Shown: positions 1-64,000 of the stretch, one piece after another
Layout: each line of letters opens with the position of its first letter
Numbering within the stretch: position 1 is the first letter of the stretch
Source: Bacteroidetes bacterium GWF2_38_335
GTDB lineage: Bacteria; Bacteroidota; Bacteroidia; Bacteroidales; GWF2-38-335
Length of the DNA: 64,000 bases
Direction of reading: 5' to 3'
Assembly: GCA_001769535.1 (NCBI GenBank)
Contig: MEOH01000002.1
Coordinates: forward strand, 1 to 64,000
Position numbers and translations under genes: made by a program
Notes under the pieces: model-generated
The model's input: only the letters and a program-made list of their open reading frames with translations
Told to the model about the DNA's origin: nothing
Databases searched by the model: none

Positions 1-1818
1 CCAGATTCCTGTGGTTGATCCACCGTAAATGGTTCCATTTAGCACTACGGTCGCTCCTACTCCGCATACAGTCTGGTCAACTCCCGCATTCACATACGGT
101 GCATTGGTGATGGTTATCACCATATTGTCAGTAACAACAGAACAACCATCAGTTGACGATAGTGTGATTGTCACTGTTCCGGCTGCTGTGTCTGCAGGGC
201 TCGGAGTATATGTAGCGTTCATGGCAATTAATAATGAAAAGGTTCCTGTCCCCGAACTGCTCCACTGGCCTGCTGTTGCTCCACCGGTAACACTTCCGTT
301 CAATGTGACTACAGCATTGTTGGCACAAACTGTCTGATCGGCTCCAGCACTGACTATTGGGGTTGCAAGAATGGATATTACCATGTTATCTGTCACAGCA
401 GAACATCCGCCCGTTGAAGTCAGAGTCAAGTTTACAGTTCCGGCTGAAATATCTGCTGCACTCGGATTGTAAGTAGCATTCAGGGTTGTGGCATTCGGTG
501 TGAATGATCCCGTGCCTGAACTTGACCAGATTCCTGTCGTAGACCCAACAGTTACTGAACCATTGAGTGTTGTTGAAGGAGTTGTTGCACAAACCACCTG
601 ATCGGCGCCTGCATTGACAACCGGTGCTGGTAATATTTGAATCAGAATATTATCAGTGACTTCAGGACAACCACCATTACCTGTAGTTGTAAGAGTTAAT
701 GTCACTGACCCGGCAGAAATTTCACCGGCAGACGGAGTATATATTGCATTTAATGTTGTATTATTTGGATTGTATGAACCTGCGCCCCCTGACCAAATAC
801 CACCCGTTGCAACTGTAACAGAGCCATTTAGTGTATACGCTGGAGATGAAATACATACCATTGCATCTGCACCAGCATTTGCTGTAATTGCAGAAGGGTG
901 CGCAATAACAGTTTCAGTATCAGTTGCACCAGGACAGCCAGTTGTTCCGTCGGTTACAGTAACAGAAACAGATCCGACGCCAACAGATACAGATGGTGTA
1001 GTAGCTGAGTTACTCCACTGATATGAATAAGGAGGTGCTCCTCCAGTAACATTAGCAGTTAAAGTTACATTGCTACCTCCAAAGCAAATAGCTGGATTTT
1101 CAGGAGTAATATTAACAGTCATACCAGAAACAAAAAATACCCTTACAGTATCAGATGAAGAAGAAGATGAACAACCGGTTGGTATTCCCTGTCCTACAAA
1201 ATCAACATAAGGAGGATAACCTGCTGCCGCAGTAACGTAGGTAGTATCACATCCTGATATACAACTTAAATAAGAATTGTATAATCCATCAGGATCGGGA
1301 AAAATTGAATTCCAGGTAATACTGGATTCCTGAACACCTTCTATTGATAAAGTACCAGTGCAGCCCATTGCAAGTGTAATGTCGGGAGAGGCATAAACAT
1401 TTCTTGCGGTTGTTATCTGGTATCTGTTTTTGTTTCCACCCGGTTTACAATACAATATACATAAAGAATCAGCACTGGGCACACAAATAGGAGTACCTGC
1501 TGCAAATGTATCTGTACAATTGACCATATATTCCATTCCCGGAGGGGTAGCACCATCAGCCATCTGAAAACTGAATTCATCAGCCATAGGATTTATCTTT
1601 ACAATAAACCTGATACAGGGTGGTTCAGTGGCAGCACAGCAGGTTCCGTTTCGGGCAACTGAGGTTGGTGTGACCCAAATTGTATCAGGAGTTGCAGATA
1701 AATCAACATGATATGTCAGCACTTCACTATCCAGGCAATCAAAACACTGTGATTTTGAATCCTTTGGCGCTAAAAAAAGAATAGTTAGCAATGTGAAAAA
1801 AAACAACCAGGTTTTCAT
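1..1818 (-). CDS. Large secreted repeat protein, adhesin-like (C-terminus beyond window)
   Basis: An open frame of 606 codons runs leftward from an ATG at 1818 (MKTWLFFFTLL) off the window edge, so the C-terminus is missing. A signal peptide (about residues 1-24, ending near SKSQ) precedes a Cys-containing N-terminal region of about 230 residues without a family I recognise. A module of the GGxPPYxYxW type (SprB/PKD-like) follows near 1020-1080. Then come about 3.5 copies of an ~88-residue repeat with the landmarks (N/S)AGxDQxVC, LNGSVT, GIWSS and LTLTSTG; copies begin near nt 879, 615, 351 and 90. Such proteins in Bacteroidota are usually exported through the T9SS and sit on the cell surface, but the sorting domain cannot be seen here. 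Function is inferred only as surface or adhesin-like. Confidence in the frame is high, in the role moderate. Confidence 0.85.
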   Translation of the reverse strand, partial: MKTWLFFFTLLTILFLAPKDSKSQCFDCLDSEVLTYHVDLSATPDTIWVTPTSVARNGTCCAATEPPCIRFIVKINPMADEFSFQMADGATPPGMEYMVNCTDTFAAGTPICVPSADSLCILYCKPGGNKNRYQITTARNVYASPDITLAMGCTGTLSIEGVQESSITWNSIFPDPDGLYNSYLSCISGCDTTYVTAAAGYPPYVDFVGQGIPTGCSSSSSSDTVRVFFVSGMTVNITPENPAICFGGSNVTLTANVTGGAPPYSYQWSNSATTPSVSVGVGSVSVTVTDGTTGCPGATDTETVIAHPSAITANAGADAMVCISSPAYTLNGSVTVATGGIWSGGAGSYNPNNTTLNAIYTPSAGEISAGSVTLTLTTTGNGGCPEVTDNILIQILPAPVVNAGADQVVCATTPSTTLNGSVTVGSTTGIWSSSGTGSFTPNATTLNATYNPSAADISAGTVNLTLTSTGGCSAVTDNMVISILATPIVSAGADQTVCANNAVVTLNGSVTGGATAGQWSSSGTGTFSLLIAMNATYTPSPADTAAGTVTITLSSTDGCSVVTDNMVITITNAPYVNAGVDQTVCGVGATVVLNGTIYGGSTTGIW

Positions 1819-1927
1819 AAGCAAGTTTTTAAATACCTTTATTAATACTCGCATATTGACCAATAGGTTGCTTTTGTTTTATTACTGATTGATTTTACCC
1901 AATAAAAGAGTATTTTTTTATGACAAA

Positions 1928-1959
1928 AAAAAAAGGACACAAAAATGTGTCCTTTTTTT
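1928..1959 (-). terminator. Rho-independent terminator of the 1978-2706 gene
   Basis: A 14-bp stem (AAAAAAAGGACACA pairing with TGTGTCCTTTTTTT) with a 4-nt loop lies just after the stop of the leftward lipoprotein gene. The A and T tracts on both sides would let it work in either direction. Confidence 0.85.
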
Positions 1960-1977
1960 ATAATAATCTCTAATAAA

Positions 1978-2706
1978 TTATTTAGCCGGAGCAGTATGTT
2001 CCTGAATCAGGTCAGTAAGACTCTTAGCTTTTCTTTCAAATGTAATTGTACATTCTGAAAATGGGTTAACATCCAGACCATGATATAAAACAGGGTCGCC
2101 ATATTGATCTTTAGTATTGTAGGTTGGCTGTACTCCTTCGCCAAATGTCCAAACCATTTTATCAGGATTGTCATCGTTGATGGTAACGCCTACATATTTA
2201 AATTTGTGATAAATAACCAAATCCATAGCATCTTCAGCAAATTCGGGTAAATCAATATTAAAAATGTCAAAAATCTCGGTAACGGTTTCCATGGTTGGGA
2301 ATTTCATTTTTATCTCAATTGTAAAATTATCAACCACTTTGTTTTTATCAATAAACCACTCACCTTCTGTAAGTTGGAGATCAGCATATTTAAACACTTC
2401 GTCAATTTTTGAAGTAACAGAAATAAATTTACTGTCACCATAAACAATCCACATAAATAATGGACCTAGGGTTGAGTTAACTGAGTTCATATCATCCATA
2501 TGAATCCATTGTGGGAAAAAGGCAACAACACTGTCCTTTTTTTCGCCACTTGTAGTATTGTCATATAGAGAATTCATTTCCCAAACACCTTCCATTAATT
2601 CATTGGTTGGAGTGGGATCTTCTGGGTCTTCACAACTGGTAATTGTTACTATTCCAGCGATAAGGGCCAAAACCGGCAGGGCTAAAAAGTTTCTAAATAA
2701 TCTCAT
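1978..2706 (-). CDS. Putative lipoprotein of unknown function
   Basis: 242 residues. The N-terminus (basic MRLFRN, hydrophobic core, then ITSC at about residue 25) is a lipoprotein signal with its lipobox Cys, followed by an acidic, Pro-rich linker (EDPEDPTPT). The rest has alternating hydrophobic strands and phrases such as LMEGVWEMNS, which recall lipocalin-like or small beta-barrel lipoproteins of Bacteroidota. No catalytic motif is visible. It is a single gene with its own terminator downstream and a 100-nt AT-rich gap to the response regulator upstream, so it is probably transcribed alone. Lipid anchoring is well supported; the function is unknown. Confidence 0.75.
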   Translation of the reverse strand: MRLFRNFLALPVLALIAGIVTITSCEDPEDPTPTNELMEGVWEMNSLYDNTTSGEKKDSVVAFFPQWIHMDDMNSVNSTLGPLFMWIVYGDSKFISVTSKIDEVFKYADLQLTEGEWFIDKNKVVDNFTIEIKMKFPTMETVTEIFDIFNIDLPEFAEDAMDLVIYHKFKYVGVTINDDNPDKMVWTFGEGVQPTYNTKDQYGDPVLYHGLDVNPFSECTITFERKAKSLTDLIQEHTAPAK

Positions 2707-2806
2707 AGTCTTTTAATTGTTAAAGTTTATTTTAATTTTTTTTTATACGCAAAAAAAGTAATTTGGATACAAATTAACGATTTTTTCGTATTTATATCAA
2801 TAGTTT

Positions 2807-3553
2807 CTACGAAAATCTTGCCAAAAATTCTTTTTTCTTGTTTGGAGAGAGTTCAACTTCACTGTCATCAGCCATAATAACCTGTCCACCCTTGCCTTTC
2901 ACATATTTTTTAACGTATTGAATATTTATCAGATGCGATTTGTGTACCCTTAAAAAATCATAATCAGCAAGCAATTCCTCATAAAATTTTAAACTGCGGC
3001 AAATCATTTGTTTTTTTCTTTCCCTGAAGTAAAAAATCGTAAAATTATCATCACTCTGACAACGAATAATATCCTTAACCCTTACCACTTCAAAACCATC
3101 AATCAGTGGCAAAACAACTTTTTGGTTTTGTTTGTCAATATTCTGGAGGTTTTCGACGAGTATTTTGGACTGAACCGAGTTTTCATTTTTCTCGCGGCTT
3201 GCTTTTACCTTATTTACTGCGGCAATCAACTCGTCAATATCAATGGGTTTCAGAATATAATAAGACGCACTGAAATTAAGTGCTTTCACTGCATAATTGC
3301 TGTAAGCCGTGACAAAAACTGTTTCAAAATCAATATCCTCTACCCTTTCCAAAAGATCAAAGCCATTTCCGTAGGGCATTTCTATATCCAGAAAAATCAA
3401 ATCGGGATGATGCTTTTGAATGGCTGCCAATCCGGTTTCAACCGAATCGGCTGTGGCAACGACCTGAACATCCGGACAGTATTTTGCAATATAGTTTTCC
3501 AGTGTTTCACGGCTGGCCTGTTCGTCTTCTACTATAATGGCTTTTAGTATCAT
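2807..3553 (-). CDS. LytTR-family response regulator
   Basis: 248 residues from the ATG at 3553 (MILKAIIVEDEQ). A GTG 18 nt further upstream is possible but would put six extra residues before the receiver. The receiver domain (1-120) has the acidic pair E9/D10, the phospho-acceptor Asp in LIFLDIEMP (about D56), the Thr in VFVTAYS and the Lys in ILKPID. A linker leads to a LytTR DNA-binding domain (about 145-248) with the phrases DIIRCQSDDNFT and FLRVHKSHLIN. It lies 53 nt downstream of a His_kinase-type sensor kinase (35 nt if the GTG is used), so the two form a LytS/LytR-like pair. Proteins of this family bind direct repeats in target promoters; the targets are not evident here. Confidence 0.93.
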   Translation of the reverse strand: MILKAIIVEDEQASRETLENYIAKYCPDVQVVATADSVETGLAAIQKHHPDLIFLDIEMPYGNGFDLLERVEDIDFETVFVTAYSNYAVKALNFSASYYILKPIDIDELIAAVNKVKASREKNENSVQSKILVENLQNIDKQNQKVVLPLIDGFEVVRVKDIIRCQSDDNFTIFYFRERKKQMICRSLKFYEELLADYDFLRVHKSHLINIQYVKKYVKGKGGQVIMADDSEVELSPNKKKEFLARFS

Positions 3554-3606
3554 ATCAGTATTGGTTATCACCGGCCTAAAGACCAGATTATTATGGTATC
3601 CCTTGC

Positions 3607-5550
3607 CTAAAGGCCGGGGTTATTGACTACGTTTTTAATTATTATTTTCACGTTGGTTCCGGTCCGGCTTTCCTCGTCAATATCAATAATTTCAAGCTGA
3701 ATTCCGGTATTATACAATTGATTAAGCGTTTTAACCCTGTTTTCGATGTTTATCAGTCCGGTAGAAATGGTGTCCTTCTGGTTTTTTGTTTTTAATTCCA
3801 GTGATTTTCTTCTCCCAATTCCATCGTCATTGATCTGAACTTCAATATTTTTGTCATGTTGTTTTATTTCCACTGATAAAAATCCTTTTTCTTCCTTATA
3901 CCTCAATCCGTGCCAGATAGAATTTTCAATAAAGGGTTGGATGAGCATGGGCGGAATCTGAACTGCTTCTTTGTCAAAATTGCTGTCGACATTAAATGAA
4001 TAATCAAACTTGTTTTCAAATCTGGAATGTTCAAGCTTAAGATATAGATCGAGAATGCTTATTTCACTGCCCAGGGAAACAAAATCATACTTGGAATTTT
4101 CCATGACCATGCGCATGAGCCGTGAAAAATCGGAAAGAAACTTATTGGCTGATTTCTCATCCGATTTGGAAATAAAATTATTGACCGAATTTAGTGAATT
4201 AAAAATAAAATGCGGGTTCATCTGACTGCGCAATGATTTCAATGCCAGCATCTGGTTTGCCCTTCTTTTTTGTCTTGAACTACGGTAAATAAGGTACGAG
4301 CCAACCATGAGAATTCCAATGGCTGCGATCAGGGAATAAATAACCATATTTTTTATCTGCTGCCCTGTTACCAGAAGCTCGATCCTCTCATTGTCAAGTT
4401 TGTTTTTTTCTTCAAGGTTTTCAATTACCTTTTGCTTGTCATTTAGCATGGTTGCCATCGCCAAACGATCGTCAAGTTCCTTTTCCTTTGCTTTCAACAG
4501 CGAATCGGAAAGCTCGACATATTGTTTATAAGACTCGATTGCCAGTGTTGTGTTGCCTGATTTCTCATAAGCCTGTGACAGGTTTTTAATGGCAACAACC
4601 TGCTGTTCAATATCCCCAACTTCCTGTGAATACTGCATAGAATTCTGAAGATAAGGAATCGCAAAAGTCACGTTGTTCTGTGCCATTAAAGCAGTTCCGA
4701 TTTCCAGATTGTCATTGGCCAGCATGGTCTGATCGGTATTGGTCGCTGTCAGATTCAGTTCAATGGACTGCTGCCTGACTTCAATTTCCTTATCGTAGTT
4801 TTTCAATGATCTGTAATGTTTGCCCATTTCATTGAATGTGCTCAATTGGTTATCAACGTCATTATTTTCCTCAGAAACCTGCTGTGAATAGTTATAGTTT
4901 TGAATGGCCTGCTCCGATTGATTTGTTTCAGAATAAATATTTCCCAGCTTATTGCTTGCCTGAATTATTCCGTCGGGATTATTTCTGGATTTTTCAATTT
5001 TTAACCACTCCGATACATTTGAGATTGCCGAATCAACCTGCTGGTTTTTAAGCTGATAATCAGCAATTACTCCCCGGGCATATACAATATCATCGGTGTC
5101 CTTCTTCTTTTCTGCCTGTTGAAGAAACTTTTTATAATATGACTGGCTTAATTCACTTTCGCCGGCATTTCCATAGGCATCCCCCAGCTTTTTAAGGATT
5201 TTATATTGCCCTTTGGCAGATTTAGTTTCAACATACAAGTCCTCCGATTTTTTGTAAAACTGAATGGCTTTGGTATATTGGCCAATGGAATAATTGATGT
5301 CGCCCATCACCAGATAGCAATCGGCCTCGGACTTTTTATCTTTAGTATCCAGACTTATTTCAAGGGCTTTTTCAACAAAGACAACTGCTTCATCGGGTTG
5401 CTCCTTCATCAGCTTTTTTGCAGTGGCAAGCAAGGCCTTAACATCTTCATTTCCTTTTTGTTGTTGTACCTGACTTGTATTAATATTCATCTGGGCGAGC
5501 GAAACCGCAAAAGTAAAAATCAGTAATATGAAAGTTTTAATAATTTTCAT
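3607..5550 (-). CDS. TPR-containing LytS-type sensor histidine kinase
   Basis: 647 residues. A signal peptide (1-20) is followed by a periplasmic stretch of TPR repeats (about 35-350), for example the pattern around YLVMGDINYSIGQYTKAI. Then come a short coiled coil (350-398) and one membrane helix (about 401-422). The cytoplasmic His_kinase domain has the phospho-acceptor H447 in QMNPHFIFNSLN, the N-box QPFIENSIWHGL (about 538-549) and the G-box INDDGIGR (about 573-580). This architecture senses an unknown periplasmic or protein signal through the TPRs and passes phosphate to the LytTR regulator just downstream. A TATATTTG at 5555-5562 resembles a -7 box but is so close to the ATG that the mRNA would be almost leaderless. 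Confidence 0.93.
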   Translation of the reverse strand: MKIIKTFILLIFTFAVSLAQMNINTSQVQQQKGNEDVKALLATAKKLMKEQPDEAVVFVEKALEISLDTKDKKSEADCYLVMGDINYSIGQYTKAIQFYKKSEDLYVETKSAKGQYKILKKLGDAYGNAGESELSQSYYKKFLQQAEKKKDTDDIVYARGVIADYQLKNQQVDSAISNVSEWLKIEKSRNNPDGIIQASNKLGNIYSETNQSEQAIQNYNYSQQVSEENNDVDNQLSTFNEMGKHYRSLKNYDKEIEVRQQSIELNLTATNTDQTMLANDNLEIGTALMAQNNVTFAIPYLQNSMQYSQEVGDIEQQVVAIKNLSQAYEKSGNTTLAIESYKQYVELSDSLLKAKEKELDDRLAMATMLNDKQKVIENLEEKNKLDNERIELLVTGQQIKNMVIYSLIAAIGILMVGSYLIYRSSRQKRRANQMLALKSLRSQMNPHFIFNSLNSVNNFISKSDEKSANKFLSDFSRLMRMVMENSKYDFVSLGSEISILDLYLKLEHSRFENKFDYSFNVDSNFDKEAVQIPPMLIQPFIENSIWHGLRYKEEKGFLSVEIKQHDKNIEVQINDDGIGRRKSLELKTKNQKDTISTGLINIENRVKTLNQLYNTGIQLEIIDIDEESRTGTNVKIIIKNVVNNPGL

Positions 5551-5784
5551 TTACCAAATATACGATCAAAAAATGGAAAAGTAAAATTGCAAAACCTTAA
5601 AAACCCTTGTTTTGCAAGGTTTTTAACCGATTTTTAGCCATATATCCAACTGATCTGAACTGCTCACCAAGTGAAAAGGTTGTTTTACCAAGTTTGATTT
5701 TTTTTTTGATTTTTTTGAGTATAATTTTAGCCGCATATATTAAAATGGGAAAGAATAAAAAACATCAGAAAACATTAATAATAT

Positions 5785-5935
5785 GAGATTCCTCACTTCG
5801 TTCGGAATGACAATAATTAATAAAAGTGGTTTGGGAGAGTGTGATTGGATGCGCATGGCGCATCCAATCACACTCTCCCTCAACAAAAACATTTAGTTGT
5901 CATTCCGAACGAAACAAAGTGTAGTGAGGAATCTC
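5785..5935. repeat. Nested palindromic (MITE-like) element in the 5551-5969 intergenic region
   Basis: Outer inverted arms at 5785-5812 and 5898-5935 are related (one reads GAGATTCCTCACTTCG..., the other its complement with a 10-nt insertion). Between them lies a perfect 22-bp hairpin (5833-5854 with 5858-5879, loop ATG). There is no ORF inside. The rest of the 419-bp gap, 5551-5784, is AT-rich spacer with no feature I can name. Confidence 0.8.
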
Positions 5936-5969
5936 CAAAACAGTTTTTAGTCTTTTAAAAAAATAAAAT

Positions 5970-6407
5970 ATGAATATCGTTAAATCTCCCAAAAACCATC
6001 ATCTCTTCATTATTATTGCACTTGTATTATATTGTGCAAACTCATTTTCGCAGGAAAACACAAACGACTCAGCCGAACTCATTCTGAAAATTAAACCAAT
6101 CTACACCGGAAGCATCGGTTGGGGTGATATTTACAAATGTGAGGTTATTGAAGTCACTAAAGGGTCACTGAAAGACAGCACTATTTTATTGCATATTATG
6201 GTAAACAGCTACGATTCCCTGTTTTTAGAGATTCAGGAAAAACCCCAAAAAAGTAAAGCATTGAACAACATTCTTATCGGCTCATTTATACAAATTGAAA
6301 ATGACCTGCCCTATTTAAACCCCGGCTACGCATTTATGGATAGTAAGAAACGAACCTGGAAGCTTGTAGGGATTAGCAGTCCCGATAGCTATCGGGAAGC
6401 AGATTAG
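5970..6407 (+). CDS. Small secreted protein of unknown function
   Basis: 145 residues with an N-terminal signal (about 1-28; basic start, hydrophobic core, ending ANSFSQ). The mature part is soluble and has no motif I recognise; the phrase YKCEVIEVTKGSLKDS suggests a small beta-rich domain. The last codons (SPDSYREAD) are encoded by a perfect palindrome at 6380-6397 that also occurs, with one change, in intergenic DNA at 8719. The original C-terminus may therefore have been overwritten by a repeat. It follows the palindromic element directly and has a 166-nt gap to the next gene. Hypothetical; export is likely. Confidence 0.65.
   Translation: MNIVKSPKNHHLFIIIALVLYCANSFSQENTNDSAELILKIKPIYTGSIGWGDIYKCEVIEVTKGSLKDSTILLHIMVNSYDSLFLEIQEKPQKSKALNNILIGSFIQIENDLPYLNPGYAFMDSKKRTWKLVGISSPDSYREAD
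6380..6397. repeat. Short palindrome (TCCCGATAGCTATCGGGA) at the end of a CDS
   Basis: A perfect 18-bp palindrome that supplies the final codons of the 5970-6407 gene. A sister copy with A for T in the centre is at 8719-8736 in non-coding DNA. Confidence 0.75.
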
Positions 6408-6573
6408 TTGATTGAATGATTTGCTAATCAACACATTTGCAAATTAAGCAACCTTTGTTAATGAAATCCGTCATACTATAAAGCTAAATTTGTAGCTCTG
6501 GTATTTTGAAATTTTTCGGTGATTTCAAAAAACAGATCATAATAGGAAAACAATAAAAACATAAAATTGATTT

Positions 6574-8616
6574 ATGAAAAGATTAATTATTCTATTTTTT
6601 TCAATAATTATTGGAAGTAATGCTAATTCTCAAAGTTGGGAATGGCTTAATCCATTGCCTCAGGGAAACACATTGTGGTCTGTCTGTTTTACAGACAACA
6701 GCACCGGATACGTTATTGGTTTGAAGGGGACTATTCTGAAAACAACTGATGGAGGAATAAATTGGGAATTTCAGACTTCCGGTACTCTGGCCGATTTAAA
6801 TTCTGTGTATTTTGTAAATGAAAATACCGGGATTATTTCAGGAAACAATGGTACAATATTGAAAACCACAAATGGTGGAATTAATTGGATAAGCATCAGT
6901 GCAGGTATTTCATATGATTTAAATGAGGTTTATTTTATTGATTCAATGAATGGATATATTTCCGGAGATACTGGAACCATACTTAAAACAATTGATGGAG
7001 GAGATACATGGATAAGTTTGACTTCGGGTACAATTAAAAATTTGAATTCGGTTTATTTCCTTAACACTATAACTGGCTATATAGTTGGTAATTTAAGCAC
7101 CTGCCTTAAAACAACAAACGGTGGTGCAAATTGGGAAAGTTTGACAACAAGCGCTGGTGGTAATCTGAATTCTGTTTTTTTTACAGATATTAATACCGGC
7201 TTTGCAGTTGGACAGTACGGAACATTAGTCTCAACATCTGATGGCGGTATAACCTGGGAACAACAATCATTGTCTTATTTGGGTGAATTACAATCTATAA
7301 AATTCACCAACTTAAATACAGGTTTTGTGTCAGGATGGGATTGTAATCTATTAATAACAACAAATGGAGGTATCAGTTGGGAATCAGTTGGCCCAACATG
7401 GATGAATTCGGTTTATTTTTCTGATGCCAACAATGGTTTTTCAGCTGGTGAATATGGTAGAATTTATAAAACTACTGATGGCGGAATTAATTGGACAAGT
7501 ATGTCCTATGGTTTTACAGACAACATATATTCAGTTTGCTTTCCTGATCCTGATACAGGATATGTTTCAGCCTATTATGGCAGAATGTATAAAACCAACA
7601 ATGGTGGAATTAGTTGGTCCGAAATGATTTCAGGAACTTCTGAGTTTTTATTTGATATATTTTTTATAGATCCAAATATCGGATGGGCTGTTGGTAATAA
7701 CGGGGTATTAATTAATACAACCGATGCAGGAAACACATGGACAGATCAGGTTTCTGGCACATCGAATAGTTTAAGATCAGTACTTTTTTTAGATGACAAT
7801 ACAGGTTTTGCTTCGGGAAGCAATGGAACAATAATTAAAACGACTAACGGAGGTAATGATTGGACAAGCTTGGTTACGGGTACAACAAAGATATTAAGAT
7901 CAATTTGCTTTAGCAATTATAATGTTGGCTATTCAGTTGGCAATGATGGCATTATACTTAAAACGACAGATGGTGGAGACACATGGATAATTCAGCATTC
8001 AGATTCACTAAATCACTTAATTTCAGTAGATTTTATTAATGAGGATACTGGTTTTGCTGCAGGATATAATGGGACTCTGTTAAAAACTACAGATGGTGGT
8101 GAAACCTGGAACAATCTTACAGTTGACAGTACACTTTTTTATAATTCAGTTGAATTCGCAGATTCTCTTACCGGATATTTGGCAGGACAAGGTGGTAACA
8201 TTTTTAAAACAACAAACGGCGGAGTTAGCTGGGAAAATCATCAATGTGGTGCATGGACTACATTGAATTCTCTTGCCATTATCAATGAAAATACAGGCAT
8301 TGTTGTTGGTGGAGGTGGTGCTATCCTTAAAGAAACAGCAGGATTCTCTGATGTAAACATCATTCCCAAACAATCAGGAAATCTTATTTTATACCCAAAT
8401 CCCTGCTCAGATATTATTAAAATTGACGATTATTATTTTTCCGCTTCGGACAATTTTTTTATATCAATATATAGTTTACAAGGGAAATTAATGAAACAAA
8501 AACAATTAACAATTAAAGATAACGAGATTCAGTTAAATAATATTCCAGCCGGGATGTACATATTATTTGCAAATAATAATCAAAAGGTTTTTGTGGCAAA
8601 ATTTGTCAAAGAATAG
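6574..8616 (+). CDS. T9SS-secreted YCF48-like beta-propeller protein
   Basis: 680 residues. A signal peptide (1-19) is followed by 14 repeats of about 41 residues, each built as xxSVxFxxxxTGxxxGxxGTIxKTTxGGxxWxxxxSGT (YCF48/BNR-like, about 25-590). Such repeats fold as beta-propellers; two seven-bladed propellers would fit the count. The C-terminal ~75 residues are a type A T9SS sorting domain: LYPNP, then SIYSLQGKLM, then IPAGMYILF and a final KFVKE. The protein is therefore probably exported by the T9SS and fixed to or released from the surface. The YCF48 name comes from photosystem assembly and does not imply that role here. The gene has its own leader with a TAAATTTG at 6485-6492 and stands alone. 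Confidence 0.9.
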   Translation: MKRLIILFFSIIIGSNANSQSWEWLNPLPQGNTLWSVCFTDNSTGYVIGLKGTILKTTDGGINWEFQTSGTLADLNSVYFVNENTGIISGNNGTILKTTNGGINWISISAGISYDLNEVYFIDSMNGYISGDTGTILKTIDGGDTWISLTSGTIKNLNSVYFLNTITGYIVGNLSTCLKTTNGGANWESLTTSAGGNLNSVFFTDINTGFAVGQYGTLVSTSDGGITWEQQSLSYLGELQSIKFTNLNTGFVSGWDCNLLITTNGGISWESVGPTWMNSVYFSDANNGFSAGEYGRIYKTTDGGINWTSMSYGFTDNIYSVCFPDPDTGYVSAYYGRMYKTNNGGISWSEMISGTSEFLFDIFFIDPNIGWAVGNNGVLINTTDAGNTWTDQVSGTSNSLRSVLFLDDNTGFASGSNGTIIKTTNGGNDWTSLVTGTTKILRSICFSNYNVGYSVGNDGIILKTTDGGDTWIIQHSDSLNHLISVDFINEDTGFAAGYNGTLLKTTDGGETWNNLTVDSTLFYNSVEFADSLTGYLAGQGGNIFKTTNGGVSWENHQCGAWTTLNSLAIINENTGIVVGGGGAILKETAGFSDVNIIPKQSGNLILYPNPCSDIIKIDDYYFSASDNFFISIYSLQGKLMKQKQLTIKDNEIQLNNIPAGMYILFANNNQKVFVAKFVKE

Positions 8617-8718
8617 ATTTTTTATCGCATCCTGGCCGTTCGTCTTTTGACTGTCGGCTTTTTTATTGTTTAAAATTTGCGCCTCTTAATACGCGAATAA
8701 GAAAATAATCATTCGCGC

Positions 8719-8736
8719 TCCCGATAGCAATCGGGA
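8719..8736. repeat. Second copy of the TCCCGATAGC palindrome, intergenic
   Basis: TCCCGATAGCAATCGGGA, one base different from the copy at 6380-6397. It lies between phrases ATTCGCG(C) repeated at 8710, 8760 and 8770, in the 282-nt gap before the crotonase gene. Confidence 0.7.
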
Positions 8737-8833
8737 CATCACATTTGCTAATCATCAAATCATTCGCGCATTCGCGGCAAAAAAAATCATGTTTTAAAAC
8801 CTCAAATAAAAATCACACCCCCCTTATTTAGAC

Positions 8834-8863
8834 TTGTACTTTAATTTTTTATTTTTACCTTTG
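8834..8863 (+). promoter_or_regulatory. Bacteroidota-type promoter of the beta-oxidation genes
   Basis: TTG at 8834-8836 and TACCTTTG at 8856-8863 are separated by 19 nt, matching the -33/-7 consensus of the primary sigma factor of this phylum. Transcription would start near 8870, about 29 nt before the ATG at 8899. Confidence 0.8.
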
Positions 8864-8898
8864 ATTGTATTAATTAACATACCTAAAAAACCTTAAGA

Positions 8899-9669
8899 AT
8901 GAACTACGAAATTTTGATACTGAAAACAGCTGAAGGTATCGCAACCATTACAATTAATCGTCCGGAAGCCATGAACGCCCTCAACTCACAGTTTTACCGT
9001 GAGATGAATGCCATGCTCGACCAAATTGAAAAAGATGCTTCTGTTAAAGTGGTTGTCATCACCGGTTCGGGAAAAGCTTTCGTTGCAGGAGCTGATATCG
9101 CCGAAATGACCAACATGTCACAGAAAGAAGGATACGATTTTTCAAAAGTAGGACAAAATACCTTTGCCCGCCTTGAAAATTTCAGGGTTCCTGTTATTGC
9201 TGCTATTAACGGGTTTGCATTGGGTGGTGGACTGGAACTTGCTTTGGGATGCGATTTCAGAATTGCCAGCTCAAAAGCAAAATTTGGTCAGCCGGAAGTT
9301 AACCTCGGACTGATTCCGGGCTACGCAGCAACACAAAGACTTTCCAGACTTATTGGACCTGCTGATGCATTGTTCCTCATCACCACAGGCGAAATGATTA
9401 CCGCTCAGGAAGCCCTCACCATGCGCCTTGTTCAGAAAGTGGTCGAACCCGAAGAACTTATGAACGAAGTTAACCGTCTGGCTCAGGTGATCACCACCAA
9501 AGGTCCGGTTTCCGTAAAAACAGGGAAAGAAACAATCCGCAAAGGATTCAACATGACGTTTGCCGAAGGATCTGAATTGGAGGCCAAAGCATTTGCCTCG
9601 CTCTTCACAACCCCCGAAATGAAAGAAGGAACACAGGCATTTCTGGAAAAACGTAAACCAAACTGGTAG
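8899..9669 (+). CDS. Enoyl-CoA hydratase (crotonase family)
   Basis: 256 residues, the normal length for a single-domain crotonase. It adds water to trans-2-enoyl-CoA (crotonyl-CoA type substrates), giving 3-hydroxyacyl-CoA. The oxyanion-hole segments AFVAGADIAEM (about 60-70) and GFALGGGLELALGCDF (105-120) are intact. Both catalytic glutamates of true hydratases are present, E113 (GGGLEL) and E133 (GQPEVNLG), which argues against an isomerase or dehalogenase. It is first in a same-strand series with a 3-hydroxyacyl-CoA dehydrogenase and a thiolase, the next two steps of beta-oxidation or, run in reverse, of butyrate-type chain building. A clear promoter precedes it. Direction of flux cannot be told from sequence. 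Confidence 0.93.
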   Translation: MNYEILILKTAEGIATITINRPEAMNALNSQFYREMNAMLDQIEKDASVKVVVITGSGKAFVAGADIAEMTNMSQKEGYDFSKVGQNTFARLENFRVPVIAAINGFALGGGLELALGCDFRIASSKAKFGQPEVNLGLIPGYAATQRLSRLIGPADALFLITTGEMITAQEALTMRLVQKVVEPEELMNEVNRLAQVITTKGPVSVKTGKETIRKGFNMTFAEGSELEAKAFASLFTTPEMKEGTQAFLEKRKPNW

Positions 9670-9842
9670 AGACGCATCATTATGCGTCTCCAATACAGGC
9701 GTATAAACGCACGGTATGCGTCTCCGATACAGGAGTAAAGACGAAAGATAGAAGTAAAGCCGCAATGCATTGCGGCTCAACAACAGTAAAGACACAAGAT
9801 ATTGCGTCTCAGAAGTAAAGACGCAAAATATTGCGTCTCAAC
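9668..9842. repeat. Array of short palindromes between crotonase and dehydrogenase genes
   Basis: At least four imperfect palindromes of about 20-26 bp follow one another, of the form (G)AGACGCAA-ATATTGCGTCTC. They lie near 9668-9689, 9754-9777, 9786-9812 and 9816-9842, with a decayed copy near 9707-9725. The later copies begin GTAAAGACxCAA. No ORF is supported here. Each unit can form a hairpin in the mRNA that would join the two genes. Confidence 0.8.
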
Positions 9843-9876
9843 TAAACAAATAAACAGATAAACAAATAATTTATAT

Positions 9877-11214
9877 ATGAACTATACAGAAAGATTGCAA
9901 AACGTATCGGTGCTCGGAGCAGCCGGTAAAATGGGAAGCGGTATTCTGTTGCTGACTGCAATAGAAATGGCCGAACTCAGTTTGAAACCTGAAAATAAAG
10001 GAAAACACTTTATTCTTCATGCTATGGATGTTTCCAGCGAAGCATTAAACGGTCTGATGAAATACATTAGAGGTCAGGTCGTTAAAGCTGCTGAAAAGAA
10101 AACTGTTGCATTACGAAAAGTATATGCCGACAGAGCTGACCTAATCGAAAACTATGACATCATTGACCAATATGTAGCTGACGTGATGGCCATCATTCGT
10201 CCTACTACCATTCTGGAAACTACTTATCATTCAACACTTATTTTTGAAGCGATTAAAGAAGATCCCGAACTGAAAGTAAAAATCTTCTCACAGATCAATA
10301 AAAACAACCCAAATAAACCCTGGTTCTTTACCAATACTTCATCAATTCCCATTGGTGATCTGGATGAGAAAGCCGGACTTGAAGGTCGTGTACTTGGAGT
10401 GCATTTCTACAATCCGCCTGCCGTTCAGAAACTTGTTGAAATCATCAAAGGAAAAAATACCCTTGACGAACTGGATTCATTTGCAAGGGAATATTCAAAA
10501 AACCTGAAGAAAATTGTTGTGCCATCACACGATTTCGCAGGATTTGTTGGCAACGGTCATTTTATGAGAGATGCCCTGCATGGTATCACCGAAGCAGAAA
10601 AATTAGCTGTTGGAATGCCTCTGTACGAAGCCATTTATATGATCAACAAAGTGAGCCAGGATTTCCTCATTCGTCCAATGGGTATTTTCCAGCTCATCGA
10701 CTATGTTGGTGTTGAAGTATGCTCATACATCATGTCGGTGATGAACCCGCATCTGAAAAATGAAGATCTGCACAGCACATTGCTCGATAAAATGATTGCT
10801 CAGGGAGTACTTGGTGGCCAGAATTCAGACGGTTCACAAAAAGACGGTTTCCTTAAATATGAAAAAGGAAAAGTTGTTGGCGTTTATGATATTGATAAAA
10901 AATCGTACGTTTCTGTTGAGATTTTCCATTCGAAATGCGACGAAAAACTGGGACCACTTCCTGCTTCTATCCTTCCCTGGAAAGCAGTTATCGGAAATAA
11001 AAGTAAAGACACTGTCCTTGCCGGAATTTTTAGCGAAATGAAAACAATGTACAGCACCGGCGCCGAACTGGCAAAAAAATACGGAGCCCGCTCCTGCGCC
11101 ATCGGAAAACAACTCGTTGCCGACAAAGTGGCTTTTAATGACGAAGATGTGAACACCGTTATGCTTACAGGATTTTTCCATGCCTACGGCCCCATCAACA
11201 ACTATTTCAATTAG
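9877..11214 (+). CDS. 3-hydroxyacyl-CoA dehydrogenase
   Basis: 445 residues. It oxidises L-3-hydroxyacyl-CoA to 3-ketoacyl-CoA with NAD. The N-terminal Rossmann motif is VLGAAGKMGSG (about 12-22). The catalytic pair is H176 in GVHFYNPP and E188 in KLVEII, the usual 12 residues apart, and the TNTSS segment (152-156) supplies the conserved Asn/Ser. The helical C-terminal dimer and substrate region (FVGNGHFMRDA onward) is extended, so the protein is clearly longer than the ~285-residue single-domain enzymes but shorter than the fused FadB. The long insertion at residues 35-110 is unusual. It lies 207 nt after the crotonase across a palindrome array and 59 nt before the thiolase. Confidence 0.9.
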   Translation: MNYTERLQNVSVLGAAGKMGSGILLLTAIEMAELSLKPENKGKHFILHAMDVSSEALNGLMKYIRGQVVKAAEKKTVALRKVYADRADLIENYDIIDQYVADVMAIIRPTTILETTYHSTLIFEAIKEDPELKVKIFSQINKNNPNKPWFFTNTSSIPIGDLDEKAGLEGRVLGVHFYNPPAVQKLVEIIKGKNTLDELDSFAREYSKNLKKIVVPSHDFAGFVGNGHFMRDALHGITEAEKLAVGMPLYEAIYMINKVSQDFLIRPMGIFQLIDYVGVEVCSYIMSVMNPHLKNEDLHSTLLDKMIAQGVLGGQNSDGSQKDGFLKYEKGKVVGVYDIDKKSYVSVEIFHSKCDEKLGPLPASILPWKAVIGNKSKDTVLAGIFSEMKTMYSTGAELAKKYGARSCAIGKQLVADKVAFNDEDVNTVMLTGFFHAYGPINNYFN

Positions 11215-11215
11215 T

Positions 11216-11250
11216 TATGGGTTATGAATTATGAGTTATAGGTTATAGGT
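11216..11250. repeat. Degenerate TTATGAG/TTATAGG tandem repeat
   Basis: Five or so 7-10-nt units related to TTATGRRTTATAGG fill most of the gap before the thiolase gene. The same family, inverted, lies at 46444-46512. Confidence 0.6.
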
Positions 11251-11273
11251 TCAATTTTATAAAAATAAATACA

Positions 11274-12515
11274 ATGAAATTACGAAAAAAAGTATATATG
11301 ATCGCCGGTTACAACACCATCTCCATGGGAACCGGAAGACAGGAATTCAATCCTAAGAAAGCACGTGCCGGACTTGATGAGCTGATTATCGAAGCAGGAC
11401 AAGGTGTGCTGAAGCAGATTGGTGGAGCAAAAAATGTTGACGAAGCCGTTATCGGTAACTTCATGGCTGCCCGTTTTAATAAACAGGGACATCTGGCTGC
11501 TTTCATTCCCATGATTGATCCCGGATTGAAATACATCCCCTGCACACGCGTTGAAGGCGCTTGCGGATCGGGAGCACTTGCTTTGGCTACCGGTATTAAA
11601 TCTGTTTTGGCCGAGACTGCTGATGTTGTTTTAGCATTGGGAGTAGAAGTTCAGAATACCGTTAAAGCAATTTACGGTGCTGATATTCTTGCCGGAGCAG
11701 GTCATTTCAGCGAAAGAAAAACTGGTCACGCCTATTTCTTCCCCGGAAAATTCAGCGACCGCGCCGGTGCTTACTATGAGAAATTTGGCAGGGATTATGC
11801 CCGCAAAGGTATGGCCACCTGGTTTAAAAATGCCATTGAAAATGCACGGCTCTGTCCCACCGCACAGGAACACCACAACAAAACAAAAGATTTGATGGCT
11901 CTGGCTCTTATGGAACCAAACCCCAAATCATTTGTGGATAACATCAATGTTTTTGACTGTTCAAAGGTTTCTGACGGATGTTCAGCCATCGCTATTGTTT
12001 CAGAAGAAGGTCTGAAAAAATGCGGCGTTGCAAAGAAAGATGCAGTTGAAATTATTGGTTTAGGTATGGCAGAATATGCCATTAACCAGGCCCCCGAAGA
12101 TCTGACAGTTATGGCAACCACTGCCGAAGCTGCCAGAAAAGCACTTGAATCAGCAGGCATCACCAAAGAACAAATCGGAACTGTTGAAACACACGACTGC
12201 TTTACCATAGCCGGAGTACTGGCTGTTGAAGCTATCGGTCTGGCTGCCCACGGAAAAGGAGCAGAATATGTAGCTGCAGGAAAAACTGCAAGAGATGGTG
12301 AAGTACCTTTCAATACAACAGGCGGACTGGTTGGTTGGGGACATCCCACCGGAGCAACCGGAGTACATCAGGCCATTACCATCTGGGAACAGCTCACAGG
12401 CAAAGCCGGTGATGCACAAATTCAAATCAAACCTGAGAAACCTTACGGTTTGACCATCAACATGGGTGGCGACGACAAAACGCTGGTTTCTATTGTTTAT
12501 AAGAAAGCTGAGTAA
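11274..12515 (+). CDS. Thiolase (acetyl-CoA acetyltransferase, SCP2/SCPx-type)
   Basis: 413 residues. It cleaves 3-ketoacyl-CoA with CoA, or condenses two acyl-CoAs in reverse. The acyl-carrying nucleophile is C97 in VEGACGSGAL. The second catalytic site is HDCF (TVETHDCFTIAG), and the third is the His in GWGHPTGATG. The C-terminal Cys-Gly of classical degradative and biosynthetic thiolases is replaced by NMGGDDKT, the hallmark of SCP2-type thiolases. Together with the two genes upstream it completes a hydratase-dehydrogenase-thiolase series ended by a strong terminator. Chain-length preference is not predictable. The start ATG at 11274 gives MKLRKKVYMIAGYNT, with an alternative Met at residue 9. 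Confidence 0.92.
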   Translation: MKLRKKVYMIAGYNTISMGTGRQEFNPKKARAGLDELIIEAGQGVLKQIGGAKNVDEAVIGNFMAARFNKQGHLAAFIPMIDPGLKYIPCTRVEGACGSGALALATGIKSVLAETADVVLALGVEVQNTVKAIYGADILAGAGHFSERKTGHAYFFPGKFSDRAGAYYEKFGRDYARKGMATWFKNAIENARLCPTAQEHHNKTKDLMALALMEPNPKSFVDNINVFDCSKVSDGCSAIAIVSEEGLKKCGVAKKDAVEIIGLGMAEYAINQAPEDLTVMATTAEAARKALESAGITKEQIGTVETHDCFTIAGVLAVEAIGLAAHGKGAEYVAAGKTARDGEVPFNTTGGLVGWGHPTGATGVHQAITIWEQLTGKAGDAQIQIKPEKPYGLTINMGGDDKTLVSIVYKKAE

Positions 12516-12530
12516 TAAACTTCAGATAAT

Positions 12531-12559
12531 AAAAAACCCCGGTTGTGCCGGGGTTTTTT
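12531..12559 (+). terminator. Terminator of the crotonase-dehydrogenase-thiolase series
   Basis: A perfect 12-bp stem (AAAAAACCCCGG with CCGGGGTTTTTT), 5-nt loop, 16 nt after the thiolase stop. Confidence 0.93.
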
Positions 12560-12585
12560 GTTTTATGTATTTCATTAAATAGTTA

Positions 12586-12643
12586 TTTATATCAATGCAT
12601 TGATACTTTTATTTGGTTTTTATATCAATGCGTTGATGTTTTT
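12586..12643. repeat. Two 33-bp-spaced copies of ATCAATGCRTTGAT
   Basis: Palindromes at 12591-12604 (perfect) and 12624-12637 (one change) sit in near-identical flanks TTTATATCAATGC...TTTTTAT, so the unit repeats with a 33-bp period. This is the gap between convergent genes, so an operator role is less likely than a repeat remnant. Confidence 0.6.
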
Positions 12644-12705
12644 ATCAAGATGACAATGTTATTACTTTATGGTTTTTTTGAGACTATGTATTGATTATCA
12701 AGTAA

Positions 12706-13281
12706 TTATTTTAGTATCATTTTATATTCAGTCGTTTTAGCATCTGAAATTTTAATGATGCGACTCAATTTATCATTTTCATTATATTGTATTTCAATAT
12801 TCGAGACATTGCCAAAATCTCCCATATTCATACTTATTCTAATCGGATTTTGACTTTCATCATAAAAAACATCACAATAATAAGGGGTATGAGCACAAGC
12901 AAGGCATCCAGAATAACCAAACCGTGAAATCCTTGATAAAGAATCATAGGTATAATAATAATAGCCCTGACCTATTCCCCTTAATTCTGATAATACCTTA
13001 AAATCCTCATCTACCAATAGCTTTTCATTACCATTAGTTACATATGTTTTTACATCTTTGAATTTTGGATTTAACAAACTATCAGGAAAATAGTGAATGA
13101 TATGAAATTTTTCGTTTAATTTTTTAAAATCGAAATAATTTGATTTGTTTTCGAATCTAACGACTTTAGTTTGTAATACTTTACCTGATTTATCCTTATT
13201 AATAATTTCAATATCAAGACTGTCTGATTGACTAAACAGGCAATTTGAAAATAAAACTAAAGTAATAATTATTCTAAACAT
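12706..13281 (-). CDS. Small secreted protein of unknown function
   Basis: 191 residues with a signal peptide (MFRIIITLVLFSNCLFSQ). The mature part is beta-rich and contains YTYDSLSRISRFGY and IQYNENDKLSRIIKIS, which recall YD-type strands of secreted shells, and a Cys cluster GCLACAHTPYYC. No enzyme motif is seen. It lies 27 nt after the ankyrin gene in the same direction and may share its transcript. Two related strand phrases suggest internal repetition. Function unknown. Confidence 0.65.
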   Translation of the reverse strand: MFRIIITLVLFSNCLFSQSDSLDIEIINKDKSGKVLQTKVVRFENKSNYFDFKKLNEKFHIIHYFPDSLLNPKFKDVKTYVTNGNEKLLVDEDFKVLSELRGIGQGYYYYTYDSLSRISRFGYSGCLACAHTPYYCDVFYDESQNPIRISMNMGDFGNVSNIEIQYNENDKLSRIIKISDAKTTEYKMILK

Positions 13282-13308
13282 TTAATATGCTGTGGCTTAA
13301 TTTCAAAA

Positions 13309-15003
13309 CTAATTCCAAACAACCGGTCTTTCCTTTTTATCAACTCCCCCACTAACAGCTCCGTTTTCAATCAAGTAATCTATAATATCATTTACGCGAC
13401 TGTTGTTTTTATAATCCAATAACCAATCTAATGCAGTCCAGTTGTATGAATCTTTTGCATTTATATCCACTTTACTATTTACATACAATTTTACCAAATC
13501 CAAATTAAAATGACTGCACGCCACCATTAGAGCCGTCATTCCCTCACTATCTTTTTCATTGATATCAATTCCTTTCTTTATCAGATAGTCAGCAATTTTC
13601 AATTCTCTTACGTTTACAATTACAGGTTTCCCCTGGTATTTGTCATTTACTTTTATAACCTTGATACTGTCAATTAAATATGAAATCACTTCAGGGTAAT
13701 TGCCAAAAGAAGAAAGATAGAAAAGCTTTTTATAATCGGGAGTAATCGTTGCCTTAGAAAACAAATATTTTAAAAACTGCTTGTCATTTGTAAACATATC
13801 AAAGATTGTAGTGCCATTTTTTGTAACGGAATTAATGTTAAAACCCTTTTTTTCCAGCAAATATCTAATTGTGGTTTTATCGTGATTAATTGCCGCTTCA
13901 ACTAAAATATTATGACTATCTTTTCCTGTTCGATATAAATCAATCCCTTTCTCCTCCATTAACATTAACATCTTTAATTTATTAGCTTCATCAGTGCAAT
14001 TTTTTGAAAAGATGAAAAACATATCCAGCTTTCCATAATCATCTGCAACATTGGTTTTCACCCCTTTATTTATCAAATATTCAACACAATCGTAATTGCA
14101 TCTTTGTAATGCATACATTAATAATGTCCGGTTACTTTGCAATTTCATATTTATATCTGCACCACTTTCGACCAAAAGTTTAACAACCTCAAATTCACCT
14201 TGTTGACAAGCCATTTCAAGGCAAGTATGTCCACGATAATCTATAAGATTTAAATCGACTCCGGCTTTAACCAAAGCAGGGATTAACTCAATATTTCGTT
14301 CATCTAAAGCATCAAATAAAACATAAGGGTCTATTAACCCTTTTTCTACGAGCAGGGTTTTTATTTTTTTATAATGACCATTTTGAGGATTACAGAAATC
14401 AATGACGTTTTTACCCTCACTGTTTCTACAATGCAGGTCAATTCCATTTCTAATAAAGTAATTTACATCATCAATAGTAGCATTTTTCACACACAACATT
14501 AAGCTGTTGTTGCCATTTTTATCCTTAGAATTTATATCTATGCCTTGAGAAATGCAGAATTTAACGAAATTTGTATCAATTCTTTGGGAGTATTTTGAAT
14601 TTATGTAGGAAATCAGAATATTATCGTGATTGATTGAAATTTCGGCTATTTTTATTTTATATCTTGATTTTAAATACTCTAATTTTTCTAGACTTCCATA
14701 CGAACACATTTTCACAACGTTTATAGTATCAATTGCAAGTTTTCTCTCTTCAATAAAATATTTAAACACTTCAATTCCTGGCGAAAAACAGGCAGCTTGA
14801 ATTATATTTGCTGTATCAATTTTCATTTTCAATTCTTCAGCAAAATATTTTACCATTTGTAAATCGCCATTACCTGAAGCAAAATATAAAGGATTATAAG
14901 TTTCGTTACTGTTAGTATTAGCACCTTTTTCAACTAAAAATCTGACAATATCCAAATTTTTTGATAGCACTGCTTCTTCTAATAACCTGAATGGCTTACC
15001 CAT
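13309..15003 (-). CDS. Ankyrin-repeat protein (body of a stop-interrupted gene)
   Basis: 564 codons from the ATG at 15003. Most of the length is ankyrin repeats of about 33 residues, for example G(H)TCLEMACQQGEFEVVKLLVESGADIN and GMTALMVACSHFNLDLVKLYVNSKVDIN; I count roughly twelve to fourteen, some degenerate. The protein as read from this ATG has no signal peptide. In the same frame, two codons before the ATG, there is a TAA preceded by 55 codons that supply a signal peptide and the missing first half-repeat (see 15007-15174). The natural product is thus probably a secreted or periplasmic ankyrin protein, and this allele is either a nonsense mutant or a base-call error. Ankyrin domains bind proteins; the partner is unknown. 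Confidence 0.8.
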   Translation of the reverse strand: MGKPFRLLEEAVLSKNLDIVRFLVEKGANTNSNETYNPLYFASGNGDLQMVKYFAEELKMKIDTANIIQAACFSPGIEVFKYFIEERKLAIDTINVVKMCSYGSLEKLEYLKSRYKIKIAEISINHDNILISYINSKYSQRIDTNFVKFCISQGIDINSKDKNGNNSLMLCVKNATIDDVNYFIRNGIDLHCRNSEGKNVIDFCNPQNGHYKKIKTLLVEKGLIDPYVLFDALDERNIELIPALVKAGVDLNLIDYRGHTCLEMACQQGEFEVVKLLVESGADINMKLQSNRTLLMYALQRCNYDCVEYLINKGVKTNVADDYGKLDMFFIFSKNCTDEANKLKMLMLMEEKGIDLYRTGKDSHNILVEAAINHDKTTIRYLLEKKGFNINSVTKNGTTIFDMFTNDKQFLKYLFSKATITPDYKKLFYLSSFGNYPEVISYLIDSIKVIKVNDKYQGKPVIVNVRELKIADYLIKKGIDINEKDSEGMTALMVACSHFNLDLVKLYVNSKVDINAKDSYNWTALDWLLDYKNNSRVNDIIDYLIENGAVSGGVDKKERPVVWN

Positions 15004-15006
15004 TTG

Positions 15007-15174
15007 TTACTGGTAACAAACAGTATTAACATCCACCCCACTGTCAACAAGACTTTTGACCAAAGTCCAGTCATCATTTAATGCTGCTTCACAAATGCTT
15101 TGACTTTGTGAATGACTGATAAAAATGTTAAAAAAGAAAACAATGAAAAGAAAAACTCTTTTTTTTACCTTCAC
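15007..15174 (-). pseudogene. 5' fragment of the ankyrin gene: signal peptide and first half-repeat
   Basis: From a GTG at 15174 the frame encodes MKVKKRVFLFIVFFFNIF, a good signal-peptide core, then HSQSQS and an ankyrin-like segment (ICEAALNDDWTLVKSLVDSG). It stops at TAA (15007-15009). The frame continues, after CAA, straight into the ATG of the 564-codon ankyrin ORF, which carries on the repeat pattern. The fragment starts 10 nt after the stop of the Kelch gene. An ATG at 15180 in this frame is followed at once by TAA, so the start itself may also be damaged. Confidence 0.7.
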
Positions 15175-15184
15175 TTACATTCTA

Positions 15185-16387
15185 TTATTTTATAACCTTT
15201 ATACTTTGTAAATCCTTGTTTCCAACCACCTGCACAAAATAAACCCCCTTTGGAAAATTTTCCAGTGCACTGCCTATTTTTACGCTGCAATTTCCGTTTT
15301 CGTCGAATTCGGGGTTGAGGGTTGCAACTATGGAACCAGTGCAATTAATGACATTTATTTTTTTTATATCGTTTGATGCAACAGAAATTACCGAAGTTTC
15401 ATCAATTGGATTAGGATAAACAAACAATTCATTAATAGTATTTGGTGTCTCAAAAATAGAGGTTGATGTAGAGTACTCCCATAAATCTTTATAACCAACA
15501 ACCCATCCGGAGCCATCATAACCATTTGTAACATATCCTTTATCATCTATAGTAAATGCAACTGCTGCTTGTCTAACTGGTCCAGGCATATTTTCAATTT
15601 GTTCCCATGTATTAGTTATATTATTATATTCCCAAAAGTCATTTGTGTAACTTCCATCATAGCCGGTTCCAATATAGCCCTTATCTCCAATAGTGAAACT
15701 AACTGCATATTGTCTTGCTGTACCATCGAAATCTGCTTTCTGAGTCCAACTATTTGTTCCTGGATCATACTCCCAAAAATCATTAAGTCCACCACTCCCA
15801 AGACCAATATATCCTTTAGAATTAATGGAAAAAGCAGTTGCTCCACGTCTTCCTTCAGGCATATCGGTCAATTGTGTCCATTGATCTAATGTGGGATCAT
15901 ATTCCCAAAAATCTGTTTTATATGTAGGTGCCATACCTCCTAAACCATAATAACCTTTATTTTCAATACTAAAACCAATTCCTGACTCTCTATTGTCACC
16001 TGGAAAATTACTCTTTTGTGTCCATTCATCAGATGTTGGATTATATTCCCATAATTGAGTTTCCCAAGTCCCTGCATTGTTATAATAAACAACAATATAA
16101 CCATAATTATTGATTGAAAAAGCTTTTAAATCATATGGGTTTATGGGTAAATTATTTTTTTGTAACCACTGATCATTTACTGGATTGTATTCCCATATTT
16201 CATTGTCGTATTCTATACCACAACCATAACTTTCTCCTCCTCCCACATAAGCTTTACCATTCACAACAAAAGAAAATCCAAAAGCTCTTTCGCAACCTCC
16301 ATAATCTGCTTTTTGAGTCCAAATATCTTGTCCAAAAAGTAATGATAAGTTCATTACTAAAATCAAGGTTAAAATTGTTGTTTTCAT
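15185..16387 (-). CDS. T9SS-secreted Kelch-repeat protein
   Basis: 400 residues. A signal peptide (1-19) is followed by six Kelch-type blades of about 48 residues (about 30-305), each with a hydrophobic strand, KGY(I/V)G.G and the ending (F/L)WEY(D/N)P.T..W.Q, which would close a six-bladed beta-propeller. The last ~80 residues are a type A sorting domain: LFVYPNP, then INVINCTGSIVATL, then KGVYFVQVVG and SIKVIK. It is expected to be exported by the T9SS. It sits 48 nt after the choice-of-anchor L gene and 10 nt before the ankyrin fragment, all leftward. The ligand is unknown. Confidence 0.9.
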   Translation of the reverse strand: MKTTILTLILVMNLSLLFGQDIWTQKADYGGCERAFGFSFVVNGKAYVGGGESYGCGIEYDNEIWEYNPVNDQWLQKNNLPINPYDLKAFSINNYGYIVVYYNNAGTWETQLWEYNPTSDEWTQKSNFPGDNRESGIGFSIENKGYYGLGGMAPTYKTDFWEYDPTLDQWTQLTDMPEGRRGATAFSINSKGYIGLGSGGLNDFWEYDPGTNSWTQKADFDGTARQYAVSFTIGDKGYIGTGYDGSYTNDFWEYNNITNTWEQIENMPGPVRQAAVAFTIDDKGYVTNGYDGSGWVVGYKDLWEYSTSTSIFETPNTINELFVYPNPIDETSVISVASNDIKKINVINCTGSIVATLNPEFDENGNCSVKIGSALENFPKGVYFVQVVGNKDLQSIKVIK

Positions 16388-16435
16388 ATCAAATTGTGAA
16401 ATTATTGTTAAATGACCGCTAACACCTATAAACCA

Positions 16436-17491
16436 CTATTTCACAACCTTAACCACCTCAACCCCACTCTCGCCCATTACCTGAATAAAATACATTCCGT
16501 TTGGTTTGTTTTCAAGAACTTTACCAACTTTGATGCTGAGCATGTTGTTTCCATTGGTTGCTGGTGATATCTCATCAATTACTGCACCGGTATAATCAAT
16601 AATTCTGATGGTTTTTACTCCGGCAGCCGGAATATTCATTACAGAACTTTCGTTTACAGGATTGGGATAGACGAGATTTTCAGAAATGGCTATTTCAGAA
16701 ATTTCAGTAGAATTATAACTCTTCATACTCTGAGCCTTCAGGAAAATGTTTGAATCATACACTCCGTCGCCTGCATCGGCAATGGCCATTTTAAGGTGAT
16801 AGGTTTGTGAAGGCACCACGTTTACTTTTGCAATCAATTCGGTAGTTAACCCATCAAAAACAAAATCTGTGCTGGCCAAAGCCTCATTGTCAATATAGAA
16901 TTCCGGATTGGATGTAGCATTGACGTTATTGATGGCTACCGGCAGGTCGGTATAGGGAATCAATGCAATATTGATGTTGTCATAATCGCCGCCTTCGGGG
17001 TTCGGACCAAAAATAAAGAAGCCAAAAACATCATTGAAAGATGAGCCCACAAATTCGGGGTATTCCTCTGATGCAAAAACATAGGTAAATTCCAGTATAT
17101 TGCCAACGGGCTCCAGATCAAATTCGAGCACTGAAGCATCGTAGGTGGTAACCCCTGATATCAACGCATCCAATTGAGGATCACCGGGGGCACTGTTGTA
17201 AAAATTCGAAAATGAACTTACGGGATCGCCGATATTGATTCCCCCGCTTCCCAATGAGCCGGTTGTAAGGACTATTCCCTCATTCATTCCAAGAATACAC
17301 TCTCCTCCGCCTGAAAAAGTTCCCAAGGTGGAATCTGCTCCAGTATATTCGACATTCGAAGCGCTGACACCTGAAAGGATAAAACCATTTACCAGTTCAA
17401 CGGTATTGGTATCGGGAACGACAACGATTTGGGCATTTGCAGTAAATGCTGCTGCAATAAATAATGCAATGATGAGGGTAAATTTTTTCAT
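16436..17491 (-). CDS. T9SS-secreted choice-of-anchor L domain protein
   Basis: 351 residues. The signal peptide (1-20, ending TANAQ) is followed by a choice-of-anchor L domain (about 30-235). The landmarks are MNEGIVLTTGSLGSGG, LEFDLEPVGNILEFTYVFAS and EYPEFVGSSFNDVFGFF. The C-terminus is a type A T9SS sorting domain (LVYPNP, IRIIDYTGAVI, NGMYFIQVMG, VVKVVK). In this family the domain is found on surface proteins with varied anchors; no enzymatic activity is known to me. It is the first of a leftward series of secreted-protein genes. Confidence 0.9.
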   Translation of the reverse strand: MKKFTLIIALFIAAAFTANAQIVVVPDTNTVELVNGFILSGVSASNVEYTGADSTLGTFSGGGECILGMNEGIVLTTGSLGSGGINIGDPVSSFSNFYNSAPGDPQLDALISGVTTYDASVLEFDLEPVGNILEFTYVFASEEYPEFVGSSFNDVFGFFIFGPNPEGGDYDNINIALIPYTDLPVAINNVNATSNPEFYIDNEALASTDFVFDGLTTELIAKVNVVPSQTYHLKMAIADAGDGVYDSNIFLKAQSMKSYNSTEISEIAISENLVYPNPVNESSVMNIPAAGVKTIRIIDYTGAVIDEISPATNGNNMLSIKVGKVLENKPNGMYFIQVMGESGVEVVKVVK

Positions 17492-17521
17492 GGGTTTTAT
17501 TTTTAATCAATTATTATACCA

Positions 17522-17631
17522 ATTGTAATTATAAAACAGTCCAAACTGTTTTATAATTTTACAATGGTTAATACTCGAAATGCATTACAAAATAATTAGT
17601 CAATGGACTATTTTATAATTCATTTCGGTAT
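17522..17631. repeat. Two adjacent long hairpins in the 17492-17726 gap
   Basis: Hairpin one (17522-17565) pairs TTATAAAACAGT with ACTGTTTTATAA around CCAA, extended by ATTGTAA/TTACAAT. Hairpin two (about 17571-17631) pairs an arm beginning ATACTCGAAATG with one ending CATTTCGGTAT around AATG, with small bulges. Both contain a related AAAATA/TATTTT core. One of them may end the DUF721-recF transcript. Confidence 0.6.
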
Positions 17632-17726
17632 TATACAGACTTTAAGCATATAAATATACAATTTTTTCTACATAAAAGCAAAATCCGGAGATTTTTATAT
17701 AAGGATAACCACGCGCCGGCATTATT

Positions 17727-18017
17727 CTATCGCAACACTATCTCCTTAATCATCTCCTCGCCCATCTGCTCATTGATTCGTTTTTTTAGTTCGGTGCGGA
17801 TCATCAGCAGTTCATTTCTTACAATTGACGATTTCAATGAAACAAACATGGTTCCTTCATGAAAATAAATATCTTTGGTGGCTTTGGCAACCATCTTACC
17901 AACAAACTCTTCCCATATTCTGATCACCATGAACTCCTTCATCTTTTTATCGATGTTCATGGATTTGCAGTACGCCTGAATTACATCATTTATATGTTGG
18001 GAGTCTTGTTTTTTCAT
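17727..18017 (-). CDS. DUF721 / DciA-like protein
   Basis: 96 residues, a short single-domain DUF721 protein. The fold related to DciA is suggested by IRIWEEFVGKMVAKATKDIYFHEGTMFVSLKSSIVRNELLMIRTELKKRIN. DciA in other bacteria helps load the replicative helicase; in Bacteroidota a role in DNA replication or repair is inferred from its fixed place next to recF. Its start overlaps the end of recF by 4 nt, so the two are translationally coupled. Confidence 0.85.
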   Translation of the reverse strand: MKKQDSQHINDVIQAYCKSMNIDKKMKEFMVIRIWEEFVGKMVAKATKDIYFHEGTMFVSLKSSIVRNELLMIRTELKKRINEQMGEEMIKEIVLR

Positions 18018-19129
18018 GTCTGTCGCAGGATTACCGCATCATTTTCAATATCAAATATTCTGAATTCCGTATCAAGTTCCTTTAATATTTCTGCCGTACG
18101 GACAATATCGGTATCTGAAATAAATATCTGTCCGAAACTCTTTTCCCCAACCATGTTGATAATCTGCTTTACCCTGTTTTTATCGAGTTTGTCGAATATA
18201 TCATCAAGTAAAAGAATTGGGTTGATTGCAACGATATCTCTTATAAATTCAAACTGTGCCATTTTCAATGCCAGCAAATAGGTCTTTTTTTGTCCCTGTG
18301 AGCCCACCCGTTTTATGGGATATTCACCGAGGTTTAAATGAAGATCATCTTTATGGGCGCCGACTGTGGTATATTGAAGTACGCGGTCTTTTTCGATTGA
18401 TCCGTTCATCAGGGCACTGAAATCGGAGTTATGTAGTTGCGATTCATAAATCAGGTTAACCAACTCTTTTCCCCCACTTATGAATTCATAGTACTTTTGA
18501 AAGATGGGTATGAACTTTTCAACAAAGAGCTTTCTTTTTTCATGAATTAATGTACCGAACCTGATCAGCTGATCGGTCCAGATGTCAATACTGTCGCGGT
18601 CAAAGTACTTTTTTACGGCAAAATCCTTCAGCAAAGTATTTCGCTGAATGAGCACTTTTTTATACTGGATTAATGTTTCGAGGTATTCTTTATCAAACTG
18701 TGAAATAACACCGTCAATAAATTTCCGCCGCTCTTCACTGCCTTCCTCTATCAGATTGATGTCGGCGGGCGAAACCATCACCAAAGGCAGCAATCCGATG
18801 TGGTCGGATAATTTTGTGTAGTCCTTTTTATTCCTCTTAAATTGCTTTTTTTGTCCTTTTTTTATTCCGCAATAAATCACTTCAGTCTTTTCGTCCCGAA
18901 TAAAAGTCCCCTGGATCATAAAAAAACCTTCATCATGCCTGATACTCTGAACATCTACGTTATTAAAATAACTTTTACAGAATGACAGGTAATAAACAGC
19001 ATCGAGCAAATTGGTTTTTCCAACTCCGTTGTTGCCTACGAAACAGTTGATTTTAGGGCAAAACTCCAGGTCGAGTTGGGCGTAGTTTTTGAAATTTATT
19101 AATGAAAGATTACTTAAATGCATAGTCAT
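18014..19129 (-). CDS. recF: DNA replication/repair protein RecF
   Basis: 371 residues, full length. RecF is an SMC-like ATPase that binds gapped DNA and helps load RecA. The Walker A motif GNNGVGKT (about 32-39) and the family phrase LLDAVYYLSFCKSYF follow the N-terminal SNLSLINFKNY. SQGQKKTYLLALKMAQ is the ABC-type signature region, and NPILLLDDIFDKLDKNR the Walker B and D-loop. ATGs at 19129 and 19123 are both possible starts. It is followed by DUF721 and diverges from a TPR gene; a TAAATTTG at 19143-19150 on this strand could be its -7 box. Confidence 0.96.
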   Translation of the reverse strand: MTMHLSNLSLINFKNYAQLDLEFCPKINCFVGNNGVGKTNLLDAVYYLSFCKSYFNNVDVQSIRHDEGFFMIQGTFIRDEKTEVIYCGIKKGQKKQFKRNKKDYTKLSDHIGLLPLVMVSPADINLIEEGSEERRKFIDGVISQFDKEYLETLIQYKKVLIQRNTLLKDFAVKKYFDRDSIDIWTDQLIRFGTLIHEKRKLFVEKFIPIFQKYYEFISGGKELVNLIYESQLHNSDFSALMNGSIEKDRVLQYTTVGAHKDDLHLNLGEYPIKRVGSQGQKKTYLLALKMAQFEFIRDIVAINPILLLDDIFDKLDKNRVKQIINMVGEKSFGQIFISDTDIVRTAEILKELDTEFRIFDIENDAVILRQT

Positions 19130-19223
19130 CGGTTTCTATATGCAAATTTATACATTTATTCAAACGGTTAATTATTCTGTGAAAAACTTTATACACACTA
19201 TTTCAATTTAAATTTAAAAGAAT

Positions 19224-19231
19224 TACATTTG
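19224..19231 (+). promoter_or_regulatory. -7 element TACATTTG before the TPR gene
   Basis: Perfect TAnnTTTG match, with a TTTC at about 19201 in the -33 position. The predicted start of transcription is about 20 nt before the ATG at 19260. Confidence 0.6.
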
Positions 19232-19259
19232 CGGTCTGTTTTGAATAAATAATAGAATT

Positions 19260-19955
19260 ATGGCAAAAAACAAAAAAGCTGCACCCGAAGCACAAGGTAT
19301 TGAAAACATTGAAGGTGCTTTGACTAGAGCTGAACAGTACATTGAGAGAAATCAGAAAATTCTGGCCTACACAATCGGTGGCATTGTATTACTTGTTGCA
19401 ATCTACCTGGGTTATCAAAAATTTTACGTTCAACCGCATATTGAAGAATCAAAAGAAGTTTCTTACATGGCGGAACAGTATTTCCAGAAAGATTCTTTTG
19501 AACTTGCTTTGAACGGAGATGGTGTGAACTACGGTTTTCTTGATCTCATTGACAATTATGGAAGCACTCCCATTGGAAATTTATCAAATTTCTATGCCGG
19601 TGTTTGTTATATGAAACTGGGACAATATGAAGAAGCAATTCCATATTTCGAAGAATTTGATTCTGAAGATAAGGTGTTGGCTCCCATGGCTATAGGAAAT
19701 ATTGGTGACGCCAATTTTGAACTGGGAAACTACGAAGAAGCCATTGCCAAATATATTGAAGCATCTGAATTGTATCCAAATGACTTTGTTACGCCAACCT
19801 ACTTATACAAAGCCGCTCAGGCCTATGAAGCCAGTGGGGATTTGAAAACCGCTCTCGAAACTTATGAAAAGGTTTTTAAAGAGTATTTCAGAACCTGGGA
19901 AGGACGAAAAGCTGAAAAGTATATTGCAATACTCAAAGAAAAATTAAACAGCTAA
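19260..19955 (+). CDS. Membrane-anchored TPR protein (YfgM-like)
   Basis: 231 residues. A basic cytoplasmic N-terminus (about 1-35), one membrane helix (about 36-57, [18 protein letters not shown]), then a periplasmic domain with three to four TPRs (for example [23 protein letters not shown] and [21 protein letters not shown]). This layout resembles YfgM, a chaperone-network component at the Sec translocon in Proteobacteria, but the role here is inferred. It divides the recF and ribH genes, an order common in Bacteroidota. A terminator hairpin overlaps its stop codon. Confidence 0.85.
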
Positions 19956-19980
19956 TCCCGTTAAACCGGGATTTTTTTTT
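19954..19980 (+). terminator. Terminator overlapping the TPR stop codon, before ribH
   Basis: 7-bp stem AATCCCG/CGGGATT, loop TTAAAC, followed by nine or more T. The first two stem bases are the last two of the TAA stop codon. ribH starts only 13 nt further on. Confidence 0.8.
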
Positions 19981-19992
19981 AAAAGACTGATT

Positions 19993-20484
19993 ATGGCTAC
20001 ATCTTTAAAGAACCTGTCTGATTATGATATCACCTCGGTGCCTTCTGCCGAAAATATGAAATTCGGAATTGTTGTTGCCGAATGGAATACCGAAATTACC
20101 GGAGCTCTAGCGAAAGGTGCTCACGACACACTGATAAAACACGGGGCTAAAGAAGAAAATATTATAAAAAAATATGTTCCGGGAAGTTTTGAACTTACTT
20201 TGGGTGCCCAATTTCTAGCCGAACATACCGATGTTGATGCTGTAATTTGCCTTGGATGTGTTATTCAGGGTGAAACACGCCACTTTGATTTCATTTGTCA
20301 GGGCGTTACTTACGGCATAACCGAGCTCAACATGAAATACAACAAACCGTTCATTTTTGGATTGCTTACCACAAACAACAAGAAACAGGCACAGGATCGC
20401 GCAGGCGGACGACATGGAAACAAAGGTGATGAGGCTGCCTATACCGCAATTAAAATGGTCGCCATGAAACGCAGTCTTCTATAA
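19993..20484 (+). CDS. ribH: 6,7-dimethyl-8-ribityllumazine synthase
   Basis: 163 residues, the usual length. It condenses 5-amino-6-ribitylamino-uracil with 3,4-dihydroxy-2-butanone 4-phosphate, the step before riboflavin synthase. The substrate pocket is evident: VAEWNTEIT (W31 takes the usual Phe/Trp place), [22 protein letters not shown] with the catalytic His97, and [17 protein letters not shown]. No other riboflavin gene is nearby, and I see no FMN riboswitch. It lies just after a terminator, so it needs read-through or its own promoter. Its last 6 nt overlap the end of the convergent radical SAM gene. Confidence 0.96.
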
Positions 20485-21363
20485 CCCGCGTTGCCACTCA
20501 TCTCTTAAATAAGCCTTGCCGGGATTTTCAATTGCAAAACGAATTTGTCGTAAAAATTCTTCTTTGTCTCTTGACAAAAAACCTTTTAAAACCAGATAAT
20601 TGGAAGCATGGTCGCTTCTGAAAACAGTATTTTCAAGATTTGTCTCTTTTATAAATAATTCAAGCTCCTCTAATAGTCCGTTTACCTTTTGCTCAATATA
20701 TTCTCCGTCAAACTGTTTAATAAAATGATTAACCCCAAAAGGATGACTCAGTACCAGTGTCGATAGAAATTCAGGTTTCGCAGCACTAACGAGTTTTGCC
20801 GAATTGATTGCATGCTGCTCAAAGTATTTTTCTCCACCCAAACCGGTCAATATCATCACCGAACTTTTTATTCCGGCTTCATTGAGCTTAAGCATTGCAT
20901 CAAGTGTCGAATTGTAGGTTTCCCCTTTATGAATGCGCCTCAGCACTTCATCATCGCCCGACTCAATTCCGATGTACAAAAGCTTTAGTCCAGCTTCCTT
21001 AAGTTTTATTAGCTCCTCTAAGCTTTTGTTGTTAATATTTTTCGCTATTGCGTAAGCCGAAACCCTTACCGGATTAAAACTTGAATTAAGCTTTTCAAGT
21101 AGTCGCAATAGTTTAGCGGTTGAAAGAACAAATGCATCCCCGTCGGCCAAAAATAATTTCTTAGCTCTGAAATTCAATCCTTTCAGATGGTCAATTTCGG
21201 AAAAAACATCTTCCTCATTTCTTACTTTAAAATTTTTGGATTTATACATTTCACAAAATGCACATTTGTTCCAACTGCATCCCAGGGTAACCTGCAGAAT
21301 AAGTGATAAAGCCTCGCTTGGAGGTCTGAATATGGGCTCGTGATATGAAATCGGGTAAAACAT
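20479..21363 (-). CDS. Radical SAM protein
   Basis: 294 residues from the ATG at 21363 ([18 protein letters not shown]). Upstream ATGs at 21369 and 21399 exist, but a TATTTTTG promoter box at 21382-21389 makes 21399 unlikely. The cluster motif is [10 protein letters not shown], so the Cys spacing is CX4CX2C rather than the classic CX3CX2C. Then come the AdoMet-binding features LFLADGDAF (GxxE-like position), [12 protein letters not shown] and [15 protein letters not shown]. Proteins of this type (coproporphyrinogen-oxidase-like or YgiQ-like radical SAM proteins) lack a known substrate. It is convergent with ribH and divergent from mnmD. Confidence 0.88.
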
Positions 21364-21381
21364 AATCATAAATCTGGTCAG

Positions 21382-21389
21382 CAAAAATA
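21382..21389 (-). promoter_or_regulatory. -7 element TATTTTTG of the radical SAM gene
   Basis: Perfect TAnnTTTG on the minus strand, about 19 nt before the ATG at 21363. It decides between the alternative starts. Confidence 0.55.
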
Positions 21390-21435
21390 CTGTTTCCATT
21401 AATAATTCTCACTAATATTGCATTTTATTCTTTTC

Positions 21436-22095
21436 ATGAAAACCGAATTGCGATTAACCGAGGATGGGTCACATACCCTGTTTGTTCCTTCACTGAATGA
21501 ACACTACCATTCGGTGCACGGAGCGGTGCAGGAATCGACTCATGTGTTTATCAGGGCCGGATTGGATTACTGCAGGAAAAATCCAATATCGGTTTTGGAA
21601 GTCGGTTTTGGAACCGGTTTAAATGCTTTATTGACATTTATTTATGCAACAGAAAAGAACCTAAGAATAAATTACCACAGCCTTGAGCTGAATATTTTAG
21701 GGCCTGAAATATATAAAAACTTGAATTACCCTCAACTTTTTCCCGGATATCAAAATATTTTTTTTCAGCTTCATGAAAGCGATTGGGAAAAACCCTGTGA
21801 AATTTCTCCATACTTTTCATTGTCAAAAACAGAATGCAATTTGCTTGATTTCAATGATTTCACAAAATATGATGTAATATTTTTTGATGCTTTTGGTCCT
21901 GATTTTCAACCGGCATTATGGCATGAAGACATATTCAAAAAACTCTATGGTTGTTTAAACGGGAACGGCATTCTTACCACTTATTCGGCAAAGGGAAATG
22001 TTAAACGCGCATTGATGCAGGCAGGGTTTACAGTTACAAAACTTGCCGGTCCGCCGGGCAAAAGAGAAATGATCAGAGCTGAAAAGATAATTTGA
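21436..22095 (+). CDS. mnmD: Stand-alone MnmD-type tRNA methyltransferase
   Basis: 219 residues from the ATG at 21436 (MKTELRLTEDGSHTLF). A start 18 nt upstream is less likely. This is the methyltransferase half (DUF752) of MnmC, which converts 5-aminomethyl-2-thiouridine to mnm5s2U at wobble position 34 of certain tRNAs. The family landmarks are LNEHYHSVHGAVQES, the SAM-binding VLEVGFGTGLNALLT, the DAFGP motif of YDVIFFDAFGPDFQPALW, and GILTTYSAKGNVKRAL near the end. The FAD-dependent oxidase half is absent, as in other Gram-negative and Gram-positive organisms with split systems. It ends one base before the convergent small membrane gene. Confidence 0.9.
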   Translation: MKTELRLTEDGSHTLFVPSLNEHYHSVHGAVQESTHVFIRAGLDYCRKNPISVLEVGFGTGLNALLTFIYATEKNLRINYHSLELNILGPEIYKNLNYPQLFPGYQNIFFQLHESDWEKPCEISPYFSLSKTECNLLDFNDFTKYDVIFFDAFGPDFQPALWHEDIFKKLYGCLNGNGILTTYSAKGNVKRALMQAGFTVTKLAGPPGKREMIRAEKII

Positions 22096-22314
22096 TTACT
22101 GTTTCTTATTGTTGTCCTTAAGAAAGTTTGAACTGATAAAAAGCACCACCAGCGAGGAAACAAAAATAGCCAGCAATGATAAAATGATATTATTGAACAA
22201 TCTGTCTGATTCAATTTTTATCACATCCCATATAGCCAGAACGGCGACAATTGTTACCATTAAAACCAGGCCAATTAAAATATAGGAAACAAGTTTTTTG
22301 AAAGTATTGCTCAT
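22096..22314 (-). CDS. Small two-helix membrane protein
   Basis: 72 residues with two predicted membrane helices (about 10-30, YILIGLVLMVTIVAVLAIW, and 42-62, NIILSLLAIFVSSLVVLFIS) and charged ends. No family is recognised. It lies 17 nt downstream of the ABC transporter ATPase gene in the same direction, so it could be the last gene of that operon. It abuts mnmD tail to tail. Confidence 0.65.
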   Translation of the reverse strand: MSNTFKKLVSYILIGLVLMVTIVAVLAIWDVIKIESDRLFNNIILSLLAIFVSSLVVLFISSNFLKDNNKKQ

Positions 22315-22331
22315 GATTAAACGTTTTTCAT

Positions 22332-23327
22332 TTATTTACTTAACGCTAAAATCAGATCTGAGGTTGTGAAATATATTTTTTTTTCACTTTTTTTAACTAA
22401 TTCCCAGCATATTCCTTCATTGCTGTCTTTTATCTCAATAATCAATTCAGAGCATTGATTATCAACGCAATATCCAATTCTATTAAGTGCATTTTCAGTC
22501 CACTTGCAGTACAATTCATTTCCCCTCAGCGCTACTTTGCGGGTAAATTCGCGGTTAATTACAAAATCCGCTCTTTGTTTGTCGAAAGAAATTCTGGTAT
22601 TTACAAAAAGTCTGTCGATGGTTCCGTTTAACACAAGATCTTCCGGCGCACCAATGGTCACACCGGCTTTTTCAAGAAGGATGATTCTGTCGGTTTCTTT
22701 AAGAACAATGCTCAGGTCATGGGATGAAAAAAGTACGGCTTTATTTTTCTCATGTGCCAGTTTGTGCAACAGAGCAATTACTTCGTACCTGTTTTTCAGG
22801 TCAAGGTAAGCCGAGGGTTCATCCAGAATGATCACCGGAGTATCCTGGGCAATAGCACGGGCGATCATAGCGCGTTGCCGTTCCCCATCGCTCAGTTCAT
22901 TGATAAATCTGTTGTGAAAACCTTCCAGTCCGACCAAACTAAGAGATTCCTTTACACAATCCCTGTCAAAAGTGGTTAATTTCCCATGCCAGCCGGTGTA
23001 GGGATATCTTCCCTGACTGACAAGTTCAAAAACGGTAAGGTGGTTGACCTGAATATTTTCGGTGGATACATAGGCAATTTTTTTTGCCTGTTCCGACACC
23101 GAAGTTTTCCCCAGTTCCTTCCCCGAAAGCATAATAGAGCCATTGATTGCCGGAATCAACCTGACAATGGTTTTCAATAAAGTACTTTTTCCTATCCCGT
23201 TTAATCCTAACAATGTAGTAAGTTCCCCGTTGAAAAGCGAAAAAGAGAGTCCTTCGGCAAAAATGGTTTTTCTGTGGTAGCCAATTTGCAGATCCTTAAT
23301 TTCCAGTATATTCTCTCTGCCTTCCAT
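22332..23327 (-). CDS. Iron-siderophore/cobalamin-type ABC transporter ATPase with C-terminal extension
   Basis: 331 residues. It energises the import of an iron chelate, haem or cobalamin through the permease encoded next to it. It has Walker A GLNGIGKST (about 41-49), the signature LSDGE (145-149), Walker B VIILDE (165-170) and the switch His203 (SSHD), with FecE/BtuD-like phrases such as GRYPYTGW. A usual ATPase of this family ends near residue 255. Here about 75 further residues follow (NREFTRKVALRGNELYCKW onward) with two Cys pairs or singles and an alternating strand/helix pattern, of unknown role. Its ATG shares one base with the stop of the permease gene, so the two are translationally coupled. 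Confidence 0.92.
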   Translation of the reverse strand: MEGRENILEIKDLQIGYHRKTIFAEGLSFSLFNGELTTLLGLNGIGKSTLLKTIVRLIPAINGSIMLSGKELGKTSVSEQAKKIAYVSTENIQVNHLTVFELVSQGRYPYTGWHGKLTTFDRDCVKESLSLVGLEGFHNRFINELSDGERQRAMIARAIAQDTPVIILDEPSAYLDLKNRYEVIALLHKLAHEKNKAVLFSSHDLSIVLKETDRIILLEKAGVTIGAPEDLVLNGTIDRLFVNTRISFDKQRADFVINREFTRKVALRGNELYCKWTENALNRIGYCVDNQCSELIIEIKDSNEGICWELVKKSEKKIYFTTSDLILALSK

Positions 23328-24376
23328 TAATCAAACCGGTATCTCTTAATAATAATTAAAATAACAATTGGTATTCCGAGTAATGCAGTAATCGAATTTA
23401 TGGGCAACACCACATCATACCCGGGCAAGCGTGAAATCAAATCACTGACAATCATAAAAATACCGCCAATAATTGAAGAACCGATCAGCAGCACGTACAT
23501 ATCAGCCGAACGGTAGAGTATTCTTGTAATGTGAGGAACAGCGATACCAACAAATCCAATAGGTCCGCAAAAAGCGGTAACACTTCCGGCCAGAATGCTT
23601 GTACCGGTAAAAACCAAAATCCTTGCCCATGTGATGTTTAATCCGGAAGTGCGGGCATAAGCTTCCCCAATTCTCAGCGCATTAAGAATTTTAGCAGATA
23701 TAAAAGCCAGAATGGTACCGACAACAACAGAAGGAATTAAAACATTCAACTGGGATTTTGTCACCGAACCCAAACTTCCCATTGTCCATACAACATATGA
23801 TTTGAGCATCTGCTCATTGCTAAAAAACTGCAAAATATTTACTATAGCCGAAATGGCTGATCCAAACATGATTCCAAGAATCAAAATGGTAAGAATATCC
23901 CTGACTCTCAATGAAACCATCAGTACCAGAAACAGGATCACTCCTGCCCCAATCCATGCAGCCACAACCATTGCCCAGCTTCCCAGAGCAGAAATCAGCG
24001 GAGCAGATCCAAAGCCCAGCAGTACCAGAGCAATACCCAAGCTGGCTCCCGAACTGATTCCAAGGACATATGGTCCGGCCAAAGGATTCCTGAAAATGGT
24101 CTGCATTTGTAATCCGCTCACCGAAAGCGCAACACCAGCAATAAGAGCGGTAATTACTTTTGGAAGTCTGAAATCGAGGACAATGGTTTTAAAAGTCTCT
24201 GACGAAGGATTTCCGCCAGTAAGTATTGAAATAATATCAGAAAATGGAATTTTCACAGACCCCAAAAACAAGTCAGTAATAAAGAGGATTACCAGTATTA
24301 CCAGTAATATGAATGTCAGTACGATATTTCTGTTTTTCTGCTTATTCAATTTCAGATAAAAGAACAAAAATAGCAA
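23327..24376 (-). CDS. FecCD/BtuC-type ABC transporter permease
   Basis: 349 residues with about ten membrane helices. FecCD-family signatures are visible: SVKIPFSDIISILTG, RLPKVITALIAGVALSVSG, RNPLAGPYVLGISSGASLG, GPIGFVGIAVPHITR and the C-terminal LPINSITALLGIPIVILII. It forms the transmembrane pore, usually as a homodimer, for iron-siderophore, haem or vitamin B12. It lies 10 nt after the binding-protein gene and overlaps the ATPase gene by one base. The ligand cannot be told from sequence, and no riboswitch is seen before the operon. Confidence 0.93.
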   Translation of the reverse strand: MLFLFFYLKLNKQKNRNIVLTFILLVILVILFITDLFLGSVKIPFSDIISILTGGNPSSETFKTIVLDFRLPKVITALIAGVALSVSGLQMQTIFRNPLAGPYVLGISSGASLGIALVLLGFGSAPLISALGSWAMVVAAWIGAGVILFLVLMVSLRVRDILTILILGIMFGSAISAIVNILQFFSNEQMLKSYVVWTMGSLGSVTKSQLNVLIPSVVVGTILAFISAKILNALRIGEAYARTSGLNITWARILVFTGTSILAGSVTAFCGPIGFVGIAVPHITRILYRSADMYVLLIGSSIIGGIFMIVSDLISRLPGYDVVLPINSITALLGIPIVILIIIKRYRFD

Positions 24377-24386
24377 AAATCAGCAG

Positions 24387-25553
24387 CTATCTGATCCTTT
24401 GGTAATAGAATAAATTGTGTTCAGGCAAAAGTGAAGGATGAAAAATGTGAATAAGATCTTTAAGTACCAGATGCGGGTTAACGGTTCCCGACTCCCAGTA
24501 ATCCATTCCGCCCCCTTTGGTAATTCTTTTATTGTTGTTGAAAATTTGTCCTTTTTTGAATGATTCAAAGAGATTCAGGCGTTCATCTGTTTCAATCATA
24601 TCCTCCTTTGAAGCTGACTGTCCGGGATTTATCCACACTGAAGCTTTACCAGCTTTTTTATAGATTGATTCCAGATCAAGAATGAAGCTTTCCCTGCCTG
24701 AATTTTCTTTCCAGAGATAATTGCCACCGGCATCAGCAATGAGCATGGCCTGATATGAGTTGCCTCCGGGCAGGTGCCATGCATCTTTCCATGGCATGCC
24801 AACAAGAACATCAGGTTTTTCAGCAACCGAATCTGTTAACTTTTTCAGCGAATAATATTCCTCTGTCACCAGATTAAAATAATCGCATGCTTCTTTTTCA
24901 AGGTTAAAAAAAGCAGAAAAGAATTTGATCCACTCGGCTTTAGCGAGAGGAGAATCCTCAAGATATTCACCCACAACCACAACTTTTATCCCCAGATCCT
25001 TAAGTTTATTGATGTATTTAACCGCATCACCGGAAATATTATATGCAAAAACCACATCAGGCTGCAGACTGAGAATCAATTCATAGTCAAGATCATCTTC
25101 ATAACCCACATCACGGGCATCTTTAAGGTCGGAAGAATACACAAAGCCCGAACCGGAAATACCTTTAATTGATTCTGTTTTATCAATAGCGCTAATAAAT
25201 CCAATGTGGGTGGTGGAAAGGCAAACAACGTTTTTTACAGGAATTCTGATAACCTCATCATAGCCATCCGTTTCAGGCATTGGCGCACCTCTGTTAACAA
25301 GCAGATAGCGGTAAACCACTCCTTTTGATTTTTGCCATGGATTGAAAACACTCAATGATTTGTAATTATTGCTGTATTCAATGTCAAAGCCAACCGATTC
25401 CGAGATTTTTGTAGATACAATAGAAGAATCAAAATCAGGAATAATTTCTCCATCAGATTCAGCTTTTCTGTTTTCGCTGAAGCAGGATGCCAAAAAGAGA
25501 ATAAGAAGAAAAAAGTTAATTTTTAATAGCCTGGTAAAACTCAGCACTTTCAA
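24387..25553 (-). CDS. ABC transporter substrate-binding lipoprotein (FepB/BtuF-like)
   Basis: About 388 residues if started at TTG 25553 (a GTG at 25547 is equally possible). A far-upstream ATG at 25622 would add 23 residues that run antiparallel to no known domain and precede the signal. The hydrophobic segment ends in LFLASC, a lipobox. The binding fold has VIRIPVKNVVCLSTTHIGFI, then LDYELILSLQPDVVFAYN and VVVVGEYLEDSPLAKAEWIKFF, typical of TroA/FepB/BtuF-type proteins. The gene begins inside the last codons of the giant repeat gene (38-nt overlap), which implies translational coupling. It delivers the ligand to the adjacent permease and ATPase. Confidence 0.88.
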   Translation of the reverse strand: MKVLSFTRLLKINFFLLILFLASCFSENRKAESDGEIIPDFDSSIVSTKISESVGFDIEYSNNYKSLSVFNPWQKSKGVVYRYLLVNRGAPMPETDGYDEVIRIPVKNVVCLSTTHIGFISAIDKTESIKGISGSGFVYSSDLKDARDVGYEDDLDYELILSLQPDVVFAYNISGDAVKYINKLKDLGIKVVVVGEYLEDSPLAKAEWIKFFSAFFNLEKEACDYFNLVTEEYYSLKKLTDSVAEKPDVLVGMPWKDAWHLPGGNSYQAMLIADAGGNYLWKENSGRESFILDLESIYKKAGKASVWINPGQSASKEDMIETDERLNLFESFKKGQIFNNNKRITKGGGMDYWESGTVNPHLVLKDLIHIFHPSLLPEHNLFYYQRIR

Positions 25554-28500
25554 TGTTTTTATCGTTTTTATAGTATGCGACACCTCCCCATGACTGAGTA
25601 ACCTCCCTGTATTCATTGGCAATACCGCTTCTCACAACAATATATCTTTTGATCTTTTTTGTTCTCATTTCATAATCCTCTCGGGTCACGCCTTCCGGAT
25701 ACCTGGTAGCCAAGTCTTTAAGGTATTTATTTCTATCTTCGTCACTGGCAAAAATAAGATCCTTAAGCTGTTTACTTTCCTCAATAGCCTTATCACACTC
25801 AGCAATTTTCGTTTTTGGATATTGTTCATCAGGTTTAATGCCCAAAGCGGCAGTGTATTCTTTTTTAGCAGCTTCCCATTTACCTGATCCAAAAAATCCA
25901 TCCCCACGGGCAATAGCATCTTTATAATTCTGTTCTTTCTGCTTTTCTGCAGCAGCCTGATCAAGAATAGCAGTAATTTGTCCGAGTTTCTGTTTTGGAT
26001 ATTGTTCATCAGGTTTTATTCTGACAGCTTTAGAAAAGCTTCCTTTGGCTTCTTCGTATTTCTTGGCGTTAAAAGAGGCATCCCCTGCTTTGATAAGTTC
26101 GGCATATTCCTTATCGGCAAGTGCCTGATTTGCTTTTTTGGCAATGATGTCATCAATTTCCCTGATTCTGTTTTTCGGATATGCTTCATCAGGCTTTACC
26201 AAAGAAGCTTTATTGTATTCGGCTTTTGCCTCGTTCAGTTTATCGGTATCATAAAACCCATCGGCCTTGGCAATAGCGTCATTGTATTGCTTATCCTTTT
26301 CTGCGGTTGCTTTGGCATCTGCAAGCAGTTTATCAATTTCTGCAATCCTGTTTTTAGGGTGCAATTCTGCAGGTTTAAGAGCAAGAGCTTTGTTGTATTC
26401 TGTTTTAGCTTCAGCATATTTCTTTTCTGTAAAAAGAGCATCCGCAGCAAGAATTGCATCACTAAATGCTTTTTCTTTATCGGCGGCGCTTTTCGCATCA
26501 GCAATCAGCTTGTCAATTTCTGCAATTTTTGTTTTAGGATATTGTTCCGTTGATTTAATCGCCAATGCAGCGTTATAGCCTGTTTTGGCCTCATCATATT
26601 TCTTTGCATTGAATGAAGCATCAGCTTTGGCAATGGCATCATTGTATGCCTTATCCTTTTCAGCAGCAACTTTTTGATCGGCGATCAGTTTGTCAATTTC
26701 AGCAATTTTGGTTTTCGGGTACTGTTCATTTGCTTTAATTGCCAGAGCAGCGTTATAGCCCGACTTAGCCTCTTCGTATTTTTTTGCACTAAGCGATGCA
26801 TCAGCTTTTGAAATCGCATCCTGATAGGCTTTATCTTTTTCGGCAGCAGCCATTTGATCGGCAAGGATTTTGTCAATCTCTGCAATTTTTGTTTTCGGAT
26901 ATTGTTCCGTCGACTTTATGGCAAGAGCTGAGTTGTAGCTGGATTTAGCTTCCTCATATTTCTTTGAATTGAATGAGGCATCAGCTTTGGCAATGGCATC
27001 ATTGTATGCTTTTTCCTTATCAGCCGCAGCTTTTTGATCAGCTAAAATCTTATCAATTTCAGCTATTTTTGTTTTCGGGTATTGTTCGTCAGCTTTAATA
27101 GCAGTGGCTTTATTGTATTCGGTTTTTGCCTCGGAATATTTCTGAGTACCAAAGAACCCATCAGCTTTGGCAATGGCATCATTATATGCTTTTTCCTTTT
27201 CGGCAGCTGATTTTTGATCGGCCAGAATTTTATCAATCTCAGCTATTTTTGTTTTAGGATATTGCTCAGTCGACTTTATAGCAAGAGCTGCGTTGTAGCC
27301 TGATTTGGCTTCATCGTATTTCTTTGCATTTAATGAGGCATCAGCTTTGGCAATGGCGTCCTGATAGGCTTTATCTTTTTCTGCTGCAGCAAGCTGGTCG
27401 GCAAGAATTTTATCAATTTCCGCAATCTTTGTTTTCGGATATTGTTCAGTCGACTTTATAGCCAGAGCAGAGTTGTAGCCTGATTTTGCTTCATCGTATT
27501 TTTTAGCACTAAGTGAAGCATCGGCTTTTGAAATTGCATCCTGATATGCCTTATCTTTTTCGGCAGCAGCCATTTGATCGGCAAGGATTTTATCGATCTC
27601 TGCGATTTTTGTTTTAGGATATTGCTCTGTGGATTTTATAGCCAGAGCTGAGTTGTAGCCGGATTTAGCTTCCTCATATTTCTTAGAGTTAAATGAAGCA
27701 TCAGCTTTGGCAATTGCATCCTGATAAGCCTTATCTTTTTCGGCGGCAGCTTTTTGGTCGGCCAGAATTTTATCAATCTCCGCTATTTTTGTTTTAGGAT
27801 ATTCCTCGGTTGATTTAATTGCAAGCGCAGAATTGTAGGATGATTTTGCCTCGTCATATTTTTTCGAGGCTAAAGATGCATCAGCTTTGGCGATGGCATC
27901 TTTGTATGCTTTATCTTTTTCGGCAGCGGCCATTTGATCGGCCAGAATTTTTTCAATTTCGGCGATCTTAGTTTTTGGATATTGCTCAGTCGACTTTATA
28001 GCAAGAGCTGCGTTGTAGCCTGTTTTGGCTTCATCGTATTTCTTTGCATTTAACGAAGCATCAGCTTTGGCGACGGCGTCCTGATAGGCTTTATCTTTTT
28101 CTGCGGCAGCAAGCTGGTCGGCCAGAATTTTGTCAATTTCGGCAATCTTTGTTTTCGGATATTGTTCAGTCGACTTAATAGCCAGAGCTGAGTTGTAGCC
28201 TGATTTGGCTTCATCGTATTTTTTAGCACTAAGTGAGGCATCAGCTTTTGAAATTGCATCCTGATAGGCTTTATCTTTTTCGGCTGCGGCCATTTGATCG
28301 GCAAGAATTTTATCGATTTCTGCGATTTTGGTTTTAGGATATTGCTCTGTGGATTTTATTGAAAGGGCTGAGTTGTAGCCTGATTTGGCTTCGTCATATT
28401 TCTTAGAGTTAAAAGAAGCATCGGCTTTGGCAATCGCGTCCTGATAAGCCTTATCCTTTTCTGCTGCAGCTTTTTGGTCAGCTAATATTTTATCAATCTC

Positions 28501-31119
28501 GGCAATTTTTGTTTTCGGATATTCCTCGGTTGATTTAATAGCAAGTGCAGAATTGTAGGATGATTTTGCCTCGTCATATTTTTTCGAGGCCAAAGATGCA
28601 TCAGCTTTGGCGATGGCATCATTGTATGCCTTATCTTTTTCGGCAGCGGCCATTTGATCAGCCAGAATTTTTTCAATTTCGGCGATCTTAGTTTTTGGAT
28701 ATTGCTCCGTCGATTTAATTGCAAGAGCTGCGTTGTAGCCTGATTTGGCTTCATCGTATTTCTTTGCATTTAATGAAGCATCAGCTTTGGCGATGGCGTC
28801 CTGATAGGCTTTATCTTTTTCTGCTGCGGCAAGTTGGTCGGCCAGAATTTTATCAATTTCCGCAATCTTTGTTTTCGGATATTGCTCAGTTGACTTTATA
28901 GCCAGAGCAGAGTTATAGCCGGATTTGGCTTCATCGTATTTTTTAGCATTAAGTGAAGCATCAGCTTTGGCTATGGCATCCTGATATGCCTTATCTTTTT
29001 CGGCAGCAGCCATTTGATCGGCAAGGATTTTATCGATCTCTGCGATTTTGGTTTTAGGATATTGTTCAGTCGACTTTATAGCCAGAGCTGAATTGTAGCC
29101 TGATTTGGCTTCATCGTATTTTTTAGCACTAAGTGAAGCATCAGCTTTGGCAATTGCATCCTGATAAGCCTTATCTTTTTCTGCTGCAGCCAGCTGGTCG
29201 GCCAGAATTTTATCAATCTCTGCAATTTTTGTTTTGGGATATTGTTCTGTGGATTTAATTGAAAGAGCTGAGTTGTAGCCTGATTTTGCCTCTTCGTATT
29301 TTTTAGCATTTAATGAAGCATCAGCTTTGGCAATGGCATCCTGATAGGCTTTATCTTTTTCGGCAGCAGCTTTCTGGTCGGCTAAAATTTTATCAATTTC
29401 GGCGATTTTAGTTTTGGGATATTCTTCATTTGATTTAAAAGAAAGCGCTGAGTTATAACTTGTTTTAGCTTCCTCGTATTTTTTCAGATTAAAAGAAGCA
29501 TCAGCTTTGGCAATGGCATCAGCATAAGCTTTTTCCTTATCGGCATTTGCTTTTTGATCGGCAAGGATTTTATCGATTTCTGATATTTTGGTTTTCGGAT
29601 ATTGTTCGGCAGGTTTCATGCCGGCAGCTTTATTGTACTCAGCTTTTGCTTCGGTATATTTTTGTGTATTAAACAAACCATCAGCGGCAGCAATCTGGTC
29701 CTGATAAGCTTTTTCCTTATCGGCGGCAGTTTTCTGGTCAGCCAGAAGTTTATCAATTTCTGCGATTTTGGTTTTCGGGTATTGCTCGGTGGGTTTGGTA
29801 TTAGAAGCATCAGTATATTTTGCTTTAGCTTCGGCTAATTTTTTTTCAGCCAAGAGGGCATCGGCAGCAGCAATTCTTTCTTTATATAATTGGTCTCTGT
29901 CGCTTTCAGCCTGCGCCTGTGCCAGTCTCCTGTCAATTTCAGCAATTCTGTCTGCCGGATATTTTTCCGCAGGTTTCATACCCAAAGCAAGGGTATATTG
30001 ATTTTTTGCTTCAGGATAATTGGTTGCAGTGAAAAACCCATCTCCTTTGGCAATAGCATCCTTATATGCTTTTTCCTTTTCAGCAAGAGCTTTCTGATCG
30101 CCCAGAAGTTTATCAATTTCGGCAATTTTCCCAATGGGATAAGCTTCATTTGGTTTTATTTTCAGAGCCGTTTCATATTCGGATTTAGCAGAAATATAAA
30201 CTTTCTTCTCCATATAAGAATCGCCTCTTGCAATGGCATTTTTATAATCCTGCTCTTTTTTTGCAGCTTCGTCGGCTGCATTTTTATTTTTAAGAATATT
30301 ATCAATTTCTGCAATCCTGTTTTTTGGATATGCTTCATTGGGTTTCAGTGCAAGGGCATCCTGATAGTCGGCTTTAGCCTCTTCGTATGCCTGATCTGCA
30401 AAAAAATCGTCTCCTGAAGCTATCAGGTCGTCATAGTTTCCTTCGTTCTTGCCTTGCTGAATCAACATTTTTTCGCACAGGTCAATCCTGATATCGGGGT
30501 ATTCAGGAAACGGATCAACATCAATAGCTTTTTCGTAAATTTTTATAGCTTCCTCATATTTTTTTTCTTTATAGAGGTCATCTGCCTGCTTAATAATTCT
30601 GTCATACTCAGTCTTTTTCAACTGTTTATGCTGGGCCATGATTTTATCAATCTGCGATTTCATTGAATTGGTATATGCCTCATCAAACTGGAAATCACCG
30701 GCGCCCTGAGAAAATTTTATTACTGTAACGGGCTGACTGAGCGCAGAAACATCCAATCCGTCCATCATATCAAAAAGTTCAATTGTAAAGGGATAAGACC
30801 AAACATATTGTTTTTCGGTGACAGCTGTTTCAAACTTAACTTTTTTGGTCACAAAATTTGCCTTTGAAAACTCAAGTATATAGGTTTTATCCAGATCCAG
30901 TTTGACCTCAAATTTTCCTTGGGCATCAGAAGTAGTAGATTTAACTACAGAACCATTTTCGAAAACTGTAATTTTTGCACCGGGAATATTATCGCGTTCC
31001 TGTTTAATTTTACCTTTAATTTCAACATAACCTCCCTGTTGTGAAAATGCAACAATGGAAAAAGCAATTAATATTACCGTAATCAACGGTTTATATAATG
31101 AATAATAGAATGGTCGCAT
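25516..31119 (-). CDS. Giant secreted protein with 27 TPR-like 60-residue repeats
   Basis: 1867 residues from the ATG at 31119 (MRPFYYSLYKPL); a TTG 24 nt upstream is less likely. A signal peptide (about 1-27, ending IVAFSQ) is followed by a carboxypeptidase-regulatory-like beta-domain (about 28-100, IKGKIKQERDNIPGAKITVFENG) and a linker. Then 1620 residues (170-1789) make exactly 27 units of 60, each resembling KAYQDAIAKADASL then KKYDEAK and EQYPKTKIAEIDKIL. Each is a TPR-like helical pair plus a third helix. The last 78 residues are a conserved cap: YPEGVTREDYE, IKRYIVVRSG and WGGVAYYKN. No T9SS sorting domain. The role is probably a long periplasmic or surface scaffold; the ABC genes downstream suggest a link to nutrient uptake, but this is inference. 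Confidence 0.88.
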   Translation of the reverse strand: MRPFYYSLYKPLITVILIAFSIVAFSQQGGYVEIKGKIKQERDNIPGAKITVFENGSVVKSTTSDAQGKFEVKLDLDKTYILEFSKANFVTKKVKFETAVTEKQYVWSYPFTIELFDMMDGLDVSALSQPVTVIKFSQGAGDFQFDEAYTNSMKSQIDKIMAQHKQLKKTEYDRIIKQADDLYKEKKYEEAIKIYEKAIDVDPFPEYPDIRIDLCEKMLIQQGKNEGNYDDLIASGDDFFADQAYEEAKADYQDALALKPNEAYPKNRIAEIDNILKNKNAADEAAKKEQDYKNAIARGDSYMEKKVYISAKSEYETALKIKPNEAYPIGKIAEIDKLLGDQKALAEKEKAYKDAIAKGDGFFTATNYPEAKNQYTLALGMKPAEKYPADRIAEIDRRLAQAQAESDRDQLYKERIAAADALLAEKKLAEAKAKYTDASNTKPTEQYPKTKIAEIDKLLADQKTAADKEKAYQDQIAAADGLFNTQKYTEAKAEYNKAAGMKPAEQYPKTKISEIDKILADQKANADKEKAYADAIAKADASFNLKKYEEAKTSYNSALSFKSNEEYPKTKIAEIDKILADQKAAAEKDKAYQDAIAKADASLNAKKYEEAKSGYNSALSIKSTEQYPKTKIAEIDKILADQLAAAEKDKAYQDAIAKADASLSAKKYDEAKSGYNSALAIKSTEQYPKTKIAEIDKILADQMAAAEKDKAYQDAIAKADASLNAKKYDEAKSGYNSALAIKSTEQYPKTKIAEIDKILADQLAAAEKDKAYQDAIAKADASLNAKKYDEAKSGYNAALAIKSTEQYPKTKIAEIEKILADQMAAAEKDKAYNDAIAKADASLASKKYDEAKSSYNSALAIKSTEEYPKTKIAEIDKILADQKAAAEKDKAYQDAIAKADASFNSKKYDEAKSGYNSALSIKSTEQYPKTKIAEIDKILADQMAAAEKDKAYQDAISKADASLSAKKYDEAKSGYNSALAIKSTEQYPKTKIAEIDKILADQLAAAEKDKAYQDAVAKADASLNAKKYDEAKTGYNAALAIKSTEQYPKTKIAEIEKILADQMAAAEKDKAYKDAIAKADASLASKKYDEAKSSYNSALAIKSTEEYPKTKIAEIDKILADQKAAAEKDKAYQDAIAKADASFNSKKYEEAKSGYNSALAIKSTEQYPKTKIAEIDKILADQMAAAEKDKAYQDAISKADASLSAKKYDEAKSGYNSALAIKSTEQYPKTKIAEIDKILADQLAAAEKDKAYQDAIAKADASLNAKKYDEAKSGYNAALAIKSTEQYPKTKIAEIDKILADQKSAAEKEKAYNDAIAKADGFFGTQKYSEAKTEYNKATAIKADEQYPKTKIAEIDKILADQKAAADKEKAYNDAIAKADASFNSKKYEEAKSSYNSALAIKSTEQYPKTKIAEIDKILADQMAAAEKDKAYQDAISKADASLSAKKYEEAKSGYNAALAIKANEQYPKTKIAEIDKLIADQKVAAEKDKAYNDAIAKADASFNAKKYDEAKTGYNAALAIKSTEQYPKTKIAEIDKLIADAKSAADKEKAFSDAILAADALFTEKKYAEAKTEYNKALALKPAELHPKNRIAEIDKLLADAKATAEKDKQYNDAIAKADGFYDTDKLNEAKAEYNKASLVKPDEAYPKNRIREIDDIIAKKANQALADKEYAELIKAGDASFNAKKYEEAKGSFSKAVRIKPDEQYPKQKLGQITAILDQAAAEKQKEQNYKDAIARGDGFFGSGKWEAAKKEYTAALGIKPDEQYPKTKIAECDKAIEESKQLKDLIFASDEDRNKYLKDLATRYPEGVTREDYEMRTKKIKRYIVVRSGIANEYREVTQSWGGVAYYKNDKNIESAEFYQAIKN
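25753..30612 (-). repeat. 4,860-bp array of 27 x 180-bp coding repeats
   Basis: The array length is exactly 27 x 180 bp. Units near both ends are divergent. Units 7-23 are much closer to each other. Two tandem 720-bp blocks, 28093-28812 (units 11-14) and 27373-28092 (units 15-18), match unit for unit in their distinctive residues (EKILADQM, then SLASKK, SFNSKK and AISKADASLSAKK). Confidence 0.92.
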
Positions 31120-31231
31120 TAAGTTTTTCTTTTGATAAACCAAATATTGTGCCTAATTTATTAATTAGCAAATATAAAAAATTTAAGTCAAATAATAAAT
31201 GACTGAATCAGGTTATTTTGATCAAAACAAA

Positions 31232-31260
31232 AAAGGCCAAAGAAATGTTCAATGGCCTTT
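31232..31260 (-). terminator. Terminator of the DUF5606 gene
   Basis: 8-bp stem AAAGGCCA/TGGCCTTT with a 13-nt loop, followed on the minus strand by a T-rich run, 19 nt after the stop. Confidence 0.7.
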
Positions 31261-31279
31261 AAAAACATATTTTCAGTAG

Positions 31280-31729
31280 CTATTCTTTGACTTCTTCTGC
31301 AGGTTTTTCTTCAATTTCTGCACTTTCTTCACTTTCTTCACTTTTTTCATCAAAATTAAGCAAGTCCATTTTCTGAAGCAAGTTATACCAAACAATAACT
31401 TTTTTAATATCAGAAACATACACCTTTTCCCTATCATATTCCGGAAGAATTGCTTCAAAATATGCTTTCAAGTTATCGGAAGATGATTTTGGATCAACAG
31501 CCAGTCCTTTATTTTCTTTTTCAGCAATTCTTTTAAACACTTCTTTTAACGCCACCTCTTCGCTTTCAGTATAAATAGCTATATCTTCGAGCGCACTAAC
31601 CTTTGAAGTTGTGTATGCAGGAATTCTCTTTTTAGTTTCAAGCGATTCAACGATAATCCCGTTTTTTGTTTGTGAAACCATCTTAAACAAACCCGGTTGT
31701 CCTGCAATTGATAAAATATCTTTAAGCAT
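31280..31729 (-). CDS. DUF5606 family protein
   Basis: 149 residues. The N-terminal part (MLKDILSIAGQPGLFKMVSQTKNGIIVESLETKKR) matches the conserved start of DUF5606 proteins of Bacteroidota, with small SH3-like strands. The middle is helical (VALKEVFKRIAEKEN, LKAYFEAILPEYDREKVY) and the C-terminus is a highly acidic tail of Glu and Ser repeats. No enzymatic motif; cytoplasmic. It is downstream of coaE by 119 nt and has a possible -7 box TATTTTTG at 31753-31760, so it may be transcribed on its own. Function unknown. Confidence 0.85.
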   Translation of the reverse strand: MLKDILSIAGQPGLFKMVSQTKNGIIVESLETKKRIPAYTTSKVSALEDIAIYTESEEVALKEVFKRIAEKENKGLAVDPKSSSDNLKAYFEAILPEYDREKVYVSDIKKVIVWYNLLQKMDLLNFDEKSEESEESAEIEEKPAEEVKE

Positions 31730-31848
31730 AAATTATTATTTTAGTTCTGCTGCAAAAATAACACTACTGATAAATACCCTTTGACATGAAGAAAAAAACT
31801 TATCAACAAATATTGTGAAAACTAATGAAAAGGGAAATTAAAGATCTG

Positions 31849-32433
31849 TTACGGGTTTATTTGTATGATTTTATTATGAAAATGAATGATTTGAGGGATT
31901 AATGCATGGTGGCCATCATTATTAATAAAGACAGCATTTTTTTCAAGAAACTGAATGTCGTTCAATTGTGTTTTCATTCTTGCTTCAATTTCGCTTCTTT
32001 CCGATCCATCCCTTTCCATAACTCGTTGCAGTCTGACAGCATGCGGAGCAGTTACCACAATGGTTTCGTCAACAAATTCAGATGCCCCGCTTTCAAAAAG
32101 AATTGCCGATTCAATAATAACATAAGGGGATGATTGTTTTTTAATCCAATTTGCAAATGAGGAAAAAACATGTGGATGGATTAAAGAATTAAGCAATTTC
32201 AGTTTTTCGGGATTATTAAAAACTAATGAAGCAAGTTTTTTTCTGTCAATTTCCCCGTTATCCAGTTTAACATCAAACTGAGCAAAAATTTGATTTTTAA
32301 GTAACGAGTCTGAGTGAATAATTGACTTAGCCTCAATATCGGCATTAAAAACGGGGATGCCCATTGCTTTGAATATCATGCAGACAGTCGATTTTCCACT
32401 ACCAATTCCTCCGGTTACACCAACTTTGATCAT
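31849..32433 (-). CDS. coaE: Dephospho-CoA kinase
   Basis: 194 residues, normal length. It phosphorylates the 3'-OH of dephospho-CoA, the last step of CoA synthesis. P-loop GGIGSGKST at about 8-16; FNADIEAKSI carries the conserved Asp; LIHPHVFSSF and YVIIESAILFESG are family landmarks; the lid Arg region is VRLQRVMERDGSERSEIEAR. Its ATG overlaps the stop of the ybbR-like gene by 4 nt. It is the last gene of the nusB operon. Confidence 0.96.
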   Translation of the reverse strand: MIKVGVTGGIGSGKSTVCMIFKAMGIPVFNADIEAKSIIHSDSLLKNQIFAQFDVKLDNGEIDRKKLASLVFNNPEKLKLLNSLIHPHVFSSFANWIKKQSSPYVIIESAILFESGASEFVDETIVVTAPHAVRLQRVMERDGSERSEIEARMKTQLNDIQFLEKNAVFINNDGHHALIPQIIHFHNKIIQINP

Positions 32434-33425
32434 TTTTTTTCAATTAGGAATCTGACTTTGTTTGGAGAGAAATTTACTGTATGCAGCCATGAAGGATACT
32501 TTTCAATTCTAACCTTTGCTTTCTGATCCGTTTTGTCAATAGTTAAAAAATCCACAACCGGATTAAACAGTTCGGGTTTAACCTTATCGTAATCGCTTAG
32601 CAATACAGTACAAACAACTTTAACAGTAGATGGTAAAAGTCTGACGTTAAAATTTTCAGGCACATTGATTATCTGAATAGGTACTTCAAGAGAGGTTTCG
32701 GTATATTTCTCAACACTGATTCTGATCACAACTTCATTTTCTGAAAAATTCAAACCGGTGTGTGTTTTCAAATGTATTTTGCGGTCGACAGAAGTACTTA
32801 ATCCTCTGTAATTCAACTTCTCTGTATAAACACACTTCATTGAATCCAAAATAATTTTTGGTCCGGAAACTTCAACAGAATCCGGAATAACAGAAGCATA
32901 TCCTTTTTGGGCAAATTGTTTTTCAAATTCAATATCCAGATCAGGTCTTACCGGAAGTTTTTTCACTGTAAGTTCTGAAACATATACAAAAACAGTGTCG
33001 GGAATGACTTTAATTACCTCTATTTCACTACTGATTTGTGCTCTTATATCTTCAATATTTTCAGAAAGAAGGATATAATACTTATCACCGTTTCCTGAAA
33101 AAGTTTTGTGTAATGGAAATTTCTTAGGATTAAGAATAACAGGTTCCGAAGGCGGTGAAATGTAATAATTAATCAATCTGAATCCATCAGAATTCACTAA
33201 TAATGATAGCGTATCGGGCCATTCGGCCACAATAGCGGTACCGGTTGACGGACTAACAAAGCTAACTGGAAACCGGATGCGTTCATTGTAATCCTTGTTC
33301 AGCACATTAAATAACCAGAAAAGAGAAGAAAGAAAAAGGAAGAAAATAAATACAAGCAATTTTTTATCCGGCCTGAGGTATTCAAGCTTAAACTCTTTAA
33401 TCCTTTTAAAAAAAACTGAACTCAA
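32430..33425 (-). CDS. YbbR-like domain protein (CdaR-type)
   Basis: 331 residues. A short cytoplasmic start with LEYLRPDKKLLVF, one membrane helix (about 24-45, LVFIFFLFLSSLFWLFNVL), and then an extracytoplasmic region with several YbbR repeats of about 80-90 residues (VYVSELTVKKLPVRPDLDIEF; YASVIPDSVEVSGPKIILDSM). In Firmicutes CdaR regulates the diadenylate cyclase CdaA; no cdaA is adjacent here, so the function is inferred only from family. It is 84 nt after yajC and coupled to coaE. Confidence 0.87.
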   Translation of the reverse strand: MSSVFFKRIKEFKLEYLRPDKKLLVFIFFLFLSSLFWLFNVLNKDYNERIRFPVSFVSPSTGTAIVAEWPDTLSLLVNSDGFRLINYYISPPSEPVILNPKKFPLHKTFSGNGDKYYILLSENIEDIRAQISSEIEVIKVIPDTVFVYVSELTVKKLPVRPDLDIEFEKQFAQKGYASVIPDSVEVSGPKIILDSMKCVYTEKLNYRGLSTSVDRKIHLKTHTGLNFSENEVVIRISVEKYTETSLEVPIQIINVPENFNVRLLPSTVKVVCTVLLSDYDKVKPELFNPVVDFLTIDKTDQKAKVRIEKYPSWLHTVNFSPNKVRFLIEKK

Positions 33426-33509
33426 AACAACAGTTGATTATTAATTTAAGGTCCAAATTAGTTATAATAATCCAAAAAACAAAAAAGGGTTATTACTAAC
33501 CCCTTTTCA

Positions 33510-33833
33510 TTATTTTTGCGGAGCTGCGTCCGTCATATCCTTTATGACAGCATTGATATCAATACGAAGCCTCATTTTATCTTCGACTTCTATAATAACA
33601 ATATTATCTTTAATTTCAGCTATCTTTCCATATATTCCGCCTGTGGTAACAATTTTGTCACCTTTGGCAAGACTTTCCCTGAACTTTCTGAGTTCCTTCT
33701 GTTTTCTCATCTGAGGTCTGATCATAAAGAAATAGAAAACTCCGATAATGAGTACAAGAAAAAGCAACTGGGCTCCGCCGCCGCCTTCTCCACCTTCAGA
33801 TCCGGCCATTAAAAATACAAATTGGTTCATCAT
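33510..33833 (-). CDS. yajC: Preprotein translocase subunit YajC
   Basis: 107 residues. One N-terminal membrane helix (about 20-42, AQLLFLVLIIGVFYFFMIRPQ) after a Gly/Glu-rich start, then the cytoplasmic conserved domain KELRKFRESLAKGDKIVTTGGIYGKIAEIKDN. YajC is an accessory part of the SecDF complex in protein export. Starts at 33833 and 33830 (two Met) are both possible. It is 20 nt after the DUF1573 gene in the nusB operon. Confidence 0.95.
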   Translation of the reverse strand: MMNQFVFLMAGSEGGEGGGGAQLLFLVLIIGVFYFFMIRPQMRKQKELRKFRESLAKGDKIVTTGGIYGKIAEIKDNIVIIEVEDKMRLRIDINAVIKDMTDAAPQK

Positions 33834-33853
33834 GATATATAAATTATAATTGT

Positions 33854-34318
33854 TTACGGTATTTCAACCTCACCGGTAATGGTGAGCTTGTGTGTATTGG
33901 GTTGTGTGTTAGCCAGAATAGTTACAGACTTATTGATTTTTCCTTCTTTTCCGGAACTGTCAAAAATCACTTCAATTTCACCTTCCTCACCGGGTGCTAC
34001 CGGTTCTTTTGAATATCTGGGAATAGTACAACCGCAACTGGCATTTGCATCTGTAATAACAAGGTCGGCATTTCCGGTGTTGGTAAATCTGAAAGTATAT
34101 GAAACAGATTCGCCCTGAATGATTGTTCCGAAATGATGATCAGTATGCCTGAAAGAAATTTCAGGAAGTTTCTTTTCAGAATCACTTCCATCAGCCGAAT
34201 CCGGATTTTTGATCATATTTGTTTCCAAATTTTCCTTTTCATCCTTATCAGAATTATTACAGGAATAAAAACTGGTAAGAGCCAGTCCGATAACCATTAA
34301 TAAAACTACCTTTTTCAT
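33854..34318 (-). CDS. DUF1573 lipoprotein
   Basis: 154 residues from the ATG at 34318 (MKKVVLLMVIGLAL); an in-frame ATG 21 nt upstream would only lengthen the signal. The lipobox is SFYSC (Cys about 20) followed by an acidic linker. The C-terminal domain is DUF1573, an immunoglobulin-like fold: HHFGTIIQGESVSYTFRFTNTG, ITDANASCGCTIPRY and GEIEVIFDSSGKEG. The Cys-Gly-Cys in SCGC is a family hallmark. Function unknown. It lies between nusB and yajC in an order seen across Bacteroidota. Confidence 0.92.
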   Translation of the reverse strand: MKKVVLLMVIGLALTSFYSCNNSDKDEKENLETNMIKNPDSADGSDSEKKLPEISFRHTDHHFGTIIQGESVSYTFRFTNTGNADLVITDANASCGCTIPRYSKEPVAPGEEGEIEVIFDSSGKEGKINKSVTILANTQPNTHKLTITGEVEIP

Positions 34319-34343
34319 AATTTCAAAATTTAAGGACACAAAG

Positions 34344-35294
34344 TTAAACCTCTCCGATTAAACCACGTCCTTTTTTAACAATTTTTTTATCTTTTTTTAA
34401 TGTATTAATAATTTTATCCAGAATCCCATTAATGAAAACACTACTTTTTTCAGTAGAATAGTACTTAACAATCTCAATATACTCATTCATTGTCACTTTT
34501 GTAGGTACAGCAGGCATTTCCATAACTTCGGTAATAGCCATTTTCATCAGCAATACGTCCATAAACGCGATTCTGTCAACGTCCCAGTTTTTTGTGTATG
34601 TTTTAATCAGTTCACTATTTTCATCATCATTTTTTATGGTTTTTCTGAAAAGATCCCTGACAAACTCTCTGTCTTCGTCATTTTTATACAAATCCAGAAG
34701 CTTGATTTCATCAGATTGATTTTCCTTAAAACCTTTTATTGTTTTGATAATCATGCTGATAATAAACTCCACATCATCATTCCAGTATATGCTCTGCTCT
34801 TCAAGAATCTGAAAAAGCAATTTATTTTCAGGTATATAATTCTGACAAATATCCAGAATTATCCTTTTGTCGTCTTCATAATTATTGTCTGGTTTATTGA
34901 TATAGAGATTATATTCCTGTGAATCTTTAATATCAGCATATAAACTCCTTGCCAGCTCAGGATAATTGACCCAACTAAGCTTTTTGTTATTGAGAAAAGT
35001 ATTAAGGGATTTATTTGATAAAATCTGGTTAATTACTCTGTTGTCTATAAACCGGGTATTCGGATTTAGGTCTTCACGGGTTGGAAGGTTTTTATGACGG
35101 GCAATATCCATTTTAGACTCAAAATATCTGGTTACATCTGTCAATAAAAGAAAAATATAATGATACAGGTCGTATGCTTTTTCAATACTGTAAAATAATT
35201 CTTTCTCAGATTTCTCAACAGTATGCTCATCAGTCTTGAAATATGCATATAAAATCTGCATTGCTTTAATCCTTAACAATCTTCGGCTTAGCAT
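34344..35294 (-). CDS. nusB: Transcription antitermination factor NusB (long Bacteroidota form)
   Basis: 316 residues, about twice the length of classical NusB. The N-terminus (MLSRRLLRIKAMQILYAYFKTDE) holds the RNA-binding Arg-rich start. The C-terminal ~140 residues (DREFVRDLFRKTIKNDDENSELIKTYTKNWDVDRIAFMDVLLMKMAITE and the VTMNEYIEIVKYYSTEKSSVFINGILD end) are the conserved helical core. NusB with NusE binds boxA in rRNA transcripts and prevents termination. It is the first gene of the nusB-DUF1573-yajC-ybbR-coaE operon and has a near-consensus promoter. Confidence 0.92.
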   Translation of the reverse strand: MLSRRLLRIKAMQILYAYFKTDEHTVEKSEKELFYSIEKAYDLYHYIFLLLTDVTRYFESKMDIARHKNLPTREDLNPNTRFIDNRVINQILSNKSLNTFLNNKKLSWVNYPELARSLYADIKDSQEYNLYINKPDNNYEDDKRIILDICQNYIPENKLLFQILEEQSIYWNDDVEFIISMIIKTIKGFKENQSDEIKLLDLYKNDEDREFVRDLFRKTIKNDDENSELIKTYTKNWDVDRIAFMDVLLMKMAITEVMEMPAVPTKVTMNEYIEIVKYYSTEKSSVFINGILDKIINTLKKDKKIVKKGRGLIGEV

Positions 35295-35322
35295 AAAAAG
35301 AGCGTTTTTTTAAATCGATTTG

Positions 35323-35353
35323 CAAAAGTATATGAATTTTAATTCATTACAAA
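35323..35353 (-). promoter_or_regulatory. Promoter of the nusB operon
   Basis: On the minus strand TTTG (35353-35350), 19 nt, then TACTTTTG (35330-35323): an exact match to the Bacteroidota -33/-7 consensus. Transcription would begin about 20 nt before the nusB ATG. Confidence 0.85.
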
Positions 35354-35484
35354 CTCTCCTGTCAAAAATAAAAGGTGCTTTAAAAATTAAATGCACAAGA
35401 AGCTGTTATTCTGATTGATACAAATTTTTATTAACCAGAATGTCATTTTATTCACAAATTTTACCATAAAAATAAATTATTGAT

Positions 35485-35492
35485 TATTTTTG
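35485..35492 (+). promoter_or_regulatory. -7 element TATTTTTG of the PUR-family gene
   Basis: Perfect TAnnTTTG with TTT about 22 nt upstream; start of transcription about 30 nt before the ATG at 35531. Confidence 0.5.
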
Positions 35493-35530
35493 TTGTTATC
35501 GAATTGAATAATCAACAAATGATTTGAATA

Positions 35531-35971
35531 ATGGAAGGACAAGAAAACAAAAGCAGAGAAAGGGAAGAGATTTTTTCTATTTCAGTCAGGGCAGGAAAAA
35601 GAACATATTTTTTCGACGTTAAAGCGACCAGGAGAAACGATTATTACCTGACCGTTACAGAAAGCAAAAAACGGTTTAACAGAGATGGGCGTTATTACTT
35701 TGAAAAGCACAAGTTATTTCTTTACAAGGAAGATTTTGAAAAATTTGCAGAAGGTCTTGCTGAGGCTGTTGAATATATTAAAAACAATCAGCCCGAATTA
35801 CTTCCGGGTGATGATTATGATGATCACGATGAATTTGACGATAGAAACCGTGGTGAAAATGGCCCTGAAAGCCGTCATGAACATGTACGTCATATTGAAC
35901 TTTCTCAACCTGAGGTTAAAGCTGATAAAGAATTTACCAACGTAGAGTTTGAAGATCTTGATGAAAAGTAG
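35531..35971 (+). CDS. PUR-family (DUF3276) nucleic-acid-binding protein
   Basis: 146 residues. The N-terminal 80 residues (EEIFSISVRAGKRTYFFDVKATRRNDYYLTVTESKKRF and KLFLYKEDFEKFAEGL) form a PUR repeat like that of the Pur-alpha ssDNA/RNA-binding proteins; Borrelia EbfC-like and BpuR belong to the same family. The rest is a very acidic, disordered tail (DDYDDHDEFDDRN). It is a short, highly charged cytoplasmic protein that may act as a nucleoid-associated or RNA-binding factor. The role is inferred from the family. Confidence 0.9.
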   Translation: MEGQENKSREREEIFSISVRAGKRTYFFDVKATRRNDYYLTVTESKKRFNRDGRYYFEKHKLFLYKEDFEKFAEGLAEAVEYIKNNQPELLPGDDYDDHDEFDDRNRGENGPESRHEHVRHIELSQPEVKADKEFTNVEFEDLDEK

Positions 35972-35991
35972 TGGCTGGTCGCCTATACTTT

Positions 35992-36738
35992 TTACTGTTT
36001 TTCCTGGTTATTCCTGCCGGTGAAAATTTTTTCTATTTCATCAATTTCCAGTCGTTTAATATTTGTAACAACAAAATCAGTATCTATAAAATTACCGTAC
36101 CGGTTACATTCTCTGATCGCTCTTCTGAAAAGCTCCCTTAAATTTACATCAAATGGAACAAGTGCTTCAATTATTGAATATTTTCCGGTGAATTCAATTT
36201 TTTCAAGAATTGATTTTTTCGCTTTAAGTTCAGTTTCAAATTCGTTAATAATTATCTTTTCCCTATAATCACTCATTTCATACCCTTCCTTAACGGCAAT
36301 CACCAACTGATACCTTAGCTTTCCATCCCGTCCGCCCAATCCTGAAGATAAAAACACCCGTGTTTCTTCAAGCAATGAAGCTTCCAGAAGCATGACGCTT
36401 TCCTGAAAAGCAAGTATTGCCCAATTTTTTAGTTCCCGGTCACCTGCATCAACAAACTTTTCAATAATTCTGTATGCCTCCGGACGATCAACTGAGGAAA
36501 GTAAAACAAGAATTTCCTTTTTACGATCTACTCCTGCATCTTTGCTGTACAATTCTGGTGATAGAGCAATAATTTCATCTCCCGATAAGGTGTTTTTCTT
36601 TTTAAGACCTGATGAAAACTCAAAATATTCCAATTGCAAACCAATATCGATTGTTCCATCAAAAATCTTAAGTTTATCGGGCATTTTCCCCAGCACCTCC
36701 CTAAGTTTATCATTAATGTTTTCATCAGTATTTTCCAT
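35992..36738 (-). CDS. Conserved protein of unknown function, HEAT-like
   Basis: 248 residues, soluble, all-alpha. Phrases such as KKEILVLLSSVDRPEAYRIIEKFV, DRELKNWAILAFQESVMLLEASLLEE and GKLRYQLVIAVKEGYE look like successive HEAT-type helical pairs. No signal peptide, no Cys motif. A basic patch follows (RELFRRAIRECNRYG). It is convergent with the PUR-family gene (20-nt gap) and 95 nt after the C25 peptidase's terminator. I do not recognise a named family; protein-protein interaction is the best guess. Confidence 0.7.
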   Translation of the reverse strand: MENTDENINDKLREVLGKMPDKLKIFDGTIDIGLQLEYFEFSSGLKKKNTLSGDEIIALSPELYSKDAGVDRKKEILVLLSSVDRPEAYRIIEKFVDAGDRELKNWAILAFQESVMLLEASLLEETRVFLSSGLGGRDGKLRYQLVIAVKEGYEMSDYREKIIINEFETELKAKKSILEKIEFTGKYSIIEALVPFDVNLRELFRRAIRECNRYGNFIDTDFVVTNIKRLEIDEIEKIFTGRNNQEKQ

Positions 36739-36784
36739 ACTCTAATGTACGAAATATTTAACAAACTATTGTTCTATAACAAAA

Positions 36785-36814
36785 AAAAAGCAGCATTTTT
36801 CAACGCTGCTTTTT
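36785..36814 (-). terminator. Terminator of the C25 peptidase gene
   Basis: 10-bp stem AAAAAGCAGC/GCTGCTTTTT with a 10-nt loop, T-rich on both strands, 19 nt after the stop at 36834. Confidence 0.88.
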
Positions 36815-36833
36815 TACATTTTTTATGGTCATC

Positions 36834-39800
36834 TTACCTTACAACAGATATTTTTCTCACAAAATTATGTCCATTGATGTTCAGATTTATAAAGTACATT
36901 CCTTCGGCATTTCCTGACATATCAAGTTCATAAGGATTCTGATTGTTTTCTGTTGGTTTTACCTCTATTTTTCTTCCTGTCATATCAAATACTTCAATAT
37001 TAAATTGATTAACTTCAATACTTCCTAAATCAATATTAAGCATGTTATTTACAGGGTTGGGGAATAAAGTTATCTGTGAATTCTCAATATCAATTGTTTC
37101 AATTCCCACAAGACAACCGGTTACCTTAATCATCAGTGATGTATGTACATCAAAGATGTCTGTTGCTGTGGTCCATGCACCATCCTTTTTGCAAAACAAA
37201 GTATTGATTCCTGAAGGTCCACGATCTGAAGCCATATATGTTGCAAAAGTATCGGCTGTGGCATAGGAAATCTCAAATCCCACAAAAAACTCTCCGTCAA
37301 CAGGAACCGGAGTATCAAAATTCACAATATTAAATAATCCGGCTGAAAGACTTGAAAGATTTACCTGTTTGGTAGCTATAATTTCGCCCGGTTCATCTTC
37401 GCCTTCCCAAACAATAAATTTTACTTTACTGGTTGATGCATAGGATTTAGCAACCGGAATGATAAATGAACTTACATCAGTAAAAGTATAATTTACACAT
37501 TTATCGGCATAAGCTGTAACAAATTTACCATTATGGCCGGGTAAATACCCCCAGGTTGTTGAAAGTTGACGGAAAAGTATTGACTCCCCATTTACATTGC
37601 AAATGGTATCGCAAAGCATGTCCATGGGAAAATCTGACACAACGATGTAATCTGTTTTTGTAAGAGAACCTGTTCCTTCGCTATTGGTTGCAGTCAGTGT
37701 TACCTGATACATACCGGGACTTGAATAAGTAATACCCATTGGATGTTGTAAAGCTGAAGTTGCTGGTGATCCGCCTTCAAAGGACCATGACCATGAAGTT
37801 GGATAATCGGCTGACAAGTCAAAGAAATTAATGCTGGTACCTGCGACTATAAGTCTTTCATTAGCAGTAAAATCAATATCAGGTGGTGCAGTTATGCTGG
37901 TATCGGCCAAAACATGGATGTAATCAACTTTTGTAAGGGTATCATTACCCAATCCGTTTGCCACGGCCAGTTTCACAGTATAATCTCCGGGTGTACTGTA
38001 AGTAATAGCTGGAGGCGTTTGTCCGTCAAAGAAAAGGACATCAGCTCCTTCGAAAGTCCAGTTCCATGAAGTAGGTGCATTTAGAGAAAGGTCAGTAAAA
38101 TTCACCGAACCGCCAATCATGATATTGGTGTAATCAGCAGTAAAGTCGGCAATCGGTGGATCTGTTGTTTCGACAACCTGTATGTAACCGGTTTTTGTTG
38201 TTGAATGAGTGTCTGTTCCATCGCCAACAGTCAGGGTAACATCATATAAACCAATAGTCATGTATTGAATATTGAGGGGGTTTTGATCTGTTGAAGTTCC
38301 GGTAACCGCACCGTCAAAAGTCCAGTCCCATGAAGTAACCGCACCGTTTGACATATCAGTAAAATCGACAGACTGTCCAACCAATACCACCAGTGGGTTT
38401 CCAACAAAGTCAGCATAAAGTTCATCAGCAGAAATCACATGAATATAAGCAGCTTTTGTTTCGGCATCTGTATTGGTTCCATTAGAAACAGTAAGTTTCA
38501 CCTGATAATCACCCCATGAATTATACTGAATTCCGGCTGGATTTTGAGTGGTATTGGTAGCAGGAGTTCCTCCTGTAAATTCCCATGACCATGAAGTAAT
38601 TGTTCCTTCGCAGGTTGAAAGATCGGTAAAATCTACAGTACCACCTTCAACAACTGTTAGGGGATCGCCTTCAAACTGTGCAATAATTGGTCCGGCTTCA
38701 ATAACCTCAACCGTTCCGATATAAGGTGCTCTGAATTGTTTAGTAACAACAAGATCAAGTGCATCAGTAGTTGCGAGTGCGGTAAAATTAAGTGTAACAG
38801 AAGAACCTGTACCTGAAAACTCAGAGTCAAGCAGTACTCCGCCTTTTGAAATGGCAACAAGTGCATGATCCTCGGTTGTAACTGTTAGAGAGGTTGCTCC
38901 AACTTCAAGTGGTGCTGAGAAAGTACAGATTACATCGTCGGGAACGCCCATATAAGACATAATTGAAGGATCTCCCATAAGGTGATAAATTTCCCAGTAA
39001 TAGTCTTTCATTCCGTCACCTGCTTGTTCAACAGCAAGATTTCCACCCATAATCATCATAGAATTGGTAATGAACCATTCATCTTCGCCTTCGGAGTGAT
39101 CGTGGAACAATCTGTCATATGCACCAAGCTTGGTTGCGTTGTATGTTGGAGGGGGATCAGCCTGCAAAGTTTTATTTCCTGTTCCCCAATGGTAGTCTTC
39201 AGTCCAGTATGAAAAGTTCGATCCTCCGATATAGCCAATTGCACCTGCACCGGATTTTCTTAAAACAGCTTCTCCGAAGCATTCGCTATCATAAAAAGTA
39301 GCTGACTGACAGCAGTTTCCAATCATCAATCCAAATTTACTTGTATTTGTCATTCCGGGAACATCTGATGTTTCAAATGATGGATTTGCCCAACCTGCCG
39401 AGCTGCAATGTGCAGTATAGTTAGCTAAGCAAGTACCAAGATTGAAGTCGCTTCTGATGGCTGCTTCACTGGCAGGGGCATCTGATACAGGGTATAAATA
39501 TTCATAAATTGCAATTCCATGGGCACTGTTAAAATAATTTTCCATTCCATACTGCAACTGTCCGTTTCCATTAACACTTGAAAAGCCGTTTGGATCGCCG
39601 CCTTCCTGGTCAACACCGGCAACCATTAGTGCATGTCCGAGGTATGAAGGATCGGGCATTTCGTAACGTTCATACATTAAGCTTTTATCAATCTGTGGCT
39701 GAAGTTGCGTTGTATTGGTTGCCGACCATCTGCCATAATAGATTTCGGGAAGGAAATCATCGGTATATTCACAATAATACAGGTCAGTTTTATGAGAACT

Positions 39801-40775
39801 GGTTGTTCCGTCAAAAGTCGGGATCTGTGCAACATCACCAACAAAAAGAACAAAAGTTGGAGCAGGATCCGAAGTTGTTCCGGCATCATATAAGTCTTGA
39901 AGATAATTTTTAATAGTCGTAGTGGTTGAACCAACTGCAGCTTCATCAGTATAAGCTTCAATAACATGGAAACCCTTCATAGTTTTCCACTCAATGTATG
40001 GCTGAAGAATAGTTTCAAACATCGGGTCGGCAACAATCACCATTTTAATTGGGTAAGCGGAAATATCATCTTTTGAAAAATTATCTGAAAAATTAATCAA
40101 CCGGCTGTACGTATTTTCAAAATATGGGTTATACAATCTTTCCTTTTCTTGCTTGGTTAGCTGATAATCTGCATTTTCAAAACTTACTTCAACGGTAATA
40201 TCTGTGTAAATTTTCAATTGGTTGGTAACAGGATTGTACTGTACCGGAGCAATATCAAGCCGCCCAATTTGCACACCTCTAAGTTTACCTGAAACCTCAA
40301 CTTTCACAGCCGGATACTTGGAAAAAGCATTTTTTGTGTAGGTGGCTTCATCCTTCATAAACTCGGAAAAGTCATAATCATGGCTCTTTGAAATACTTGG
40401 TTGTGCTGGGTATAAAGGATATGTAATTCCATAATCGGACAGATTAATAATTACTTCGTTGTAACTGACAACTGTAGTTTTAATCTCTGCATTATAAGGA
40501 ATTTCAATAAGATTCCTGACAACCGGCAGTTCTGGTTTGCCATAATCATGTGTGGTTGAATAATCGTCCATTTTAAACCGGACAAACTGGCCCTTCACAT
40601 TCGAAACAGACTGAAATTGGATATCAGACAGGACATTGGTCACCGTGAAACGGTAATCGGATTTTTCATTCAAAGAAAAGTGATTTGACTCTGAAGGTAA
40701 AAGTTTAATTGCCTGCTGACCAAAGGAAAATTGAATAACCAATAGGATCAACGTAAGTAAAGTAAGTTTTTTCAT
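36834..40775 (-). CDS. Gingipain-like C25 cysteine peptidase with PKD domains, T9SS cargo
   Basis: 1313 residues from the ATG at 40775 (MKKLTLLTLILLV). In order: signal peptide (1-20), an N-terminal propeptide-like region (about 20-230), then the caspase-fold peptidase domain (about 235-620). The catalytic His is near H456 (NYTAHCSSAGW) and the Cys near C488 (MIGNCCQSATF). An Ig-like strand domain follows, then four PKD domains, each ending around (T)SWxWxFEG and the TYSxPGxYxVxLTxxN phrase (about 710-1060). A C-terminal lectin- or jelly-roll-like domain with GEFFVGFEISYA is followed by the type A sorting domain (LFPNPVNNMLNIDLG, GMYFINLN, RKISVVR). It is exported by the T9SS and likely degrades extracellular protein. 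Whether it cleaves after Arg or Lys cannot be told. Confidence 0.93.
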   Translation of the reverse strand: MKKLTLLTLILLVIQFSFGQQAIKLLPSESNHFSLNEKSDYRFTVTNVLSDIQFQSVSNVKGQFVRFKMDDYSTTHDYGKPELPVVRNLIEIPYNAEIKTTVVSYNEVIINLSDYGITYPLYPAQPSISKSHDYDFSEFMKDEATYTKNAFSKYPAVKVEVSGKLRGVQIGRLDIAPVQYNPVTNQLKIYTDITVEVSFENADYQLTKQEKERLYNPYFENTYSRLINFSDNFSKDDISAYPIKMVIVADPMFETILQPYIEWKTMKGFHVIEAYTDEAAVGSTTTTIKNYLQDLYDAGTTSDPAPTFVLFVGDVAQIPTFDGTTSSHKTDLYYCEYTDDFLPEIYYGRWSATNTTQLQPQIDKSLMYERYEMPDPSYLGHALMVAGVDQEGGDPNGFSSVNGNGQLQYGMENYFNSAHGIAIYEYLYPVSDAPASEAAIRSDFNLGTCLANYTAHCSSAGWANPSFETSDVPGMTNTSKFGLMIGNCCQSATFYDSECFGEAVLRKSGAGAIGYIGGSNFSYWTEDYHWGTGNKTLQADPPPTYNATKLGAYDRLFHDHSEGEDEWFITNSMMIMGGNLAVEQAGDGMKDYYWEIYHLMGDPSIMSYMGVPDDVICTFSAPLEVGATSLTVTTEDHALVAISKGGVLLDSEFSGTGSSVTLNFTALATTDALDLVVTKQFRAPYIGTVEVIEAGPIIAQFEGDPLTVVEGGTVDFTDLSTCEGTITSWSWEFTGGTPATNTTQNPAGIQYNSWGDYQVKLTVSNGTNTDAETKAAYIHVISADELYADFVGNPLVVLVGQSVDFTDMSNGAVTSWDWTFDGAVTGTSTDQNPLNIQYMTIGLYDVTLTVGDGTDTHSTTKTGYIQVVETTDPPIADFTADYTNIMIGGSVNFTDLSLNAPTSWNWTFEGADVLFFDGQTPPAITYSTPGDYTVKLAVANGLGNDTLTKVDYIHVLADTSITAPPDIDFTANERLIVAGTSINFFDLSADYPTSWSWSFEGGSPATSALQHPMGITYSSPGMYQVTLTATNSEGTGSLTKTDYIVVSDFPMDMLCDTICNVNGESILFRQLSTTWGYLPGHNGKFVTAYADKCVNYTFTDVSSFIIPVAKSYASTSKVKFIVWEGEDEPGEIIATKQVNLSSLSAGLFNIVNFDTPVPVDGEFFVGFEISYATADTFATYMASDRGPSGINTLFCKKDGAWTTATDIFDVHTSLMIKVTGCLVGIETIDIENSQITLFPNPVNNMLNIDLGSIEVNQFNIEVFDMTGRKIEVKPTENNQNPYELDMSGNAEGMYFINLNINGHNFVRKISVVR

Positions 40776-40887
40776 AATAGATGAATTTTTCACATTAATT
40801 AAACACAGACGAATTTTCAGAATATAAAGTTGCCTTTATTATTATTATTTGACGAATAAAACTACATATTTTTTAGTGCATATAAAA

Positions 40888-40917
40888 GAAATGCCTGTAA
40901 AAAATTACAGGCATTTC
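40888..40917 (-). terminator. Terminator-like hairpin after the serine peptidase gene
   Basis: Perfect 13-bp stem GAAATGCCTGTAA/TTACAGGCATTTC with a 4-nt loop, 21 nt past the stop at 40938. The T-run downstream is weak. Confidence 0.7.
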
Positions 40918-40937
40918 AAAATTCAATTAAAGAGAAT

Positions 40938-42842
40938 TTACTTTGCTAAAGTAATTCTTTTGATAATTCTATCAGTATTAGTTTGTATTTCAACAACATA
41001 AATACCATCTGCAAGATTCGAAATATCAACCAGCAGCTTGTTATTAACAGTGATTGTTGAAATATTTGTAATCAACCTTCCAAAAGTGTCATAAATACTA
41101 ATTTGTGTCACCGGATTATGTGACTCAACAAAAAACCTGTTGGAGGTGGGATTTGGATATGTTTTCACTGAGATTCCTTCAACTTCGGGAACATCTACCC
41201 CACCAACTGTAATATAATCAACTTTCAGTTCGGTATCGGTTTGACCAACAGATGTGACCATAAGCTGTACATCATAAACACCTGCTGTATTATAAGTAAC
41301 TGTTTTATTTGCAACTACAGAAGAACTTGGTGTGCCGCCTTCAAAGTCCCAATCATATGATTTTGTTGGAAAAGTCCATGACAGATTTGTAAAATTTACC
41401 TGAGCACCCACAGCAATACTGGTAACGTCTGCAATAAAATCAGCAGTAACAACCGGAGCAGGACAATATTTTCCATCAAGAACTGTCAATCCTGAGTCAT
41501 CGGGGTCGAGCCATGGCTTAAGTCTTTTATTGTCTGCTGTTCCGTTTGACAGCCAATGATAAGAAAACTTTCCGTAATAATCGGGTTGTGAGGGAGATGT
41601 GCAGAATGACCCTCCACCGGTAAGCGTTCCATTTACCCGTCCGTTTAAATCAAACAAAGGTGAACCGGAAGACCCGCCTTCGGTAACTCCATGATCTGTA
41701 GCAGTGGAGGCCCAGACGACACGCCAGTGGGTATTGGGAATACCAGTCCATGTTGATGAAACCAGATTTGAGGAGTAAGTTGATATTTTCTTAATATCAC
41801 CAGCCGGGTGGTGAATTGAAACACCTGAGGAACTGGTGGAATTAACGTTATTCCATCCATTGTAATAAATATTCCAATCAACTGGTATCAGGTAATTTAA
41901 TTTAACCAAAAAGAAATCAGAACCTGAAGACTGTGATCCGTATGAAACCAGTTTACATCCTGTAGACAAATCGTATGAGGGTTCTGATGCTGGACTGGTG
42001 CAATCGGCTGCTTCGTAATTAAAATAAAACCTCCATGCCTGAAAATCAGCTTCAGTGGCACCCGGACCGCAATGGTTGGCGGTTAGGAAATAAGGAATAC
42101 AGTCGCCACGGCCATTGTTAACCATTGTACCGGAACACCATCCATATGAATCGCCGTCTTTGGTTAGTAAACGGGCAACACCCTGTTTTCTGTCCTGATG
42201 ATTGGCACCCTCAGGACAATTAATATTAACTTCACATGATTCAGAATCGCCAAATTCCTTAACACCATAAAGAAATCCAACTTCCCTGTATGCGTAGGCA
42301 ACTTCTGATATTACAAGAACAGGCTTTTCGGATGTCATTGGCGACTCAACATACTCAAGTGTCACAGCATCTCCCTTTACAAGGTCGTTCACATATACCT
42401 TTGCCGAAGGATTATTCATGTAATCCATGTGGAGGATCTTTTTACCCGCCTCGTCGTACATAAAAAGTTCTGAACCAAAAGGAAGATAAAAATCCGAAAA
42501 ATAAACACCCAGGGCTTTTGCATCCCGGCAGATTATTTTTAATCGCCATATTTTATCACCGTTTTCAGCATAAGTCCATTCTCCTGAATTTTCCATATCC
42601 AGGTCTGCATAAACAGAACGGGCAATAACATGCATCTGACCGTTTTTTTCATTTTCATCGTCCAGAATTTTTATCTGACTCATGTCGGGTTTAGGCAATT
42701 CCACAACATCAATGGCATTAATTGACGGGTTGGAAAAGCTTGGTGGAATTTTAACAGTGTTTCTCTGTGAATTAACTGACATACTTGCAATTATAAATAA
42801 AATGATCAGCATGGCAGTGTTGAATAATGTTCTGTTTTTCAT
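40938..42842 (-). CDS. Trypsin-fold serine peptidase with PKD domain, T9SS cargo
   Basis: 634 residues. The signal peptide (1-25) leads a pro-region with a beta-sandwich look (YADLDMENSGEW, LGVYFSDFYLPFGSELFM, about 70-190). The peptidase domain has the triad H257 (LTANHCG), D309 (GSDFFLVKLN) and S392 (GGSSGSP), with several Cys (C202, C209, C236, C248, C258, C281, C296) suggesting disulfides. This combination resembles lysyl endopeptidase (Achromobacter protease I type). One PKD domain (about 470-550) and a type A sorting domain (KTYPNPTSNRFFVES, ISIYDTFGRLI, GIYVVEIQ, KRITLAK) follow. Exported by the T9SS; extracellular proteolysis. Upstream of and in the same direction as the C25 peptidase, but separated from it by a hairpin. 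Confidence 0.93.
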   Translation of the reverse strand: MKNRTLFNTAMLIILFIIASMSVNSQRNTVKIPPSFSNPSINAIDVVELPKPDMSQIKILDDENEKNGQMHVIARSVYADLDMENSGEWTYAENGDKIWRLKIICRDAKALGVYFSDFYLPFGSELFMYDEAGKKILHMDYMNNPSAKVYVNDLVKGDAVTLEYVESPMTSEKPVLVISEVAYAYREVGFLYGVKEFGDSESCEVNINCPEGANHQDRKQGVARLLTKDGDSYGWCSGTMVNNGRGDCIPYFLTANHCGPGATEADFQAWRFYFNYEAADCTSPASEPSYDLSTGCKLVSYGSQSSGSDFFLVKLNYLIPVDWNIYYNGWNNVNSTSSSGVSIHHPAGDIKKISTYSSNLVSSTWTGIPNTHWRVVWASTATDHGVTEGGSSGSPLFDLNGRVNGTLTGGGSFCTSPSQPDYYGKFSYHWLSNGTADNKRLKPWLDPDDSGLTVLDGKYCPAPVVTADFIADVTSIAVGAQVNFTNLSWTFPTKSYDWDFEGGTPSSSVVANKTVTYNTAGVYDVQLMVTSVGQTDTELKVDYITVGGVDVPEVEGISVKTYPNPTSNRFFVESHNPVTQISIYDTFGRLITNISTITVNNKLLVDISNLADGIYVVEIQTNTDRIIKRITLAK

Positions 42843-43041
42843 TTTTCTTTAAATTTTAATTTGGTGCAATTTACGATAAATTTTGTAAGATTGTGTGGAA
42901 TTTATTCAATTTACCTTTAGTTTTATACGTATTTGGAATATCTCTATATATAATGTGCTATCTGAATATTGAATGAAATATTTATCCATAACTTGAAAAA
43001 AAATACCTATTATACCAAAATAATTTAAGACACAGTTGCAA

Positions 43042-43476
43042 ATGGCCTACACATACAAATATCCCCGACCAATGGTCACTGTAGATGCAATAGTTTTTTT
43101 AAAAGAGAAAAGCAAGTTGAAAGTATTGCTGATAAAAAGGAAAAATCCTCCGTTTAAAAACAGATACGCCTTTCCCGGAGGATTCATTGAAATGGAAGAA
43201 GATTTGGTAGAATCGGCAAAACGGGAATTGGAAGAAGAAACCGGACTTAAAAACATTGAGCTTATTCAATTTAAAGCTTTCGGCAAACCCGGTCGCGATC
43301 CGAGGGGAAGAAATATTTCTGTTGTTTTTTACGGTTTCACGGATATTAATAATTCCATAGTAAAAGCAAGCGATGATGCAACAGAATGTCAATGGGTCGA
43401 TACAGATAAAATACAAAAAATGGCTTTTGACCATATGGAAATATTACGTTTATCAATTTCAGAACTGCAATTTTAA
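43042..43476 (+). CDS. Nudix hydrolase
   Basis: 144 residues from the ATG at 43042 (MAYTYKYPRPMVTVDAIVF); a TTG two codons upstream is less likely. The complete Nudix box is at about 47-69 with the GX5EX7REUXEEXGU pattern (G47, E53, R61, E62, E65, E66, G68). The YPRPxVTVDA start is typical of ADP-ribose pyrophosphatase-like or NrtR-like Nudix proteins, but there is no helix-turn-helix extension, so it is the catalytic form. It hydrolyses a nucleoside diphosphate linked to another group; the substrate is not assignable. Stands alone. Confidence 0.93.
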   Translation: MAYTYKYPRPMVTVDAIVFLKEKSKLKVLLIKRKNPPFKNRYAFPGGFIEMEEDLVESAKRELEEETGLKNIELIQFKAFGKPGRDPRGRNISVVFYGFTDINNSIVKASDDATECQWVDTDKIQKMAFDHMEILRLSISELQF

Positions 43477-43655
43477 AATTATCTCGTATAAAAACCTGTG
43501 CTTTTTTAATATTTATATATTAAAAATCTATATATCAAGTTTTTAACAAAAATAAATAAACTATTTCAATTTGCGAATAAGGGTATAAAATAATTCCTGT
43601 GTATTTATTTCAGAACGATAAAAAAACAAAAATGGAAAATAAAAACTCAACAACT

Positions 43656-44468
43656 ATGAAAAAGATGAACTTAAAAAATCTGTTAACAGTAATTGTACTG
43701 ATCGCTTTTCTGGCATCCATGACAACAGGATGTAAAAAGAAAGATGAACCTGCACCACTGATTCCGGGCATCGAAACTTTTAAAATCAATTTTGATGATT
43801 TTGGAACTGCCAGTGATACTACATCCAAAGGAACAAAAGATGTAATGTCATACCAGAATTGGGGTCATTCGTTTGCCAACGTTGCCATTTGGAATATAAT
43901 TATTACCGTTGGATTAGCTGTTCCCGTTGCTTCTTTTGCCGAGGCATTCAATCATGAAGCTGTATATGACTCTGGTGATGAAACATGGACATGGACATAT
44001 AATTTCAATGCAGGTGGTTTGCACACTGCAGAACTTACAGGCTATATGACCGGTGACAGTGTTAACTGGGAAATGCGCATAGATGATTTCTTATGGTATT
44101 ATGGAAAATCCCATGAAAACAGAACCGGTGGATATTGGATTCTTAATGAAAGCAAATTAGTTCCTACTGCATTATTAAAAATTGCCTGGTCAAATGATGG
44201 AAGTGGTAACGCAAGCATTTCCTACACCAACATTGCTCCTTCAACAAGCACACATTATGCTGAACATGGTGGTTATATCTGGTACGGGGCAACCTCAGAA
44301 ACTGATTTCAACAGGTTCTATAATATCTACAACAAAGGTCAGGACAATCTCATCGAAATCGAGTGGAACTTTGCCAACCACAATGGTCACGTAAAAGATT
44401 CTGCCAAATTTGGTGATGAAAACTGGCACTGCTGGGACACAAATCTTCTGGACGTAACGTGCGATTAA
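43656..44468 (+). CDS. Putative lipoprotein of unknown function
   Basis: 270 residues from the ATG at 43656 (MKKMNLKNLLTVIVLIAFLAS). The lipobox is TTGC (Cys about 26), followed by KKKDEP. ATGs at 43632 and earlier would only add a charged leader. The mature domain is rich in Trp and aromatic residues (DETWTWTYNFNAGG, WEMRIDDFLWYYGKSHENRTGGYW, GQDNLIEIEWNF), a beta-sandwich look. No enzyme motif. A strong terminator follows 16 nt after the stop. It stands alone between the Nudix gene and the convergent mqnD. Confidence 0.75.
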   Translation: MKKMNLKNLLTVIVLIAFLASMTTGCKKKDEPAPLIPGIETFKINFDDFGTASDTTSKGTKDVMSYQNWGHSFANVAIWNIIITVGLAVPVASFAEAFNHEAVYDSGDETWTWTYNFNAGGLHTAELTGYMTGDSVNWEMRIDDFLWYYGKSHENRTGGYWILNESKLVPTALLKIAWSNDGSGNASISYTNIAPSTSTHYAEHGGYIWYGATSETDFNRFYNIYNKGQDNLIEIEWNFANHNGHVKDSAKFGDENWHCWDTNLLDVTCD

Positions 44469-44483
44469 CAATACAATTCAATG

Positions 44484-44514
44484 AAAAACCCGGGGTCAAT
44501 GATTCCGGGTTTTT
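44484..44514 (+). terminator. Terminator of the lipoprotein gene
   Basis: 10-bp stem AAAAACCCGG/CCGGGTTTTT around an 11-nt loop, followed by more T. Confidence 0.9.
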
Positions 44515-44556
44515 TTATACCTAAAACAAGACAGGGGTTATAATCGGTAAGTAATA

Positions 44557-45387
44557 TTATTTTACAAACACATCCTCAGGGATGTGATCGGTCAATTTGT
44601 GCTGATAGGCTTTTTCGAATAAGGTCTGAATGGCCTTTTTTCCAGTCTCCCCAAGATTTTCAGAATATTCATTCACATATAAACCAATGTGTTTTTCAAT
44701 AACTTCATCATCCAGTTCCTGTGCATTTTTTCTAATAAAATCAGCCACAACGGATGGATTTTTTTTCGCATAGAGAATGCTGTTTCTAACCATCCCATCA
44801 ATATTACCGGCCAAATCATCAGAAATGGTTCTTCTTACAGCAATGCAGCCAAGCGGCAGAGGCATTTTCATTTCCTGCTCCCAATATTCGCCCATATCCC
44901 GGATTTTCCTGAGACCTTTTTTCTCAAAAGTAAATCTTGATTCATGGATAATAAGACCAGCGTCTGCTTCTTTATCGAGCACCACTTCTTCAATATCAGA
45001 AAACAGGTATTCTTTTTTATTTATTGCTTTCGGATAGGCCATAGACATCAACAGGTTAGCCGTTGTTCTGAAACCGGGTATTGCTATTTTCAGATCATCT
45101 ACCTCATCCGGATATATTTTATAGCGGCTTATAAGCAACGGTCCGTTATTTTTCCCAAGAGCGGCACCGGCATTAAGTATTCTGTACCTATCACTGACAA
45201 AAACATAAGCAAAAAAACTGAGTTTGGTAACGTCAGGTAATCCCTGTCCTGCCCGTTTATTTAGCTCTTCCACATCGGCCATTTGCAGTTCAAAATCGAG
45301 ATTTCCACAATCAATTCTTTTATGAATCAATGCCTCAAAAATATAGGTGTCATTTGGACAAGGTGATATGGCCAGTTGAAGCTTCAT
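44557..45387 (-). CDS. mqnD: 1,4-dihydroxy-6-naphthoate synthase
   Basis: 276 residues. MqnD acts in the futalosine route to menaquinone, converting cyclic dehypoxanthine futalosine to 1,4-dihydroxy-6-naphthoate. The family start is LQLAISPCPNDTYIFEALIH. Other landmarks are KLSFFAYVFVSDRYRILNAGAALGKNNGPLLIS, IAIPGFRTTANLLM, DAGLIIHESRFTFE and MPLPLGCIAVRRTI. It begins one base after the stop of mqnB, so the two are one operon. MqnA and MqnC are not in the window. Confidence 0.95.
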   Translation of the reverse strand: MKLQLAISPCPNDTYIFEALIHKRIDCGNLDFELQMADVEELNKRAGQGLPDVTKLSFFAYVFVSDRYRILNAGAALGKNNGPLLISRYKIYPDEVDDLKIAIPGFRTTANLLMSMAYPKAINKKEYLFSDIEEVVLDKEADAGLIIHESRFTFEKKGLRKIRDMGEYWEQEMKMPLPLGCIAVRRTISDDLAGNIDGMVRNSILYAKKNPSVVADFIRKNAQELDDEVIEKHIGLYVNEYSENLGETGKKAIQTLFEKAYQHKLTDHIPEDVFVK

Positions 45388-45388
45388 T

Positions 45389-46060
45389 TCAGTTGATTTC
45401 GTTTAATAATTCAATGATCTTATCAGTTAGGTCGCGAACCGCAGCTTCTGTTTTCCAGTTTTTTATATTTCTTGGCTCAACAAAATTCGAGATTGCCCTG
45501 ATCTGAAGGTATTTGATTTTTTCAGAAGCACAGACCAGTGCAAGAGCGGCACCCTCCATTGTTTCCACATCAGGATTGAATCTGTTTTTCAGGAAATTTA
45601 TCCTGTCACTATTACCACTGGCTGTATTTACGGTGATGCCTTTTGCTTCGGGCACATCTGATAAATCTGTTATAAATTGATTTTTAATGCTGTTTCCAGT
45701 GTATGGAAATGAATTTTCATTAAGATATTTCAATTCAAATAAATCCTTAAACTGTCCATTATCATCAATTCCCAAATCGGCAAAGCAATCTTCGGTAACC
45801 TGGACAACTGCTCCGGGCACAAAACGGCTTGTGAAAGAACCGGCTATTCCGAACTGAACAACCAGATCAAAATTGTTTTTTAAAAACAGTTTTGTGAGTT
45901 TATAGGCAGTAGAGGCTGAGCCTATTCCGGAACATGTATAGTAAACCATATTTCCATTGACTTTTCCTCTGAGCAAGTCCTTTTCAAAAGCATTCAGACC
46001 AAGTTTTGAAATTAGCAGCTTACTTTCGTTATCTGTTGCCGAGATCAGTAAAATATCCAC
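45389..46060 (-). CDS. mqnB: Futalosine hydrolase
   Basis: 223 residues starting at GTG 46060 (MDILLISATDNESK). It splits futalosine to dehypoxanthine futalosine and hypoxanthine, the step before MqnC. It has the nucleoside-phosphorylase/hydrolase fold: VYYTCSGIGSASTAYKLTKLF, DLVVQFGIAGSFTSRFVPGAVVQV, VTVNTASGNSDR and the catalytic VETMEGAALALVCAS with the Met-Glu pair. A TATCTTTG -7 box (46072-46079) lies just before the start, implying a very short leader. Upstream is a repeat-rich intergenic stretch. Confidence 0.93.
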   Translation of the reverse strand: MDILLISATDNESKLLISKLGLNAFEKDLLRGKVNGNMVYYTCSGIGSASTAYKLTKLFLKNNFDLVVQFGIAGSFTSRFVPGAVVQVTEDCFADLGIDDNGQFKDLFELKYLNENSFPYTGNSIKNQFITDLSDVPEAKGITVNTASGNSDRINFLKNRFNPDVETMEGAALALVCASEKIKYLQIRAISNFVEPRNIKNWKTEAAVRDLTDKIIELLNEIN

Positions 46061-46084
46061 TTTTTTTCTTTCAAAGATAGGGAA

Positions 46085-46515
46085 AAAAGTTAAAAGTCCG
46101 TAAAGTCGAAAGTCCTACAAGTCGGTTAATTCGAATGGCTATTATAAAATATTTTGATTTTTAGTGCTAATGAGATTTTTTGATTTTTGACTTTATGGAC
46201 TTACCTTTTAATAAATTTTTCATTCATTTCCGCCGGAAGTGGATTTTTTGTTCTAATGTCCTCTTGGCCGGCGGTTTGTCTGATCTGACCCTTAAACCCC
46301 GGCTTGAAAGCCGGGGCTGAATTGAGCTGGCCATGCAGGCCGTGTGCTTTTCGGGATTTAAAGGGTTGGTTCCGACTTCTGACTTCGGTCTTCCGACTTC
46401 TAACTTCGGTCTTCCGGCTTCCGACTCCAAACACCAGCTCCCTTCACTTATAACTTATAATCCATAACTCATAACTTATAATTCATAATTCATAACTCAT
46501 AACCTATAAACCATG
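46085..46515. repeat. Intergenic repeat cluster (46061-46609), no gene
   Basis: From left to right: tandem AAAGTC-type units (46088-46124); a 45-bp element with 7-bp inverted ends CCGCCGG/CCGGCGG (46230-46274); the hairpin ACCCCGGCTTGAAAGCCGGGG (about 46296-46317); a GGCC.TGCAGGCC palindrome near 46330; tandem TTCCGACTTC units (46370-46430); and degenerate CATAACTTATAA units (46444-46512). The small ORFs here are low-complexity by-products of these repeats and are not supported. Confidence 0.8.
46230..46274. repeat. 45-bp element, copy 1, with 7-bp terminal inverted repeats
   Basis: Begins CCGCCGGAAG and ends CTTGGCCGGCGG. The interior TTTTTT/TTCTAATGT is shared with the copy at 47732-47776. 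Flanking TTTTTAATAA and TTCATTT are shared as well. Confidence 0.75.
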
Positions 46516-46532
46516 CAGTAACAAGATTATTG

Positions 46533-46564
46533 TTTGTTATTTTATAAAATATTCTGTACATTTG
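46533..46564 (+). promoter_or_regulatory. Promoter of the LamG protein gene
   Basis: TTTG (46533-46536), 20 nt, TACATTTG (46557-46564). Transcription from here rules out a TTG start at 46562 and supports the ATG at 46610. Confidence 0.85.
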
Positions 46565-46609
46565 AATTGTCAATTATATATATCTAAACTTAAAAACCCA
46601 TTCCTGAAA

Positions 46610-47644
46610 ATGAAAACAAAATTTACGTTTCTTTTTTTTCTATCGATGATTGTTTTATGCCATCAGGTCAATTCTCAGATTGTAACAGAAAATCTTGTTG
46701 GATATTGGCCTTTTAATGGTAATGCTAATGATGAAAGCGGAATTGGAAACAACGGTACAATAATTGGCGCATCACTTACCAGTGACAGATTTGGAAATCC
46801 AAACAGCGCTTATTTGTTTGATGGTTCTGACGATAAAATTACCTGTGGAACAGATAACATGTCGGTTACAAATCAGGTTTCAGTTTCGGCCTGGATTAAA
46901 ACAACATCAGGAGATGTACCTACCATTTTTTCAAAGTATTACTTCTCAGATGATAAAGGATACAATTTAAGATTACAGGCTTTAGGAGATGCTGTTATGG
47001 AAGGTCGAGATCTTAGCGGGGGTTTTATTTCATCCGGAACGAATGAAGTTTCTTTGTTTGACGGACAATGGCACCATCTTGTAGGAATAGTAAATAATGA
47101 TCTTTGGACAATATATGTTGATGGAAATCTGGCAAATTCCTTCGACACAGAACATTCTTCTGTTGCATTGGATAATCCGGGAATTATTTCAATTGGCGCC
47201 TTATCAGTACCAAGTTCAGGTAATTACAGATATTTCAACGGAGTAATCGATGATATTGCTGTTTACAACCGGGTTCTTACAAATCATGAAATCCTGCAAT
47301 TATATGCTGAAAATAATTGTGTAATTTATGACAGTATCGCAGTTACCGATACGTTAATTATTGATGTTGAAATATCCATAGATTTTCCATATGTCAACAC
47401 TATAAAAATTTACCCCAATCCTGCTCGCGATTTTATAATAATTGACAACGGTGATTTCAGTCTGATTGAAAATTATTCAGTAAAAATTGAAACTGTTACA
47501 GGTGAAATAGTTTTTGAAAGCATTATAACTCAACCTGAATACCAAATTAACATCAACGATTTTGGTGCTTATGGAACATATTTTGTCAAAATATTTAATG
47601 AAGAAGGGACAATGGTGCACACAAGAAAACTAATATTGATGTAA
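46610..47644 (+). CDS. T9SS-secreted LamG (concanavalin-like) protein
   Basis: 344 residues from the ATG at 46610 (MKTKFTFLFFLSMIVL). The signal peptide (1-22) is followed by a LamG-like jelly-roll domain (about 25-235): LVGYWPFNGNANDESGIGNNGTI, SVSAWIKTT, DGQWHHLVGIV and GVIDDIAVYNRVLTNHEI, a carbohydrate- or matrix-binding fold in other secreted proteins. A type A sorting domain ends it (KIYPNPARDFIIID, GTYFVKIF, TRKLILM). It is flanked on both sides by palindromic repeat clusters. The ligand is unknown. Confidence 0.9.
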   Translation: MKTKFTFLFFLSMIVLCHQVNSQIVTENLVGYWPFNGNANDESGIGNNGTIIGASLTSDRFGNPNSAYLFDGSDDKITCGTDNMSVTNQVSVSAWIKTTSGDVPTIFSKYYFSDDKGYNLRLQALGDAVMEGRDLSGGFISSGTNEVSLFDGQWHHLVGIVNNDLWTIYVDGNLANSFDTEHSSVALDNPGIISIGALSVPSSGNYRYFNGVIDDIAVYNRVLTNHEILQLYAENNCVIYDSIAVTDTLIIDVEISIDFPYVNTIKIYPNPARDFIIIDNGDFSLIENYSVKIETVTGEIVFESIITQPEYQININDFGAYGTYFVKIFNEEGTMVHTRKLILM

Positions 47645-47705
47645 GGTCCGGGTTGACTTTACCACCTGTTTTTTTTTGATATTATTGAATGGCTTTTAAA
47701 ATATA

Positions 47706-47998
47706 TTTTTAATAATCTTCCTCGTTCATTTCCGCCGGAAGGGGGTTTTTCCTTCTAATGTGTTCTTGGCCGGCGGGCCCCCAGGCAATTGCCCGGGGCT
47801 ACCATAATATAAGCCCTCCAGGCTTATTATTAAAACCCCGGCTTGACAGCCGGGGCTATTATTGTTACGGCCCTTCAGGCCTGGATTGCGGAAGCTAAAA
47901 CATCATCGACTTGATGGACTTTCAACTTTACGAACCTTACGAACTTTACGAACATTCGACTTTACAGACTTTCAACTTTACGAACTTTATGAACTTAA
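47706..47998. repeat. Intergenic palindrome cluster before fabD (47645-48041)
   Basis: Contains the second 45-bp element (47732-47776), then a run of GC-rich hairpins: GGCCCCCAGG...CCCGGGGC (47777-47800), AGCCCTCCAGGCT (about 47811-47824), ACCCCGGCTTGACAGCCGGGG (about 47834-47855) and GGCCCTTCAGGCC (about 47869-47882). Tandem GACTTTACGAAC-like units follow (47925-47998). No gene is supported; fabD starts at 48042. Confidence 0.8.
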
Positions 47999-48010
47999 AA
48001 AACAATTTAC

Positions 48011-48018
48011 TACCTTTG
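48011..48018 (+). promoter_or_regulatory. -7 element TACCTTTG of fabD
   Basis: Perfect TAnnTTTG about 24 nt before the fabD ATG. It lies inside the upstream open frame, showing that the longer ORF start at 47862 is not used. Confidence 0.7.
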
Positions 48019-48041
48019 TCAAAATTTTAAAAAATCGCACT

Positions 48042-48917
48042 ATGAAAGCATACGTATTTCCCGGACAGGGAGCTCAGTTTGTAGGAATGGGAAAAGATTT
48101 ATATGACAATTCCCCTCTCGCTAAAGAACTGTTTGAAAAAGCAAACGAAATTCTTGGATTCAGAATTACCGACCTTATGTTTGCCGGTACCGATGAAGAC
48201 CTGAAACAGACCAAGGTTACCCAACCCGCAATCTTTCTTCATTCTGTAATATTGGCCAAAACACTTGGTGAGAACTTTAAACCCCAGATGGTTGCCGGTC
48301 ACTCATTGGGTGAATTCTCGGCGCTTGTTGCTGCCGGAGCACTTTCTTTCGAAGATGGTTTGAAACTTGTTTCAAAACGCGCACAGGCAATGCAGAAAGC
48401 ATGCGAAGCAACTCCTTCGACCATGGCTGCAATCCTTGGCATTGACGATGAAGTTGTGATTAAAGCCTGCGCTGAGATTGATGAGGTAGTGGTTCCCGCA
48501 AACTTTAACAGTCCGGGCCAACTTGTAATCTCCGGATCACACAAAGGAATCGATATGGCTATCGAAAAATTAACTGCACTTGGTGCAAAGAGAGCCATGA
48601 AACTTCCTGTGGGCGGCGCATTCCATTCTCCGCTGATGGAACCCGCAAAAGTTGAGCTTGCTCAGGCAATAAACTCCACACATTTCAACAAACCGTTATG
48701 TCCTGTTTACCAGAACGTAAGTGCTGCCCCATTCACAGATCCCGAACAAATTAAACAAAACCTGATTTCACAGCTTACTGCTCCGGTTAAATGGACCCAG
48801 ACTGTTGTCAGGATGATAGCAGACGGAGCTTCTGATTTTACAGAAGTTGGTCCGGGCAAAGTACTACAGGGACTTATTAAAAAAGTCAATAAGGATATAC
48901 CTGCTGTTTCAGCATAA
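48042..48917 (+). CDS. fabD: Malonyl-CoA:ACP transacylase
   Basis: 291 residues from the ATG at 48042 (MKAYVFPGQGAQFVGMG). It moves malonyl from CoA to acyl carrier protein for fatty acid synthesis. Family landmarks: FPGQGAQFVGMG, TDEDLKQTKVTQPAIF, the nucleophile in VAGHSLGEFSALVAAG (GHSLG), SKRAQAMQKA with the carboxylate-binding Arg, and the second catalytic His in GGAFHSPLM. The frame is open 180 nt further upstream, but that stretch is repeat DNA and lies before the promoter. A terminator follows 24 nt after the stop. Confidence 0.96.
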   Translation: MKAYVFPGQGAQFVGMGKDLYDNSPLAKELFEKANEILGFRITDLMFAGTDEDLKQTKVTQPAIFLHSVILAKTLGENFKPQMVAGHSLGEFSALVAAGALSFEDGLKLVSKRAQAMQKACEATPSTMAAILGIDDEVVIKACAEIDEVVVPANFNSPGQLVISGSHKGIDMAIEKLTALGAKRAMKLPVGGAFHSPLMEPAKVELAQAINSTHFNKPLCPVYQNVSAAPFTDPEQIKQNLISQLTAPVKWTQTVVRMIADGASDFTEVGPGKVLQGLIKKVNKDIPAVSA

Positions 48918-48941
48918 CATTAAATAATAATATGAGATGAG

Positions 48942-48966
48942 AAAGCCGGGAAAACCGGCTTTTTTT
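48942..48966. terminator. Terminator between fabD and the MFS gene
   Basis: 8-bp stem AAAGCCGG/CCGGCTTT, loop GAAAA, T-run after it; it ends just inside the last codons of the convergent MFS gene. Confidence 0.88.
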
Positions 48967-50131
48967 ATTTTGGCATGTCCTTTTCACTTTCAGGCAATGC
49001 CATGGCGAATGGAATTGCAATCAAGGCAGCAAGAGCAGCAAAAATAAAGGTATTCTGTAATCCAAACAAATCTGATGATAACCCGATCATTAACACAGTC
49101 ATTGATCCGGTAACAAAGTTAATGGTCATAAACATTGAGTTCATAAATACCGGATAATATGACTTAATGCTCAGCACGTATGCCATTAGAACTGGTGTAA
49201 TAGAAAAAACAATGAACCCTAAAACTGCTAAAATAATTATTGAAAATATGGAGTTGCCCATATATAAAAAGAACAACATGAAAAGTGGCGAAAGAACAGT
49301 AATATAAACTATCATGCGTTTTCTGCTGATAAAATCAGAAATAATTCCGGAAAGCAATGCCCCTGCCATTCCTCCGAATTCCAAAACTGTTAGCGATACC
49401 AAAGCCAGTCCATAATCATTTTGAACATGTTTCACATATACCGGCAAATAGGTTGTTAGTCCGGATGCCAGTATAGCCCTGAAAAAAGACAATCCCAAAA
49501 TCAATCCAAATACATTCTTGTTCCTTTTATATGCAGCATACATTTTTTTGTACGACGGTTTGATGGCATTTTGAGTAACCGGAACATCCCTTAAAAGCCA
49601 AAGCAGAAAAAGTGATGTTACTATACCAAAAGGCATGATGCGCCAAATACCTTCAAATGAATAAGCACTGATAATTCCCAACACAACCATTGGTCCGATA
49701 GCACGTGCTGCCTCTCCTCCCACCATGTGCATGCTCATTCCCAACCCCGGATTTTTTCCGGATACATTTTTCATCATAACCGGAGCCGGAACATGATAAA
49801 AAGCCGAATTTACCCCAACCACAAACAAAATGAGAACAAGCAACCAGTAAGATGAAACCAGTCCGATAATACTCATCAGGATTGCAGCAACGGCCGGAGC
49901 AAAAATCACAAAATATCTGGCATGGGGTTTGTTGGCAATTACACTGATAAACGGACTGAAAAAAAGAGGAATTTGCACAATGAACTGGAGAAATCCGGCA
50001 GAAAAGTAAGAAATCTGAAGTTTTTCAATCAGTTTGGGAAGCAACGGCGCAAGGATTGCTGTATAGAAGTCATGAGAAAAATGCGTGACAGTCAATACAA
50101 TAACCTTTGATATTTTTAATTTATCGTTCAT
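48965..50131 (-). CDS. MFS transporter (fosmidomycin-resistance-like)
   Basis: 388 residues from the ATG at 50131 (MNDKLKISKVIVLTVTHF). The frame stays open to 50287, but that part encodes PPPTPPRRG from a palindromic repeat and is not gene-like. About twelve membrane helices, a charged loop in the middle (KKMYAAYKRNKN) and the first-helix phrase THFSHDFYTAILAPLLPKLIEKL resemble Fsr-type major facilitator proteins. The substrate is unknown. It is convergent with fabD, sharing the terminator region, and divergent from the Cys-rich protein across a repeat-filled gap. Confidence 0.88.
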   Translation of the reverse strand: MNDKLKISKVIVLTVTHFSHDFYTAILAPLLPKLIEKLQISYFSAGFLQFIVQIPLFFSPFISVIANKPHARYFVIFAPAVAAILMSIIGLVSSYWLLVLILFVVGVNSAFYHVPAPVMMKNVSGKNPGLGMSMHMVGGEAARAIGPMVVLGIISAYSFEGIWRIMPFGIVTSLFLLWLLRDVPVTQNAIKPSYKKMYAAYKRNKNVFGLILGLSFFRAILASGLTTYLPVYVKHVQNDYGLALVSLTVLEFGGMAGALLSGIISDFISRKRMIVYITVLSPLFMLFFLYMGNSIFSIIILAVLGFIVFSITPVLMAYVLSIKSYYPVFMNSMFMTINFVTGSMTVLMIGLSSDLFGLQNTFIFAALAALIAIPFAMALPESEKDMPK

Positions 50132-50160
50132 TTCAGGATTGCAAAGATAGGAATTTGTTA

Positions 50161-50325
50161 TGAGGTATGATGGATGATGGATGATATACACAATTGTGGG
50201 CGAAACAACTCCCCGCCTTGGAGGGGTTGGGGGAGGGTAGTTAAGATGGATAATGCATGACGTGGAGTATTCAACATTCGACTTCATACCTCATACATCA
50301 TACCTCATACATCATCATGTATTTC
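50161..50325. repeat. Repeat-filled gap (50132-50373): tandem and palindromic modules
   Basis: TGGATGATGGATGAT-type tandem units near 50161-50187, a palindromic module around ACTCCCCGCCTTGGAGGGGT (50207-50227) followed by TGGGGGAGGG, and CATACCTCATACATCATACC units (50284-50322). Confidence 0.75.
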
Positions 50326-50373
50326 TGCAAACAATTTTGAGAAAAACCCGTATAAACAAAAAAAATAAGAAAA

Positions 50374-51135
50374 ATGAAGATTTTTACTGTCATAATTGGT
50401 CTTTTTATTTGCATGTTAACGCATGCACAGGCAGTTGAACAAGAAGAAGAAATCAATATAGGGGAAGTCAATCAGACTAAAACAGAACTGTCGGATCCCT
50501 ATTGTTCTGACGGGTGCGCCGAAGCATGTGTCGAGGTATGTTGCAGCGAAGGAGGCATTTTTGTGATTGGTGCTCTGGTAATCCACCATGAAGATTTAAT
50601 GGACAGCCGTGAGGAACTCCCAATGGTTTTATCCGCCGATATCATGCCCCATTTTTCCTTTAGTCCGCCCAACGGCAGTTTTTCAATGATGCCCAGGGTA
50701 AGGGGTTCATGGGGAGTGCTTTCAACAGATTTGAAAATGAATTACCTGAATGAATTCCATGATTTTTCTGCCGAAAGTCAAATGACCATCCACTGGCAAA
50801 TGGTTGTCAGTACCTGGATCGAAAAACAAGCAAACATCAGGTTTGGGACAGGTTTACTCTACGACCATTTTGAAGCAGTCAGTTACAATGAACACTATCT
50901 GGCATTCGAATTGTATTTACACGATTTTAATTATAAAATCTCGCTTGACGGCCGCTATTGCGCCAATTATTATGACTTAAGTGATGTTTATTCCGAAGTT
51001 AATTTTGGCTTCAGTTATAAAATTATGGAATCACCCAATAGCTTCGGATATGTTACCTTTGGCGCCCTGTACCAGAAAATTTATGAAAAAGAAGTGGCCG
51101 GCATTCAACTTGGATTGACATTTAATGTCCATTAA
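50374..51135 (+). CDS. Secreted protein with Cys-rich segment and beta-barrel-like domain
   Basis: 253 residues. Signal peptide 1-18 (ending THAQA). A short acidic stretch is followed by a Cys cluster, YCSDGCAEACVEVCCSEGG (about 47-66): six Cys in about 18 residues, which could bind a metal or form disulfides. The remaining ~180 residues alternate in a beta-barrel-like pattern (GSFSMMPRVRGSWGVLSTDLKMNYL, LAFELYLHDFNYKISLDGRYC, GYVTFGALYQKIYEKEVAGIQLGLTFNVH) and end in a strand with an aromatic/hydrophobic finish, as in outer-membrane proteins. No family recognised with certainty. Confidence 0.7.
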   Translation: MKIFTVIIGLFICMLTHAQAVEQEEEINIGEVNQTKTELSDPYCSDGCAEACVEVCCSEGGIFVIGALVIHHEDLMDSREELPMVLSADIMPHFSFSPPNGSFSMMPRVRGSWGVLSTDLKMNYLNEFHDFSAESQMTIHWQMVVSTWIEKQANIRFGTGLLYDHFEAVSYNEHYLAFELYLHDFNYKISLDGRYCANYYDLSDVYSEVNFGFSYKIMESPNSFGYVTFGALYQKIYEKEVAGIQLGLTFNVH

Positions 51136-51280
51136 GGTTTTTAATTCCACAATTTATTATTCTGAAATTCATTAGTTTGAATGAATAATTAATATTCGGT
51201 GGCATTTAAGTTGAATTTACCTAAGTCTTTATCATCCATAATATTAACATCCCTTCGTTTATATCTTAATAAAACCGGTA

Positions 51281-51311
51281 TTGATTGCAACTAAGTGCTA
51301 TTATAAATTTG
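51281..51311 (+). promoter_or_regulatory. Promoter of the SirB1-like gene
   Basis: TTG (51281-51283), 20 nt, TAAATTTG (51304-51311). It leaves a leader of only about 6 nt before the ATG at 51324. Confidence 0.65.
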
Positions 51312-51323
51312 TAAAAAAAATTT

Positions 51324-52199
51324 ATGAGCAGCAAAGAAATATCGGCATTAATTACCCTGCTGGATGATCCAAACAGTGAGGTATTTAATACAGTAATGAC
51401 CAATCTGCTTAAAAAAGGCTCTGAAGCCATTCCCCAGCTTGAGAAAGCATGGGAAAGTTCACTGGATGAAAGACTGCAAAGAAGGATTGAAACCATAATA
51501 CAAAAGATTCAGTTCACTGAAACTTCGGTCAGATTAAAAGAATGGTCAGAAAAGGGAAGTCATGACCTGATAGCCGGAGCTTCAATAATCGCGGCATATC
51601 AATACCCCGATTATGACGCATCAAAAACCGAAGCGTTTATCGAAAAACTCAGAAAAGAAATATGGCTGGAGTTGAACGATGGACTTACTGCTCTGGAAAA
51701 AATCCGCATCATCAATCATTTTATTTTTGAGGTACAAAATTTCAGAAGAAACACTTCAAACTTCAATTCACCAGGCAACTCATTCATTAATAATCTGATA
51801 GATACAAAAAAAGGAAATCCTGTTTCATTGGGGATTTTATATGCAGCAATAGCACAACGGCTGGATTTACCGGTTTACGGAGTAAATCTTCCAAGAAACT
51901 TTATACTTGCCTGGGTTGATGAATATACCGAATTTGACAGAGACAATCCTGTGGTTGAACCTGAAGATATTCTTTTTTATATAAATCCCTTTAACAAAGG
52001 AACTGTTTTCGGCAAAAAAGAAATTGATTTTTTCATCAAACAACAGGATCTTAAAACAGAAAAATCATTTTTTATACCCTGTAACAACCTTGATTGTATC
52101 AGGGAATTGGTGAAGGACTTAATAGGAAATTATGACAAATTGGGTTACCCCGACAAAATTTCTGATCTAAATGTTTTGTTGGGTATTCTCAATAAATAA
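51324..52199 (+). CDS. SirB1/transglutaminase-like domain protein
   Basis: 291 residues. The N-terminal third (1-90) is alpha-helical with HEAT-like repeats (LITLLDDPNSEVFNTVMTNLLKKG). The rest is the SirB1 N-terminal (Transglut_core2) domain: EIRIINHFIFEVQNFRRNT-like helix (about 125-150) and the phrase KKGNPVSLGILYAAIAQRLDLPVYGVNLPRNFIL. In this family the Cys of classical transglutaminases is replaced (here Ser in GNPVSLG), so a catalytic role is doubtful. Function unknown. Conserved in many Bacteroidota; stands alone here. Confidence 0.85.
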   Translation: MSSKEISALITLLDDPNSEVFNTVMTNLLKKGSEAIPQLEKAWESSLDERLQRRIETIIQKIQFTETSVRLKEWSEKGSHDLIAGASIIAAYQYPDYDASKTEAFIEKLRKEIWLELNDGLTALEKIRIINHFIFEVQNFRRNTSNFNSPGNSFINNLIDTKKGNPVSLGILYAAIAQRLDLPVYGVNLPRNFILAWVDEYTEFDRDNPVVEPEDILFYINPFNKGTVFGKKEIDFFIKQQDLKTEKSFFIPCNNLDCIRELVKDLIGNYDKLGYPDKISDLNVLLGILNK

Positions 52200-52276
52200 T
52201 TCATACCGAATGATATTATCGCCATCTGACACTTTACTTTATTCATTTTTTTAAATCCCCATAATATTAATTTTAC

Positions 52277-52284
52277 TATTTTTG
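52277..52284 (+). promoter_or_regulatory. -7 element TATTTTTG of the PP2C gene
   Basis: Perfect TAnnTTTG, about 24 nt before the ATG at 52308; the -33 box is not clear. Confidence 0.5.
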
Positions 52285-52307
52285 CATTGTAACATTTACC
52301 TGAAACA

Positions 52308-54338
52308 ATGAAACTCAAAATTACCTTTTACCTGATCATTCTGCAGGTTATCTTTCTTGCTTCTGCTTTTGGGCAGACCAAAGGATTTACTGACGCTGAC
52401 CGTTCGGCTTACATCCTTGATATTATTAAGAAAACAACCTGGAGCAATATTTCTCAGATCAGTGAATTTAAAATCACCGTTATTGAACCCGACAGTTCTC
52501 TTTATGAAGCCATAAAAGCTGAAGCCGCCAAAAGAGGAGCTATTTTCGGGAAGCCGATTAAAATTATTGGAATCAAAAACCTTGATCAGCTTACCGAAAC
52601 GCAGGTTTTGTTTTTCAACAAACGTGAGTCGAATGTAGATATTTATATGGCGCACAATAAGGTAAAAGGTAAAAATACTCTGATGCTCACTGAAAATTAT
52701 GAGTACCATTCATCCATGATAAACTTCATCGTTGATCCAAAAGGAATCAAAAGATATGAAATAAACGAGAAAAAAATTGAAGCCGAAGGGTTTGTATTGC
52801 CGACACTTTTTATCGGAGGCGCGGTAAAAAGTCAGACCGACTGGGAAGCTTTGTATGAAAACACAGAAAAACTGCTTGAAGCCGAGAAACAGATTGTTGA
52901 TGAGCAAAATAAAAAGATCGCTGCCCAACTTGAAGAAATCAAAAAACAAACTGAGAGAATAGAGATTCAGAAAAAGGAAATTGAAATCCAGCAACAGGAA
53001 ATCGACAAACAAAAAAGAGAACTTGACAGGCTTATTAAGGATGTTAATTTCAAGCAAAAGGAATTGCAGGCTAAATCTGCAGAAATTGCGGCTAAAACAG
53101 CAGAACTTATTGAGAAAACCAGACTACTTGATGTACAAAAAGCAGAAATAAAAAAACAAGAAGAATATCTTGTCGAACAAAAGAAAGCCATTGTTGAGCA
53201 GGAAGACAGAATTAAAGAACAAAAGTCTGAACTCAGCGACCTGGTTGATAAAGTAAATATGCAAAATCTGATTATTTATCTTTTCGCATTCATTATTCTG
53301 GTTGTTGTTTTCCTTGGATATTTTATCTACAGAAGCTACAAAATCAAAAAACGCGCAAACAAACTGCTTGCTGAAAAGAATGATGAAATCATGCAGCAAA
53401 ATGAAGAAATAAAACAGCAAAAAGAAGAAATTGAAACACAAAGAGATGAGATACAGAAGGAAAAAGAAATTGTTGAAGAACAACGTGATATGATTCATGA
53501 GCAAAAAGAAGAAATCCTTTCAAGTATTGTTTATGCACAACGAATTCAAAGAGCCATTCTGCCTCCCGAAGATTATATCGGAAGGAAACTCCAGTCGTAT
53601 TTTATTCTCAATAAACCCAGAGATATTGTCAGCGGTGACTATTATTGGTTTACTGAAATAAACGATACTTTGATTGTTGCTGCTGCCGACTGTACAGGTC
53701 ACGGCGTACCTGGTGCATTTATGAGTATGCTTGGTGTTGCATTCCTCAATGAAATTGTCGGTAACAACCATGATCTGAAAGCCAATGAAATATTGAATAA
53801 ACTCAGGGAGCATGTAATCAGGTCGCTCAGACAAACAGGAAAAAGCGGTGAAGCAAAAGACGGTATGGACATTGCGTTGGTAAAGTTTAATGAAAAGGAT
53901 AGAAAACTGCAATTTGCCGGAGCAAATAACCCTATTTATGTAATCAAACAAAAGGGGAAAGAAATGCCTGTCAATGACAATATGCTCGAAGGCGAAACCC
54001 ATGTCCTGTTTGAAATAAAAGCTGATAAAATGCCTATTGGTATTTATGGTGAAGAAATGGTTTCCTTTACAAACAACGAAATTCAGCTTGGCGACGGAGA
54101 TTCATTTTATCTGTTCTCTGACGGATATGCTGATCAGTTTGGTGGACCAAAAAGCAAAAAACTTAAATATAAGACATTTAAGGAAATCCTCCTTTCAAGT
54201 CAGAATGGTTCAATGAGCGAACAGGAAAAGTTGCTTGACAAAACCATTGAAGACTGGAAAGCTTATCCCAATGTTGCTGAAGGAAAAGAGCATCATGAAC
54301 AGATTGATGATATTCTTGTGATTGGAGTCAGACTATAG
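52308..54338 (+). CDS. YfiR domain-coiled coil-PP2C (SpoIIE-type) phosphatase
   Basis: 676 residues. Signal peptide (1-22), a periplasmic YfiR/DUF4154 domain (about 28-175, SAYILDIIKKTTWSN, VLFFNKRESN, GFVLPTLFIGGAV), a long coiled coil (180-315, KKEIEIQQQEIDKQ), one membrane helix (321-342), a second coiled coil (345-403), then a cytoplasmic PP2C/SpoIIE Ser/Thr phosphatase domain (about 405-676). The metal-binding Asp residues are in SGDYYW (D444) and AADCTGHG (D461), with GMDIALVKF and YLFSDGYADQFGG further on. It would carry a periplasmic signal to a phosphoprotein, probably an anti-sigma-antagonist pathway or stress response; the partner is unknown. The next gene follows by 33 nt. Confidence 0.9.
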   Translation: MKLKITFYLIILQVIFLASAFGQTKGFTDADRSAYILDIIKKTTWSNISQISEFKITVIEPDSSLYEAIKAEAAKRGAIFGKPIKIIGIKNLDQLTETQVLFFNKRESNVDIYMAHNKVKGKNTLMLTENYEYHSSMINFIVDPKGIKRYEINEKKIEAEGFVLPTLFIGGAVKSQTDWEALYENTEKLLEAEKQIVDEQNKKIAAQLEEIKKQTERIEIQKKEIEIQQQEIDKQKRELDRLIKDVNFKQKELQAKSAEIAAKTAELIEKTRLLDVQKAEIKKQEEYLVEQKKAIVEQEDRIKEQKSELSDLVDKVNMQNLIIYLFAFIILVVVFLGYFIYRSYKIKKRANKLLAEKNDEIMQQNEEIKQQKEEIETQRDEIQKEKEIVEEQRDMIHEQKEEILSSIVYAQRIQRAILPPEDYIGRKLQSYFILNKPRDIVSGDYYWFTEINDTLIVAAADCTGHGVPGAFMSMLGVAFLNEIVGNNHDLKANEILNKLREHVIRSLRQTGKSGEAKDGMDIALVKFNEKDRKLQFAGANNPIYVIKQKGKEMPVNDNMLEGETHVLFEIKADKMPIGIYGEEMVSFTNNEIQLGDGDSFYLFSDGYADQFGGPKSKKLKYKTFKEILLSSQNGSMSEQEKLLDKTIEDWKAYPNVAEGKEHHEQIDDILVIGVRL

Positions 54339-54371
54339 AAGCAATTATTATTCTGTCGAATTATTAATCAT

Positions 54372-55901
54372 ATGTATAAACTGTTTCTTTTCCTTGCAGG
54401 TTTTATAAACATTGGTTTATCTTCTGCTCAAACGCCAGGTTCACTGGATGAATCTTTTGGAGGATCAGGATACTTCCATTCAGCAATCGGAGTGAACTAT
54501 TCATGGACCGGTGCAATGGAAATTCAAAATGACGGAAAAATAATTATCGGTGGATATTCAGTAGACTCTCTCTATCCACATTTTACTTTGGTAAGATACA
54601 ATGGCGACGGTTCTTTCGACAATTCATTCGGTGAAAACGGAATTTCGTTTGTTCAAATCGGATTATTATCAAATATCCGTTCCGTGATTTGCCTTGAAGA
54701 CGGGAATATTTTAGCCTCAGGTTACACAAGAATAGACGAATCCACTTACAATTTTATAACTGCAAATTATAATTCTGACGGCTCAATCAACAGCTCATTT
54801 GGAAATGAAGGATTCAGTAATGTAAATGTGGAAAACTCCTCAAATATTTATTTCGGGGGACTGCAATCTGATGGTAAAATAGTTTTATGCGGGTATTCCG
54901 GGGACTTAAACACTGGTATTTCACTTATCAGGTTTAATAATGACGGTTCTCTGGATACTTCATTCGGAACGGATGGATTTTCCATCAACAAGTTCTCCGA
55001 AAGTCAGGATGTGGAAGCATGGGCAGGTGCAATTGACTCAGAAGACAGGGTAATAACCACAGGAATGATTTATGATGCTCCTCTGCTTAAAAATAATATT
55101 GCTGTTGTCAGGTTTCTTGCAGATGGAAGTCTGGATTCCGGTTTTGGAACAAATGGACTGATCATTACTTCTATTGATGAAACCGATGCCTTTGGAAACG
55201 CGGTTGCAATCCAACCCGACAATAAAATCATTATTGCTGCATCCTCTCAACAAAATGCAGTTATTATCAGATACAATACCGACGGAACATTAGACAACAG
55301 TTTTGGAACAAACGGATTGGTAATTACCGATTTTGATACCACAGAAAGTGAAGCCTATGCTATAACGATACAGAATGACGGAAAGATAATTGTTGCCGGT
55401 GTTAGCGGAACAAATGCAATGAACGGTAACGGTGACTTTGCCATGCTCAGATTAAATACTGACGGCTCCATTGACAGCACTTTCGGAGAAGGAGGAAAAG
55501 TTCATACAGACATCGCGGGCGGAAATGATGTGGCTTTCATTGCAAAATCACAAAATGACGGAAAAATAGTCTTGTCCGGAATTTCATTTTTCAATGACCA
55601 TTATAACATTGCCCTTGCAAGGTATCATGGAAATGGAACATTTATAAATGATTACTCACCTAAAAACAACCTAAGATTATTTCCTAATCCGACAGAGGGA
55701 ATTTTCACATTAGAAATATCTGAAAAAGATGTTTTCCCAGTTAATATTGAAATCAGAAATCAGTTTGGAGAATTAACCAAAACATTTATTGCGAAGAACA
55801 ATAAAACAGAAATAAATATTTCGCAAATGCCTGCCGGAATGTACTTTATAAAAGTGTACAGCAAAAACAGAATATTTAACTCAAAACTTTTACTGAAATA
55901 A
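54372..55901 (+). CDS. T9SS-secreted delta-60 repeat protein
   Basis: 509 residues. Signal peptide (1-20), then seven delta-60 repeats of about 55-63 residues (about 22-420), each with NDGS(L/I)D.SFG..G and a following strand (for example NTDGTLDNSFGTNGLVIT). These fold as beta-propeller-like blades. The C-terminus is a type A sorting domain (LRLFPNPTEGIFTLE, IEIRNQFGELTK, AGMYFIKVYS, NSKLLLK). It lies 33 nt after the PP2C phosphatase gene and may be cotranscribed. Exported; function unknown. Confidence 0.9.
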   Translation: MYKLFLFLAGFINIGLSSAQTPGSLDESFGGSGYFHSAIGVNYSWTGAMEIQNDGKIIIGGYSVDSLYPHFTLVRYNGDGSFDNSFGENGISFVQIGLLSNIRSVICLEDGNILASGYTRIDESTYNFITANYNSDGSINSSFGNEGFSNVNVENSSNIYFGGLQSDGKIVLCGYSGDLNTGISLIRFNNDGSLDTSFGTDGFSINKFSESQDVEAWAGAIDSEDRVITTGMIYDAPLLKNNIAVVRFLADGSLDSGFGTNGLIITSIDETDAFGNAVAIQPDNKIIIAASSQQNAVIIRYNTDGTLDNSFGTNGLVITDFDTTESEAYAITIQNDGKIIVAGVSGTNAMNGNGDFAMLRLNTDGSIDSTFGEGGKVHTDIAGGNDVAFIAKSQNDGKIVLSGISFFNDHYNIALARYHGNGTFINDYSPKNNLRLFPNPTEGIFTLEISEKDVFPVNIEIRNQFGELTKTFIAKNNKTEINISQMPAGMYFIKVYSKNRIFNSKLLLK

Positions 55902-55904
55902 TTA

Positions 55905-56540
55905 TCAATGAAGTTTTGTACCAATCAGGTGAATAAACTCTTCACGGGTTGGATTTTGGAGGAAAATACCGGTAAAAGCAGAAGTTGTGGTTACTGAATT
56001 CTGCTTTTGAATTCCCCTCATCTGCATACACATATGTGAAGCTTCAATTACAACGGCTACACCAAGCGGATTAAGCGTGTTATGAATACAATCCCTGATT
56101 TGGGTTGTAAGTCTTTCCTGTACCTGCAACCTTCTGGAGAAGGCCTCAACAACCCTGGCTATCTTACTTAGTCCGGTTATATAACCATCCGGAATATAAG
56201 CAACATGAGCTTTTCCAAAGAATGGTAGTAAATGGTGTTCGCAGAGAGAATAAATCTCTATATCTTTCACAATGACCATTTGCTTGTATTCCTCTTTAAA
56301 CATGGCAGACTTAATAATTTCCTCAGGTTTTAAATGGTAACCATGTGTAAGAAATTGCATGGCACGGGCTACCCTTACAGGAGTATTCTGTAACCCTTCC
56401 CTGTCAGGATCTTCTCCCAGTTCCCTGATAACATTATAATAATTTTCAGCCATACTGGCTGTTGCTTCTTTGTTGAAACCTTCAATTTTACGGTAACCTC
56501 TTTCTTCTTCCTCGTCAAAGCCGTTGTTTACAATAACCAT
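55905..56540 (-). CDS. folE: GTP cyclohydrolase I
   Basis: 211 residues, normal length. It converts GTP to 7,8-dihydroneopterin triphosphate, the first step of folate synthesis. The zinc ligands are C100 and H103 ([10 protein letters not shown]) and C171 (HMCMQMRG); other landmarks are [20 protein letters not shown] and [10 protein letters not shown] and the C-terminal [11 protein letters not shown]. The N-terminal ~25 residues are a short acidic extension. Convergent with the delta-60 protein (3-nt gap). A good promoter lies upstream. Confidence 0.97.
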
Positions 56541-56562
56541 GAGTGATTTTTTTAAAGTAAGA

Positions 56563-56593
56563 CAAAAATAGCAAATAGTTCTTTAAGTTCCAA
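56563..56593 (-). promoter_or_regulatory. Promoter of folE
   Basis: On the minus strand TTG (56593-56591), 20 nt, TATTTTTG (56570-56563), about 22 nt before the folE ATG. Confidence 0.8.
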
Positions 56594-56624
56594 GCATTCA
56601 GTTATGAGTACCCCGATCCAAACG

Positions 56625-57011
56625 CTATTTCCTGACAAAATGTTGCATCTCTGCAGGAATTTCAAAGCTAAATTCTACATATCCCATAAAAACAGAGTTT
56701 TCAAACCATGGTCGCTGAAGAATTATTTTCCTGATGCCATTTTTTTCAATGGTATAGGAATTCGATTCATGTGTTAGAAGCATTTTTTTTAATTTTGAAG
56801 CTGCAGGTGCTGGATGACAACCAAACAAACTTTTCCCGATTAATTCTCTTCCTCCATAGTTTTCAAATGTTTTGGCAGATTTATCGTTCATATAAACGAT
56901 GTCGCCATTGACATCACTAACAGTCACAGCTGCCCCGATCTCTTTAAAAAATTCCTTCATATCTTTTTTTTTACAAAGAAACAAAATATCGCGCATCTGA
57001 TCTGTTAACAT
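56625..57011 (-). CDS. Single PAS-domain protein
   Basis: 128 residues, made almost wholly of one PAS fold (about 18-125): helical N-cap (MKEFFKEIGAAVTVSDVNGDIVYMNDKSAKTFENYGG), the RELIGKSLFGCHP loop, then strands IEKNGIRKIILQRPWFENSVFMGYVEFSFEI. There is no output domain, so it probably works through a partner. A His in GCHPAP could be a heme or ligand contact, but that is speculation. The start may also be at M6 or M19. It stands between folE and the divergent sodium symporter gene. Confidence 0.85.
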   Translation of the reverse strand: MLTDQMRDILFLCKKKDMKEFFKEIGAAVTVSDVNGDIVYMNDKSAKTFENYGGRELIGKSLFGCHPAPAASKLKKMLLTHESNSYTIEKNGIRKIILQRPWFENSVFMGYVEFSFEIPAEMQHFVRK

Positions 57012-57089
57012 CTTTTCTTTTTTTTTTGATATCTATTGGTGATAAGCCGGACAATGAACTGATAATCTTATTATCCTTGCAAAAAAAAC

Positions 57090-58553
57090 ATGAGTCCGAC
57101 CGGAATTCTGATATTAATTCTTTCCTACTTCCTGCTGCTGATTTTCATCTCATACATGACTTCACGCAAAGCAGACAATGAGTCATTTTTCATCGGAAAT
57201 AAAAAATCCAGATGGTATATAGTGGCATTTGGAATGATTGGGACTTCGCTTTCGGGAGTAACATTCATGTCGGTTCCCGGATGGGTAGGCACCACACAGT
57301 TTTCATATATGATGATGGCTTTTGGTTATTTTTTCGGATATATTGTCATTGCCACCGTGTTGATGCCATTGTATTACAGAATGAACCTTACCTCAATATA
57401 CTCCTACCTAGGAGATCGACTCGGGTTTTGGTCTTATAAAACAGGTGCGTTTTTCTTTATTTTGTCGCGCAGTTTAGGAGCATCCTTCAGAATGTATATC
57501 GTTATCAATGTGATGCAAATTTTTATTTTTGACGCCTGGAATATACCATTTTGGGTAACCGTATTAATTTTTATTTTTCTGGTTATTTTATACACCTATA
57601 AAGGTGGTGTGAAAACGCTCATATGGACCGACTCGCTTCAAACGGCTGCAATGTTGTCGGCTGTGGTCCTGACAATTATTTATATAAGCAGACAGATGAA
57701 CATGAGCATTCCCGACCTCATTGATCAGGTAAGAATTTCTGAAATGTCGCAAATGTTTTTTGCAGATGACTGGAATGACAAAAGGCATTTTCTCAAACAG
57801 TTTTTTGCAGGGATGTTTATAACCATTACGATGACCGGACTTGATCAGGAGATGATGCAAAAAAACCTCAGCTGCAGGAATATTAAGGAAGCAAAAAAAA
57901 ATATGTTTACTTTTTCAGCCATTATAGTTGTGGTAATATTCCTTTTTCTGCTTCTCGGTTCGTTCCTATATATATATGCGTCCGCAAATAATATTCCGGT
58001 TCCAAAAAGCACCGACGATCTGTATCCGGTTCTTGCTCTTCATTATCTTGGTCCGGTGGTGGGGATAATCTTTCTTATTGGATTAATTTCGGCAGCATTT
58101 CCAAGTGCCGATGGGGCACTGACTTCCTTAACCACATCGTTTTGCATTGATTTTCTAAGACTTAACAAAAAGAACCTGGATGAGAAATCCATCAAAAACA
58201 CCCGATATCTGGTTCATTTTTCATTCGCCTTACTGTTATTGATTATTATTGTAATTTTCAGACAGATTAATGATCAGGCAGTTATAGGCGGCATTCTTAC
58301 AGTAGCTGGTTATACATATGGTCCGCTGCTCGGATTATACAGCTTTGGTCTTTTCACAAAGCGCAGTGTGAAAGATGTATTTGTTCCTGCCATTGCGATT
58401 ATTTCTCCGGTAATCTGTTATTTTTTGAGTAAATATTCAATAGATTTATTCAATGGATATGAATTGGGATATGAATTGCTTATTATAAACGGAATACTGA
58501 CATTCACAGGGTTATGGATTGTTTCAAAAAAGCCGGTAATTATTGAAAAATGA
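57090..58553 (+). CDS. Sodium:solute symporter (SSS family)
   Basis: 487 residues with about thirteen membrane helices. SSS/SLC5 landmarks: SRKADNESFFIGNKKSRWYIVAFGMIGTSLSGVTFMSVPGWV, SIYSYLGDRLGF, YKGGVKTLIWTDSLQTAAML, GLDQEMMQKNLSC and the helix LISAAFPSADGALTSL. It brings in a small solute (sugar, amino acid, carboxylate or similar) with Na+; the substrate is not assignable. Its last 4 nt overlap the start of the UbiA-type prenyltransferase gene, so the two are translationally coupled. Confidence 0.92.
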   Translation: MSPTGILILILSYFLLLIFISYMTSRKADNESFFIGNKKSRWYIVAFGMIGTSLSGVTFMSVPGWVGTTQFSYMMMAFGYFFGYIVIATVLMPLYYRMNLTSIYSYLGDRLGFWSYKTGAFFFILSRSLGASFRMYIVINVMQIFIFDAWNIPFWVTVLIFIFLVILYTYKGGVKTLIWTDSLQTAAMLSAVVLTIIYISRQMNMSIPDLIDQVRISEMSQMFFADDWNDKRHFLKQFFAGMFITITMTGLDQEMMQKNLSCRNIKEAKKNMFTFSAIIVVVIFLFLLLGSFLYIYASANNIPVPKSTDDLYPVLALHYLGPVVGIIFLIGLISAAFPSADGALTSLTTSFCIDFLRLNKKNLDEKSIKNTRYLVHFSFALLLLIIIVIFRQINDQAVIGGILTVAGYTYGPLLGLYSFGLFTKRSVKDVFVPAIAIISPVICYFLSKYSIDLFNGYELGYELLIINGILTFTGLWIVSKKPVIIEK

Positions 58554-59428
58554 GCCATCAGGGAAAAATAAAAGCTGTTAATTATCTTTCGATGGTGAAG
58601 TTTTCACACACCATTTTCGCGATGCCCTTTGCAATGATTGGTTTTTTCCTGGCCATAAACACTGAAGGATACAAATTTAAATGGGAGTTGCTTATCTATG
58701 TGATTTTGTGTATGGTTTTTGCCCGCAATGCAGCAATGGGTTTCAACAGATACTCTGACAGAAAAATCGATAAAAAGAACCCCAGAACCAGTAAACGGGA
58801 ATTACCTTCCGGAATTATTCGGGCAAAATCAGCTTTGTGGTTTGTAATTGTAAATGCATTGCTTTTTATTGCTGTTACCTGGTTTATTAACCAACTTGTA
58901 TTTTTTCTATCTCCGGTAGCCTTACTGGTAATTTTGGGCTATTCACTAACAAAAAAATTCACTGCCCTGTGTCATTTTATTCTGGGACTGGGACTTTCAT
59001 TGGCTCCGATAGGAGCTTATCTGGCAGTAACGGCTGAATTTCATATCCTCCCAATCCTGTTCTCCTTAATTGTATTAACCTGGGTAAGTGGATTTGATAT
59101 AATTTATGCATTGCAGGATGAAGAGTTTGATAAAAGTGAAAAATTATTTTCTATACCCGCCTATTTTGGAAAAAGAAAAGCCCTGATAATATCATCAGTT
59201 GTGCATTTATTTTCGGCCCTGCTGGTATTTTACGCAGGATATTATTCAAAAGCAGGAATACTATATTTTGTCGGCGCTGCTGTTTTTTCAGCATTATTGG
59301 CCTATCAGCACCTGCTTGTGAAACCCAATGATCTTAGCCGTGTAAATCTGGCCTTTATGACATTAAACGGAATAGCTTCCGTGATTTATGCATCCTTTAC
59401 CATTACAGATTTATACTATCCCCTGTAA
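58550..59428 (+). CDS. mqnP: UbiA-type prenyltransferase, probable menaquinone MqnP
   Basis: 292 residues with eight to nine membrane helices. Landmarks: KFSHTIFAMPFAMIGFFLA, the first Asp-rich motif ARNAAMGFNRYSDRKIDKKNPRT (Asn/Asp pair NRYSDR), RELPSGI, and the second FDIIYALQDEEFDKSEKLFS (DEEFD). It joins a polyprenyl chain to an aromatic acid. The family match is to 4-hydroxybenzoate-type UbiA, and because mqnB and mqnD occur in the same window the likely substrate is 1,4-dihydroxy-6-naphthoate (MqnP). A classical UbiA role is less likely in a menaquinone organism. A 19-bp terminator follows. Confidence 0.85.
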   Translation: MSHQGKIKAVNYLSMVKFSHTIFAMPFAMIGFFLAINTEGYKFKWELLIYVILCMVFARNAAMGFNRYSDRKIDKKNPRTSKRELPSGIIRAKSALWFVIVNALLFIAVTWFINQLVFFLSPVALLVILGYSLTKKFTALCHFILGLGLSLAPIGAYLAVTAEFHILPILFSLIVLTWVSGFDIIYALQDEEFDKSEKLFSIPAYFGKRKALIISSVVHLFSALLVFYAGYYSKAGILYFVGAAVFSALLAYQHLLVKPNDLSRVNLAFMTLNGIASVIYASFTITDLYYPL

Positions 59429-59470
59429 ATGAAACAGCCACGAATTACATTTTCGTGGCTGTTTCATTTA
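59426..59470. terminator. Long bidirectional terminator between prenyltransferase and floA
   Basis: A 19-bp perfect stem (59426-59444 with 59452-59470; TAAATGAAACAGCCACGAA and its complement), 7-nt loop, including the prenyltransferase stop codon. Serves two convergent genes. Confidence 0.88.
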
Positions 59471-59486
59471 TATAAAAATATAATTT

Positions 59487-60503
59487 TTACTGACCAGTTT
59501 TGGAATCAGGCTTTGCAGGTTTTGCAATATTTTCCCTCATTGAAGTATCAGCTTCCATATTTTTCATTTTTAAATAATCCATGATACCCAGATTACCATT
59601 TCTGAAAGCTTCTGCCATGGCACGTGGAACCTCAGATTCGGCTTCAATAACCTTAGCGCGCATTTCCTGAGCTTTAGCTTTCATTTCCATTTCGGTAGCA
59701 ACAGCCATAGCACGTTTTTCCTCAGCTTTTGCCTGAGCAATTTTCAGGTCGGCTTCGGCCTGATCCATTTGCAGAACAGCACCAATATTTTTTCCAATGT
59801 CAATATCGGCAATATCAATGGAGAGAATTTCAAATGCAGTACCTGCATCAAGACCTTTTCCAAGAACAAGTTTAGAAATGCTGTCAGGATTTTCCAGCAC
59901 AGCTTTATGAGAAGCCGCCGAACCAATAGAAGAAACAATACCTTCACCAACCCTGGCCAAAACAGTTTCTTCACCTGCTCCACCCACAAGTTGCTTTATA
60001 TTTGCCCGAACAGTAACCCTTGCTTTGGCAATAAGCTGAATACCGTCTTTTGCAACAGCGGCAACCGGAGGAGTATTGATTACTTTCGGATTAACTGACA
60101 TTTGAACAGCTTCGAATACATCACGACCAGCAAGGTCGATGGCAGTGGCCATCTGAAAAGAAAGTTGAATATTTGCTTTGTCTGCAGAAATCAGGGCCTG
60201 AACAACCGAACGGATTCTTCCTCCGGCCAGATAATGCGCTTCAAGCTCATCTCTTTTAATATTGGTTAGTCCGGCTTTATGGGTCGCAATCATAGCATTT
60301 ACAATTACTCTGGGCGGAACTTTTCTCCAACGCATGAAAATAAGCTGTACCAATGAAACCCTGACACCTGAAAGTAATGCGGTGAACCAAAGTCCGATTG
60401 GCACAAAATAAAGAATGATGATTAGTCCAATAAATGCAGCGGCAGCAATCCAAACATATTGGTACTGTGCCATGTTAGCATCTAATAAAGTCATTAATTG
60501 CAT
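59487..60503 (-). CDS. floA: Flotillin-like protein FloA
   Basis: 338 residues from the ATG at 60503 ([18 protein letters not shown]), 4 nt after the nfeD stop; an ATG at 60527 lies inside nfeD and is less likely. Membrane-associated N-terminus (about 20-60, hydrophobic with [19 protein letters not shown]), then the SPFH-type core ([53 protein letters not shown]). The C-terminal Ala/Glu coiled coil ([35 protein letters not shown]) ends in a tail. It organises membrane microdomains with the NfeD partner encoded just before it. Confidence 0.94.
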
Positions 60504-60507
60504 AGTA

Positions 60508-60975
60508 TTATTTTTTAGGTTTAACAATAATCTGAGTCATTTCAACTTTTACAACTTCAATATCAACTCCATGATCAATAAAGCTGTCGATTGATTTGCC
60601 TTCGTAATATTTCTCGTTGATAATAATTTTTCCAATTGGTGCTAAACGGCTGACTGTTTTGCCTGTATCACCTTGTTTTACTTCATTAGGGTCTATGGAG
60701 TCAACCTTACCTGAAATATCAGTTTTCAGCATGGCTTTATCCCAGGTTTTTGCTTTGAAAGCAAGATAAAGCATGATGCCAATAGCTAATGAAGATCCAA
60801 GGATAGCATACATCCCACCCATCTGACCAAAATAATCAAAAGCAAAATAAATACCACCGATAACTGCAGCGAAACCGGCAAATCCAAAAATAGTAATTCC
60901 CGGAACTACAAAAAATTCAAGCAGAAGCAGAATTATTCCAAGTCCCACCAGCAATACAACGGTCAAAACTTCCAT
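60508..60975 (-). CDS. NfeD-like membrane protein
   Basis: 155 residues. Three to four hydrophobic helices in the first 80 residues ([60 protein letters not shown]), then a C-terminal OB-fold ([49 protein letters not shown]). This is the short (NfeD1b) type. It works with SPFH proteins. Its ATG follows the clpS stop with no gap, and floA starts 4 nt after its own stop. Confidence 0.9.
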
Positions 60976-61263
60976 TTAATTAATTGTAACGTTTAGCCCT
61001 ATGGCTGTTAATTTATCTTTTAAGGGCTTCAAGGTAGTAAAATTTCCTTTCTTTACATCACATTTTCCTTTATAATGTGTAATATAGGCACATTGCTCTG
61101 CCTGCTCAAACTCATGACAACAAACATCTATGAGTGAGTCAATTACAAAGTCAAAGGTATTAAAATCATCATTGTGAAGTATCAGAAATTGCTCTTCAGT
61201 ACAGTTGTTATCTGACTTATTAACAACTAAAGTTTGTTCTAAACTATTATCTTTCAAACTCAT
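60976..61263 (-). CDS. clpS: ATP-dependent Clp protease adaptor ClpS
   Basis: 95 residues. ClpS carries N-degron substrates (bulky hydrophobic N-termini) to ClpA/ClpP. Landmarks: QFLILHNDDFNTFDFVIDSLIDVC (the Asn-Asp-Asp pocket region), HEFEQAEQCAYITHYKGKCDVKKG. The binding-pocket residues NDD and the following Thr/Phe are present. The N-terminal extension is short. It is the first gene of an unbroken clpS-nfeD-floA operon, which is unusual, with a consensus promoter 25 nt upstream. Confidence 0.94.
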   Translation of the reverse strand: MSLKDNSLEQTLVVNKSDNNCTEEQFLILHNDDFNTFDFVIDSLIDVCCHEFEQAEQCAYITHYKGKCDVKKGNFTTLKPLKDKLTAIGLNVTIN

Positions 61264-61287
61264 ATAATAAATTTATCAACAGGGGAA

Positions 61288-61319
61288 CAAAAATATGGAA
61301 TAAAATTGTTTAAAACAAA
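61288..61319 (-). promoter_or_regulatory. Promoter of the clpS-nfeD-floA operon
   Basis: On the minus strand TTTG (61319-61316), 20 nt, TATTTTTG (61295-61288). Confidence 0.85.
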
Positions 61320-61447
61320 TAATCAGGGCAGCTTTTTTATTGAATGTTTGTAAAACGGGTTAATAAAAACCTAATGTTTACGGGCAGTACAAAGGTAAAT
61401 ATAATGACGGGAAACGATCAAAACGAAGATTAAAAACTAAAAATCAA

Positions 61448-61684
61448 CTACTTAGCCAATTCAATCATAATACTTTTAGCTTCATCAGCATTTTTTCCAC
61501 AAAAGAGTAATTCAGCGGTAAAATCGCGACATACTTTTGGGCGGGTTTCATATATACTGCATCTAAGATCCTGATCAAGATGAATGCATTTTGTTCCGGA
61601 CGGTTTTCCATCAGGCATTCCCGGTATCGGCGAAGAGATTGAAAGATAAATGCAGCATGCTGCGCATCCCTGACGACATTCCAT
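61448..61684 (-). CDS. YkgJ-type cysteine-cluster protein
   Basis: 78 residues from the ATG at 61684 (MECRQGCAACCIYLS). The CX3CX2CC start and the later Cys residues (KCIHL, RCSIYETRPKVC) match the YkgJ/UPF0153 family, thought to bind zinc or an iron-sulfur cluster. The sequence SIPGMPDGKPSGTKC is the conserved loop between the two clusters. Function unknown. A TATCTTTG at 61696-61703 may be its -7 box. The neighbour upstream is the large surface protein's terminator. Confidence 0.88.
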   Translation of the reverse strand: MECRQGCAACCIYLSISSPIPGMPDGKPSGTKCIHLDQDLRCSIYETRPKVCRDFTAELLFCGKNADEAKSIMIELAK

Positions 61685-61772
61685 GTTTTTTTTCGCAAAG
61701 ATACAAATTGATATTGGAAACTTGATAACCGATACCCACTACTTGATACCCAAAACCCCAGAAAACAACGCA

Positions 61773-61808
61773 AAAAAAAAAGACCGGAAATTCCGGTCTT
61801 TTTTTTAA
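61773..61808 (-). terminator. Terminator of the large surface protein gene
   Basis: Stem AGACCGGAA/TTCCGGTCT, one-base loop as drawn, flanked by A8 and T8 (about 17 bp in total). It lies just past the stop at 61815. Confidence 0.92.
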
Positions 61809-61814
61809 AATATT

Positions 61815-64000
61815 TTATCTCATCAGCGTAACCGGTCCGGCTTCCTGATGCTCAACAGCACGCCAGTCGCGATATATAACCAGCCAGGTGTAAACGCCCG
61901 AAGGAGCCAGTTTGTTGTCTTTGATTCGTCCGTCCCATCCGTTATTTTGTGGATTTTCAGGATCAAACTCATTGGTTGTGAATACAAGTTCACCCCATCT
62001 GTCATAAATGTACATTGCGAAGTTTTCAACATCAATTCCGTGGCCATCGACAAAGAAGATATCATTTATTCCATCATTATTTGGAGTAAATCCTGTTGGT
62101 GCCCAGAATGTGTATTCATCGAGAATGGAGACCGGAGCAGTAGCAGTGTCTCTGCAACCATATGCAGTTTCAACAATCAGGGTCACATCATATTCCCTTT
62201 CTTCGGCAGGATAATAATGCAAAGGACTTTCTAAATCAGATGAATCGCCATCACCAAAGAACCAGTAATTTTCAGTCACATAGTCTGAAGACACATTATT
62301 AAAATAAATAAATGGTTTCAGGACTGAAGTGGTTGGAGGCTCCGGATAAAATCTCGCAACAGGCAAAGGATAAACAGTGATGTAATCAGAAATTGTTTCT
62401 GTTGTCTTGCATCCATTTGTATCAGTTACAGTAACACTGACATCAAACACACCATCATATTGGTAGTTGGTAGTAGGATTTTGTATGAAAGAATAATTTC
62501 CATTTCCAAAGTTCCACAGATACTCCAACGCAGTGTTTTCGGAATACGCATTGAAATTAACCAGATGAGGTTCACAACCCGCAAGGTCATCACCGGCAAA
62601 AGTAACCACAGGAGGATCAATTACAATAACTGAAATATCAGCATATACAGAAGGAGTTCCGCACCAATCGTTCAGATAAATTCTGAATGACATGCTTTCT
62701 TCAGGATAAGTAACATATGGGTTATTGATATAGGTGCCATCTTCGAGAGAAAGAATATACGGACCACCGTTTCCGCCGCTGAATACTGAATTGATCACGG
62801 CAGGTTCGCCAAGGCAAATTACGGGATCTTCAATGGAAAGCTTCAACTCAAGTGAATCGTAAACATAGACTTCAACAGTAGCAGTATTTGTACAACCCTG
62901 AGCATCGGTAACGGTTAGGTTGTAGGTTTGGTCAACAATCGGACTAACAGACTGGCTTGCGCCAACCATAGAGCCATTCCACACATAGGTGTATGGAAAT
63001 GTTCCACCTGTTGCTGCAGCAGAAATTATAGTAGAATTGCTGATACAAATATAAGCATCGGGAGAAGTAGTAATGTTGATGGCTGGTGGTTCATAAATAA
63101 ACTGATGATTTGTAATGGTACAACCATTGGCATCAGTTACGGTAACATAATAATCACCACCAGAAATACCAAACAAATCCTGATCAGAAATCATATTTGA
63201 CCAAAGGTAAGTGTACGGAGGTGAGCCCCCTGCAACTTCGAGATTGACAGATCCGTTCTGATATCCGTGACAAACGAGATCAACACCTGAAATTGTGGAT
63301 GTAATCTGGGTTGGTTCAGTAAGTACTACCGAAGCGGTTACAGAACATTCGTTATCATCTGTTACGGTGACGGTATTATTTCCGGGTTCCATGCCAGTTG
63401 CAATAGTTGCACCGGTTCCTGAACTCCAGCTATAAGTATACGGACCTGTTCCGCCTGTTACAGTAACAGTGGCAGTTCCGTCATCATATCCATAACAGGA
63501 AATATCTTCCCATTGCAAAATATTTGCAGCGAGTACCGGAGGTTCAGTGATAACCACAACAGTTGAAACAGTACAACCATTAGCATCTGTGACAGAAACA
63601 TCGTAAGTACCTCCACAAAGAGCTGATTCGACGTTACCTGATCCACCTGATTCCCAATCAATAATATAAGCAGGAACACCACCTACAACAGTTACTGTGG
63701 CAGAACCGTCACACTCACCAAAACACGAAACATGCTGAACTGATGAAATGTTGGCTGCAAAAACAGGAGGTTGACCAACGATATAAGTATAGGTTGATGT
63801 GCAAGTATTTCCATCAGAAATGGTTACTGAGTAACTTCCGGCGCTGACACTAAACAGATCCTGTCCATAGGTATCGTTAGTCCATTCATATGAATAAGGC
63901 ACCTGTCCACCAGAAACTGTGATATCTACTGAGCCATCGCTATAACCATAACACTGAGCATCTGTGATAACATCGGTCACTGTTAATCCGTCAGGTTCGG
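61815..64000 (-). CDS. Large surface protein with SprB repeats and type B T9SS domain (N-terminus beyond window)
   Basis: The frame is open from the stop at 61815 to the window end (the first visible residues are EPDGLTVTD), so the N-terminus is cut off; a GTG at 63980 is not a true start. At least four SprB repeats of about 75 residues (CxGxxDGSxxxxVxGGxxPYxYxW) are seen, with starts near 63960, 63735, 63500 and 63270, then further Ig/PKD-like modules (YTYVWNGSMVGAS; ALEYLWNFGNGNYS). The last ~95 residues are a type B gliding-motility-associated C-terminal domain (FWAPTGFTPNNDGINDIFF, IYDRWGELVF, WDGRIKDNKLAPSGVYTW). It is exported by the T9SS as a surface adhesin-like protein; SprB repeats occur in gliding adhesins, but gliding is not shown. 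Confidence 0.92.
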   Translation of the reverse strand, partial: EPDGLTVTDVITDAQCYGYSDGSVDITVSGGQVPYSYEWTNDTYGQDLFSVSAGSYSVTISDGNTCTSTYTYIVGQPPVFAANISSVQHVSCFGECDGSATVTVVGGVPAYIIDWESGGSGNVESALCGGTYDVSVTDANGCTVSTVVVITEPPVLAANILQWEDISCYGYDDGTATVTVTGGTGPYTYSWSSGTGATIATGMEPGNNTVTVTDDNECSVTASVVLTEPTQITSTISGVDLVCHGYQNGSVNLEVAGGSPPYTYLWSNMISDQDLFGISGGDYYVTVTDANGCTITNHQFIYEPPAINITTSPDAYICISNSTIISAAATGGTFPYTYVWNGSMVGASQSVSPIVDQTYNLTVTDAQGCTNTATVEVYVYDSLELKLSIEDPVICLGEPAVINSVFSGGNGGPYILSLEDGTYINNPYVTYPEESMSFRIYLNDWCGTPSVYADISVIVIDPPVVTFAGDDLAGCEPHLVNFNAYSENTALEYLWNFGNGNYSFIQNPTTNYQYDGVFDVSVTVTDTNGCKTTETISDYITVYPLPVARFYPEPPTTSVLKPFIYFNNVSSDYVTENYWFFGDGDSSDLESPLHYYPAEEREYDVTLIVETAYGCRDTATAPVSILDEYTFWAPTGFTPNNDGINDIFFVDGHGIDVENFAMYIYDRWGELVFTTNEFDPENPQNNGWDGRIKDNKLAPSGVYTWLVIYRDWRAVEHQEAGPVTLMR

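Follow-up and report, generated by a model that had tools for sequence, protein, structure and literature searches.

A 27-unit TPR-like repeat protein of a Bacteroidales bacterium with duplicated four-unit blocks and a predicted rod-like fold

Described repeat proteins and the array in the window

TPR motifs usually bind peptides, their expansion is common, and recombination adds and removes units in repeat arrays. In spectrin, units of ~106 residues, each with three long helices, are joined into a rod by an uninterrupted helix passing from one module to the next. Two further systems are comparable: Periscope Proteins form stalks on the cell surface from near-identical folded modules, the number of which changes between strains, most at the highest repeat identity (PMC8201768), and in Treponema the exported TPR protein TP0470 has a variable repeat of 8 residues that follows the TPR domain as a plain helix (PMC9531955). 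Here we describe a gene with likenesses to all of these, found in a window of 64,000 nucleotides (the whole stretch analysed) from Bacteroidetes bacterium GWF2_38_335. No paper on this repeat-protein family was found in the literature searched, and the TPR-derived rod family is apparently undescribed. The gene and its array are located as follows.

25516 to 31143, minus strand: repeat-protein ORF, 1875 residues
25753 to 30612, minus strand: 27 TPR-like units in tandem, of 57, 63 and thereafter 60 residues, from the repeats and the fold model of units 11–18

The ORF opens with TTG, the ATG at 31119, where the signal peptide begins, being the likelier start, and the array occupies residues 178–1797. 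As the earlier note had described to the nucleotide, the array comprises 4860 bp, that is, 27 × 180 bp in frame; TRF gave periods of 180 bp (score 3182) and 360 bp (score 3520), and the spacing of the YP anchors (57, then 63, and 60 residues in all others) matched the lengths that the note had given for units 1 and 2. Its further remark that the region counts exactly 27 × 60 residues is correct as a sum but not in its meaning, since 57 + 63 makes 120 and relatives begin with 57 + 63/64; a functional significance of this accidental sum was therefore dropped.

Units 8–19 are 83–100% identical among themselves at the protein level, and the longest exact repeat within the array is 74 bp, which makes collapse of the array during assembly unlikely. 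An assembly artefact, giving a wrong unit number or block order, is thus highly improbable; such arrays do trouble assemblers, and contigs of several relatives end or hold Ns inside theirs, but in the window the array lies unbroken within a single contig (the genome has 29) and is open throughout.

The TPR motif is matched far above its curated cut-off (PF07719, 114.9 bits against 27; TPR_2, E 2.7e-34). The array resembles TPR proteins in this sequence motif and, in the predicted model, in a local fold agreeing to ~2 Å over 52–60 residues, but its unit has 57, 60 or 63 residues instead of 34, and its modules are predicted, within the limits set by a pTM of 0.34, to be strung on a helical spine via a third helix instead of being stacked into a superhelix. 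With spectrin it would share, in the predicted model, three-helix modules and an uninterrupted common helix giving a rod, whereas the unit length differs and the array protein has no spectrin match in Pfam. Highly similar modules, rod features and a unit number differing between genomes are shared with Periscope Proteins, but those are surface-anchored and their strain variation is known from long reads (PMC8201768), whereas the array protein is known from species-level counts and has a signal peptide, with no sorting tail found. TP0470, too, combines export, a TPR domain and a tandem repeat within the coding sequence for which a helical structure is predicted, although this repeat lies outside the TPR part (PMC9531955), whereas in the array protein the TPR modules are themselves the repeat. 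A separate 9-bp tandem repeat (4.9 copies) lies at 31306–31349 of the window, in the tail of a DUF5606/DUF6852 gene, and encodes an acidic Glu/Lys-rich C-terminus.

Four-unit blocks and the family in relatives

A higher-order repeat of four units is superimposed on the 180-bp period in the middle of the array.

28093 to 28812, minus strand: block copy 1, units 11–14 (DNA 93.1% identical with that of copy 2; dS 0.37)
27373 to 28092, minus strand: block copy 2, units 15–18, the pair of copy 1
27193 to 29172, minus strand: units 9–19, the stretch in four-unit (720-bp) phase, from synonymous and third-position identity

The earlier note had read the two copies as a 720-bp duplication, with unit 19 as the start of a third block, and had named a synonymous-site comparison beforehand as a possible refutation. 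In this comparison, synonymous codon identity (codons for identical residues) was highest at offset 4 (69.6%), followed by offset 8 (66.3%), with 53–58% at the other offsets; when unit order was shuffled and the maximum over offsets 2–8 taken, the offset-4 value was reached in 0.02% of shuffles (p = 0.0002). Third-position identity behaves in the same manner (67% at offset 4, 62% at offset 8 and 49–53% elsewhere), and the block duplication survived the check. By unit pair, DNA identity is 96% for 11/15, 92% for 12/16, 91% for 13/17 and 94% for 14/18. Unit 19 is indeed in phase (90% to unit 15, 89% to unit 11), as are units 9–10 (92% to units 17–18), and unit 20 ends the phase, which spans about 2.75 blocks.

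Copies 1 and 2 are separated by dS = 0.37 and dN = 0.009, in rough Nei–Gojobori estimates, and gene conversion would make the blocks appear younger. On the same scale, dS is 0.94 for this gene between two congeneric species (G089 and G190) and 1.87 for the neighboring DUF5606 gene between the window and its one congener, so that the block duplication is younger than both congeneric divergences. It is lineage-specific, yet not very recent: in the earlier proposal of a recent four-unit duplication over older single-unit amplification, the layering stands, whereas "recent" holds merely in a relative sense. The low dN beside this dS indicates that strong purifying selection, and not age alone, accounts for the near-identity of the block proteins. 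We infer that unequal recombination enlarged the central part of the array, with single units amplified first and four-unit blocks later, and that the encoded unit would have been held almost constant by purifying selection during this growth. The locus offers a clear natural example of blocks being amplified in a coding array under strong purifying selection, with stable relatives as controls.

Among 295 genomes of the order searched, the N-terminal domain of the protein occurs in 60 and the C-terminal domain in 44. Relatives with intact frames have from 4 to about 23 units, the 27 of the window being the most seen, and the median identity of unit pairs is 27–38% in most of them, against 60% in the window and 48–52% in G010 and G224, the arrays of all three being homogenized. 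All 17 units (17/17) are colinear between the congeneric G089 and G190, whereas in G228 and G019, which belong to different genera, colinearity ends after the first 8 units. With homogenized arrays standing against divergent ones, and with colinearity differing by pair, array growth is episodic, and the window array is a lineage-specific expansion in an otherwise fairly stable protein family; the unit-for-unit match of G089 and G190 also means that variability is not to be assumed across the family. In a tree of the 60-residue units, most inner branches are unresolved; the first unit forms one orthologous set in four genomes (support 100/99), and units from the center mostly cluster with others of their own genome. 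In the nearest congener (G001), the search for the array gene gave no match to the N-domain query at 1e-6, and the binding-protein neighbor described below is absent, with DUF5606 present.

These data bear on the view that the gene encodes an ordinary TPR protein, the repeat number of which drifts neutrally and the length of which has no special role. Expansion is common in TPR proteins and the unit number differs in most relatives, as this view would have it, but the strong constraint on the unit sequence, the quantized unit lengths (see below) and the stable unit order in the congeneric pair make it improbable.

Contigs of L066, L069, L070, L071, L073, L078 and L072 stop or carry runs of Ns inside the array. 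Since relatives' contigs break in this way, unit counts from draft genomes are often too low. The homologue in G180 (L053:6701–9749) is split near the array start into two overlapping frames, by a frameshift or an assembly error.

Predicted fold and unit length

Two AlphaFold2 models were examined, one of window units 11–18, built on 18 window-only rows, and one of the full-length relative L044; their input sequences came from the window and from loci L043 and L044. In the former, with a mean pLDDT of 91 that could be inflated because the alignment consists of the array's own repeats, 39-residue and 14-residue helices alternate regularly. The L044 model shows a beta domain at the N-terminus, the helix pattern of the window units and, at low confidence, a C-terminal alpha/beta domain; its connecting helices mostly measure 36, 40 and 42–43 residues where the unit has 57, 61 and 64, respectively. 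Single predicted modules superimpose on TPR structures at 1.3–2.2 Å over 52–60 residues (for example, 7vop_Y, 1.8 Å over 52 residues; 5lyp, 2.2 Å over 60). The listed structure matches are chiefly long helices with large rmsd, and they were used for these local fits alone; a match to the whole model was absent among the top 50 (TM by query length ≤0.13, rmsd 55–87 Å).

Each unit is accordingly predicted to be one TPR-like three-helix module, a TPR hairpin plus a third helix, in which the last helix (39 residues) would merge unbroken with the opening helix of the following module. Because of this continuation, the array is better pictured as a rod than as a TPR superhelix, with the chain of 39-residue helices as its spine. 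The angle between modules, and hence straightness and curvature, is not fixed by the models, given pTM values of 0.34 (units 11–18) and 0.30 (L044). With an assumed step of ~36 Å per unit, the rod would measure ~97 nm at most, an upper estimate for the case that it is straight. Such a rod would be too long to cross the periplasm and would have to bend, lie flat or leave the cell.

The lengths of the units in the family are not evenly distributed. Among 150 spacings from 16 proteins having both end domains, peaks are found at 57 (45 spacings), 60 (36), 64 (46) and 67 (3) residues, and 131 spacings equal 53, 57, 60, 64, 67 or 71 residues. When each length was counted once per protein, 30 of 46 fell on this grid (binomial p 1e-4 against 6/16), a value to be taken as a guide only, because the grid was picked after the data had been seen, the proteins are related and most of the 60-residue spacings come from two genomes. 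An Asp/Asn residue is placed 27 residues ahead of the next YP in 140 of the 150 units; the hairpin part is therefore constant and units differ in length through the connecting helix, to which changes in unit length are predicted to add whole helical turns. If the predicted fold is right, rod length would follow from the number of units and of helical turns, and a repeat architecture of this simplicity would be of use in protein design and in the study of envelope rulers.

End domains, gene neighborhood and a possible spacer role

The array is flanked by an export signal and two end domains.

31042 to 31119, minus strand: Sec signal peptide, MRPFYYSLYKPLITVILIAFSIVAFS before QQ, read by eye from the sequence
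30829 to 31020, minus strand: N-terminal Ig-like CarboxypepD_reg domain (Pfam PF13620, 36 bits, cut-off 32.3)
25519 to 25752, minus strand: conserved C-terminal domain of ~78 residues (YPEGxT...SWGG...YFRNG), from conservation

The signal peptide is without a lipobox cysteine, and the leaders of 16 relatives are alike. PF13620 is matched by 12 of 17 family members, and beta strands are present at this place in the L044 model. The C-terminal domain, modeled in L044 at low confidence as helices and beta hairpins, has no Pfam family matching more than single members; a PARN-like assignment was rejected, as it had weak PDB matches only, probably arising by chance. No T9SS sorting domain (Por_Secre_tail) was found in the protein (Pfam and NCBIfam, E 0.1) or in 19 C-terminal domains (0.05), and no surface anchor was found in the array protein with Pfam and NCBIfam.

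The last two results weigh against the idea of a Periscope-type surface protein, in which unit number would shift between strains and thereby tune how far the end domain projects from the cell. Near-identical tandem modules, the predicted rod shape, a unit number that ranges from 4 to 27 across species and a possible length exceeding the width of the periplasm are all in keeping with it; however, the congeneric pair remains colinear at a dS of 0.94, exact repeats in the array are short, and neither anchor nor T9SS tail was detected, so that we regard it as decidedly unlikely.

In two proteins, something else takes the place of the array. In L043 (Bacteroidetes bacterium GWA2_32_17, 1–1041), Ala/Lys-rich helical repeats resembling the TolA rod replace part of it, and a 286-residue paralogue in the same genome as the window, but outside it (G000:C2, about 112.0–112.9 kb; L011:865–1722), has a signal peptide, one TPR, a P/E/K-rich linker and then the same C-terminal domain as the array protein. 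This helix and this linker are the main support for a spacer role. It is moderately probable that the protein is an exported spacer or scaffold of variable length, presumably located in the envelope, in which 27 modules form a rod between an Ig-like N-terminal domain and a small conserved domain at the C-terminus; the modules would set the distance between the two end domains and possibly present many identical docking faces. The congener G001 (L009) has a 279-residue, orthologue-like counterpart of the 286-residue paralogue.

The extreme identity of the units could equally serve binding and not spacing. In a multivalent binding scaffold, the TPR-like hairpins would all bind one ligand, a short peptide or a protein of the envelope, and the large number of identical units would raise avidity. 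The usual peptide-binding function of TPR motifs and the near-constant protein sequence of the central units at the dN and dS given above, a constancy that a mere spacer would need less, point this way, but the low median unit identity in most relatives, together with the replacement of array parts by a plain helix in L043 and by the P/E/K linker in the paralogue, makes such a scaffold rather unlikely.

The genes around the array are as follows.

24387 to 25622, minus strand: Peripla_BP_2 protein, the periplasmic binding component of an ABC importer, downstream neighbor
23327 to 24376, minus strand: FecCD-type permease, downstream
22332 to 23327, minus strand: ABC ATPase of the same importer, downstream
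36834 to 40793, minus strand: C25 peptidase with PKD domains and a T9SS sorting domain, context
40938 to 42842, minus strand: trypsin-like protease with PKD and a T9SS sorting domain, context

The binding protein directly adjoins the array gene in six relatives too. The two T9SS proteases of the window lie about 6–12 kb upstream of the array gene, and in eight relatives a gene of a T9SS cargo cluster is directly upstream; all five such genes examined (5/5) have a T9SS sorting tail and 4/5 a trypsin-like domain. This gene order, kept in a minority of relatives, suggests a tie of the array protein to the ABC importer and the T9SS proteases, and also suggests an envelope role connected with nutrient capture. 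A tie of the family to the presence of T9SS itself was rejected: SprA, present in all 44 carriers of the C-terminal domain (44/44; Fisher p = 0.09), occurs in 276 of the 295 genomes of the order and does not discriminate.

We tentatively go one step further, to a proposal that is itself somewhat doubtful, namely, that these proteins represent an undescribed class of bacterial rods, in which single TPR modules would be carried on a continuous helical spine, shifts of unit length by whole turns would keep the angular relation of neighboring modules, further marks would be a C-terminal domain that has no name and an association with T9SS proteases and a FecCD importer, and block duplication would have lengthened the rod to nearly 100 nm in this genome.

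Finally, a SpoIIE-type phosphatase with a YfiR/HmsC-like (DUF4154) domain is encoded at 52308–54335 of the window, and over 300–430 residues it resembles long TPR proteins of relatives that share the N-terminal domain of the array protein.
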